Source: Amphibalanus amphitrite (Eukaryota > Arthropoda > Thecostraca > Balanomorpha > Balanidae). From it: a DNA stretch of 64,000 bases. Position 1 is the stretch's first letter; every line of letters begins with the position of its first letter. The notes beneath the pieces are model-generated. The model was not told the origin of the DNA and ran no database searches. It saw only the letters and a list, made by a program, of their open reading frames with translations. Positions 1 through 64,000 of the stretch are shown in pieces. A program made the position numbers and the translations under genes. The DNA is taken from positions 1 through 64,000 of the forward strand of contig NW_024883458.1 in NCBI RefSeq assembly GCF_019059575.1, written 5' to 3'.

Positions 1-660
1 CGTGACGGAGGAAAGCGCTGCATCGTCGTCGTCAGCGGAGGCCACAGCGAGCGTGAGCTCCGAGGGTGACGCACACGCGTCGAGGCATCCGCCGGAGGCA
101 GCGTGACTGAAGGGACCAGTCCGCCAGCGGGACGCTACCGCCAGCGCTGGTTCCTCAGATCCTGAGGTTGCCGATAGTTCGGCTGTAGCCAGCAGGAGAA
201 GCTCACTGGGCCAGATTCCCTACGGCAGTGGCTACCATAGAGGCTTCGCCTCCCCTCCTACCTGGTGGCCTGTTCATCAGTACCCGGCCAACGCTTACTA
301 TCCAGCTTTCATCGATCGCTCTGATGCGGCCTCTGTCTCCGAAACTGCCGACGACCTCAAGTCGGCTGCCTCCACAACTCACGAAGTCTTCTCGGCACCT
401 CCCCCAGGTCACAGCCTGTCCGTCGTCGTTCTATCACACACCCTCAATACATCGCCGAATCTGACATACCCACCACTAGTGTCGTTCCTCCCGTAGACGA
501 GCAGCACGTCTACTCGTCCGGTGCCGTACTTCCGCGTGGTTACGGTGACGGCCTCGGTAGTCGGCACGTGCGACAGGGTAACATTCCCGGGTACTACGTG
601 CGGTGTGTGCGCCATGACAGCGGGCCGCCCAGTGTCAGTCTGGTGCCTTTTGCTGAGTAG
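1..660 (+). CDS. 3' end of an unidentified protein-coding gene, with frame breaks
   Basis: Protein-like sequence runs from the window edge to a TAG stop at 658-660, in more than one frame. A Ser/Ala/Glu-rich block lies at about 2-106. A second block at about 110-405 reads as a Ser/Pro/Tyr-rich segment including PYGSGYHRGF, PPTWWPVHQYPANAYY and DLKSAASTTHEVFSAPPPG. A third block, about 415-660, includes PQYIAESDIPTTSVVPPVDE and PGYYVRCVRHDSGPPSVSL before the stop. The second and third blocks meet near a C run at about 400-405, so a one-base indel (assembly error or real mutation) would explain the shift. Composition suggests a disordered C-terminal tail. No family is recognised. The 5' part lies outside the window. 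It could be a live gene with sequencing indels or a pseudogene. Confidence 0.45.
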
Positions 661-1084
661 AGAGGGGTTAAGGGTGACAGCATGAGGAATGACTTTGTTC
701 ATGTGTGTCGATGGGTGTTGAATGGTGTTGAAACTGTTTTGGATGGACTGGATTTGCTGTGTGGTTGCCGTTAATACCACTTTGTATGTCTCGTCACCAG
801 GCCAGCTCTATGTTGTGCTAGCTTTTAAATTGTGTTATTTCTGTGCCTTGAATTCTTCAAGCCACATTAGATAGATTTCGCCCTTAGCGAGATTCATTGG
901 TTCACAGCAAAACGTGTACCAAAATACTTTTAACTACTTGGTTACGGTTAACTGGAAATCGTTCCACTTGATTATCAGTGTCTCCTAAAATTCAGTACCA
1001 AGTGTGCTTCCTAGTCAGGCTTGGCCAGCTTGGTGTGATGTTGTGAAAGTGATTTGTTATTGTTGAGTGTGCAATGATCGAGCG

Positions 1085-1090
1085 AATAAA
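1085..1090 (+). promoter_or_regulatory. candidate poly(A) signal AATAAA
   Basis: AATAAA lies about 425 bp after the TAG at 658-660 and just before the piggyBac-like element at 1146. It fits the 3' UTR end of the upstream plus-strand gene. The interval 661-1084 is A/T-rich with no coding signal, consistent with 3' UTR. Confidence 0.4.
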
Positions 1091-1145
1091 GATGCCTTAT
1101 AAGTGCCTACGCTTGTCAGCATGTTTACTGTTTGAAAAGAGTTAA

Positions 1146-2122
1146 CCCGCGCACCGACGGGGGGGGTCGCGAATAGCGGGAAAACCGCGGCGCGTAGCGC
1201 CGCGAAATTTGGTATGACTATAACCTCATCAATTTTACACATGGTGTGCAAGTTTGAACCTCCTACCTTTTAAGATCAGGTCACCAGGTCACTTTGAATG
1301 ACCCAACCTCAAGTCACTTTTTGACAACTTTGTCACCGTGCCACAGCTACAGTAGATGTTGGAGGCCTTTGAAAGTCGCAGGATATTATTAGGTCATTAG
1401 TAGCTACAATTTGTATATCTCGGAATTTTGATATCGGTGACCTAAGGTCAGGTCAATTTCGCGACCTCCCCATTATAAGTCAATGGGGGAAAAATCAACT
1501 CCCTGTTTTTACCACTAAAACGGGTCGGAATGGCCCCATATATCATACATGACTTCATATACGATCAACCTTCACTACCTTGAGGTCTGTTTTGCTGTTG
1601 GGCAGCTGTGAGGTCATGTGACGTCATCAAAGGTCACCAAAGGTTTTTGGCCAATAACTCCGTATAGGAACAAGATACAGACGCGTGGATGGTCTCATTG
1701 TGTTCAGCTTGTCAAGACGCATCGAATGATATACATGATGACCTCGAGGTCACGTGACCTGAGGTCAACCTTTGACCTTGACCTTTCGAGGTCAACATAT
1801 ATATATCATTCGATGCGGATTGACGAGAGGATCACGATGATGCCCTTAGTTTGTTCCTATCTTGACTAATTCGAAAGTTATTCGAGAAAAACTCTCTCCA
1901 TATCTAGCGCCGCCATTTTGACTTTTTCGACCCCTGTGACGTCATCTTTGACCTGACCTGAAAATGACCTTTGTAAAAATTGTAGATCTTGACCGTGCGT
2001 ATCCGATGCCGTTTACCGCTTGTCGCTATCTTGCTTCGTTCTCGAGATCTCAGGGGGGGCGGTCATCCGCCCCCCCCCCCCCGTCGGTGCGAAGTTGGCG
2101 CAGACCCCCGTCGGTGCGCGGG
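1146..2122. mobile_element. piggyBac-like non-autonomous element (copy A)
   Basis: The element is bounded by TTAA at 1142-1145 and 2123-2126. Both ends start CCCGCGCACCGACGGGGG as inverted repeats. TTAA duplication with CCC...GGG termini is the hallmark of piggyBac-superfamily transposons. There is no transposase ORF; the body is full of AGGTCA/TGACCT motifs. Just inside the left end is a GC-rich inverted repeat (about 1180-1206). It is a diverged relative of copies B (4286-5471) and C (28931-30125), sharing the order of end, GC hairpin and AGGTCA-rich body. Superfamily assignment rests on ends and TTAA only. Confidence 0.75.
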
Positions 2123-2126
2123 TTAA

Positions 2127-3767
2127 TAATTGTGAATGTACCTACCCAAATTCAGAAGCTGTCGGATTTTAAATATACTTCTAGAATTATTTCACACATT
2201 AATTAAAAGTACAGTCAAAACGAATCGTGGATGCAAAGTAAAACAATAATGGTGCAAGAAACATGTCCTTTGGGTAATGTTTTTTCTAGGATATATTGTG
2301 CTTATGCATTAATACGATATCAATTAACGCGCGTTAAGTACCGCAAAATATTCCTGACCACTTTATTCACGGATGTCCGAGTCTAGACAAATGCCTGTAG
2401 CCCTGTAGATTCCTCCGATGACTGGCATCTCCATTCATAAGATAATGAAGTGATTGTTAGCAAAGTGACATCTCGAGCTGGCCGGACCATTTGGACTATT
2501 GCCCTCCTCTATGCACTCTCAGTTCTTCTCAGACCACGTTACGCAATGAACGCACACATTCGAACCTGTTTTTCTTGCTCGTGCATTCTTCACCGGTATG
2601 CCTCCATGGAAAGTGAGTGGGGTCGTCTTTACGGACAGCAAAAACTGGTCATGAGACGTGTCTTCGAGCGGTTAGAGAATGTGACCTGATGCTCAGAGGT
2701 CAATGGCTTAGAATGAGTGGTCGGTTTCGATAGAAGTGTCAGTTTATTCGATGGTATATCGTTTGATCACGGGTGATTTCATGTAGTCAGAAGGAAGGAT
2801 GATGCTGGTTGAAGAGAATGGCGGATATTGCACGCTGGTGATGTCCAAGACTGGTTTTTGAGGAGTGTTTTGTTGGATGCATTGAGCAAGGGCAGGGAGG
2901 TTCGGGATTGACTTTTCCTTTCGTTTGGATCAGGCCTGGCAGCAAGTCAGAGTGCTCTATGAAGAAAATGCGCCGTTGAAAGCACCAACGTAGTAGATCG
3001 TGTGAATGAATATCGCTCCCAAATGCGCTTCTGTAAATGATGAAGGCTGTGAATGAATATCGCTCCAAATGCGCTACGGTAAATGATGAAGGCTGTGTGG
3101 TGTTATTGTTACTGTTTCTATCGCAGTCTCTCAACTTCCAATGTTACCTTTACATGTTTCGTTGCAGTCACCCATGAAACAGGTATGCGTCAGGCATCGC
3201 AGAACGATGAGTGGGACTGGCAGAATCTTATGCGACAGCGACTGAGGGCTTATTAAATATACGTAGTGATACCTATCGATGTTCTTGAAGCTATAATTTT
3301 CGGAAATTTGAAATGCACTGATAAGAAAACTGCACCGTAAAGCAGAGTGGAAGAAACCATATCAGAAAATAGTGAGCCATATCGGAAACCTCGTTAAACA
3401 AAGTCGGAGAATGACGTAACGAACTGGACATTCAGCATTTTAAAGGGACTTTTACCTTATTTCCATTCGGCTGAAACCAGAATCCTAACAGATATTCATT
3501 TCCTTTCCATTCCCATGGCTTCGTGTCTCGGCATGAACCCTCAGACATTCGAAAGTGTCTGATCGGCATCTATAGCTCGCATGGGTGTGCAGTCATGTAT
3601 TCAGAATTGTGAGCCGGTAACCACTTACTGCTGGTGAAGTGGAGTTTGTTTATGCCTGAATAGCATTCGGAAACTATCATATTTTCATTGAAATAAATTC
3701 CCATTTTTTCACATTCTGTTCCTAAACCTAAGCAATGATTTGAATGAGTTTGAGATTTGAATGAGAG
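2127..3767. other. intergenic, no gene recognised
   Basis: Short ORFs only, none resembling a known family. One short local duplication is visible: a segment containing GTGAATGAATATCGCTCC occurs at about 3000-3038 and again at about 3050-3088. Confidence 0.4.
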
Positions 3768-4241
3768 CCAGGGCTGCGGAGTCGATGAATTTTAGGATGA
3801 CTCTGACTCTTATTCCGTCTCAAACTCCGACTTCGACTCCGAACGGTTCTATTAAAGTCCATACCTATCATGATATTGAAGTTAATAATCGAGATGTTTT
3901 TTGTCTTGCCTGAAACGATCGATTGTGCGTTCCAAGGCTTTGCGTTGCAAATATGTAATAACATGCAGAATTAAAAAGCAGGCTCTGGGAAATTCATGAT
4001 CTTCTGCTTCTTTCGCTAAAAACGTTCGGCCATAACAGCAAACTGGCCTTTTTTCGACAAAGTCTAATTTTGAGCGCAGTATCGTCAATCAAACAGGTGC
4101 AGGGCATGACGTTGAGCCATACAGCGTTTACTCCGACGCCGGAGTCGGAGTCAGTAAGATTTTGGCGACTCCGACTCCGACTCCGGGCAGAACTGTCGAC
4201 CCCGATGGACTCCAGCTCCGACTCCGACTCCGCAGCCCTGG
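3768..4241. mobile_element. TIR element of the 'GGCTGCGGAGTCGGAGT' family
   Basis: The left end reads CCAGGGCTGCGGAGTCG and the right end GACTCCGCAGCCCTGG, an imperfect inverted pair. Arms are expanded by trinucleotide-like GACTCC/GGAGTC repeats, also seen internally at about 4135-4190. A 100-bp relative lies at 31774-31873, and a GGCTCC variant at 58432-59032. There is no coding capacity, so it is a MITE-like element of unknown superfamily. Confidence 0.6.
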
Positions 4242-4285
4242 TTATAACATATCAATTACCATTCGAAGCATTGCCATTCAATTAA

Positions 4286-5471
4286 CCCGCGCCCAGCTGG
4301 GGGGGTGTTTGAACACCCCCCTTGTGGTTTTTCGCGAATATCTCAAAAACGGCGGCGCGGAGCGCCGCCGTTTTTGGTACACCTTATCATACATCAATTC
4401 TACACATGTTGTAAAAATTTCAGACCAAGGTCATTCAAGGTCAGGTCACCAGGTCACTTGAAGTGACCTCACCTCATAAAAAGTTTCAATGTCTGTCATA
4501 GCTACACCAAGTGACCGATCGCTTTGAAACTTTCAGCGATTGCTGAGAGCAATAGCATGTACAAAATGTATATCTCAGAATTTTGATATCGATGACCTAA
4601 GGTCAGGTCAATTTTGCGACCTCCCCATTATAAGTCAATGGGAGAAAATTGAAATGCGCCTCTTTTGGACGAAAGACATTATAAACACTCCTAAACACCG
4701 AATTACAAGTGGTTTAGACACACTGAACATGAAAATGGCGTCCGTGACCCTTGTTTATGCCCTGAGGTCATCTTAGGTCACGAATGGTATCTAACAGTTT
4801 TTCGCAAATAGCTTTTGATAGAGGCATGCTAGAGCGATGAAAACGCCTTAGATGTGTTCAGCTCGACGATACGGATCGACTGATATGCAACATGATCCTT
4901 TCCGGTCAGGTCATGACCTTGACCTGAGGTCAAATTTTCAAGTTGACCTTTCAAAGTCAAGTTATAGTTCATTCGATGCGTCTTGACGAGAGGAACACGA
5001 TGACGGTAAAAAAACCTCGTACAGGGCTTGGGTCAAAAGTTATTGGAGAAAAACTGTTTCCGAAAAAAATCGGCTATTTTTGCAGTTTTTGCCCCCTGCA
5101 GGCAAAACCGTTGAAGTTTGGTCAAATCTGAGAGAATAACTCAGAAAGGGCGTTAATAGGGCTATCTAATGCGCTTTTCCGCGGCGCTGTAGCTCTATTG
5201 GTTCCCGAGTTATGCGTTGGCTTCTTGGAAATTTTCGACATTCGACCTGGAAATCGGCGAAATTTTGCCTTCCATGACCTCTGGTGACCTGACCTTTGAC
5301 CTGACCAAAAAATTGACCGAAGTGATTTCGTCATTATTTTTGACGCTCTTTCGAACGCCGCCTTCCGCGTATCGCTACGTGGCCCAGGAGCCGAGTTACA
5401 AGGGGGGTGTTCAAACACCCCCCCCCCCCCCAGCAGGGCGTGGAAATCCAGGACCCCCAGCCGGGCGCGGG
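4286..5471 (+). mobile_element. piggyBac-like non-autonomous element (copy B)
   Basis: TTAA at 4282-4285 and 5472-5475 flanks a 1186-bp element whose ends start CCCGCGCCCAGCTGGGGG on the left and CCCGCGCCCGGCTGGGGG on the inverted right. Near the left end a GC-rich inverted repeat (about 4347-4376, core GCGGCGCGGAGCGCCGC) precedes a tract dense in AGGTCA/TGACCT. Copy C at 28931-30125 is a close homologue in the opposite orientation. Short ORFs such as 4540-4776 are conserved in copy C but look like by-products of recent copying, with no transposase motif. Confidence 0.8.
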
Positions 5472-5694
5472 TTAACTGCCAATTAACCGCTTGCCATTAC
5501 AAATAAGGCGTCGCAACCCGCTCCTATCATCATTACAATGACACTTATAGCCGACAACCCTCCTTTTTTGTATAGCAAAGAAAAAAAGTTTTTTTTTCAA
5601 CCAAAAATGCTACGGTTAGCGGCGACATCTCCATTTCGAGATTAACAGAGAAAATAACAAAGTCCCTGCTAGCCGCGTCAGCGACGGGACGAAG

Positions 5695-5950
5695 GCGAGA
5701 GCATATAGAGTAACGGAGGCGCAGGGAGAGATGACAGAGCCGCCAGGTAGAGTGACAGAGCCGCTGGTAGAGTGGCAAGGCATAACCGCCGCGCCGGTAC
5801 TGTAAAATCCATCGGTAGAGTAAGAGCCAAAGGGAGAGTAACGGAGGCTCGAACAGACTGGCTGAGCCATCGGTAGAGTAAGAGCCCAAGGGAGCGTAGC
5901 GGATGCGCAGGGAGAGTGACAGGCGCGGGCAGAGTAACGGATGCGACAGA
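5695..5950. repeat. degenerate minisatellite (GAGAGTAACGGA-like)
   Basis: Imperfect units containing GGGAGAGTAACGGAGGC and CATCGGTAGAGTAAGAGCC recur; two clear copies start near 5812 and 5870, about 58 bp apart. Long ORFs over this interval in several frames are low-complexity by-products. Confidence 0.5.
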
Positions 5951-7147
5951 GAGAGAGTGTCGGCTTGTGTCGGGTGCGGCGCGTGGCGCACTGAACACGG
6001 CCCGTGTGCCGGTCGGGGCGGCAGTCGGTGCGCAGCGGCGGCGGCGAGCGGTCGGTTCGAGCTGATCGGCGGTCACACGGACGGACTCGACTACACAGGT
6101 CAGAGAGACGCCTCCAGAGGTGCGGGCATCGGGGCGGACGCGAGGTGTTATGCTAAACGGACGAGCCGTGAGAGTAGACAAGCCGTCTTTTATTATTGAT
6201 GCGAGAAGTGAGGTGACGTCAACACAACGCCAGTTGGGATAGTTTTGAAGCCAGGTGTCGTGTTTGACACTTGAGTAATTAGACACAAGACTTTAAGCTG
6301 CGGTCTGTGTCGCTGCTTAGTACTGAGGTGATACAGCTCAGAAGCGAGCTGTCACACTCAAGATGTGAGCTAGGTCGCCTGTAAGTGGCGGATGCAGACA
6401 AATATGCAAGCAAGCGCAGATCAGATGCAGGGTGGTATGCAGATTGACACTACTGCACAATGCACAGCGTCTGATTGTCATGCCAAATGCTGATTATTTT
6501 CGGTAACTCTTCCGTCTTCGAACATTATCTGACTGAGCCTTGCCGTTAAACATTGCTGGGAAGTTGCTCGATACTTCGATGAGATTTGAACTTTTCGCTG
6601 GCTGATACAAAGCGATTTTAGTACATATATGTACCCCCTACCCACCCCCGAAATTGATTAAGATATGCCGCTTTCCCTGAGAAAAGAGCACTGAATTTTA
6701 ATGACAAAAGTGTTTTTTGAAGCTGTTCAACAAGCACAAAAAGCAAGTCAAATGGAAAACTGGGAGCTCTTGAATTATTTCATGGCTTCTGTTTTATTTT
6801 CTAAATACAATATTTTTAGATGTAAGTTAGAATGTTTTTGTTATTCACGTTTCACGTTGTGGCTTCAACTATTGCTTCAACATTTGCTATTGGCTTCAGT
6901 TAATGTTTTTGCTAACTTGTGTTTGAAATCTGCAAAAGCGAAAATAAAAGCATAGTTAAAGAACATTAATTCTGAAAACATTTGAAAAAGAGACGTTGCT
7001 CAGCGTTCATAAGCAAGCCGTTGTTAAACAATCGGCATGGATTGACTTCCTTGACTGAAATGTCTTCGTATCATGTTGTCAAACTAATTTCTCTTTGATT
7101 TGAAAAAGGCCCCTATGCTCATGTTACGGTAGTAAGATGATAATGAA
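5951..7147. other. intergenic, no gene recognised
   Basis: A GC-rich patch at about 5960-6160 grades into A/T-rich sequence. ORFs are short and resemble nothing known. The patch could be a promoter or UTR but carries no clear splice or start signals. Confidence 0.35.
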
Positions 7148-7262
7148 ATTAGGCAAAAAAAAATATTGATACCTAAAGGTATTTGGACTTGCGTCGTCTT
7201 CGGAATGTCGCCACATTCCGAAGACGACGCAAGTCTAAATATATCTCTTGTTTTGCCTTATT
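7148..7262. repeat. long perfect hairpin
   Basis: A 23-bp perfect inverted repeat (7186-7208 and 7213-7235) closes on a 4-base CGCC loop. Pairing continues about 5 bp outward with one G-T pair. Outer arms also match loosely: AGGCAAAA near 7151 against TTTTGCCT near 7250. It could be a small palindromic element, a miRNA-like precursor or a structural terminator; no flanking gene favours one. Confidence 0.7.
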
Positions 7263-10200
7263 CCACTCATCTTGATGGTGCCCAGATGCTCTTCTGAATG
7301 CATAATATTACAATACAAATAAAATAAATAACAAAAATGGTAAATAAATTGAAAGTGAGCATAAATATAGGTACTCATGTTAGTTTTTTTTTCATTTTCA
7401 CATGTCTTATGACAAAATCAAATTGCCAGTAAGTATTGCGCTTTGAGAGAGCATTTTGCAGAAAACATTATTTTTTATGCTTCACTACAAAACGCTCTGT
7501 TTAAAAGCCAATGCAGCAAACGGGTTGTTCTACCCCAAATTGAAATTTACTTTAGGCATGTTTTCAACAGCACTTGGAATAAAACCTCAGCAGAAACTTC
7601 AGATGATTTGAAGAAACACGTGGTAATGTGCTGGCCTTTTATGCGTGCCTTAGTTTGTTTATTCAACCACATATTTTCATTACAATTTTGACAGCTTAAT
7701 AAGATTGCAGTATTACATGCTTTTAAATAATCGAGGATAAATGTTTTCAAACTTATCGGTATCCAAACCAGAAGAACGTCTGGCCCATTGAGCGCGCTCA
7801 AGGCCAGATTTACTACGTCTGTACTACGCGAGCCGTCTGTCAAGGACGCATTCCTGCCTGTTGAACAGGTTAAACCGGGCCCAACTAGCCACCCCTTCTG
7901 CAGACAGAACGAGTCAGGCTGCAAAAATCCTTCACCCCACGCTCCTCCGGCAAAATGACCTATCCTCATGACCAGGAGGCATACAACAAGCACTGGCACG
8001 TGATTGAAACGAAGATGAAGTTTCCAACGAATCTCGGCCACGGAAGCCGTTGCGGAGCATCCGTGAAGGATGCGATTTCGAGAGCGAGAAAACGTGCTAA
8101 ATGTGGTGTGAATGCCGCCAGTGATCGGTGCGCGCTGAATGGTAATGGGCTCGTGTGAGAAATGGGAGCGCTCTGAGTCCACGGGCGCTGCGAGCGAAAG
8201 CGAGGCAAGGTCCGGCTCGGCCAACGGTGATCTGGATTCCCGCGGCCTCGTCGTCATGGTATACTGCGCTAACTGGCTGATCGAGTTGTTTGGTAAACAG
8301 ACACTCTTCCGTTTTCAGCGTGTTTCTGGCTCGCTTCGGATACATATCAGCCAATAAAACTGTACTCTTCCACCATTTCATATAATTAGTTCCATTAATT
8401 GAAAGTATATGCGTATAGCATCACCGAGGTCGAATTTCGCGTTCGTTTTCCAGTCGTTTGGTTCGGTCTGATTCGCTGCGGTTCAACACTGCCAGTCATC
8501 GTTCGTCACGGGCGACTGCACGTGCACTTCCTTCTGCTAATTTCTACAGCAGTTGGATGAATTTCTACAGATCTCGACTGGCTTCAATTTAGGGCGAAAT
8601 TGAACCCACGTGATTCGCCAGATGTCTTTCGGTGTAATCGACCGTAAAATCGTAATTCTCTAGTTGAGGCCACTGTACTTGTTCTGGTTAAAAAAAAAAA
8701 ATCCTGCAAAAGGCAACAAAGGACCACTTTTAAGATCTTGTGAAAATTTTGAAAACATTGCGAGAAAGCATTTACCAGTACTGATGCCTGTTTGATCGAC
8801 CTTCCGTACCGATGTTCGAATTTATTTATCATAGCTACCAACTTTTTATCAAACCTCCAAAAGTATTGTGACCTCCAGTCCTGTCCCGCTCGTGTCAGTG
8901 ACCCGCTGTCCTCCACCCCTGGGGCGGCTGGGGCGACCCGCGTGACCACCCAGTCCTCCACCTGTGTCCCGGGGGCAGCCACAGCCGGTCACTCTCGCCA
9001 CTGGAGATGTGGGCCACCTCGTGAGCCGCTCGCTCGCCGGCAGTCCCCCACCCTCAGCGGGGCTTTCTCTCCGCGCGGCGCGGCCTCCTGAATAACGGCG
9101 CCCGATTACACGCGCGGCGCCTCTGGCCAGACAGTCAGGCTCACTGCCAATAGATCGGTAAAGTAGCTGTGTAAATAGGATTCACGAGTGGAGAAGTGCA
9201 GTCGCGGTTTCACCGGATGCGAGCATACGAGCGCGGAGGTACTGTGAGGTTGCAGAGGAGTGACGCTTGCAGACTGCATGTGCCATATATGTCGTCGTGA
9301 GTGACGGAAAAAGGGGGCCTGTTTTTTTATGACTATGAGAGTGGGCCTTTTGCAAAAATGACAATGGACAAATGACTAAATGAGCGTTCTTTACTAAATG
9401 CGTTGATGCTCATTACTCGTGAGCGCGCAACGTTGTCGTATTCCACCAAATCTTGTTTTTGAACAGCAGCAGGCTTATTTTTTTTTTTTTTTTTAGATGA
9501 GTAGCGACTATAACTGGATGCCCGATGCTCATGAATGCACTGTTTTGCTCTGTTTAGCTTAGTTTAGACTGCGAGACATTGGAATTATCAGGTATCGTCC
9601 TGAAGCATTTATAATTTTCCATGTCTGTTACGTAAAAATCATAAACTGGTTGGAAGGAAACGATAATTAGCGAAAATCGGTAGGTACCGAATAAGCTATC
9701 TTGGAGACTGTTTTGTTGCGGTAAATTTATACCAAATTCATACTCTTTTCGTGAATACTGGCGCTTGAAGTTCATGAGCGATGTCCTTGGCAACTGCCTT
9801 TTACCGCGATAATGGTTGACGACCGTGGGAGACGCACCTAGCCGTCCATCACTCATCTCCACTATTTAACGCGGTTTACACCGGTTTACTCACACAACGC
9901 CAGTTCACGTAGGGTTTCTTCACTTGTATAGGGTTTCGCATATGTAGTGCTTGTGTCATGTGTGAATGCAGTCTGTTGGGGCTGGAAACTGATTTCAGTG
10001 CACTAATATGCGTGTTCGTGGGAATCATTTTTCGCATGCGAGGTTGAAACTGTTGCAAAAGAAATGATGAACTTCAAGCCCACTTTGTGTTACAGCCATA
10101 GTTCACAGTGACTGACTGCTGTTTCACGTACATCGAATGACTGGTGAAAGTGTTACCAATCGAAACCATGGAATTCTTAATTCAAGATTTAATGTGTAAG

Positions 10201-11257
10201 ATGTCACGTGAAAATTGAAAACAGCCGTAGCCTAAACATCGGCGACATAACAGTCACTTCATCCCAAAAGATCTTTCCAAAAGGGCATTTAGCTACGGTG
10301 CCTTTTTCACCGAAATCAGGTGCGATAGCTCGTGGCAAGCAGTGAACCGAACCGCAGGTTACGCTTTCTGCCGGGTAAAGGCTGAGCCACGCGTCCCTAC
10401 AGCGTGCGTTTCCGTCGTTATGGATGATTCTGAATGGGAAACTTCCCACTGAGGCGGACTCCTCGCTTTTGTTTGGTCGCTGATCGTTTAAGTGGATGGA
10501 AACGGGAAATTTACTGCGGTGGACAAGCAGGTCGATGGAGTTGAGTTATACAGAACTGGTCCAGGTCGTCTATTTAGGTTGCGCATAGCTTACGGTCTCT
10601 TTTCTAAGATCATGTGACATCGCAATGGAGGTGCATTTAACAGATCCTGGACGCTACTGAAACTTCCAGCTCGTCATTTGTTGATGCTGTTCATTTGCTC
10701 ACTGCGTTTCCATTGTCAGCATTACTTCGGCCAACTCGAACGTTTAGCTTAGCTTTGGTCCGCATTCTGCTTATAGGGTATACAAACGACAAAGAGACAC
10801 TTATCTTACATCTGTCAAAAAGATCACATCCGTGGCAGAGATGACGTGAAGCCAGTCGAGAAGCCTCATCTTAGTATAATGAGTTTCACCGAACCAATAA
10901 AGGGTAGTCGAATCATTTAGTCCTTGGATTCGGGTCAAATGCTTCATTCATTCATTCCACTCAAAATTCATTCATTAATTTCCATCGACTTCGCTCGAGT
11001 AATTTCTCGTCGATGGTTCTTCAACGGGTCAGAGACATTTGAATTATACGACCTCAAATTGCATAGAAAATATGTACTAGATTATCAGAAGTGATCGCAT
11101 GACTGCTGTTCTCAGAACTCCGAGAAGTCAATGCTGCCTTCGCCATTCATTATTACCCATACCTATTATTTCTTGTGGGTATTTCTTGCTACATTACATT
11201 ACAAGTTCACGAATTATGCACATGAATGTGTGTTTGACAGAGCTGTCTTTTACTAGC
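7263..11257. other. intergenic, no gene recognised
   Basis: Mostly A/T-rich unique sequence. A GC-rich stretch at about 8880-9120 could be a CpG-type promoter or exon, but no splice-supported coding path was found. A poly(T) run lies near 9478-9495. Short ORFs in both directions lack recognisable motifs. Confidence 0.35.
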
Positions 11258-11267
11258 ATCACAAGTC

Positions 11268-12298
11268 GGTGCGAGCGACTTTAGCGAGTGTCATTTGAGC
11301 GAACGTCATTTGAGCGAACCATTTTCAGCGAATGGCAATTCAGCGATTATCAATTTCATCGATTATCAAATATAGCGATTATCAATTTTAGCGAAAGCTA
11401 TGTTTCAGCGACATCTATTTCGTCGACTACAATTTGAGCGACTGTCAGTTCAGCGAAACATTTCATCGTCCTGTAACGGTGGATTTTTTTTTCTTTTGCG
11501 AGCGTACCTATCCGTACGAATGTTTCCGGAATTTCTCATGGTTTTCCAGAACTGGATGGCGGATGTCGCGCGTTCAAAGGTCAGACATTGAGCTCCAAAT
11601 TTAATGCTACTTTGTCAAAAATTCCAACGGTTCAATTCCCCCCCCCCCCCCCACCGCACCCTGCTCTTTGTTAATAATGGTGACCAAACGTTTGTTCAGA
11701 GATCAATATTGCTTTTGCTTTTTTCGCGAAATTGCCCCGCTTGAATTTGGATCAGTTCCCCATGTTGTAAAATTTGTTCTTGCCCCAAGCACCGTACGAA
11801 TGTCCAGGTATTTGGGTGAGGTCCCTGAAACATAGACTGGATTCCCCTGTGCCATCTCTCTAGTTTATTATTGGTCCTTGGCATTCCTTCCGTCGCCCTA
11901 TCTCTCACGTTCCGCATTTTCAATTCAAATTTTGCCCGCCTCCTTTCCCTCCCATGCACCCCTTGTTGGTCGTCCGATGTACATATGTATGTGTCTTCAA
12001 AATTCAAATGATGCGTAAAGAGGTGCAATAATTTCCGAAAAGTAGCAAATGATTGACTTTCGTCGCGTTCGGTCTTTCGCTGTAACTGCATCGCTCAATT
12101 GGTCTCCCACTGACCACCATATATTCGCTCAATCTGGTTTCGCTGATTCTGGTCCTCGCTTAAGTTGATAATCGCTGTGACTGAATTCGCCGACTTGACA
12201 ATCGCTGAAAAAGCCAATCGCTTAAATTGATAATCGCTGAAAATGTTTCGCTCAAATGTCGCTCGCTGAAATGACATTCGCTCAGGTGTCGCAGAACC
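11268..12298. mobile_element. Mutator-like non-autonomous element with 10-bp TSD
   Basis: ATCACAAGTC occurs at 11258-11267 and again at 12299-12308, directly flanking the element. The ends start GGTGCGAGCGAC (left) and GGTTCTGCGACACC (right, inverted). They lead into long subterminal arrays of AGCGA(A) spaced by AT-rich words such as TTATCAATTT, inverted on the two sides (about 11270-11450 and 12120-12295). A 9-11 bp target duplication with long repetitive ends suggests a MULE-type element. There is no transposase ORF. The centre has a C run near 11639. Confidence 0.6.
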
Positions 12299-12308
12299 AT
12301 CACAAGTC

Positions 12309-15345
<3,037 letters not shown>

Positions 15346-16834
15346 CTGGGGATAACGTCGTGGGTATAAACTTCTTGCTAACGCTTATTCGCTTAGTTGA
15401 TATTTGATATGCTCAAAGCACACACCATTTTCTTGTTTATCGTTAGTTATAGCATCGGAGGAGTGAACTTCTTCAGTGAATTTCATTGCCAATATGACAT
15501 GCTGGTCAAAATATGCCCAACTGAGCCTTGCAACGCCTCTCAGTCTTTCTCGGAGGCCCTCATTACCAGCAGCCTGGTTTGGAGCCGGGTCACTTCCGCT
15601 GGGTGACCCCGCTGACCCCACCGGAAGTCGTAACTTCCGGTAGCGCGAGCACCGAGCCACAGGGTCCCATGTCAGTGACCTGTGACCTGAGCACGTCTGG
15701 CCACTTATCCCGCGTGTCAAATGGCCTCCGATGGCTGCGAATTTTAGCACACAAGCTCGTTAGACGAATATAAACCTATTTTCAATTGACGATATTAGCC
15801 CAGAGAGACATTTCGTAGCCGATTGCGGGCAACACTGGGTGTAAGATGTTGAGGGAAGGTCATAAGACCCACTGCACCCAAAGGTCATAAGACGTTTTAT
15901 TTTGTCCAACGACTACATAGAAGCGACGGATGAGGGTGAAAACTGTGCCATAAATCGCTCTAACGCCGATTATGTACCATTTGCGTGTCCAGTGCCGATT
16001 TTGACGATTCGCTCAACTGTTTTCGACAGCTGCGCTAAATCTGACGGATGATTGAGGTGCCACGAAATATGTGGCGCGATTTCACTTGATCACTTCTTCG
16101 GGAAATAATTGCATTGAACACTGGATAGTGGGTAGAAAGACGGTCTGTCATAATTATTTTGAGGTAGTGGTCGGTTGGTGGAAGTCTGATACAAAATGGG
16201 CTAACGACTTTGAATGGTAGGGACTGCCCACAGATGTTTGACTATAGGTGCGTAGGACCGAACAAATAGAACCGATGGCGAAACAAGCATTAAAGTCACC
16301 GAGGAAAAAACAAAGGCAAAATAATGATTGATCTGGAAACAGCAAAAAAAAAAATGCTGATTTACACCCGTGCACATGGTTGTTTTGTAATTCCGTAGCC
16401 ACCAGGCACTTCATGCGTTTTATCTGTTGCAATTTTATGAAGGATGACTTCCATTCGCTACACTTTACCCCATCATCTGCATGTCTACCCTGTCACTGGG
16501 CCCTTTGTCTGCCTATATTTTTGCACCACTTTGCTTCCCTTTCCAACAGATTACCTTCCTCGCCATTCATCATTCTTACTACTTCATCCACATCCTAACT
16601 ATTCATTACCAATATCCGTTTCCGTCAAAATCCCAGTGTCTGATTTACATGTCAGCTGTAGACAGACCAGGAACTACGTCCGGGCCGCGCCTGAGAAGCG
16701 TGTCACCGGCAACTCCCTACTGAGAACTTCGTGACAATGTCTGGAGCGTGAGGTCAACGTCGGGAGCGGTAGCGGCTGCGGTGGGGACCTACATTCGATA
16801 GAGACCGGTGATACGGTATTGTGGAAGGTGGAGT

Positions 16835-17175
<341 letters not shown>

Positions 17176-17867
17176 AGTGGAGAGAGATATCAAGGAGAGA
17201 CAGAAGAAGAACGGAGTGAAGGGATTGGTGAGGACCGTGAGTGAGAGATGGCGCGAAGTAATTCCGTGACGCTAAATGTACTCATTGATATTGAATATCG
17301 ACTATCGTTCAGTCAAAAAAGTGCAGAAGCATATGCGCAGGCGGGCAGCACCTCATATTCACACGATGATTAATGTGGGAATAATGAGCCAATGACTGAG
17401 CCCCAGAGAAGCCTACCGGTCTGATAGAGCATGGACCAAAATACGTGAAAGTGGATGGCAGTCAAGCGATATGTACGAGTACACTGAAGATCTGGAACGC
17501 TCTCACACACATCACACATGACAAGGTGTTTGGAGTCCCATGGTTTCCGTCATTACGATGTCTGAATGGGCTGATTAAAGCCATGGAGCGAGAAACAATG
17601 AAAAGTTGTCGTGCCGAACTACGGGCACAAGCTTCGATAATGATGTATTGTAACCTCTCGCTGTTTGCCGTCACAACCTCGCCACATTGCTGTGAAATCC
17701 CCTGGCTTGCCAAAGCCCGTGGACTGACCTCCGCGTGCTGCATGCTTCCAGGTGTCACTTCCAGGTGTCCAGGTGTCACTGACCCCGTTCAAACACGATA
17801 CCTTCCCTGCACGCGTTATGCCTCCAAGCCTCCACCAACTGACCCGTTTCCCCTTCTCCCTCAGATC

Positions 17868-20800
17868 ATGGCCGCCTGTAGGGTTGCGGCGCTTCTTCTG
17901 CTGGCGGTGCCGCTGGCACTGGCCGACTACCCCGCCGCCAAGGGACACTCCAGCTACGGAAAGGGAGGCGGAGGTCCCAAGTACAAGATCGAGCCGGCTG
18001 GCCCGTCGGAGGAGTTCAAGTGGGCGGGACCCGGATACCACGTGAGTGTCTTGCGAGTGTACGGAGCGTCGTGGGTAAATGCTGAGTGTCAAGCGATGCG
18101 GAATCTTAGGCAAAGCAGCGATGCTTCAGTAGCCAAGATAGGGGCACTAGAAAACAAGGTTTTTGCCGTGTAATGGAAGTACCTGGTGCTCTGTTTTGTA
18201 CGGGTGCAAACTTCAAACTAAATATACAATTGCAACTTGGAACATTTATCTCAATGACTTGCACTTCGCTGACTTGATTTGCATCTGACGCTGTACCATT
18301 CTCGTGACCTGCGCCATCTGAGTTGACGACTGACGCTTCTTCTCGTCCGGCAGGTTCCTGGCTACGTGCCCCGACCGCCGCACCTGCCCAAGTTCGTGTG
18401 GATGGGCCGGCCCATGTACAACGCCATGTGGGTGCCCAAGGCGCCCACCCCATCCGGTAAGGGCTACGGACCTCCCAAGCCCGCCAGCGGCTACGGCAGC
18501 AGTCACGGAGCTGTGACGATTGTCGGAGGAATCGGCGGCAAGGGCTCCTCCAAGGGTCACGGAGGCTCCTCCAAGGGCCACGGAGGCTCTTCGGGTGGCC
18601 ACGGAGGATCCTCCAGCCACGGAGGAGGTTCGGGATACAGCGGCGGCTCGTCCGGAGGTCATGGAGGAGGCTCCAAGGGCCACGTCTCGCAGCCGGCTGC
18701 CAGCTACGATGCGCCGGTGACGAACAACGGGTACGGACCGCCCAAGCACCCCGTCTCTGGCGGACCGGTGCAGTCTTACGCGGCGCCTGTTCAGGTTGGA
18801 GGAGGGTACAGTGCCCCCGCTCCGCCGCAGGAGAGCTATGGCGCACCTCAGGTTGAGGAAAGCTACGGCGCGCCGCAGGTTGAGGAGAGCTATGGTGCCC
18901 CGCAAGTTGAGGAAAGCTACGGTGCGCCGCAGGTTGAGGAGAGCTATGGTGCCCCGCAAGTTGAGGAAAGCTACGGTGCTCCGCAGGTCGAAGAGAGCTA
19001 CGGAGCCCCGCAGGTTGAGGAAAGCTACGGTGCTCCGCAGGTTGAGGAAAGCTACGGTGCTCCGCAGGTTGAGGAGAGCTATGGTGCCCCGCAGGTCGAG
19101 GAAAGCTATGGTGCCCCTCAGGTTGAGGAAAGCTATGGAGCTCCGCAGGTTGAGGAAAGCTACGGCGCTCCGCAGGTCGAGGAAAGCTACGGTGCTCCCG
19201 CCCAGCCTCAAGAAGAGTATGGGGCTCCCGAAGTGAAGGAGGAATACGGAGCCCCTGAGCCCGTGCAGCAAGGCTACGGAGCTCCCGCCCAGCAGGACTA
19301 CAGCGCCCCTGCCCAGCAGGACTATAGCGCCCCCGCTCAGCAGGACTACAGCGCCCCCGCTCAGCAGGACTATAGCGCCCCCGCCCAGCAGGACTACAGC
19401 GCCCCTGCCCAGCAAGATTACAGCGCCCCGGCTCAGCAGAGCTATAGCGCTCCTGCTCAACCGAGCTACAGTGCCCCAGCCCAGCAAGATTACAGCGCCC
19501 CTGCTCAGCAGAGCTACAATGCCCCCGCTCAGCAAGACTACAGCGCCCCCGCTCAGCAGGATTACAGCGCTCCGGCTCAGCAGAGCTATAACGCTCCCGC
19601 CCAGCAGGACTACAGCGCCCCCGCTCAGCAGACCTACAACGCCCCTGCCCAGCAAGATTACAGCGCCCCGGCCCAGCAAGATTACAGCGCCCCCGCTCAG
19701 CAGGACTACAGCGCCCCGGCTCAGCAAGATTACAGTGCTCCTGCTCAGCAGGAGTACGGCGCCCCTGAGCCCGTCCAGCAGGGCTATGGCGGTCCCGAGC
19801 CCCAGGGCTACGGCTCTGGCGGTGGCGCCCAGGTGGGCGGATACGGCGCCCCGAAGCAGGCCTCTGTGATCGACTACAGCTCTGCGCAGTACTATCCGAC
19901 GGCTCAGGTCGCCCCGCAGTCGTCTCCCGTCTCTAACGCGCCCAAGCTCGATCCGGCCGCCTACGGTGCCCCGAAGGCTGCCTCGATTCTGGGTCAGTAC
20001 AGCTCACCGGAGGGAGCCGTGGCGCCGTCGCAGAGCTATGAGCAGCCGGCGCCGGCCGTCTCCTACCAGGAGCCGTCTCCTGGATACGGAGAGCCGCGGC
20101 CCAACAGCATCGTCGCTGGTGGTCAGCAGGGGTACGCCGCTCCGGCTGCGGAGCAGGGCTACTCGGCGCCCTCCGCTCAGCAGGGCTACACCGCGCCCGA
20201 GGCGGACTCGATCATCACTCTTGAGTCGCTGCAGAAGCAGCAGGCGCAGAATGGCGGTGGATACGGTGCCGGCGGTGGCGGCGGCGACGTCTTCGTCAAC
20301 ATCCAGAGCTCTTTCGCCTACGGCGGTGGCCAGGCGCCGTCTGCTTCGACCGGCTACGGAGCTCCGGATCCTACTGACATCGTAACTGGCCAGTACAATC
20401 CGGCGGCCGTGCCGACGGCACCGCAGGGCTACGGAGGCCCCAACCCTGGCAGTCTGGTGGGCCAGGCCTACGATGTGCAGTACCCGGAGGCTTCTGAGTA
20501 CCGTGAAGAGGTGGTGCGACCCAACGAGCTGGCCGAGGATGGCGTTGACATCGTCGACATCGTCGAGGTCGTCGAGGACCCGCTGGCGGTTGGTGAAGAA
20601 GTCGAGGTTGTTGACGAGGAGGGCGACAGCGATGTGTTCTTCGTGTACTACCCTGGCGAAGACGACGAGACGACACCCGAGGAGGCCCCTGTCGAGGAAG
20701 TCACCATCGAGGAGATCCCCGTCGAAGAGGTACCGGTTGAGGAAGAGGAAGTTCCCGTCACGGAAGCCCCCGTCACCACCACCACCGAGGTCACCACCAC

Positions 20801-21125
20801 GCCGGAGCCGACACGCGCCACGAGGAGGCCGTTCTTCAACCTGCCAACGCGCCGTCCGTTCCTGAGCTCGTTCTACAGCCGCCAGCGCGGCCGAACCACC
20901 ACCACCGAGGCGCCGGAGGTCGTCGACCAGGAGACCGTCACCGAAGCGCCTGTCGCCGAGGAGCCGCAAGCTGAGGCCTCCACGACGACGACTACCACCC
21001 CCAAGCCTCGCTCTCGTCTGGATGAGGTCCGCAACAGGAGGCGACGACCGGTGCCTTTCGGAGCCCGTCTGAGGCCAAAGTTCTACAAGGCCCTCGGAGA
21101 GGCCACGGAAGAGAAGGAAGAGTGA
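17868..21125 (+). CDS. secreted Tyr/Gly/Ala/Pro repeat structural protein (cuticle/resilin-like)
   Basis: Two coding exons: 17868-18041 (58 codons, donor GTGAGT) and 18354-21125 (acceptor after CTCGTCCGGCAG), giving about 981 residues. A polypyrimidine tract and CAG end at 17864, three bases before the ATG, so a 5' UTR exon probably lies upstream. Residues 1-19 are a classic signal peptide ending LALA before DYPAAK. Order: Gly/Lys-rich N-terminus; a VPGYVPRPPHLPKFVWMGRP segment; Gly-Ser-His-rich linker; about 13 copies of the 9-residue unit ESYGAPQVE; about 20 copies of an 8-residue unit near DYSAPAQQ; YGAP/GYGGP spacers; an acidic Asp/Glu/Val stretch; Thr-rich segments (TTTTEAP); and a basic C-terminus. 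Such repeats resemble extracellular elastic or cuticular matrix proteins. The tyrosines could support cross-links. No chitin-binding Rebers-Riddiford motif is seen. Confidence 0.85.
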
Positions 21126-21852
21126 AGCGCGACGCGTGGAGGTGATAGGCGTGAGAAGATTCCAGGGAGGATATGTCAGAGAAACTGAGGGCGTTACAAA
21201 GTGAAGCGCGTGCGAGAGAGAGTGGAGTTATGGGTCATGCTTGGGCGGTAATGCTAGACCATGGCTGCATTGGCCACCACTAACCGTTGTTACTTAGGTT
21301 ATGCCAGTGCGCGCGTCGGGAACGTATTTATTTGAACCGGTACTGGGCGCTGTTCCTGAGAGGGTTGTCGAAGGCCTTGTGCCAGTAGTGGGGACAGCGA
21401 ACCGCGATTGCTCATGGGGTCCACTATGGGGGCCCGTCATCGGCTCAACGTACTGTTATTGTTGTCTGTGCTTATCACATAGGGCGAGGAGGCGCATGGA
21501 TGCAGGTGCTTCGAGAACATGTGGTTGTGTGAATGCGTGTGTAAGTGTGGGATGACTCAGTGTGCTTTGCGATCACATCGAGTCAAGTTTCGTACGACAA
21601 AACTGACTCGAACATCGTTTGAACATCGAAATGAACATCTAATGCGATCCAAACGGAGTTCTAAAGCTTTCACAGAATGCTCATTTCACCGGAGCATTTC
21701 GATAACGCCAGTGTTCGTAGATTTGTCGGTCCTGTCGTATGAAGCGGGCCCGCCGCGCTGTTGTTTTTATGAAGCTGTACCTTGTGAGTGGTTTTCGCTG
21801 TCTACTCGAGTGCTCTGCCCCTTCGTGAGGCGAGTGTCTACCCCATCACGAA

Positions 21853-21858
21853 AATAAA
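21853..21858 (+). promoter_or_regulatory. candidate poly(A) signal AATAAA
   Basis: The first clear AATAAA after the TGA at 21123-21125, implying a 3' UTR of about 0.75 kb. Confidence 0.5.
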
Positions 21859-21879
21859 GTCATCGAATAGAATCCCGAG

Positions 21880-24800
21880 TGTCTAATAACCAGCCAGCGA
21901 GGTCACACAAATTAGACGAAACTGACGCGTGGTTCGATAGTTTTCACAACCGTGACGCGCCACAATCATGCGCCATAGAGGGAGTCGCCACTAAGCGTCA
22001 CGGAGCGCCACAAAATGTCACGGAACGTCACGCATCGTTACAAAGGGAATAAAACCATTCACAAGACACAGGAGTATCATTCACAATAAGGCTATTATCC
22101 AAAACATTGGACCGTTTGCTCACGCAAGGAAGATCTGGATGCCCAGTCATGCGAATGTCCACCAGTCACATGTCTTTGCCATTTTGGTTACCACTATGAA
22201 CGGAAGAGTGCATACGGGCGGCACACTACAATTGTCACGCACGCTACACAATCAAACGACAAACGTCTATTGAATATTCGATATCGCGGGATTATTGTCT
22301 TGCAGCCCAATGTCAAGGAACGAACATGAACACAAGAATGACAGATGAGGCAATCAAAATTAATTTCATACGTTGAAAAATCAATTTTGCAGCACTTAGT
22401 GCCAGGAAAACAGGTTTTACTGAGAGATGAAACTTCCAAGAAGAAGCTTACGGATTCTTACATAAATGTGCCTTTGATTTTTCACGAAGGTTACCTGTGA
22501 CCTGAGGTCGGGTCAGTCACATGACCTCAGCGTTATAGCTCAATGAGAAACCTGCTATGTGTTTAATAACGCCAGCAATGATAAATATGCTCCAATATAC
22601 CTCAAGCACTTGGCAGCGTAATTTCACACAAGTCATTAGCGTTTTTCGCCAGTACATCCACAGTAGAGACAATGATTTGGAAAAGGCTCCAACGAATTCA
22701 GAAAAAGCTGCAGAAACGAATTATATGCAGCACGACCTCCCTGGACCAACTTTCGCCTGACCATCTTAGAACTGAATCGTTCATCCACAAAGAAGAAAAG
22801 TATATCATATCACTGGACGTCGCAAACACGATTGGGCCAGAATCGTTCAACGAATTTCATTTGTCGGCATTTTTTTAATGGACAATATCTCAGTGCATTT
22901 GGCCTGACCTCAGAGGTTACGGGTTATATGTGAAGAAACAAGACCCAACTTTCAATCCTGGAGCACTAGTGACGGTATGTAACGTTCAGCTGTGCGTCTG
23001 GACAGCGAACGTTTTTTTCTTTCTTTCTTTCTGTAAAAGTGATATCACTAAAGCCGGCCTGGAAACCTGCCCTAAAAGACTTGCAGCCATTATTTTTGTG
23101 TATGCGGTAAGACGTGCTTTACCAATCAAAAACATCCGTATAAGAGCATCATTAAATAACCAATCATCTTTGCCACGTACGACGAATGTCTCCAAAGCCG
23201 CCGTCGACTTCCCACGGTCCAGTCTGGCGCGAGCCGCGGTCGGTGCCCCGTCCACTCCCCACCGCGGGAAAACGGCGCGAGCGAGCGCGCGCCAGCCAGC
23301 CGCGGCGCCTGTTTGTCTGCGCCAGAAGTGAAACCGTCGCGCCATTAATGGATTTGGCGCACCGGCACCGCGTCCCCGGGCGATGAGGTTTCTCTCGGGA
23401 CGGCCGCGAGCGCCGGACAGGGCGTGGACGAGCCGACACCGAGAGGCCGGGATCGATAACGGAGGTCGGACCGTGGTCACCGGAAACAAAGTTCAACTTT
23501 TACATAACTAATGTCTTGAGATAACACTGGAAGCTAACGGTTAAAAACGTTCTCTCCGGGTTTAAAAGATCATGTTTTCTTTTCGTAGCTGTGGGCATAA
23601 AGCACCCATGGGATTTCCAAATCAATGAACTGGGAGTGGAACCAAATGGAACATCTACATTCTACAAGTTCACCTATCCTATAAATGAATTCAAACGACA
23701 TCAAAGTTTCAGGAACGGACCATCACTTCACAAGCACGGATGAGCATGGAACTGGATTATCCTTCAAAGTGTTCCATTTGCCGTTACTGTCATATCTTTT
23801 GTAAGCCAAAGTCGCCACAAGTATGTAGATGAGAACGATTTTCGACTTCAAAGCGCGCATTGCCACATTTTGAAAACACACGAACAGAGGGCTAAGCGAT
23901 GTGTTTTATTCGTTGCAGGAGCTGTTCAAAAACTCAGCGACTTTGCACATCGCATTACATCAACATGTTAAGCGTATAGAGCGACACACCAGGTTTGGCC
24001 TCAGCAAAAACACAATGTCCAGTTATTCAAAGTCGTCATAGCCTAAAACATCCGCCTATGTTGTAAAATATAGCTTATTGCCGAAACATTTACTCCATGT
24101 CACAAATAAATGCAAATAAAAGCTGGCAGTGCCACCCGGTAAAGAATACCGGTGAACATTCTGTGTACTTTGAAAAGGCTACCATAATCTCACGTTGAAA
24201 ATGAACACATTTGATTTGAACTAAGATGGTCCTCGATTCTCGGAGAAGATACACAGCTGGTCCCCCTCTGTGATCAACTAGTGCACTGCACAAATTCGAA
24301 TGCACCGATGCGCCGTGCATTGGACGGAAAATTTACCCATTTAGCACTGAGTATAATCCCAACAGACCATATGCAAGCGTATGACAAGCAAGACAAGTAG
24401 CGCTTCAGCGATAAGAAAACTAGCATCCTGGCAATGTCGATAATTCGTTGTGGAAAAACTCTGTCAAACTTGTCCACTATCGTCGTGGTTTCGACTCGAA
24501 ATGGGGCGAAAAAGAACGCCGTCTGTTCCATGCAGTACAGCTCCCTAAAAAGTCATCCAGTTGGTAATAGACAATTCGTTCATCAAAGTTACAACTTACA
24601 ACCAATATTGATCCTACTTACCAGAAAACTCTTAATTTCGCAACTTTGGTCAATCTGGAGCCCCATCCCGCGACGACTGTTATCTTATAATAGGTCTTCT
24701 GATTTACCGTTGAATCGAAAGTGATTCAAAGTCAATTCTTCGATGGTAAACGCAGTCGGTAGTCGCTAACTCGGCAGGTCAATCCTCAGTCGTCGCATAT

Positions 24801-25376
24801 GAGAAGTCAGCCAAGCCACTCAAGTCACTCAAGCATTTTCTGACAACCAAAGGACTCGCATGACGCATCGTAGACGCATAATATGGCGACTACAGCCAGT
24901 CGCTAGTCAGGTACTAGTCATGGCCTTAGGTGTTGATTAGTGCTTGCTATCTGTTGACTATCGCTAGTCAGGTACTAGTCGTGGGCTAGTCATGCGCTAG
25001 TCGGGCAATAAGCTGGCGAGGCCGCGTGTTAGGCCCAGAACAACACATCCAAGCTGCCAAAGGAGCTTTCAGGACGGCAGTCAAGACTGATCGAAGCTCA
25101 CTAGAGCATCACCAGAAATCAAGCATCACCTGCGCTCGCACGCCAAGCGGCGAGGATCAGAAGCTCGCAACCGTGGCAGCTCCTCTGGCGGCAGAACGCC
25201 GAACTAGGGCCGCTACTACAGCGCCTCTAGCGGGAGACCCCGGAACCAGCACTTGAAGCCAAGAACCAAAATCTGAATCTGACCCGTCCAACACTTGATA
25301 TAGATAAAAATCAAATATCTATTCATTTCTCACTGATATAGATATCGATAAATACCTAATATCTACCTATCTCAAC
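21880..25376. other. intergenic, no gene recognised
   Basis: GTCACGG/GCGTCACGGA-type words recur at 21950-22035. TGACCTGAGGTC-rich pieces near 22495-22530 and 22895-22920 may be scraps of the AGGTCA-rich element family. A GC-rich island lies at about 23190-23480 without a supported exon. Short GCTAGTCAGGTACTAGTC-type repeats occur at about 24895-25010. Confidence 0.35.
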
Positions 25377-28038
25377 CTATGAGCCAATTTCTGCTAATTT
25401 CTCCTTCAGTTTATCTGCCCTATCCATTTGGGCGTTGATGGCAGTCACGACGGCCTTTCGTTTTCGGCGCGTTGACTCTGAGCTCTGGCCCACTGAGATG
25501 GAATCCAGCCGCTCCAGCAGGCGCATCAGCTCCTCGGAGACGGTCAACAGGCGCTTCTCCAGCTTGGGACGCACCTCGGCGGCCATCCTGGCTGGAAGGA
25601 AACCCTGTGAAGTGGGAGACATGATTGTGAGCTGGGTGCTGGTGGTCTAAACGCGTTTGATTCAATGTTTGGTTGGTACAAGCCAATGATGTTTCGATTC
25701 AAATCATAGGGTAAAATTAAATGTAAGCGCCTCTGCTTAACAGCACCCACACGACAAACAAAATACCGCTCGTGGTGTCCCTCAGCACATACCAATTCAC
25801 AACCTCCTACTCTGGCTAGACCCGGTTAAATAGCGTATTCATAACTCCACAGTTACAGTACACTGCCGTCCAAAGGCAAAAACGCAAATGTCGGGTCAGG
25901 TCATGAACCGATATATCCTTTTTGTCTTTGGACGGCAGTACAGCCAGTCAGCAATTTCTAGGGCAGATAAAAAGGGATGAGCAGCATTCAGGACTCATAG
26001 CATCCTGCTTGCAAAACATAAACATTGGCAACGTCTAGGTTGCACAGCGTCTAAACCCCACAACACCCCACACCCACAATGTCTACAAGCTCAAAATACC
26101 CAATCCAATTATGTTCTACATATGACGTGAATGAGTGAAAAGTCATGTTTATTGTGGACCTTATTCGAATATATCTGGATCTGAATCTGAATCTGAATCC
26201 CGGATTTCTATCGTACCTTTCGGGCGCCGTCCAGATCCTTCTGAATGTCGTCCAGTCGAGTGATCACCGCCTCAGACTGGGTTTCCAGGGCGGCGATGGC
26301 GGCCAGGGTCTCATCGTTCACCGGATCGACGGGAAGACCTGACGGGCGGGGGCACGTGTCAGTTTGGGATCAGGGAACGCGGGATGACCTGGTAGGCAGG
26401 GGCATGTGTCAGTTTGGGGTCAGAGGTAGGCGGGAAGACCTCCCGTGAATAGGCGGCGGAACGGGGAGGGCACCAGGGCACCGTGCCCCCCCCCCCCCTT
26501 TGATTTTGCGATTTTAACATTAGCCTTATGGGCGTTGCATGGAAAGAATGGGACCAAAAGTCGGTAGCGCCCGATGGTAATGCACGAAAATATTCGGGGG
26601 TGTGGCAAAGTGTGCAGAAGCTCTGCTTTAAAGTAAGATTGCATTCGCTTCACCATCAGCAGGGTGGCGGGGATTCCTTACTATACGGCTTCAAAAAGCT
26701 GTCCGTGGCATTATGTTATTTACTACGATTGGCATTTTTAAGCTGAACAGCAAAGATTCTTCGTTGGCGAACACAGCCTTATTCTAACTAACTGTATGAG
26801 TCGTCAGCTTGTTCACATGCCTATTACTCCGTATAGCAGATAGAGTCATGTTGGATTCATAATCAAGGAAGCTTAGATAACATCGTAATTAGACAGAGAT
26901 CACTAAAAACTAGAATACAAAATCAACGGTCTTAGTGTTGTGAAACAACCAACTGTCAAATGGCAACAGGCACCACGAAAACACTGACACCACAGGCCGT
27001 TTTCCAGTAGCGCAGTGCGCCCAACTAGGACCCACCCAGGATCATAACGATGTCTTTGTTCTTTACCCGGCAGTCCTGAAGCGTAACGTCCGAGTCATTA
27101 CGGGCCAGGTCACGACCCCTGAAACAAAGGTCACGAGGCTGGGGTTATAACAACCAGAGGCCTCTTGCACCAAAATCCTCTTGCACCAATGCTTGGATTA
27201 TTTTGCATCGTATACCCAGTCCAAGTCTCAAATGTAACAATTTGCGTGCAAAATTTAGCAAGCACATGTAGGATTATGTATTGGGCTATTGCAAACAAAT
27301 TTATCACCGTTAGATTAGCTTATTCTGAAACCGGTTTTTCGATTTTACCTAGCTAGGTAGTTTGGTGCAAGAGGCCTCAGAGCGAAGTTACTTCGGATCG
27401 AGCGGCGGTGGTTGTTATTCCACACCAATACAACCAAAAGAATTACACGATTTCACTATATCCACACATAACAAAAGCACATGAATTAGCAACCCTCATG
27501 AAATATCATGTTGAAACAGAATATAGGATTTATATGACAAAACATGCCGCACGTTGGTGAAGCAGCGGGGAAGCGGCGCAGCTTTCGCACCCTCCAGCGG
27601 CCATGAGAGGGAGCTGCTGGCGCCGCCACCAATGGAATCGTTCCATGAACGCTCACTCGTTCGGGTCACCCGAGAAAAGGCTCATGGCAGTATGAACGGT
27701 AAGGATAATCGATGGTTTGAGAACCCCTTTATCATACGACAAATTCGTGGTGTGTCCGACGTCTTACTCAAAAAGCGCCGAGCGAGCCCCAATACAACCC
27801 AACCCCATCACACACGACACATATGTAACACAATACACATATTCAGTATGCCCGAAATGTGTCCCGCCTGGGTATGTCAATGGAGGCTCACCCCACCCAT
27901 ATGACACCCCGTCCCGGGTTCCGTACTTGTGCACGACTTTTTGCGCCGCTACCGGCACGTGCGTCATGTCTTCGACGGTCCTCTGGAAGTCGCCCAGGGT
28001 GATATCAGCTGGTAGGGCAACCGATTCCTTCCTACCCA
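25377..28038 (-). CDS. BAG1: BAG-family co-chaperone: ubiquitin-like plus BAG domain
   Basis: BAG1 proteins are Hsp70/Hsc70 nucleotide-exchange cofactors in the cytosol and nucleus; the BAG helices bind the Hsp70 ATPase domain. Four exons keep phase exactly: 28038-27927, 27118-27036, 26338-26217 and 25604-25377 (stop at 25377-25379), each with GT-AG junctions. Exon 1 of these (LPADITLGDFQRTVEDMT...VAAQKVVHK) and exon 2 (GRDLARNDSDVTLQDCRVKN, then KDIVMIL) form most of a ubiquitin-like domain. Exon 3 (VNDETLAAIAALETQ...QKDLDGARK) starts the helical linker. Exon 4 (GFLPARMAAEVRPKLEKRLL, then a Lys/Arg/Glu-rich helix ending KLKEKLAEIGS) is the BAG domain. The N-terminal strand of the ubiquitin fold and the start codon are upstream; a candidate first exon is at 32982-33027. 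Introns contain small MITEs. Confidence 0.85.
25861..25938. mobile_element. 78-bp Tc1/mariner-type MITE
   Basis: TA dinucleotides at 25859-25860 and 25939-25940 flank the ends CACTGCCGTCCAAAGG and the inverted CTGCCGTCCAAAGAC. TA duplication with such short TIRs fits a Tc1/mariner-derived MITE. It lies in the last BAG1 intron. Confidence 0.65.
26453..26575. mobile_element. G-run MITE, truncated copy
   Basis: Starts GCGGCGGAACGGGG and carries the core AACATTAGCCTTATGGGCGT and ATGGAAAGAATGGGACCAAA shared with copies at 54149-54295 and 62520-62667. The right terminal repeat is missing. It lies in the intron between the second and third supported BAG1 exons. Confidence 0.6.
27159..27376. mobile_element. 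MITE with GGCCTCTTGCACCAAA ends
   Basis: GGCCTCTTGCACCAAA at 27159-27174 is the exact reverse complement of 27361-27376. The interior is A/T-rich and non-coding. It lies in a BAG1 intron. A partial second copy of the left end (CCTCTTGCACCAA) follows at 27177. Confidence 0.7.
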
Positions 28039-28467
28039 CTGGAAGAGAAAAAAAATCACTAATAATGCATCGTTACAACTAAGAACTATTGACACAGAGG
28101 TTTCTGTCGGTCAAAAAAGCGTGAGTCAAAGAAGCGTTTCTGTTGGTTAATTTCAAAGAAGCGTCAAAGAAGCGTGTTGGTCAAAGAAAGTCATCTGACA
28201 CTTCTGCATTCACAATGGCAAAAGAAGCAGCTTTTATGATAAAAAGTATGCTTTTATGATATCAGACTAGTAACAGGATGATAACTGATAAGATAGCGCC
28301 ACACTCCTTGCTATACCATACCAAATACAATGATGAACGATCAAAACTACACATGATAAATGAAACATAATTAGACACTCATTCACTGCAGACTATTACA
28401 TGAGGACTTGTGTAATGTGTATGTATGCATCGTTATCAAATTTTGTGTCATGTGCCATTTTGCGGTA

Positions 28468-30783
28468 CCGTAAAATGGGGTGTTAAGGGACAGTGGGGTG
28501 TTAAGGGACAGTTGCATGGGAAAAACTTTGAGTCATATTAACTTCCTAATTTGAGAAGGTTCAATAAAAACTTCAGTGTGGTAGTTGACACTGTTTTGCT
28601 CTTGACCATAGGAGAAAATGGTATGGTTTTTCATGCAAGTAATTTGGTTCAAAAATGGATTTGAAAATCATGCTACATTTTCACAAAATTGAAACATCTC
28701 CAAAACTCTGTGTGTACCACATAAACTAGTGGGTGTACAGGGAAAATGAATGCATAGGTGTATTGTCACATGTATTGCACATGTTTCCTGAAAAAACTTG
28801 TGCAAATCCACCCATTCATTCATCATCCTCTTCCTCTTTTCCGGATACATGCATATTTTGAGGTGGATGTGGGGTGGTAAGGAACAGGGAAGAAAAAATA
28901 AAAAATAAAATCTAAATATAATTTAATTAACCCGCGCCCGGCTGGGGGTCCTGGATTTCCACGCCCTGCTGGGGGGGGGGGGGTGTTTGAACACCCCCCC
29001 TTGTAACTCGGCTCCTGGGCCACGTAGCGATACGCGGAAGGCGGCGTTCGAAAGAGCGTCAAAAATAATGACGAAATCACTTCGGTCAATTTTTTGGTCA
29101 GGTCAAAGGTCAGGTCACCAGAGGTCATTGAAGGCAAAATTTCGCCGATTTCCAGGTCGAATGTCGAAAATTTCCAAGAAGCCAACGCATAACTCGAGAA
29201 CCAATAGAGCTACAGCGCCGCGGAAAAGCGCATTCGATAGCCCTATTAACGCCCTTTCTGAGTAATTCTCTCAGATTTGACCTAACGTCAACGGTTTTGC
29301 CTGCAGGGGGCAAACATTGCAAAAATAGCCGATTTTTTCGGAAACAGTTTTTCTGCAATAACTTTTGACCCAAGCCTTGTACGAGCTTACTTTTACCGGC
29401 ATTGTGTTCCTCTCGTCAAGACGCATCGAATGAACTATAAGTTGACCTTGAAAGGTCAACTTGAAAATTTGACCTCAGGTCAAGGTCATGACCTGACCGG
29501 AAAGGGTCATGTTGCATATCAGTCGATCCGTATCGTCGAGCTGAACACATCTAAGGCGTTTTCATCGCTCTAGCATGCCTCTATCAAAAGTTATTTGCGA
29601 AAAACTGTTAGATACCATTCGTGACCTAAGATGACCTCAGGGCATAAACAAGGGTCACGGACACTATTTTTATGTTCAGTGTGTCTAAACCACTTGTAAT
29701 TCGGTGTTTGGGAGTGTTTATAATGTCTTTTGTCCAAAAGAGGCGCATTTCAATTTTCTCCCATTGACTTATAACGGGGAGGTCGCAAAATTGACCTGAC
29801 CTTAGGTCATCGATATCAAAATTCTGAGATATACATTTTGTACATGCTATTGCTCTTAGCAATCGCTGAAAGTTTCAAAGCGATCGGTCACTCGGTGTAG
29901 CTATGACAGACATTGAAACTTTTTATGAGGTGAGGTCACTTCAAGTGACCTGGTGACCTGACCTTGAATGACTTTGGTCTGAAATTTTCACAACATGTGT
30001 AGAATTGATGTACGATAAGGTGTACCAAAAACGGCGGCGCTCCGCGCCGCCGTTTTTGAGATATTCGCGAAAAACCACAAGGGGGGGGTGTTCAAACACC
30101 CCCCCCCCCCCCAGCAGGGCGCGGGTTAAGTAAGCATGGAAAACACCAAATTCCACATAAAATGCTAGCAAGTTCATGCTTTTATCTCTAACACATCTTA
30201 AGCTATGTAACAAAACATCTCAACACTCTCTTTTACAATGATGGGTCAATGGAGACTGATGTAAGTAAATGTGATGTCATCATAAAAAGGCTAAAACAAA
30301 GAGGGCAACATAATGACAAGTGACAAGCTTCAACATGGGTTTTTATTGATGACAGAAAATTACTTTTTGGTTCTGTTTACCTTATAATTAGCACATTTTC
30401 CACAAGCGTAAACTGCATTACACGTAATTGGCTAAAAAGGTCATTAGTGGTGAATGAACCTGACTTGTTTTGTGACAGAATATGCAAAACATTTCAATAA
30501 ATAAATTGTGTGCCCTTCCACACCCCAATTGTGGGCATTTGATGACCATTTCTTGGAATAATATAGGTGTCCCTTAACACCCCACATTGGGGTGCTAAGG
30601 GACAGTGATGAAAAATAATAAAAAATAATATGCAGGTATAAATCTTAAAAACTTTAATGTGGCAGGCATGTAAAGCACCAAATTCCACATAAAATGCTGA
30701 CAATTTGATGCTTCTATCTCCAACCCTTCTTGAGTAATATAACAAAACACCTCAAAACTGTCCCTTAACACCCCGTTTTACGG
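28468..30783. mobile_element. TIR transposon (CCGTAAAATGGGGTGTTAAG), with a nested element
   Basis: The left end CCGTAAAATGGGGTGTTAAG matches the inverted right end (CTTAACACCCCGTTTTACGG, ending 30783). Both are flanked by TA (28466-28467 and 30784-30785), suggesting a TA target duplication. The GGGGTGTTAAGGGACAG word is repeated inside the left end, and a variant occurs near 30590-30606. The piggyBac-like copy C sits inside at 28931-30125, so the host element is about 1.1 kb. Its non-nested arms carry partially duplicated sequence (CACCAAATTCCACATAAAAT near 30144 and 30678). No transposase seen. Confidence 0.65.
28931..30125 (-). mobile_element. piggyBac-like non-autonomous element (copy C), nested
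   Basis: TTAA at 28927-28930 and 30126-30129 flanks a 1195-bp element nearly identical to copy B but inverted relative to it. The GC-rich inverted repeat (about 30028-30058) and the dense TGACCT/AGGTCA tract are preserved. It was inserted into the TIR element at 28468-30783 and is therefore younger than it. Confidence 0.85.
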
Positions 30784-30785
30784 TA

Positions 30786-32981
30786 ACACAAAACATCGTA
30801 TCACAAGGGTGGTTGCAGCTGCTTCCTCCAGCACCGTTACTCACTGTGTTGGATTATAACTGAGAATGATGAGTCGGGCGAATCCATCTTGCAATCGATG
30901 GTAGGTACTTGCTTTAATTTGTGACCAGTTCACAGTTCACACGCTGTAAAAAGTTCACACGCTGTGATTACAGCCAAACGGCACAACGTGGTGAACAGTA
31001 AGTCATGAAAATGATAAATGCACATACTTAGTTAGGTGTTGTTGGTTGTTGCAAGCTTATAATAAGACAAATGATTTATTACCAGCATTTACCGGTATGT
31101 CAGAACTCAGAACCACAATAACTGCAACAAATGAATGTCAGTGGTACTAAATATATACTACACCACTGGCACTGACGTGTACTAAATCACGTATATAACT
31201 GAGTATTAGACGGGATAATATGGCCAAATGCCCAAGAACAGTTACACCAGAGTCTTACAGCCTACAGGCAAAACGGGTGCTGAGATGCGGTTGAACGATT
31301 AATCGTCATTACCATACATCTTTTAGTTTTGCTAGATAAAGTATACAGGCACAAGTCAGAAACTAGAGACCTCTTTCGAAGAGTAAATGCCAAGTCAACT
31401 TGTTCCAAATCCCACCAACCTCTACCGCCGGGTGCCGGAGTGACTCGGGAGCGACTCAAACAGGTCAGCTTCAGCTTATTGATTTACTGCTCAGGTAATG
31501 GACAGAGCAATGAGGCCACTTCTGATCTTCTCTCTCAGGGGCATGGACCTGTTTCTCAGTTTCAGCTTGCCCTGACGGGATGGGATGAGGGACCAGTGGG
31601 CCAGGATGAGGGGCCAGGCATGCGTCAGCACCAAAACATACCCAGCTTATCACTTTCTCTGTCCCTTGTAAGCATGACATTTCAATAAAGATACTGCACA
31701 TCAAGGCATGGTCCACTGGGTTCCTAGATCTGCGAGAGTGGTGCAGACCGGCATCATATGACTACAGGCCAAACCAGTGCTGCGGAGTCGGAGTCCGAGC
31801 CAGTCGGGGTCGACAGTTCTGCCCAGAGTCAGCGTTGTAGTCAGTCACAAAAAACATCGACTCTGCAGCCCTGGGCCGTACATGGGTGGATCAAAATATA
31901 TTGGATGCTATGAGGTGGCATACTCCTATAGGCTGCAAGCTGCAAAGTGTAACAAGTTTGGCAAGTTTCTATGCCATGGCCTTGGAGTTCTATAGCCTTA
32001 GACAAGATATTGTAGGTGCGGGGAAACTCAGGCTTCAGTCTGTGCAGTGTGCAATGTACAGGGCGCTACACAGATTTCTAGTGATGACTGGACTAGCATG
32101 TATTAGTGTGGAGACTGAAGAGGTGCAGCCCCTGATCTAGCAATATGCCTAGGCCCTAGATAGATGTTGTTCTATATACTCTGACATAAATGATCTTCTG
32201 GTGTGAGTTTACTGACATAATAAGCACTGTACAATACTCTCCAAGAAAACGATGTACTTAGAAGACTAACTAGGTGATAAGCTAATGATCTTGAATTCTT
32301 TAACCTATTCATCTTGCATTGCAGTTTACCTCAACCTAAATTTAGATTTAGAATAAGCAGTAAAAATCTCAGGTCTTTCTGACTTGTACAGTGTGGACTG
32401 ATGTAGCTTTCAATCTCAGCATGATAAAACTTCTGGGGTGATGACTGACAAGCAGGGAAACCAGACAGATGAGTTTGTCATGTTGGTAAATGTGAATTGT
32501 GAAGATGACGTCCGAGTAGATAAAAACAATCTAACCTGACCTAACCTTACCTCCTAACATGTCAACCTTCAACCTAACAACCTACAACCTATGTACCCAC
32601 AACCTATCAACCAACTAGCTGAAGCTACCAACCTAGTTACAACCTACCAACCTACATACCACTCAGACTTCAGCTGCACATATACCATCATGTTACAGGT
32701 GAAAATACAATTCCAGGACAAATTGAAATCTTTGGAGAAATCAGCATGTCTGTTTTGAGCAAGAATGAATGAAATAAACATAACATCATGGAACACCTTA
32801 CCACACTTGGTCTAACCCAACCTAACATAACATGTCCTAGCATTGGTTTGACACAACATAGATTTTCAAAAGTCTAAGTCAAAGTAAAATATTTCGGTAC
32901 CCTCTTTTTCTCATTTACATCACTGATCATCTTTCTAGGATTCTAGCACTTAAAACATGCAAAAAAATTTCAGTGTTTTAC
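30786..32981. other. probable BAG1 first-intron sequence, no gene recognised
   Basis: A/T-rich. If the candidate first exon at 32982-33027 is right, this is intronic. A CCTAACCTGACCTAACC-like stretch at about 32525-32660 is a degenerate array of CAACCTA-type words. Confidence 0.4.
31774..31873. mobile_element. short 'GCTGCGGAGTCGGAGT' family element
   Basis: A 100-bp copy with ends CCAGTGCTGCGGAGTCGG and GACTCTGCAGCCCTGG. It shares internal GTCGGGGTCGACAGTTCTGC with the 3768-4241 element, where the corresponding segment is inverted. Confidence 0.6.
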
Positions 32982-33027
32982 CTAATGCAGATGCACCATT
33001 CCTATTCCTTGCCTGAGGTCCCGCCAT
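32982..33027 (-). CDS. candidate first coding exon of BAG1
   Basis: An ATG at 33027-33025 opens 15 codons plus one base before a good donor (TTAG|GTAAAA). That phase is what the acceptor at 28038 needs, giving MAGPQARNRNGASAL joined to VGRKESVALPAD. Upstream on the minus strand is a CT-rich, moderately GC-rich stretch that could be a 5' UTR. Phase agreement has a one-in-three chance of being fortuitous, and a further small exon may supply the first ubiquitin-fold strand. Confidence 0.3.
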
Positions 33028-35419
33028 CTGCCCACAGCCCACCCAAGGAATTGGCGCGTCTCTCTCTCTGCACGCAGTAGGTTTCCACTCCTTCCTTTAC
33101 GAGCTGAGGTTGTGGAAACTTAACAGGTGAGTTTAACAGGCGAATTAACGAGCAGGTAATGAGTGAAGATTTGAGGGAACAAGCATTTTCCGGATACAGA
33201 TTCAGAGATTGTCACACTAGTTTTAAGTGGTATAATTTGTGGATTCCAATTCCGCTGGCAATCGTCATTTTTATTGCAGTGAAACTTCATGTGATATATT
33301 CATTGCCTTAATGGAACAACCTTGCATTCAAAGTTCTCAAAATTAGGTACCTACCAAATTACACAAAAAAACACTTGGAACTACAATTGGTTACGGGAAT
33401 ATATAACCGTATATTGGCTCGATCGATTCAAGTGTAGTATCCACTAAAAAGTTCAGTGGTATAAAATATAGTATCAGATGTAAGGCCACATGCCGTTTTT
33501 CATGCAAATAAAATATAAACCGACTCAATCTCAATGTGGCTCTCACTAGTTACCTTTCAAATAAATTTACAAAATTGGAAATACCCACCAAGCCACTGAA
33601 CTCTATAATGGAAATACCACAAAAAAATCCGCGCCGTTTTTCGCCGCATTCGTCGCGATCACAAATTATGTCAAGGCTGCTGTAAATATTCACAGGGAGT
33701 TTCTTAAACAGCTGTCATTTATTGTGTGGGACTGAGAAGTCCAGCCTTTTCGTTTCTTTTTATTTCTCACTGAAGAAGGGCACAATTCTGATTAGCCACT
33801 TTAGGGATTAAGAGCAAGAAAGAAGCCCGACCGTCGTTATTGTGGCCTAAAATGAACTTATATGGCCTTGCTAAAATGAATCGGGTGCTTATGGTGCTGC
33901 CAGGCTGGGAAATAATGAAAAAGCATGGAGGCTTCAGGAGGCTTTGAAGTTGGAATAAGTCCTTGAGGCTTGAAGTAGGCCCTATGGCCTATATGATATA
34001 TAGCTCATGCGGTTATTTGCCTATTTTCGACTACGCTTCCCTGTTTATTGCCTAAGTACTGACTAGTGATGTCAATCGGATACCAACTTTTTGGTAGGTA
34101 TATATTTATATACACTGTGGGTATACCGATACCAAACCGACACCAAGTTGGTATTTGGTATTTCAATCCGATTGTTTTTGGTATTTTGTTGGTATTATGA
34201 ACCCTTGCTAATGTATACAAGGTTGAAAAATCGGTAAAAAGTTGGTATTTTCCTCATCTTCTCAAGTTGGTTCGGTTTTGGTATTTCCTGATGGTTTTGG
34301 TTGGTATTTGGTCTGGTGTCGGTATTCCGATTTTCCAGGGCTGGGAAACATCCTCGGTGTGTCACCATTGGGAGTTGGAGCCCAACAATTTGTCACCATG
34401 GGTTTGTCACCAATTCCATGCCTTCAAGCGCTAAAAATACGAACAATTCAAGATTTTATGACGATTCTAGAACTTCATTGTTTGTTTATTGGGGCTTTAG
34501 GGCTAGGGCTTTAGGGATTCTAGAACTTCAGTTGACATTGATTGCACAATTAGGTCACCAATGCGCATCATCTCATATGTAAGAAAAATTTCAAACACAA
34601 TGACTCTGTAATGTCTCACGGCTGCAGATGTGATGTTCGCTAGAATTTTAATGTTACTCACACCAAAAAAAGCGCATCGAAGCATCTGCAACGTATACAA
34701 CTGACCAATCTTTACGGTGCACGCCCCATGGGCGTTTCCAATCGAAACACCGAAACCGAAAGTATCCGGGCGATGAAAGGGTGTCGGCTACTGTTTGAAG
34801 CCGACGTAGTGAAATAAACGAGAGAAAAGCAGCTTTAAGGACGCTCGTACTTATATTTAAAGTTTCACAACTCTTGAGGAGAGTGAATCTCGTCAACAAA
34901 TCTTGAAGTACAGCATTGCATAATGGCGATTTCCACAATTATTATAGGTACACCATGATGTAATGAATGCGAAATCCCTGCTTCATATGAGCCAAAGGAA
35001 GCTTCATAAAGGAGCTTCATATCACCAAAGGAACACTACAACCCATCAATTTAGGAAACAATATGCCTCAAGAGAACATCATACGAAACAGCAAAAAAGG
35101 ACAATAATGTCACTTTTTGTCAAGCTGGATTGCCCCTATTGATTCTGTTCATCTTTCGGCCTGTCCCCACCAGACTGGAAAACACTCTTGCAATACGCCG
35201 GACGCCCGTGAGACCCTCATGCGCTGAAATTCTGCGCAAGCGATTTAGCGCATAAGTTTCTGCACGATTTGCGCCGAAAGTCCTATTTGTGCCAAAATTA
35301 AGCCACTTATATTTAAAGCACGTGTGCACATCTACCGACTAAGGCTATATCAACCAGACAGAGCGTCCCGGAGCCTTGAGCGCTCTCCCATGTTTGAATG
35401 TCTGAATCAACTAACTAGT
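33028..35419. other. intergenic with a GGTAT-rich repeat
   Basis: At about 34060-34345, TTGGTATTTGGTATT-like words occur in both orientations (ATCGGATACCAA on the left, GGTATTCCGATTTTCC on the right), suggesting a MITE-like element with TACC-rich arms. No gene recognised in the rest. Confidence 0.4.
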
Positions 35420-36010
35420 TGATCCAATACCACAATACGCGTAGCGCACTGTATCGTGCCGTGGAACAAGGTCCAGGCCAGAAGTTCCAGGGCCACAAAA
35501 ATCGGCGGAGCGGTGTGTTCGAGGCTGGCATGGGCGCCAGAGAGGGCTGGGCAGCGGAGCAGCACGTGCTTCAGCACATCAGCCTCTTCTCTTCACTCGG
35601 CGCAAAGCGCGACGGGCACCGCTTGTCCGGGCACTGCTGGCACGCCGCGGAGGGGAGACAGCCGACCAGGGCCCGCCCTCACCAGGTGCACCGAAACGGC
35701 ATCCTCCCGGTCGGTGTCCTCCCGATCCTCTCCGGGGATGGGGAGTGGCAGCGTGCTAGCTAAGAGTGGCTTGAATGGTAACTCGGACCAGTTGTCGCGC
35801 CATTTGACGCGAGGCCGCACAATGAACCACCCGGGTCAGCGAGCGGGCGTCCGAGGGCAGGGCGGCCCCTTGTTTCGCCAGGTCGCAGCGCTCTAGTTTC
35901 CCTCGATCCCGCAGCAGGCAGAAACTTTGGCAGGAACCCACTGCAGGATTACTTCACGACCCTCGGCGATGTTCAACAAGGTCTCCCATACCTATCTCAG
36001 CGCCGAGGGT
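35420..36010 (-). pseudogene. decayed non-LTR retrotransposon ORF2 3' end (RNase H region)
   Basis: On the minus strand near 35955-35885, EVILQWVPA and CGIEGN match the RNase H C-terminal signature (WVPAHxGIxGNExAD) and continue in another frame as DLAKQGAALP. Near 35700 a VHLVRAG segment matches the conserved R-x-RTG/RAG region after RNase H. At about 35600-35545, ADVLKHVLLRCPALSGAH matches the terminal Cys/His motif (T-x2-H-x-L-x2-CP). These lie in at least two frames with stops, so the copy is dead. The combination is typical of I/Loa/R1-type LINEs that keep an RNase H domain. Confidence 0.65.
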
Positions 36011-37904
36011 GGAGGCCTCACCTGGGCGGCCGCTCCTCCACTGAGTACTCAAGGCGGCTCGTGAGTCGGAGCACGCGACGACGTGAGTCGGAGCATGGGG
36101 GACGTCTCGTCCCGAACAGGCGTCCTGAGCCTCTCCAGAGCCGCCCGCGGGGCGAATGTGCTGCTAGATCGACCAGCGTGCCGAGAATTTCGGTGAACGC
36201 CATTCGCCGGAAAAAAATTATGCGGCCGCCCTGCGCCGAAAAATTCAGCGGCCGCCATGCGTTGAATTCAGCGTATACGAAGTTACGCCGGACGTGCGCT
36301 AAAATTTTCGGGACAATCTCGCCACTACGCCGGAATATTCGGCTGAACTTGTGCTTTTTCCAGTCTGGTATCCACAATTATTGGCCATGATATTTGTTGG
36401 CAAATGAATCAATGAATAAATACCTACCATGCTTATTAAATGTGAGCTATTGGAAAATTTGTCACTTTCTGCCTAACTTCAATAGGGTGCATACATTATA
36501 CAGTGCATCACTGATGCAGTGTCTACTAGGTGGTGAATTGAAAATATAAAAAGATGCAGGCTGAGAGATTAAAGTCCTTTGTGACACACCAAGCCCACTG
36601 CCTACCCAGTACCCAGCCATACATAGGGCTATACCTATCTAGTTTTACTTTTTGCACCCTCTAAAAACTGGAGAAATTGATAAAATAAAGGTATTAAAGG
36701 AAAGAATGCATCCTCCTTAGCTTGAAAAAAAGAAACCACACAATACTAAGAATACTTTTTTACACACAACATTTCTACATTACACCTGGCCACATTTTGA
36801 GTCAGGTAGGAGGTTAGGTTACATTAGGTAAGCTTAGGTCAGCTTAGGTTAGGTTTTATTGTTTTGCTTGAGGTGTAGCTGTTTTTAAGGAGTTAATGAT
36901 TATTTGAACAGGTTTCTAGGTTGATATATGGCTTGTGATAATATGGTGTGGTTTTTATTGAATTTTGAGCAGCCAGCAGTGAGGACAACCTAGTGGTTGT
37001 GGTGCATCCGATGGGTGGAACTAAAAGCTAAGAAGAAGAAGATGAGCCTAGGCTAGGGTGCAAAAATGCAATTTCACCATGCAAAGGAAAAATGCATAGT
37101 CCATGAAATGCATTCAATGGATTGATACTCCCTCAACATGTTATTTCAAAAGAAATTCCGCAAGCAAATTTATCCATTCCACAATTTGCCACATTTCCAG
37201 AAAACCAACAAATTTGGAAATTTGGTAGAAAAAAAAACTTTTAAAAGAAAAACATTTTGGGTATTTTTATGATGCGCGAAAGAACTAGCACAAGCTTGAT
37301 CTAGCATCATTATACCTAAAATCTATTGGCCTTTGGGTAGGTACTAGGTAGGTAGGTACTTTAAACCACCAAGGTAAGTACATATCTCAGACTGATATGA
37401 GAAAATGTAATATCAAGAAAACTAGATTTCAAAATTCATTTTTGTTTTTGGAGGATATTAACTGACGCATCAATATCAAAAGGCTGATGACATCATAGTG
37501 CCTAGTGGAGTGAGTACCTAATGTGCCATCAGTGCAGGGATTAACACTGCCATCAAATTCTTTATATTTGACTAGTTTTCCTCCTGGATGCCATCCCAAC
37601 ACATATCTGGCTCCTTGAAGAAAAGCTGGGTTGCAACTCACCCAACTTGAACTCAACCTCAACCCACCAAAAAGCGTAGATTGAGATTGTGATGGGCCGC
37701 TGACTTGATGAAATAAGGCGCTTGTTCTGGTCCACTTTGAGTGACAGATAAATCACTAAGGACAAATCACAAGTAATCTGGCAAGGCCGTATCAATCTTA
37801 CCAAAACGCATCCACTAGCACGCTTGCCTCAAACGGGACATGCCTAAGAGCTGGACTTTTTGCACGCGTTCCCCGCCAGGGGGCGCCACTGAGGAAGCAC
37901 CCTC
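36011..37904. other. intergenic, no gene recognised
   Basis: The proximal part (to about 36380) may be more of the LINE. A TTAGGTTA-rich patch at about 36807-36858 is degenerate and short. The 37815-37865 stretch (containing ACATGCCTAAGAGCTGGACT) has an inverted homologue near 47285-47320. Confidence 0.35.
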
Positions 37905-38214
37905 TGACGTCAGCGTATATATCTTTCCCGAGCGAAAAAAACAAACATTCCAGTTTTTTGGCGCTTTTGTTTCAATTGTGGTGGTTCTGTTCGAAGGCTC
38001 ATACAGATGGTGTTTGCGCAAAATTTCTTACGGGAAATCACCGACTATTTAGTGTCGACAGCTGCATATTACCTTTTTGAACACGCCTCCATCACTGCTT
38101 GTTTATTGGCTGTCTGTTGTATTGGGCTGTGTTGCTGTATAGTGTATATACCGTGTGTTTTGCTGGGTGATTGTGATAATATTTTGATGATTAACCTTTT
38201 TATTCAGCGGTAGA
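37905..38214 (+). repeat. left arm of a 310-bp inverted repeat
   Basis: Starts TGACGTCAGCGTATATATC and ends TATTCAGCGGTAGA. Its near-identical inverted copy is 42108-42416. Together the arms bracket the RFT1 exons. Probably a long TIR of a foldback-like transposon. Confidence 0.85.
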
Positions 38215-38222
38215 TAATTCTA

Positions 38223-38469
38223 AAAATCCCAGGGGGTGCTACAAACCCCTAATTATCCACCCCTGTTTTTTTATTTTAAGTTCCATCCAGTACCAGTATG
38301 AGTGTTTATGGCAATGGAAGGTAGGTGAAACATTTCATTATTGTAATTTTAATCTTTTGAGACATGAATTTCAACATTCTCTTGAGAGCCTGAGAGCATT
38401 CATGCCAAGGTTTCTGAGTCTGTTTCATGATAAAGAGACAATATTTATAATGGAGTCAACTTGTGGGTC
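38223..38469 (+). repeat. left copy of a 245-bp direct repeat
   Basis: Starts AAAATCCCAGGGGGTGCTAC and ends ACTTGTGGGTC. Near-identical to 41863-42107 in the same orientation. Adjacent (8 bp) to the left inverted-repeat arm. Confidence 0.85.
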
Positions 38470-39225
38470 AAGTCAGCAGAACTTGAACTTGATAAATGAG
38501 TACCTATGACATCACCTCTACACCTGTCGCCTCCTGTATTGTAGTGATGGCAGGTTCAATGCTGAGTCTCAGAATAATAGCCAGCGAGCGTATACTGTTG
38601 TTTTGTATTTCTATGCCCGATCGGCCCCAATGTCTTGCATTTCTAAATATTGAACTGTAATGAATGAGACGCTGTAATGAGGTACTGTAATGAAAAGACT
38701 GCCTCAGACTGCAAGGTTCTATTTAACCAAATATGACTGCATGTCTGCTACAGAATGAAACACTGACAAACACTGACACTGACATCAGGCACTGACAAAG
38801 TGAATGCACAAGAACGATAAGGACTTCTGGACTTCAGAGCAAGAGATACACCTGACGCTCAGGAACGCTGCTGTCACCACATATAGCATACAGCACCCGG
38901 TCGTGCCCATCATTAGCCTACAAGCCCCACCAGACGCTAACCGGCCACGATTTTCTGCATCGATTTTCTGCATCCCCTGCATCGTTCATCACAGATGGCT
39001 ATAATTAGGATCTGAATGCCAAAATTCATGGGTAGGAAGTTGCTTTCAAGCACTGTCCAGCTCTCAAATGGGCGATAGCCACAACGCCCCCTGCAGTCGC
39101 ACTAGTCTTAAAATTGATACATCCACTCTACTTACAGGCACGGTGTATATTCAACCCAAAATGCACATAAATATCACAACAAAACAAACCTATTCCCTGC
39201 ATGACCATGTGAGTAGCACTCCCCG

Positions 39226-41229
39226 CTAGCTGCGCTTCAGTTTATCCCCGACCCGCTCCCTGACCGCCTGGAGGAGGCGGAGCTCGCTGTACACCGCCGC
39301 GGCCACCACGGCGGCCCCACAGAGCGCGCCCACAGCCACATGGGCGGCGGCGGAGCTGGGGTACAGCCAGCTCTCGGAGCCGGCTGCCAGCAGGCCGGCG
39401 GTCACCAGCGCGGCAGCCACGGCGGGCGGCGGGCGGAGACCGAGTAGCGGCGGCACGGACACCGCCGGCTCCAGCGGCAGACCGGCCACGAACCGGTAAC
39501 TGGCGACACACGGGGCGGGGACAGGGTGAGAGAGGTACGGGACACTGTATCGGGCATCAGCGACACACGGGGTGGGGACAGGGTGAAAGGGGTACGGGAC
39601 ACTGCATCAAGCGCCAGCAACACACTGGACGGGGCGAGCGGGCAGCAGCAGCAGAAAATGGGACGAAGACATGATGGTTGAGAGTGGCACGGGGCACTGT
39701 ATCGGGAACCAGCAGCATACGGGGAGGGGACGGGATGACAATTGAGAGGGGTGCAGGACACTATTGGGGACAGCAGACATTCGTATCAGTCGTGGACGGG
39801 TGAAGTAACGAGATCCAAGTATATCGAGATCGGCGATAAAGCGTGATATTGACTATCCATGACAGATTGGATAATGATGTAAATAATTAGACCAATTAGG
39901 ACAAATCAAATCTATTCAAAAACACAAAAACTCACCAAACGTATATCCTGGTCAGCATATTGACGCAGTTGGCGAGGATAAATCCAACCCCGCCGAATAG
40001 CCTAGTAAAGATCCCTGTCGAGATGACGAATATCACAGATAGCAGCACCATCTTCCGGTTATACCTGAAACACCGGAAAACGCCACAACACCTGTCAAAG
40101 CGCCCGATAGTAGCGTTCCTAGCTTCACTTTATCGACACAACTGGCCAGCCTTTCTACTTCGCCTTTAGCCGCAAAAGGCAGTCTAACAACAAAAACCAA
40201 CATGAGAACGTCATTTCCTAATCCGCTCAGCCTCTACCGACTAATTTACCTCACTCCTTACTAAGCCACCGACCATTTCCCGACTGCTTTCCATAAACCC
40301 TCCACGGCACTTACCCATTGATCTGTTCCTGGCGCATCACCGCGAACGTGTAGCACTCCAGCACTCCGTTCACCGCCAGTAGGAGCACGTAGGCGCACTG
40401 GGCGCGCAGCAAACTGACGGCCGGACCGGCGGCCAGCAGGGCGCCGCCGTACAGCCGCAGCAGCAGGGGGGGGGGGGTAGCTCCAGCCGAACGTGACGGC
40501 AACCAGACCGAGCAGGCTCATGGCGCGCAGCAGGTCGTGCAGAACCCGGCCCGCCGCGGCAGACACCGGCTGCAGGGAGAGGGGGTAGGGTCAGACTCAT
40601 AGCGCGGAGTAGGTCGTGTAGCACCCGGCCCGGCCCGCCACCGCAGACACCGGCTGGAGGGGGAGGGAGCTGTCAGGCACCGGCTGGAGGAGAGGTGCCA
40701 AACTGTCCCCTTCCAGTGACTGGCGAGAAGGGGAGAGATGGCCAGAAGGATAGAAGCTGGGCAATAAAACAAACCGAATGACAAAAAAGACACCAAGATG
40801 AAGATCACAACGACTGGCAGTAAGGACTTATAGCGGAGATGAAGAGTAGCTACGAGTATAATTGGCTAATATCAGAGGAGTGTGTGCTTACAGCTTTTTC
40901 GGCGCCTTACCGGGCATCGACACACTGTGGTCAACGTTACTGATATTTTCACCAAATGCCACTACTCCTCAGTAAAAAAAAAAACACAAAAAAAACTAAC
41001 ATCAATCACCTCCTACCACACAATCAGCCACGTTGCCACCTACCTTTCCCCGTTCCACTGTGCGCGAGAAGTAGACGTAGGCGTTCTTCTCGACTGGCTG
41101 AAAGAGGAAGCGGGCCGCCAGGCTGCCCAGGTTGGCCACCACGTCGTACAGGCCCTGCTCGGAGAAGTCGAGCAGGTGGAAGGCGGTCATCAGGTAGCGC
41201 TCGCCCTCCGTCAGCAACTGCTTCAGCAT
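39226..41229 (-). CDS. RFT1: RFT1-like protein, C-terminal exons only
   Basis: RFT1 is an ER multi-pass membrane protein needed for Man5GlcNAc2-PP-dolichol supply in N-glycosylation. Exons: about 41229-41044, 40569-40315, 40064-39936, 39499-39226 (stop), with GT-AG junctions and consistent phases. The first contains LTEGERYLM, NLGSLAARFLFQPVEKNAYV and SRTVERGK, strong RFT1 hallmarks. The second carries CAYVLLLAVNGVLECYTFAV, the third VGFILANCVNMLTRIYV, the fourth the last membrane segments, ending DKLKRS. That is about 280 residues against about 540 for the human protein. No N-terminal exons are recognised upstream to 50.8 kb, and the beginning of the first exon is uncertain. Exon two is out of frame by one base at a 12-base G run (40466-40477); 11 bases would restore both frame and splice phase. 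It is either a gene with a homopolymer error or a truncated copy. Confidence 0.8.
40590..40683 (-). repeat. tandem partial copies of an RFT1 exon start with 3' splice sites
   Basis: The exon at 40569 starts CAG|CCGGTGTCTGCCGCGG. Just upstream on the minus strand a second copy starts at 40653 (CAG|CCGGTGTCTGCGGTGG, continuing about 60 bp before diverging). A short third start is at 40683 (CAG|CCGGTGCCTGACAG). All three have pyrimidine-rich tracts and CAG. The extra copies break the frame, so only 40569 fits RFT1. Confidence 0.65.
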
Positions 41230-41534
41230 TTTTCAGCAAATTCAGAGCAAAATTCAGCAAAATTAGCATTTTTCTTATGGAGTACACACTACAGTTCTGG
41301 TGAGAAAATAGCATATGTTCTACTTAGGAACTCAGACATTGGATGCATCACTGATGCATGATAGGAAAAAAGTAAAGGGTGCATACCTGACATTGATGAT
41401 GCCCAGCACATCAGATGTAATATACCGGAGAATGACTGCATTTGTGATGAATGTGAACACTCAGTAGGTTATCTGAAAGACATTTGTAGGTATAGCTTCA
41501 GCATCAATATGTGCAACACAGACCATGCTATTAT

Positions 41535-41824
41535 GGGCCCTGTTTCACCGGTGATGGCAGCACGCTGCTATCACACGTGTCAAATTGGGTTTCCACGGAA
41601 ACATCAGCAAACCATGACGCCGTCAATCTGTGTGATGTCATCAAACATTGCTGCCAACAGCTTCACGGTCGTGCGATCAAACACATCGCATTCAACGAAA
41701 CAGCAACTCTGTTCCAAACGCAGCTCACAGATTACACGAAACGTCATAAGTGTGACCTCATCACATTACGTCAGCTCGCGCAATTTGATAGTAGCATGCT
41801 GCTATCAACGGTGAAACAGGGCCC
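41535..41824. mobile_element. MITE with GGGCCCTGTTTCACCG ends
   Basis: GGGCCCTGTTTCACCG at 41535-41550 faces its inverse GGTGAAACAGGGCCC ending at 41824, and GCAGCACGCTGCTA pairs with TAGCATGCTGCTA inside. A 165-bp relative is at 57676-57840. Non-coding. Confidence 0.65.
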
Positions 41825-41862
41825 TGGTCTCTGCAGCATATAGGTACCTACTTCATTGGTGG

Positions 41863-42107
41863 AAAATCCCAGGGGGTGCTACAAACCCCTAATTATCCAC
41901 CCCTCTTTTTTATTTTAAGTTCCATCCAGTACCAATATGAGTGTTTATGGCTTGGAAGGTAGGTGAAACATTTCATTATTGTAATTTTAATCTTTTGAGA
42001 CCTGAATTTCAACATTCTCTTGAGAGCCTGAGAGCATTCATGCCAAGGTTTCTGAGTCTGTTTCATGATAAAGAGACAATATTTATAATGGAGTCAACTT
42101 GTGGGTC
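41863..42107 (+). repeat. right copy of the 245-bp direct repeat
   Basis: Near-identical to 38223-38469 in the same orientation, and immediately adjacent to the right inverted-repeat arm at 42108. Confidence 0.85.
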
Positions 42108-42416
42108 TCTACCGCTGAATAAAAAGGTTAATCATCAGAATATTATCACAATCACCCAGCAACACACGGTATATACAGCAACACAGCCCAAATCCCAATA
42201 CCACGGACAGCCAATAAACAAGCAGTGATGGAGGCGTGTTCAAAAAGTTAATATGCAGCTGTCGACACTAAATAGTCGGTGATTTTCCGTTAGAAATTTT
42301 GCGCAAACACCATCTGTATGAGCCTTCGAACAGAACCACCATAATTGAAACAAAAGCGCCAAAAAACTGGAATGTTTGTTTTTTTCGCTCGGGAAAGATA
42401 TATACGCCTGACGTCA
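42108..42416 (-). repeat. right arm of the 310-bp inverted repeat
   Basis: Reverse complement of 37905-38214 with few differences (for example TTCCGTTAGAAATTTTGCGC against GCGCAAAATTTCTTACGGGA). Ends at TACGCCTGACGTCA. Confidence 0.85.
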
Positions 42417-43781
42417 CGATAAAACTGCGCGCACTGTGCGCACGGCTCTGTAAGCAAGTAATATAGTGGTGATTTCATGATGGAAATTGGAATAAGTATT
42501 TTGACGTTGTAAAATTTCAAGCCGTTTTTGTGAAATTAATTAGTAAATGCATTTCAAAAGTATTTATTTAAAGTGTGGAAGGAGAATAATTAGAAGAACA
42601 TGCATATTTTTGTTCCAATAGCTTATTATGTGAGACATGATCGGTACTAACGGGTACTTCTAAGAAATAGTGAAGAAGTACCAAACAGCCTGCTCGGCTA
42701 CGATCGTCAGCTGTCCTTTGGAGCTGGACTTCAACGCTGTAAAAAAAAATGTGTGCTGAATTAATTTTTAGTTTCACCAAAATATAAGCAATTTATCATT
42801 TCCTTTTCACTTTTGTAATTATTGTTGAGTGAAGAGACATGTTGCTAGTTCTGACAATATAAATTATTAGATAAAAAAACGAAATGCGACGGTAAGTATC
42901 TGCTACTAAATTATCACTTTAACTAAATACATGGAGAATCTTGCTACCATTGCTTATAAAACGTGCTTATCAATACACAAATGTTTTATTTCAGACAAGA
43001 AGGATTTATTTGCCTGAAGTCTTGCGTCATGTGCTACTGCTTTGATTCCAAAGACGCTCTCCGGGTCGGGGTAATTTAGTTCTTCATCGATCGATAAGAG
43101 ATTTTGATTCCATTGATATCCAAATTGATAAGCTCGGCACCATGGAGTAAGGGCGTCCCCACAGGGGTGACGCAGGAAATATGAATGGCGTTTACACCGA
43201 CAGTAGTTTCCCACAGCCGGCAATGGGAATCTCCTGTCGGTGTAAACGCTACTATAGTCCCATCCAACTCAAACACTGGGGAATATCCCCGCACTTTTGA
43301 GGACGGAAATCTATGGACCTGCTCGAAAAATAGTGGATAAAATACGGCGAGCTTTCAGTTTTATGGTTGGGTCTCCCTTCCGAGGCACATATTTACGAGG
43401 GATATTGGGTCATATTCCCCCGGCGTCCTGATGATCGGCGCCCAGCTCAACGTCGAAGGCGCCCTGATACGCGGCACTGCTATCTGTGAAGGTGCCCAGG
43501 CTGCTGCCGCTCGAATTTTGGTCGCCTACTTAACAAAACCTCCGTTGGTGCCATCTCAGTTTCCTCGAGGTCAGGTTACCTTCACACGCCGTTGGCTACC
43601 TTGGCTGGCCGGCGACTCGTTCCCCTCGTGGCGACGCTCTTGACATCCAGTCAAAAGTTAGTGGCTGGCGCCCCCAGTGGGGGCCGGGGAAGGGGCAGTG
43701 GGCCTCCACGTTGCTCTCTTCCCGAGCCTATGGTGACTTGGTTCAACTCTCCTCAATAGAATCTGGATTCTGCACGCTGTA
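42417..43781. other. intergenic with a small hairpin
   Basis: A 16-bp perfect inverted repeat, GCGTTTACACCGACAG at 43188-43203 against 43234-43249, with inner TTCCC/GGGAA pairing, forms a hairpin. No gene recognised. Confidence 0.5.
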
Positions 43782-44764
43782 CAGGGTGTTTCTGAAAATG
43801 CTGACACATTTATTTCTCCTATATCTCTCATGTTAATTGACGCACACACATTGTCATAGGCTACAACTAATCAGTCATCATTGGAAATTCACATCCATTG
43901 CCAATGATCACTATTTGACCCCCTTCCCGGAACCTAGAGCAGGTGCTCGAAGTGACCACCACTTCTGGCCAAACAGCGTTCGGCCCGACGGCGCACTGCT
44001 TCCAGAACTCGGCGGCGCTCCTGGGGCGTCACCGCCCTCACGCACGCGCGGACCGCAGCCTTCAGCTCGGGAATGTCTCGGGTTCACTCTTGTATGTAGG
44101 CTCTTTCCTTGACATGACCCCAGAGGTAGAAGTCCGCCGGCGTGAGGTCCGGAGACCTCAGTTGCCACCTGGTGAGGGTGCCTCGGGACATGAGTCCTCC
44201 CCCCCCGAAGCGCTCCTGTAGCCACTGGAGGGTCACAATAGCTGCATGAGCGGGGGCAACATCCTGCTGCAGCCACTGCTCGTTGATGGTGTCCACACAC
44301 TTCCGCTGGAGCGCAGTCCAGAACTTCTTGAGCACGTCCGGCAAATAGCGCTTCGCCATCACCGTGAGGACGTCGCCCGCGTCATCTTCGATCCAGATTG
44401 GGCTGCATGGTGCGCGTGCTGCTCACAGCGCACCATGCAGTGCATCGGGGCGGGTGCAGCTGATCTTCTGCGACCTCGTCCTGGGCCTGCTCGCTCCAGA
44501 TCCGGTTGTCCAAATCAGATCCAGATCCAGATCCAGATCAGCGTCTTTGTGTCAAAACAACTGAATTGGCTTCGAAGTAGAAATGCACTATCTTAGCCTT
44601 TTCCTTCATGTCAGTAAAACGGCGTGATTAATGAAAGCACCGATGCTGTCAATCAAATTTCCTAAAACTATTCTTTCGTCTCGTGTATTGAACACGTGCA
44701 TTTAAATGCAGTAAATACCTCCAAATATCAAAGCAAATGTGTCAGCATTTTCAGAAACACCCTG
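43782..44764 (-). mobile_element. internally deleted mariner-family transposon with intact TIRs
   Basis: A perfect 30-bp TIR pair (43782-43811, starting CAGGGTGTTTCTGAAAATGC, and 44735-44764) is flanked by TA on both sides, the Tc1/mariner target duplication. The minus strand encodes the C-terminal half of a mariner-type transposase. DNRIWSE and a TAWCAVSS segment lie near 44500-44420. After a frame break come PIWIEDDAGDVLTV, then NEQWLQQDVAPAHAA and SPDLTPADFYLWGHVK, ending about 43930 with GGHFEHLL. The N-terminal DNA-binding half is gone, replaced by a short GATCTG repeat near 44512-44535. It is non-autonomous but potentially mobilisable because both ends are intact. Confidence 0.85.
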
Positions 44765-44784
44765 TATGAACATGGGTGTATTGT

Positions 44785-44808
44785 ATTGTATTGTATTGAA
44801 CAATCATG
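44785..44808. repeat. (GTATT)n microsatellite
   Basis: About five tandem GTATT units just outside the right mariner end. Confidence 0.8.
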
Positions 44809-44920
44809 AGCGATCCACATTCTGAAAGTGCGTGGCGATTACTGCTCAGACACCACTACGGACAATACGGACAGTGGGTGTGACAATCAGTGGTGCCATT
44901 CATATAGAGGGTGTCGTATA

Positions 44921-45461
44921 TGAGCGGAGAGGCAACAGTACAGCTGAGCGGAGACAACATTAAAACAACAGTACAACTGGCGTTGCATGGAGCTGCAGGC
45001 AACCGGACAGCGGAAGCTTGCGAAAAATAAACAATTCGTCACTTCAACGTATAAACAATAGTAAAAGCAACATAAACACATATTCTCATGGTCGAACCCA
45101 TGCACTAGCGGCTCACGGCGGGCACAGGCGCGCAGTGCGGTAGCGGTACCGGATCACACGTCATGGGCGTTGTCTCAGCATAGGTTGTTATGAGCGGAGA
45201 GGCAACAGCACAGCTGAGCGGAGAGACAACATTAAAACAACAGTACAGCTGGCGTTGCATGGAGCTGCAGGCAACCGGACAGCGGAGGCTTGCGAAAAAT
45301 AAACAACTCGTCACTTCAACGTATAAACAATAGTAAAAGCAACATAAACACATATTCTCATGGTCGAACCCATGCACTAGCGGCTCACGGCGGGCACAGG
45401 CACGCAGTGCGGTAGCGGTACCGGATCACACGTCATGGGCGTTGTCTCAGCATAGGTTGTT
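44921..45461. repeat. two-copy tandem duplication, 270-bp unit
   Basis: Copies at 44921-45190 and 45191-45461 both start TGAGCGGAGAGGCAACAG and end CAGCATAGGTTGTT, differing at only a few bases. Both carry the same non-significant minus-strand ORF. Confidence 0.9.
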
Positions 45462-45478
45462 CGCAATCTAGTTGAAGC

Positions 45479-46318
45479 CTAAGAAGACGGCCAGTGGGGT
45501 CTCACTGCTGCTGAGGCGACCTCGGAGACGATGCGTCGCCCCTCCTGTCGGCGACCTGCGGTGAGCAGGACTCCAGATAGCTGTCTGGCACGTTGCCGAC
45601 ACTGCCAGACGCTGTCAGCAGGCCTCACTGCTGCAAGTGATGTGCAGATGGACGCCAGGTGACTTCGTCTGCAGGCGATTCCGGAGACCGCGGCCTCACC
45701 AGGCAGCGCCACCTGCATCGCCATGTCGGTGTTTCTAGAAATGGAAAAATAACATTATCGGTGAAGGACAAGCAATACAATGTATTCTGTTTTCCTCTCT
45801 TGCAGGTATACGTAATCTACAATTATCATTGTTCCTATTTCATTCAACTGAACCTGAAAATTCCATATTGGAACATTGTTTGACTAAATTTGTGTAGTTG
45901 GGAACAGGGGCGACGCCACGGTGCGACGACTGGAGGGGACATTGACCATTTTGGAGGGGACGAGGACCATTTCAAGTCGATTCTTTCCATGCAACGCCAT
46001 AGGCGTAATATTAAAATTTTAAAAAGTGGATGGGACGAGATCCCCTCCGTCCCCCCCCCTGTGGTGACGCCCTTGGTTGGGAAGCAGATTCTGATTGTTT
46101 GAAATACATGTTTGGCTGAACAGTGCGGAAAATATTTCTTTGATCACCATAGCTGCAACAAAAATACTGAGACAGAAAACATTTGCGCTTACCTGGCTCC
46201 TTAGTCAGTCCCGCACAACGGAAGTGGTACCATTTATCGCAGCCGTCGCATCCGACCATCGGTGCTGCACTGATGCTGCTGCACTCCCCACATTCCCAGC
46301 ACCTTAGGAGCGTCTTGG
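45479..46318 (-). CDS. PHD-finger protein, two 3' exons
   Basis: PHD fingers are zinc-binding modules that often read histone H3 tails. Exon 46318-46193 has a pyrimidine-rich acceptor (TAGTCTTTTCACAG) and donor GTAAGC. It encodes CWECGECSSISAAPMVGCDG, then CDKWYHFRCAGLTKEP. The next exon in phase, 45630-45479 (acceptor CATCACTTGCAG), continues AVRPADSVWQCRQRARQ and runs to a stop at 45479-45481. The order C-x2-C ... C-x2-C ... H-x2-C ... W-x-C matches a PHD finger, but the last zinc ligand expected after WQC is Arg (CGT; one change from TGT Cys). That is a sequence error, a decayed domain or a variant finger. Upstream exons were not identified. The gene could be host or transposon-derived. 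Confidence 0.6.
45905..46078. mobile_element. diverged relative of the G-run MITE, inverted
   Basis: Lies in the PHD-gene intron. The core TCTTTCCATGCAACGCCATA and GGCGTAATATTAAAAT is the reverse complement of the core of the copies at 26453, 54149 and 62520. Ends are GGGCGACGCCAC and GTGGTGACGCCC. Confidence 0.55.
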
Positions 46319-47959
46319 CTGTGAAAAGACTACATGAGTCATGGCGCATACATGAATAGTAAGATGTTTTATATGTTTAACATCGCATAGCAAAGACACA
46401 ACAGCTGGGAGTCAAGCGTAAGGACTTTTGACAATGGTGTTTGAACTCAGTGGGGTGAGGTTTGGTTGGTCAAGAGTGGTCATTTTTAGCAATACTGTTT
46501 TCGACTACAGCTTTGCTAGCTATGACTACGGTGATGATGTCATGGTAATCAAATTTGACCACCATTATACCAATTTTGCACCCTGGTGGAGAAAACACAA
46601 GTTTCAGGTTACGGGAAGTAAGATAGGAAAGTTATTCCGGCAGTTCTTAAAAGAAGACAAAGAATCTTGATTCTGGCTGTTGTAAATGGGGGTCCAAAGT
46701 TGAACAGAGCCAGCATTTGGCGCTGAAATTCAAAGTTTGAACACAAAGAAAAAAGGTGCTTGATATCACTATAAAAGTTTATATCAGGGGGAAATGGATG
46801 CATTCACGTAAAAGCGCACAAAAGTACTCTAGCAAAGTGGATTACTTAGGTACTGAAAATATCTTGCCAAACAGCTGTTCGGAATATCAAATCTGACATA
46901 CAGAATTTTCAATGGCCATTAAAATAATATCATATCACCATTTTCCCAGTGAGTGTTGTCATTTTAACTTTTAAGCAAGAAAAGCTTTGCTAAAAATGAC
47001 GCTTGACGAAGCCTCATCCTACTGGGCTGTCTGACATGTCTCCCTGTAAACAACATGTGGCCCTTATATGGTATATATGATGAATATGTTAATAATACAG
47101 AGAAAACATATAATTTTTTTTATGATTCTCCTCGGACGTTGTCTGAAGTTACACATTTGTCTTTTCTGCGCAGCATTTGTGTTTGCCATTTACCGCACCA
47201 ATGTTCGCCAGCGGTGGTGACTTTTCCTTACCTGCTCACGAAACGTCACACACGACATGACGTCACCCGAAGACGTCATCAAAAAGTCCAGCTCTTAGGC
47301 GTGTCCCTCAAACGCTTCTTATTGTTACTTCAACCGCTATTCAAAAACCTGCCCAAGGCCATCTATAGAGCAAAGCAAAACGCTGTTCTGTTTGCTCGTA
47401 CGCAGTAATTTCCGCCTGGCGGACCAATGAGCGTTGGTGACAGAATGGCGACAAATGGTGACTCTGTCACCATCGCATTGCGTTAGCATGGGACCGCACT
47501 GGCTCGTTTCTCAGCCGGACCACTTTGCTTACGTGAGAGTTTTGCTGATTCTGCTCATAGAACACATATGGAGCTCAAACGTTGAGGGACGGTAGAGATG
47601 CAACTTTTGACAAAGAAATGTAGAGATGCAAGTAGAAGGTATAACAAATGCATGCTCCTACTTGCTCGCGTGTTACAGGCCCTATGCAAGATGCAGTCAA
47701 TGTGAGTATGCGACAAGAATGCAGCCTCTCAGTCACAATATTTGTCACCGGGCACATCATATTTTGTCACCATTTACAATGGCACAATGGCAGCTTTTTT
47801 CAGCCCTGCGATTTTCTGTAATTGACATCAGAGAGCAGTAGGTATTTTGTTCAACCTGCGTCAGGGCCGTGGTCCGATCGATCGTAGCATCACATATCGG
47901 TCGGAGGTGTAGACCGAAGTTTTAAATACAACGCCCCCTCAGTGATAGTTAAGCATTTA
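46319..47959. other. intergenic, no gene recognised
   Basis: Possible upstream region of the PHD gene. It contains an inverted homologue of the 37815-37865 stretch at about 47285-47320. Short ORFs only. Confidence 0.35.
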
Positions 47960-49092
47960 CAGGGTGGGGCAGAAAGATTTACCTCTTGATTTTCTTAAAT
48001 ATTTCGGCCCTGAACAAAGATATCGAATTGATTTCTGGCACATATATGCAGTAGCATGTCCACTTCTCAGCGACGGCATTATGACTCAATATGGTCACCT
48101 TTGTCCTTCACCACTGCCTCGAAACGTTCCTCTGCGGAGGGGCACGAGCGCCGCACGGTGTCCCCGCCAAGATTCGACGGTGCCGTCTCAAGGGCCAGCT
48201 TCAGGGCGGCGATTCTGCTGTGTGCTGCTGCACACACCCTCCTCTCCAAGATGGTCCAGATTGCGAAGTCCATCGGGTTCAGGTCTGGACTTGATGATGG
48301 CCGAATGTCTTTGTCCCAGACCCCAGGCATGTGGGTCTCACCACGGTTGAGCGCTGTTGGCCGTTTGCGGCGGCGCACCGTCCTGGACGAAGACGTATTC
48401 GTCTCGGAACGACTGAGTGACCCAAGGCAAAACATGACACATGTTCCTCCCTGTAAATTAACTTTCACAGCCTCCTTGATGAAGACCAAGGATCCTTTTG
48501 AGCCGTCGGATGCGACGGCAGCCCAAACCAAGACACCAGCACGCTTCTGGCGACGAAAAATGGTGCGAATAGCAGGATCAATGCTGGATGAACCATCTGC
48601 CAAAATTCTGGCGTTTTGGGAGTGTCTCTGGGGCTCAAGCATGAACATGTTGTCATTGGACCAAAAGAATTGCCTTGTTACCGGCGCTCCTGATCCCCTC
48701 CAATGTCTTTTGGGTCCTGTGTAGCTGCTTTTCCCTGGATGCCGCCGAAATTAGGTGCCGATGTTGCACCCTGTATGAAATAAACCCCAAGCCGTCGTTT
48801 ATGATTCTCCTGGTGGTTCTGGGCGAAACACCGAGATCCCTTGGCAGTTTGCGCATGCTTCGCCTAGAACTTGAAACACCTTCTTGTGCACGATATTAAC
48901 CAGCTTTTTGAAGCAGCTATCCTTTATTCTGCCTGGCATGGACTTCGTCGACACCAACCCTGTCTTTTTAAGTCATTTAATTACACTGCAAACAGTTTTT
49001 ACGGCAACACCGAGCTGTTTGGCAACGTTTCAGGAGCTATGGCCACCCTACTTTAGCGACGCAATTTGGGCTCTCTTAGTCATCTTCGCCAT
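47960..49092 (-). pseudogene. decayed Tc1/mariner transposase with left end
   Basis: A mariner-like end, CAGGGTGGGGCAGAAAGATT, follows TA at 47958-47959. The minus strand encodes a nearly full-length but broken transposase. It begins with ATG at 49092 (MAKMTKRAQIASLK, then stops), passes through a helix-turn-helix-like LPRDLGVSPRTTRRIINDGL near 48850-48790, and continues with VLVWAAVASDGSKGSLVFI. SSPDLNPMDFAIWTILERR follows near 48270, and it ends KDKGDHIES at 48079. Internal stops and frame changes make it inactive. The matching right terminal repeat is not present. Confidence 0.8.
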
Positions 49093-49108
49093 AGCTCACC
49101 AAGAAATA

Positions 49109-49330
49109 CAGGGTGACACAAAAAAAACGGTCATCACCAAATTTCGAATAACTTCGGAAGTTTTATTCAGATCATCACCAAACTTCGGCCACTTAAGGTC
49201 ACACCTATGTAGCATACATCCACCAAGTTTCAAGTCTTCACTACGAATACTTTTAGTACAGTGTGTGTTTTACTGACGCTCCACAATGTGCTCCAGGTGA
49301 GCGCCACGGCGCTGTCTTATTGTCCATTGT
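49109..49330 (-). mobile_element. end fragment of a second Tc1/mariner element
   Basis: CAGGGTGACACAAAAAAAAC follows TA at 49107-49108. About 160 bp further, a minus-strand tail containing RQRRGAHLEHIVERQ matches the C-terminus usual in such transposases. The rest is missing, so this is a truncated copy abutting the 5' side of the 47960-49092 transposase. Confidence 0.55.
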
Positions 49331-49450
49331 CTTAAATAACAGTAAAACGTGATAGTATTTGTTGTCACCAAAGTCACACACCAAATCATCTTACATACTT
49401 TACTTAAAACCCCTGTTTTAACCTTTAAAATTGACAAACTCCAGACCTTG

Positions 49451-49507
49451 ACAAACAAACAAACAAACAAACAAACAAACAAACAAACAAACAAACAAAC
49501 AAACAAA
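49451..49507. repeat. (CAAA)n microsatellite
   Basis: About 14 tandem CAAA units. The Val-Cys-Leu-Phe repeat ORF here is an artefact. Confidence 0.95.
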
Positions 49508-50799
49508 TAGCAAACTCAAGAGCTTAGAGTACAGCCATGCGCGGACGCTCGCATGATAGCGCAATCTTTATCAGTGTATTGTATAATCATGTATAGCATG
49601 TAGCACACTGGCGGGTCGAGAAAGGCAGGTTTGAACGCTGGGGGGGGGCATACCCCCAAAAGTGTTTACAAATTCCACAAACTCATCGTATCTCGATTTC
49701 TATACGCACTTCTGTGCAGTTTCAAACATACTTTTTCATATAAAAGTTGCTTTGACGTTAGTTTTATTATTATAAAAGCCTAAATTTTTGTCGATTTCGA
49801 GCGCTGCGTGGACGAGCATTTGCCCCAAATGACCCCCTGGATCGTCCAGTGATGTAACGTAAAGCTTTTGCAGATTTTCATGTGGCAGATGGAGCAACAC
49901 TATTGGAACGGCTTCCAACTTAAATGTTCTAACAAGACATACAGCACGGTTTAAAACAAGTTACATGCAAGACCAAAAAAGTGTTGTTTTAGGAGGTGCC
50001 TGCTTCTGACCTCATGTAGGAACCTAGACGCGAAACGCTGATTCTGAAACACATTTCTACGCCACAATGAAGACATAAAGGCATTCTATGTACACCACAG
50101 ACGCGAAAAGCAAAGGTATTTCATAATGCATACTATACAATGGTTTTCATCCCACAGTTCTAAGAACCCCTTAAAAATACATCAACGTATCCTGACTGAA
50201 AATTAGCATGCTTGCATATGCCGCTTAAAGACGTCACCAAGTTTTTTTTTTACCCGACATGGACATCATCTAGCATGCAAATGCAAGGAATCCCTCAAAG
50301 AAAAAAGACTTTCCGGTCCTACCCACTCTTCGAATACATGAGGTTCATCTTGCGTCACACATAACGCGACACATAACACATAACACCATCCATCGCATAT
50401 AACACTGGACCTATAAACAGCCTTACGTTCACCTCTGGATACCAGTCACCACATTAGACCAACGGTTACCGACCGCTGGTCCTTTGGTCATCGACCGCTG
50501 GTCCTGGTCACTCTCTGACCATTTAGTCATCGACCACTGGTCCTACTGGCCTTGGACCACCGGCCACTAATCCTGGGTCATCAATCAATCGCCATCGAGG
50601 CAACAGCATCGATGACTTTGAGCACCACAGCTGACTGCTGGAGCTCGGCAACTCTTTCCTCAGAATACACGTAGAATTAGAGCTCGAACTTAACCACTAG
50701 TCCTCGTGTCGTGTCCTCCTTGGAGCTCCAATATTGACCCTTACACCATCCACCATCACCTGGATCAGTACCTACCACATCTCCAAACCCCACTCGACC
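49508..50799. other. downstream region of the fukutin-like gene
   Basis: A G run sits near 49640. GACCACTGGTC/GGTCATCGACC-type words recur at about 50455-50580. No gene recognised; part may be 3' UTR. Confidence 0.35.
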
Positions 50800-55189
<4,390 letters not shown>

Positions 55190-55394
55190 CCTGCGCCACA
55201 CTCGTCACCACGCCGCACTACGCCCGGTCGACAACCCTCTCCACGCCAAAGGCGCCGGTAGACTGACCGGCGAGCGTGCCAGCACCTCCGCGGTCGCCGC
55301 CGTGTCGTCTCACTATGGAGGCGCGTCGCTCTGGGTAACGGTATACCGTGCCGCGCTGGTGCCTGAGAGGGAGCGTGCATGTCGGTTTGGCGCT

Positions 55395-55626
<232 letters not shown>

Positions 55627-55709
55627 CAGGGAATATATCGCAAAAACGGGGACACATTTGGGCGCCGCGCCGGTCGCACTGCACGGCAGGTCTATAGTCA
55701 GTTTAGTCA

Positions 55710-55989
55710 CAATAGCCGTTTTCACGACGGGCTATCCGGCGAATGCACCCGATTTGACCAAATCTGCACCTAATTTCTTTTACAGCAAATATCTTCATTT
55801 TATGAATTTATTTCAGTGTTTTAATCGATGATGCTCTCTGATAATATGACAAAGCAGGCATACAAGCAATTAGTGCAACCCTAGCTGATAGCTTCTAACA
55901 GACACACTGAACCTGATTTGACCAAATCTGCACCTATTCTGTACCAAATGTGTCCCAGATGGCCGTCGTGAAAACTTAAACGGCTATTG
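55710..55989. mobile_element. MITE with CAATAGCCGTTTTCACGACGG ends
   Basis: CAATAGCCG plus TTTTCACGACGG on the left is mirrored by CCGTCGTGAAAAC and CGGCTATTG on the right. The interior repeats GATTTGACCAAATCTGCACC twice (about 55751 and 55916). Non-coding. Confidence 0.6.
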
Positions 55990-57675
55990 AGATCTCCTAG
56001 GTCAATTTTTCCGGCTTGAGTTTTTCGGGAGATAAATGTATGCCCATGCTACAAGTCTGATAAATGAATAAAGTCGCAGTTGCAGTGGCGCTTAGTAAGG
56101 TGTCGTTCATTGTCTATACATATTCCATCTAATACATGTTCAAAATGACCAGAGTAAGTGCGCATTACAAACGGGCTGCAATGGTGAGCGGATAGGAAAA
56201 TCCGTTCTTGATACGTACTTACATAGTTACATGCAAATGTAACCTAGGTGATAGTCACATCATGACCCCACCTCACGATCTGGAACCTCGGGTGTGCCCA
56301 AAACAAACCTTTAGCTCAAACAGTAGCTAAACCATGAAGGTGATCGCAATGACATATTTGCCGTTACGCCCTCGAGGATTGCAAACAGCTTCCGTTGCGC
56401 CCTGCAGGATTGCAAACGGCTTTTGTGTGCAATGGCTAAACATTCGGTGTCCGATTGTTGGTCAATGGCACACAGAAACGTGATGAGGTAAGAAAACACT
56501 GCTGCTTACGAAGCCGTTTCTTTGAGATATTCAGCTTCGGTTTGTATTAATGAACTGTAATGATTGTCTCACTTCGCCTCAGAAATGTAACATAAAACAA
56601 TTGTATATTCATCTTCAGGTTCGTGGTGCCTGTCTACGTAAAATCCAGACTTTGAGTTATCAACTCTGGATTCGGGTCTGATTACTTAATCAGACCCGTT
56701 TAGCAGGAATGTAAAATAATCAGTCACTCTACTTTTTAAATCATTAATTCCATTCTCTAATAACAGGAACTATAGGTAATATTTGTAATAAGGTGATTGA
56801 GGTAAAAGATATCTCCAGTGAACATGACCACAAGTGATTGCCCAAGAGCCGGCAATATACGTTCTTATGTGTTTCGTGACACGTGCAGTGCTTCAATCCC
56901 TAGCGCGTTCCACTGACATTCAGTCAAACCATAAATGACATTGAACATACATAATCTACATTCTTTTCGAACTCCTAGCGCTGGTGGTATACTTCTTGAC
57001 CTAAAGCATGACCTGACCTGATCTGAGAGATGAATGGCATGCCGGTCGTTCCGTTGTCCGCTGCAGCTGAAATCACGCTCAAATGCCGTGACGGTAGCAG
57101 TTTGGACTTACGGGCAGGTTACCAATGTCCTCCCCTACAGAGGGTGGTTGAGATCACTGCTCAGTGCTCACTCCTGCCTTGTCTTTGACGGCTGCGGGGA
57201 AATTGTGTGTGGGACAAGACCTTTACAGACCCGATTCAAAACATGACGCGTCATGAAAAATGAGCATGAAATAAATCATGACAAAATAAATTAATTCCTT
57301 AAAATGGATGCAAAATGCTTGGGAAAAACCTGAGCATCCAATCATCAGCTGAACCCCAATACCCTCCCGCTTTTCCTCCCTCTAGCTCGTCTGAACCCGC
57401 CTTTGTGCCTCTCGTCCCTCACCTGACCGATTCTAATCAGTCATGCGCCTTAGCCGAAATCAGCAGAGCATGACAGAACGACATAAAGTCGCCCTCTACA
57501 ACTGCAGCGAGTACGCATAGCTAAAATAATCCTGCAATTTGCATCAGCAGGTTGATGACCTGCCTCTGCACCACGCTGCCGCCGCCGGCGGCCGCCGCAG
57601 CGCCAAATTGGCGGCTCTCGTAACGGGTCTCCACAGTGCGCTTTAGAGCGGACCTGGGCACGCACAGAGCGGACG
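55990..57675. other. intergenic with paired hairpins
   Basis: At 56643-56698 two hairpins sit side by side: ATCCAGA (56643-56649) against TCTGGAT (56665-56671), with inner GAGTT/AACTC pairing, then CGGGTCTGATT (56673-56683) against 56688-56698. No gene recognised. Confidence 0.45.
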
Positions 57676-57840
57676 GGGCCCCTGTTTCACGGCCGCTGCC
57701 AGCGCGCTGCCAGCACACGTGTAAAATTGAGTTTCCATGGAGACATCAACAAACTGGTATCTTCAACACGGCCACAGTTTGTGACGTCAGCTCGAGAAAT
57801 GCGCTGCCAGCGTGGTAGCAGCGGCCGTGAAACACTGCCC
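57676..57840. mobile_element. short relative of the GGGCCCTGTTTCACCG MITE
   Basis: Left CCTGTTTCACGGCCGCTGCC and right GGTAGCAGCGGCCGTGAAAC are inverted. It shares ACACGTGT and TTTCCA(C/T)GGA(A/G)ACATCA with the copy at 41535-41824. Confidence 0.6.
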
Positions 57841-58035
57841 GGAACTGGGCCGGAACTGGGCCGGAACTGCCCGGAACTGCCCGGAATTGGGCCGGTGCGG
57901 CGGGCTAGCGTGGACCCGGGACTGAGCGAATCCGAGCCAGAGCGGATCCGAGCCAGAGTGGATCCGGGCTAGAGTGGATACGGGCTAGAGTGGATCCGAG
58001 CCAGAGTGGATCCGGGCTAGAGCGGATCCAGGACT
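57841..58035. repeat. short tandem repeats (GGAACTGGGCC and GATCCG units)
   Basis: CGGAACTGGGC/CGGAACTGCC units at 57841-57895 are followed by units of about 18 bp near GAGTGGATCCGGGCTA at 57925-58035. Non-coding. Confidence 0.7.
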
Positions 58036-58431
58036 GACGCGGATCCATCCAGGACGAGCCTCAGTGACCGGCCGTCCGCCCCTGAGCGTGTGGTCACTTA
58101 TCGGTCACAGGCTCGACACACGCGCACACACACACACACAACGGTGACAGTTTCCATTTAGTCGGATGATAGGGCACTGATTTACCTGGTGCAGGAGCCA
58201 GGAGAGGTTAGAGCTGTTCACCGAGCCTGGGCTAATTTTGTTCTTACGAGCATGATACCTACAAATCTATCAACAGCATATTTTTTCACGACAGCAAAAT
58301 TATCTGTTGAATTCCTGAAGCCAAGTCACTTCGTTGCCACGTGATTTATTCCATAACGAAATGACTTGATTAGCTCCTCGAACCACTTCATGCGCATGTG
58401 ATTGGTAAAATAAGGCCGATATGACCACTGA

Positions 58432-59032
58432 CCAGGGATTCCGGAGCCGTGGACATTTCAGGCGGCTCCGGCTCCGGAGAAGAAAAAATCGGTTCTGGCT
58501 CCGGCTCCGGCTCCGGGTGAAATGCCACGGTGGCTCCGGCTCCGGCTCCGGCTCCGAGTGAAATGGTCCGGCTCCCGCGGCTCCGGCTCCGGCTCCGGCC
58601 GCGAGTTCCGATTCAGTACGTCCCCTATGCGATCAATTAAATACGGGTGGAAGTCGCAGTCCACTACACTGGCTTCAAAGGCAATGGCCGTCACCTGATA
58701 ACCGGTCCTTGGGTTCTGGGGATGCAGTAGACGTGGAGAGGGAGGAGCAGACAGGAGGTTGATTGCACTATCTGTAAGAATCTTGGATTGCACTACTGTG
58801 GGACACTGGAGATACGTATTCAGCTTTTTTCATTCACATGGCCCATGCGACGTACCACGTGTTAACGACCACATGCCTTGTACTGTCAAACCGAACTAGG
58901 TCAATTATTTTTTCCTTAAAAAAAGAGCCGGAGTCCGCCCCTTCTTTGACGGCTCCGGCTCCGGCTCCGGCAAAAATGTATCGGATCCGGCGGCTCCACC
59001 CTCCGGCTCCGGCTCCGGCTCCGCATCCCTGG
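58432..59032. mobile_element. TIR element with (GGCTCC)n arms
   Basis: CCAGGGATTCCGGAGCCG at the left and GGCTCCGCATCCCTGG at the right are imperfect inverses. Both arms are expanded by GGCTCC/GGAGCC hexamers. The layout parallels the GACTCC-armed elements at 3768 and 31774 and suggests one superfamily with drifting arm repeats. Confidence 0.6.
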
Positions 59033-62000
59033 ATATGACTGAATGATATTAGCTGAAACTGGTAAAGCAATAACTCGGCTTTTGGTGAACAGTACCACGG
59101 TCCACTCAAATGAAAAAATGACCGTTTATCCTGCTAACAGTTGGTTTTATTTGCCTCATCCAGTCATGGGTCAGTAGGTACATACATAGGCGTATAGTCA
59201 ATTGTTATTTATGCAATTTTTTTCCAAGTCGGCACGCGCTGAATTCTCCTCGTGGTAGCACAAATAAATAAACGATGTGCCATGACATTCATCTTCGCGT
59301 GGATACATTTCATTTCTCACAGCTCGGAAGCACGATCTATCCGTGCATCACGTGACGAAACGCGGATCATGCTCTCGGATCAGTCTCCGGACGCGGATCG
59401 GATCAGTCTCCACCAGCATAACGAATGCTAAATCACTTTGGCCGCTGCGGTTCACGGCTCACCTGCTCGGTGGAAGTTGTTCGTCATCGCCTGCTGAGTC
59501 GCTGTTGTGAGTGCGTGGTTTGGGACCTAATTCAATATACCCTGGGTTTGGGAAGCGGGCACTGCCACCGGGCAGCCCCGCTGCCAGGGGTCAGAGTGTC
59601 TAGAGCAGTGGTGCGCTATTGGGCGAATCAATCGCCCACGTCGCTGTATAAGCACGGGCCGTGGCTGATTCGAACCATGTACTCAATTAACATGTCGCAT
59701 GTACCTACAAGTTACTTGCACGGCACCGCAACATAGATCATATTTGCAGACAATGTTAAGTGTTTATTTGTTGAAGTTGATTGTGCTGTACCAAGGAGCT
59801 GATGAGCCCGTTGACTTTTTATCAACCGTCAGGATAAACAACGAGCCCGATCTCATTTAATGTCTAAATTATTCATGAGTATCTGCTAACCTGTTGGGTT
59901 CCTGTTGCACGAGCCTAGCGAGGTGGGCTATCGGGAGTCCCCTTTGCCAACCACAGCCGCCAGTTCTGGATCGGCCTAGGTTTTCCTTGGATAATATTCT
60001 TTATTTTTACCACTGCTGATAACTCGGCCACGCGTGACTTGGCCTCATAGACAAGCTCCCGCAAAGTATCATGTTTTGACAATCCCCAAGTCTTGAGAAA
60101 GGGATAGGTCAGTTATGTGGGACCCGGCCATGCAATTGTTTGATGATAGTCGTTAAAACGAGGACGCCGTAGTTCGCCGTAATCCGCTTTTATGCATCTT
60201 GTTAGCGCAAAACTGAAGGCACTTAATCTCTCTTTTCATCCACCTGACCAATAGTTCTAACTTCTAAAATGTACCGCCAGAAGCCGAAGGTGTCAAAAGC
60301 ATGACAAGGACCGGGCGATCGCTCATGCTCAGCATTTTCCCCTCACCAAGTACCCATTATAGGACTGACTCTATGTCCGCTCGAAGCGAAACAGGGCCAG
60401 AGTCACGGCCGAGCTGTGGCACGGTGAGCCCACGAACGTGCGGCGTAATTCCAGGTAACGGAGCTATAGGTAATTCCATTCACTGATTCGTTTCCGTATT
60501 TGAGCACGAATGATATTTTTTCCACGAATTATCCGCCCTACCTGTGATGGGCGGAGAAGTGGATAATATGATTGCTGATGTATGTATGTATGTACAGTGT
60601 ACATCCATATTACTATTTGAGGAGGGTGCGTCTGTCCGTTACCGAGGTCCCGACTAGGTGGTGCTTTGCGTGGACTACAGGCCAGACCGTTGCACCTAGC
60701 GCCCTGAAACTTGCACAACTTATAGATCAAGGATGCGCGACGTGCCTTTGAGGGCTCTCAGCTCGATCGGATTGATAGGGAGCGCGTGGCGCGTGCTCAA
60801 AAAGTGCAAATTCGCGTCATTGACTTTACATGTATAAATCGGCGTGCGAAATCGGGCGAAAACGGCTAATTTTGGCCGACACGGGTCCAGTTCCCGTGCA
60901 ATATCTTGGTGACCAGGGGTCCGACCGGCACGGGGAAAACAGCATCGTGTACAGAATTGAACGGGCTATTGAATTGTGTGCAATGCAGAGGATAGCACGC
61001 GCCACGTGCACCGGAGAGGGCACTTTTATTTGAAAAATTGCGGTTTTTGAGGGATTTTGGAATTAATTTTATTTTTAGGTGACCGTTAAATGGAGCGAGT
61101 TGAATCAACGCCTATTTGCAAGAGAAAGGTACCGCCTCTCATATAAAAATTGTGAAAAGCTGATTGATCCAAATCAAGGTGGTGCAAATCACAGGAGAAA
61201 ATGGTGTTTGTCAATTTTGTGCCACTTTATTAATCACACGGGGTTTGCTGCATAACCTGATACCTCTGGCAATTGAATATATGGTACCATTGGATAGAGC
61301 ATTCAATTCTGTCCAATATTCACTCTTCATTTTTGCATGATTAGCAACAGTATCCTTAAAAATGTAAATGTTCCAAACCATTGCATTGTCATTTTTAGCG
61401 AAATTCATCGATGGCCCTCAAAAGACTTCACGCCAGTTTTCGAATCATTCTAAAGTAGAACGCATGATAATACGACACGGGCACCTCGATGCGATGTTTT
61501 TGTTTCCTTCCAAAATACTTGGCCGTCAAAAAGCAATCGAACGAAATGGATATCTACCAACCAAATCGACACAGACCAACCCAATACCCACGGGTCAAAA
61601 AATCCCCTCTTCGCGTTGCGGAGCACGCGGGTAACCCTAGTACCTACTAATGGTGCTCTGCTGAGACCTGCTCCAGTGGCTCCAGCGTCACATATGCTGA
61701 GTCACATTTTAGATCTCCAACACTCTTCTCTAGTTCTCTAATTTGGTGTAATTCGAGAAAGCCATGGTGAGTCGGTCGTGCCTTTTTGGAGCATGGAAGA
61801 AATGACCTATTATTGCCAAAAATTATGCATCTACCGCCCAGTAAAGTGGTTCAGTTGAAAAATGGAAGGATCGTGAAAGTTGGCTGACGGTATATTAATC
61901 AGCATCAATCTGCTGTGCGTGACAGAGGGTTCGAAAGTCAGCAATGGTGGGATCATATTTCTGTTTATCATGCTTTTTGAGGGAAAGGCATAAAACGCAA

Positions 62001-62519
62001 CGAGGGACTCTTGATTTATTAACCATCCTCGGATTTTCCAGTCGAATATAAATGCGTCGAGATGAGCATGTCCTGTGGCCGATGTCGTAGCCAAATGGAA
62101 GTTGAGACGGCGAAGAATCTTATCTTCAACTTCCTCAATGGTTAATCAAAACAAGCTATATCTAATATGGACAATTCTAGCCGTGATACCTGCTAACCGG
62201 TTGACAGCATGCCCGCGGAAGTCAAGTCCGGCTTGATAATTCGAACGACCTTTGCATCGCTAAACATCGTGCTTCCAAATGGCATATTCTACCTTTTTGG
62301 CATCAGACTGTCACATGACAAATAAATCATTCACTGCTGTGGTCCCATCGTGTGGGGCCTGGCACCAGCGCATCATTAATCATCATAGGTGTAATTATTA
62401 TCCCTTGGAAGAGTCGGATGTGATCATTAATTCAACTCATACTTTTACTGGGTTTCTCGTGTGCTAACAGATGGGAGCGATGTGCTGTTTTCCAAAACAG
62501 GGTGACTCGACCGCCATAG
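59033..62519. other. intergenic, no gene recognised
   Basis: Mixed unique sequence. Small ORFs on both strands lack recognisable motifs. A GTATGTATGTAC patch lies near 60580-60595. Confidence 0.35.
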
Positions 62520-62667
62520 GCGGCGGAACGGGGGGGGGGGGCACCGGGGCACCGTGTCCCCTTTTGATTTGACATTTTAACGTTAGCCCTATGGGGGTTG
62601 TATGGAAAGAATGGGACCAAAAGTCGCCAGTGCCCCCCCCCCCCCTTAATTGGAGGTGTTCTGCCGC
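62520..62667. mobile_element. G-run MITE, complete copy
   Basis: Ends GCGGCGGAAC and GTTCTGCCGC. Core and G/C runs as in 54149-54295, same orientation. Confidence 0.75.
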
Positions 62668-62744
62668 CACTGTCAACCACAACTGAACTCACGGAACAGC
62701 TATTATTATGTGGTGCTATATAATACTGAATGAGGCCGGTGTAA

Positions 62745-63050
62745 ATAAATTTTCAAGACCGAGGTCCTTACTGAATTTTTGAACGAGGCCGAAGGCCGAG
62801 TTCAAAAATCAGTAAGGACTGAGGTCTTGAAAATTTATCACCGGCCGAGTTTGGTATGTATTTTACTGTATGCCCACGATAAATTTATATTCTGAACCGA
62901 AGCTCTTAGCTGACTTATAAACGAGACCATCCCAAAATGTTGGCTTAAGTGCATTCTGGTAATGCATTTTTGACCGTGGTCAATTTGCTTACACCAGTTA
63001 TTACCACACCCCTCCGGCTAATGTATTTGAATAGGCCAGGCATACAGTAA
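62745..63050. repeat. hairpin-bearing inverted-repeat element
   Basis: ATAAATTTTCAAGACC (62745-62760) pairs exactly with 62823-62838; inner AGGTCCTTACTGA/AGTAAGGACT and TTTTTGAAC/GTTCAAAAA also pair around a GAGGCCGAAGGCC loop. A second pair, TTTTACTGTATGCC (about 62862) against GGCATACAGTAAAA (about 63038), brackets the following 190 bp. Confidence 0.65.
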
Positions 63051-63262
63051 AAACGGACACTACATGGGTTCCGAAACGGACGCGGAACAGTAAAACCGTC
63101 TCGGAAGTCCTATTACCGGAGGAGAGGACAGTGTCCAGGAGATGGAGAGTGCCAAATATGCAAACATTAATTACCTACGTCAATCATGCATGGTGAGCGA
63201 TGCTCTGGAACAAAGTGTGGAGCATTGCACGTCTCTGAGTCATGATTTCCGTGATTTAGTTA

Positions 63263-63925
63263 TTACGGAGCGAGCGAAGCGAGCGTAGTCTTTCCTTAGA
63301 TTAACGGAAATTTCTGAGTATGAGCGGCCGGCCGGCCGGCCGTGGTCACGCTTTTGCGAGGCTTATATCTCAGCAACCACTTGACCGATTTACATGCGGT
63401 AATTTTTGTAGGGTAGCTTCATTCCTTCTACCAAGTATTGCACTATTCCCGATGCATGTGGGTGACCCCTTATGCACGTGCCACGTGCAAAACGAAGAGG
63501 TGTCACTTTTGTAATTGTTGCAATATCTCGGTAACTACACTTGGCCGATTGCGCTGAAAGTTGGCATGTAGGTAGGCACCCACTAGGCACTGCATGTACA
63601 TGTGCCAGAGTTGGGGTGCTGCTGCACGTGCGCACGTGCAGGGGTCGTTTCCAGATCTCGGGAACGGCTGGACCGATTGCGCTCAAATTTGGTACACGGT
63701 TAGGGACCGGTTAGTAGGGTGCCGTGCACAAGTCAGTTGGGACCCATTTTGCACGTACGCACGTGCAGGGTGCCGCTTCCAGATCTCGAGAACGGCTGGG
63801 CCGATTGTGCCCAAATTCGGCACATCGCTAGAGACCAGTTAGTAGGGTGCCGTGCACAAGTCAGTTGGAGGTACCCCCTCGCAATTTCGCACGTGCAAGG
63901 CCCACCCTCTCGCTCGCTCCGTTAG
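63263..63925. repeat. about four 125-150-bp tandem units between inverted GGAGCGAGCGA ends
   Basis: Units centred near 63375, 63530, 63660 and 63790 share ATCTCG(G)GAACGGCTGGACCGATT and AAATTTGG-like words, each followed by a CACGTGC-rich segment. TTACGGAGCGAGCGAAG at 63263 is mirrored by CTCGCTCGCTCCGTTA near 63922. A GCCGGCCGGCCGGCC run is at about 63325-63342. ORFs here are short and repetitive. Confidence 0.6.
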
Positions 63926-64000
63926 TCGCCCCAAAAGGCGTTATACTGGTTTAGCCATGTTATCACTGATGCATTGCGTAATCTTCAAACTATTCTCGGT

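Follow-up and report, generated by a model that had tools for sequence, protein, structure and literature searches.

RFT1 DNA as cargo of a Mutator-like element

In the window, by which we mean the whole 64,000 nt stretch of Amphibalanus amphitrite DNA that was analysed, exons of RFT1 are framed by repeats. Sequence comparisons make it very probable that this block represents a non-autonomous element of the Mutator-like type (a Pack-MULE) with RFT1 genomic DNA as cargo. RFT1 is an essential gene of N-glycosylation. The mobile element extends from 37913 to 42407, has terminal inverted repeats (TIRs) of about 300 bp and is bordered by a 9-bp target site duplication (TSD, CTGACGTCA).

The earlier note had described an inverted repeat X and a direct repeat Y around the RFT1 exons, and both matches are real and not due to chance. 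The inverted X (37905–38214 versus 42108–42416) has 94.6% identity over 312 aligned columns (E 9e-136), and the direct Y (38223–38469 versus 41863–42107) has 97.6% over 247 (E 3e-117). The boundaries of X had to be corrected: the outer 8 bp of the first call (37905–37912) are TSD (CTGACGTCA) and not element, and the palindrome TGACGTCA mimics an inverted repeat here. As part of the TIR, TGACGTCA was ruled out because it is absent from the other copies compared.

Reading from the left, the TSD (37904–37912) is followed by the left TIR X (37913–38214, plus strand, 302 bp), which starts with GCGTATATATC and has terminal bases that are alike in the 20 copies read at both ends. A spacer of 8 bp (38215–38222, plus strand; TAATTCTA in the window copy, GAATTCTG in L027 and in the RFT1-less element C108) separates X from the left Y (38223–38469, plus strand), an order that is also seen on both arms of C108. 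T, a transposon-derived subterminal segment of 461 bp (38470–38930, plus strand), is also present in RFT1-less elements. Captured RFT1 genomic DNA including introns (38931–41534, minus strand) is collinear with the native gene at its two loci, L020 and L025. Within the cargo lies a MITE-like insertion of 290 bp with 39-bp inverted ends (41535–41824), past which the native sequence picks up again; by-eye comparison with L020 and L025 identified the final piece of captured RFT1 intron 1 at 41825–41858 (minus strand). The right Y (41863–42107, plus strand) is flipped compared to the right arm of RFT1-less relatives, and spacer and T' are absent. The right TIR X' (42108–42407, minus strand) matches the left X and is followed by the second TSD (42408–42416), identical to the left one. 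The G+C content is 0.54 in the cargo versus 0.37–0.44 in the element parts.

The cargo had been taken to be the last four RFT1 exons; exons 6–9 are indeed present, but exon 2 also lies in the block. All exons are on the minus strand. Exon 9 (39226–39499) gave no Pfam match by itself, while the Pfam Rft-1 family matched exon 8 (39936–40064; 4.5e-10), exon 7 (40315–40569; 9.6e-13) and exon 6 (41044–41228; 4.5e-22). A G-run of variable length (+4 in the window copy) disrupts the frame of exon 7, and exon 6 is truncated to bases 56–240 of 240. Exon 2 (41387–41472) was recognised by comparison with the native gene and has a premature stop at native codon 30. The window copy lacks exons 3–5 and the 5′ part of exon 6.

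Target sites, empty sites and age of the copies

Matches to PF04506 were grouped into 37 loci, 35 of them non-native; with C2305 this gives 36 RFT1-carrying loci of the family, so that at least 36 are present in the assembly. Both ends were read in 20 family members, and 18 of these are flanked by perfect, site-specific 9-bp TSDs (the exceptions are C809 and C265). An empty version of the window insertion site, with one copy of CTGACGTCA, is found on two contigs, C694 (L012) and C2005 (L014). The site of the L012 element copy on C694 is in turn empty in C2005 and in the window, where CGGCTACGA is single at 42695–42703, about 290 bp from the window insertion. The target sites, the empty sites, the number of loci and the native RFT1 elsewhere bear out the transposon capture that the earlier note had suggested.

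The X-to-X' unit occurs in size classes of 4.5, 5.7, 6.8, 7.0, 7.5 and 7.9 kb, several of which include nearly identical copies inserted at different sites. Among nine 4.5-kb copies, only 0–7 substitutions were counted over 4.5 kb, and these copies have therefore moved recently. The best explanation is that the size class of the window copy is among the most recently mobile.

Two other origins of the block and its copies have to be considered. An ordinary RFT1 gene might by chance lie between two incomplete copies of the same transposon, as the earlier note offered as an alternative. Exon order, introns and the 3′ end correspond to a real gene, but the window copy lacks exons and contains a stop and a frameshift, and RFT1 is present in intact native form elsewhere. 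Since the insertion is absent from its site on C694 and C2005, and the whole X-to-X' block recurs as a unit at other sites, each with its own 9-bp TSD, this reading is refuted and has practically no chance of being correct. It is also highly improbable that the copies arose by segmental duplication, or represent uncollapsed haplotypes, instead of stemming from transposition. The assembly may retain alternative haplotypes (the flanks of C694, C1961 and C2005 are alike at 94–98%), C33 and C190 have a left flank in common, and certain other copies share repeat flanks (79–93%). However, comparison of 15 RFT1 copies revealed 15 different perfect TSDs, and the insertion points differ where flanks are shared. 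For copies with distinct target sites, duplication or haplotype retention is refuted.

Native RFT1 and its relation to the cargo

The search for a second, full-length RFT1 locus, which the earlier note had proposed, revealed two native loci, L020 on contig C114 and L025 on contig C138. The native gene is intact, with nine GT-AG exons encoding 530 aa (Rft-1 E 2.8e-122). No X, Y or T was found in the 9.5 kb examined at L020 and L025, and a search for T, in which 40 of 45 candidates were scored, gave no match at the native RFT1 loci. C114 also carries an element, about 276 kb from native L020.

The match between the cargo and native RFT1 starts in intron 1 and ends about 0.5 kb beyond the stop codon, leaving out exon 1 and the promoter. 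Element copies contain exons 2–9 or deletion derivatives thereof, and exon 1 was absent from all 19 element copies examined. In the one tree, the two natives are separated from the sampled element copies with a local support of 1.0. As expected for a Pack-MULE, host gene DNA lies between MULE ends, and its parent gene can be identified and is unlinked to the element.

RFT1-less relatives and the source of the transposase

The RFT1-less element C108 has the structure X-8bp-Y-T ... T'-Y'-8bp'-X', with inverted ends of 902 bp, and segment Y is inverted along with the ends. A parent element of the form X-Y-X' had been envisaged, but no short element of this kind was found among the loci fetched, with 40 of 87 candidates scored in the X search. 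This model was dropped because Y sits in the inverted end of C108, and for the same reason we dropped the view of Y as the long terminal repeat of a retroelement, to which a TCTA shared beside both Y copies had hinted. T was found in C36, C108, C190, C233 and C265, none of which had an RFT1 match in the PF04506 search.

Larger RFT1-less elements have the same ends as the RFT1 elements; in C33, C190 and C265 the X similarity of the left arm is limited to about 192 bp. C33 begins with X and extends to T', and the contig stops before Y' and X'. One exon of C33 matches the MULE domain PF10551 (E 2e-7, 31.8 bits versus a cut-off of 27.6), revealing a MULE-type DDE transposase in a relative with the same ends. 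C190, judged by its ends and the exon match only, has two ends 11,925 bp apart, the TSD CGGTGGTAT and a 97% match to the exon in between. A SWIM finger is under the Pfam cut-off in C33 and C108 (E 0.019) and above it in the distant relative C225 (E 4.4e-5).

Mutator-type elements (MULEs) have TSDs of 8–10 bp, usually 9, and long TIRs of more than 100 bp; here the TSD has 9 bp, and the TIRs span about 300 bp in the window and 902 bp in C108. Foldback elements of the P superfamily (Galileo) have a P-type transposase and TSDs of 7–8 bp, and were excluded because of the 9-bp TSD and the MULE domain in the related transposase. Reading by eye gave no transposase-like frame in the window copy, in L027 or in the nested inserts of long copies, and these inserts were rejected as transposase source. 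A C33-type MULE transposase is the likely source of mobility and would move the RFT1 elements in trans.

Capture and fate of the cargo

We propose that RFT1 DNA would have been captured between MULE ends from the native gene, without exon 1 and promoter. Template switching at capture may have flipped the right Y, with loss of the neighbouring spacer and T', and later internal deletions and insertions would have generated the size classes. The element ends resemble a fossil record of gene capture, and the at least 36 loci look like descendants of a single capture. Gap repair after excision of an element, and not replication template switching, may also have led to the capture, but is less likely. 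PMC8277862 reports that gap filling was proposed for single-copy Pack-TIRs in animals, but favours fork switching in multicopy cases; moreover, gap repair by itself leaves the flipped Y and the loss of spacer and T' from one arm unexplained.

The RFT1 cargo is probably mainly a passenger. Counts of changes drawn from 19 of the 36 loci gave 27 nonsynonymous and 22 synonymous segregating changes in element RFT1 versus 9 and 33 between the natives (Fisher p 0.0013), and evolution of the cargo appears relaxed and near-neutral. Nonsynonymous changes make up 55%, less than the simple neutral expectation of 64–73%, so that some constraint on the cargo may remain. The binomial p is 0.03 for an expectation of 70% and 0.0025 for 75%, while the fraction is not clearly lower than the CpG-weighted 67% (p 0.09).

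These values, and exons 2–9 without stop or indel in the long copies L027 and L028, would fit a working RFT1 in these copies, with possible splicing to a first exon from outside. Considering the lack of exon 1 in the 19 copies examined, the stops or frameshifts in other size classes and the significantly more nonsynonymous changes than between the natives, we regard this as very unlikely. A simple scan upstream of exon 2 also revealed no in-phase ATG exon within the element in L027 or L022. In L018 the simple scan gave two short candidate ATG exons upstream of exon 2. It is likewise unlikely that the RFT1-carrying form, which apparently outnumbers its transposase-bearing relatives, is successful in its own right and that its cargo matters, with intact exon 2–9 copies spliced to outside first exons, or TIR-started transcripts through RFT1, altering RFT1 dose. 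If this were true, the arm with the flipped Y would allow the capture to be read directly as a switch of replication templates within a hairpin.

How Mutator-type elements come to acquire genes is a long-standing question that has been worked on mostly in plants. One genome here combines intact native RFT1 at two loci with a relative that bears a transposase, a deletion relative without RFT1, several derivative classes, young near-identical copies and empty sites. The native gene and the relatives provide a comparison for both breakpoints of the capture, and models of capture are therefore testable by sequence and assay. In genomes of this kind, mobile copies can raise the apparent number of RFT1-like genes.

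Comparison with known systems

Pack-MULEs are a known feature of plant genomes; descriptions from animals are rare. PMC8277862, a 2021 survey of 100 animal genomes, found no Pack-MULE in reference genomes and one family in flies. An arthropod survey (PMC13359780) reports MULE transposases, TIRs of 13 to 1193 bp and recent activity in several species, but its counts refer to elements with a transposase; the terms Pack-MULE, Cirripedia and Crustacea are absent from its text. Muta1 of Aedes aegypti and its derivatives, in the passages of PMC5225508 consulted, are animal MULEs with 8–9 bp TSDs and, in most families, TIRs of more than 100 bp, and the non-autonomous derivatives also hold host gene fragments. 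Their TIR architecture is different, with subterminal tandem 12-bp repeats in Muta1, and these passages do not mention RFT1. Turmoil-1 of Caenorhabditis elegans is also an animal DNA element with acquired host coding sequence, but, as described in excerpts of PMC2572040, carries the coding pieces inside the inverted repeats themselves.

Plant Pack-MULEs (rice and others), as generally known and as outlined in PMC8277862, share with the RFT1 element the Mutator-type ends, the 9-bp TSD and host gene cargo, are often multicopy, and also have a cargo richer in G+C than the element parts. The RFT1 element differs by its animal host, a nearly whole gene, at least 36 loci and the asymmetrical arm with the flipped Y. 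Ssk-FB4 of Drosophila melanogaster, named a Pack-MULE by its authors, is similar in that a long-TIR element with 9–10 bp TSDs holds an almost complete host gene and has spread by transposition (PMC8277862). For Ssk-FB4 the same text gives three loci, one tandemly duplicated, that are polymorphic in flies, an unknown transposase and reported positive selection, whereas the RFT1 element occupies at least 36 loci, has a relative with a transposase and carries a cargo that appears to evolve near neutrality.

Repeats and Limits of the Window Element

The block around the RFT1 exons of the window is best explained as a non-autonomous Mutator-like element (Pack-MULE). The inverted repeat X and the direct repeat Y are both real where the earlier note had placed them, and align at 94.6% over 312 columns and 97.6% over 247, respectively. 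The outermost 8 bp that were assigned to X are not element sequence; they are part of a 9-bp duplication, CTGACGTCA, found on either side of the block (37904-37912 and 42408-42416). The element proper spans 37913-42407, begins with GCGTATATATC and terminates in the reverse complement of GCGTATATATC.

Inside the cargo (the RFT1 genomic DNA of the element) lies a MITE-like insertion with 39-bp inverted ends (41535-41824), which is matched at 82% by 78 bp at 57677-57754. At the exon 6 deletion junction (41229-41260) about 30 bp of filler consist, by eye, of short repeats of adjacent sequence, as in error-prone break repair. Elsewhere in the window, a 932-aa frame with YGAP-rich tandem repeats (18327-21125, by eye) perhaps encodes a cuticle-type structural protein, and a minus-strand frame (48079-48750) resembles, by eye, a mariner/Tc1-type transposase remnant.

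Copies, Target Sites and Empty Sites

A Pfam search of the genome (807.55 Mb, 2644 contigs) gave at least 90 Rft-1 matches with 84 of 181 candidates scored. Grouped by hand, these form 37 loci including the window, two of them native and 35 non-native. An additional RFT1-carrying locus, on contig C2305, was found via its X end, which brings the non-native total to at least 36, among which there may be haplotype pairs. T, a transposon-derived segment inward of Y, was searched for in the genome (40 of 45 candidates scored) and lies on the same contig as RFT1 for 35 of the 36 loci, the link on C585 being uncertain because T is about 16 kb from the RFT1 match; C252 has X on the RFT1 contig. T was also found on C36, C108, C190, C233 and C265, and none was found at the native RFT1 genes in this search.

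The regions compared were 20 loci (18 element, two native), parts of three others, and C2305. The order X, Y, cargo, Y, X' is repeated in the RFT1 regions that extend to both ends, with some truncations and inserts. Both ends were readable in 17 RFT1 elements and three relatives lacking RFT1; loci with an end cut, truncated or outside the sequence compared were left out (L019, L021, L023, L026, L029, L038, C33 and the short loci L001-L008). Perfect 9-bp duplications, differing in sequence from site to site, flank 18 of these 20 elements, the exceptions being C809 and C265.

The empty site of the window insertion is seen around two copies of the same size class, L012 (on C694) and L014 (on C2005), where only one CTGACGTCA lies between the two flanks. 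The window (42695-42703) and C2005, in turn, have the L012 insertion site in its empty form. L027, a long RFT1 copy, and the C190 element are inserted within a few bases of each other in related host sequence; by eye, each shows the other's site unoccupied. The contigs that are homologous around these sites may be haplotypes, paralogues or repeats. On the left, the window ceases to match C694 and C2005 at the identical base, 37835, as if a third repeat stops there, and a 272-bp tandem duplication (97%) at 44919-45461 is matched too on C694.

Origin and Age of the RFT1 Cargo

RFT1 is essential for N-glycosylation. A native gene (L020, on C114) has nine exons, GT-AG introns and 530 aa, and matches Pfam Rft-1 over residues 15-519 (E 2.8e-122). 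L025 (C138), a second native locus or allele, has exons without stop or indel (dS 0.082, dN 0.008 relative to L020). The captured stretch starts some 0.5 kb beyond the stop codon and extends into intron 1, stopping about 0.9 kb before exon 1 is reached. In a FastTree cargo tree of 25 rows (L001 and L026 being one locus), the two natives are separated from the element copies with a local support of 1.0, which is consistent with a single capture of RFT1. Pairwise cargo divergence is 7.9% for L020-L025, 6.1% for L020-L027 and 7.9% for L025-L027; the captured allele therefore differed from each native roughly as the natives differ from each other. The start of exon 7 is tandemly duplicated in the native gene (L020 4482-4738, unit about 79 bp), and the elements carry such duplications in other numbers.

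The nine 4.5-kb copies (the window and L009-L016) are 0-7 substitutions per 4.5 kb apart. Although at different sites, the long copies L027 and L028 show no difference over 4917 reference positions, nor do the elements on C448 and C809 over 4064. Between classes, the cargo diverges by 0.8-2.3% (pairs computed). Transposition thus looks recent in several sublineages.

Exons 2-9 are free of stop and indel in L027 and L028. In the 4.5-kb class, exon 2 contains a stop, the G-run in exon 7 is of variable length, and exons 3-5 and part of 6 are lacking; a stop is present in L022-L024, and L017-L019, L021 and L026 have frame-shifting indels. The G-run (about 40465-40478) varies by up to 6 bases among almost identical copies, with inserts of 3 to 9 relative to the native; either real slippage or assembly error may account for this.

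Substitutions were counted in 19 element copies, none of them from class C (C448 and related loci), and five native-variable positions were skipped. Of the changes that depart from both natives, those not common to all 19 copies comprise 27 nonsynonymous and 22 synonymous ones, compared to 9 and 33 between the natives (Fisher p 0.0013); those present in all 19 copies number 3 and 14. The nonsynonymous fraction in the elements is 55%, the neutral expectation being 64-73% across mutation models (binomial p 0.03 at 70%, 0.0025 at 75%, 0.09 at a CpG-weighted 67%). We read these counts as meaning that RFT1 was functional until near capture and has been mostly relaxed since, and some constraint could still remain on the cargo.

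RFT1-less Relatives and a Transposase

C108 carries an X-ended element of 5981 bp without RFT1, with the duplication GTTTACGCT. Its inverted ends of 902 bp are 97.6% alike (left X-8bp-Y-T, right T'-Y'-8bp'-X'), and its interior has exons that look, by eye, like the 3' half of a Mutator-type transposase, with a weak SWIM zinc finger match (E 0.019). A six-frame genome search with one of these exons gave 61 matches among 66 candidates, the nearest on C36, C108, C33, C190, C233 and C265. Thirty-three equal-score matches, at L042 (C29:245900-248300) and 32 other places, represent a second transposase-like family with 56% identity to this exon. On C33 an X terminus is followed by exons, one of which matches the Mutator-type transposase domain PF10551 (MULE, E 2e-7, above the cut-off), and the element extends to T' at the end of the contig. 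The two ends of the C190 element lie 11,925 bp apart and carry the duplication CGGTGGTAT, and C265 has both ends at 11,833 bp with no duplication; these two, known from their ends, are called RFT1-less because the Rft-1 genome search lists no match there. C225 carries a relative at a greater distance, in which a frame of 367 aa matches MULE (E 6.9e-8) and a further frame a SWIM finger (E 4.4e-5).

Arm Architecture and a Model for Capture

Read from the outside in, both C108 arms are X-GAATTCTG-Y-T. X, Y and T follow the same order in the right arms of C190 and C265, whose left arms match X over about 192 bp. The left arm of L027 and of the window copy is complete (X-spacer-Y-T); in the right arm X is directly followed by reversed Y, without spacer and T' (junction GGTAGA|GACCCACA in L027). 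RFT1 therefore sits between a complete arm and a flipped-Y arm. The flipped-Y arm fits fork stalling and template switching, which PMC8277862 proposes for multicopy Pack-TIRs (terminal-inverted-repeat elements with captured gene DNA). A copying strand would leave the right arm, copy Y off the complementary arm and rejoin at X', so that Y would be flipped and spacer and T' lost. The long inverted ends would be plausible stall sites for such copying.

Comparison with Known Elements

Pack-MULEs are well known in plants. According to PMC8277862, its animal reference genomes yielded no Pack-MULE; the paper describes Ssk-FB4 in flies, and PMC5225508 reports MULE derivatives carrying host gene fragments in Aedes aegypti. 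The kind is therefore already known, animals included. No RFT1-carrying transposon was found among the matches listed in the open-licence literature, and transposon-driven amplification of a housekeeping gene is on record in fungi (PMC6710886). As far as could be seen, what is new here is the size of the cargo, the copy number, the occurrence of a relative with a transposase within the same genome, and the arm architecture.
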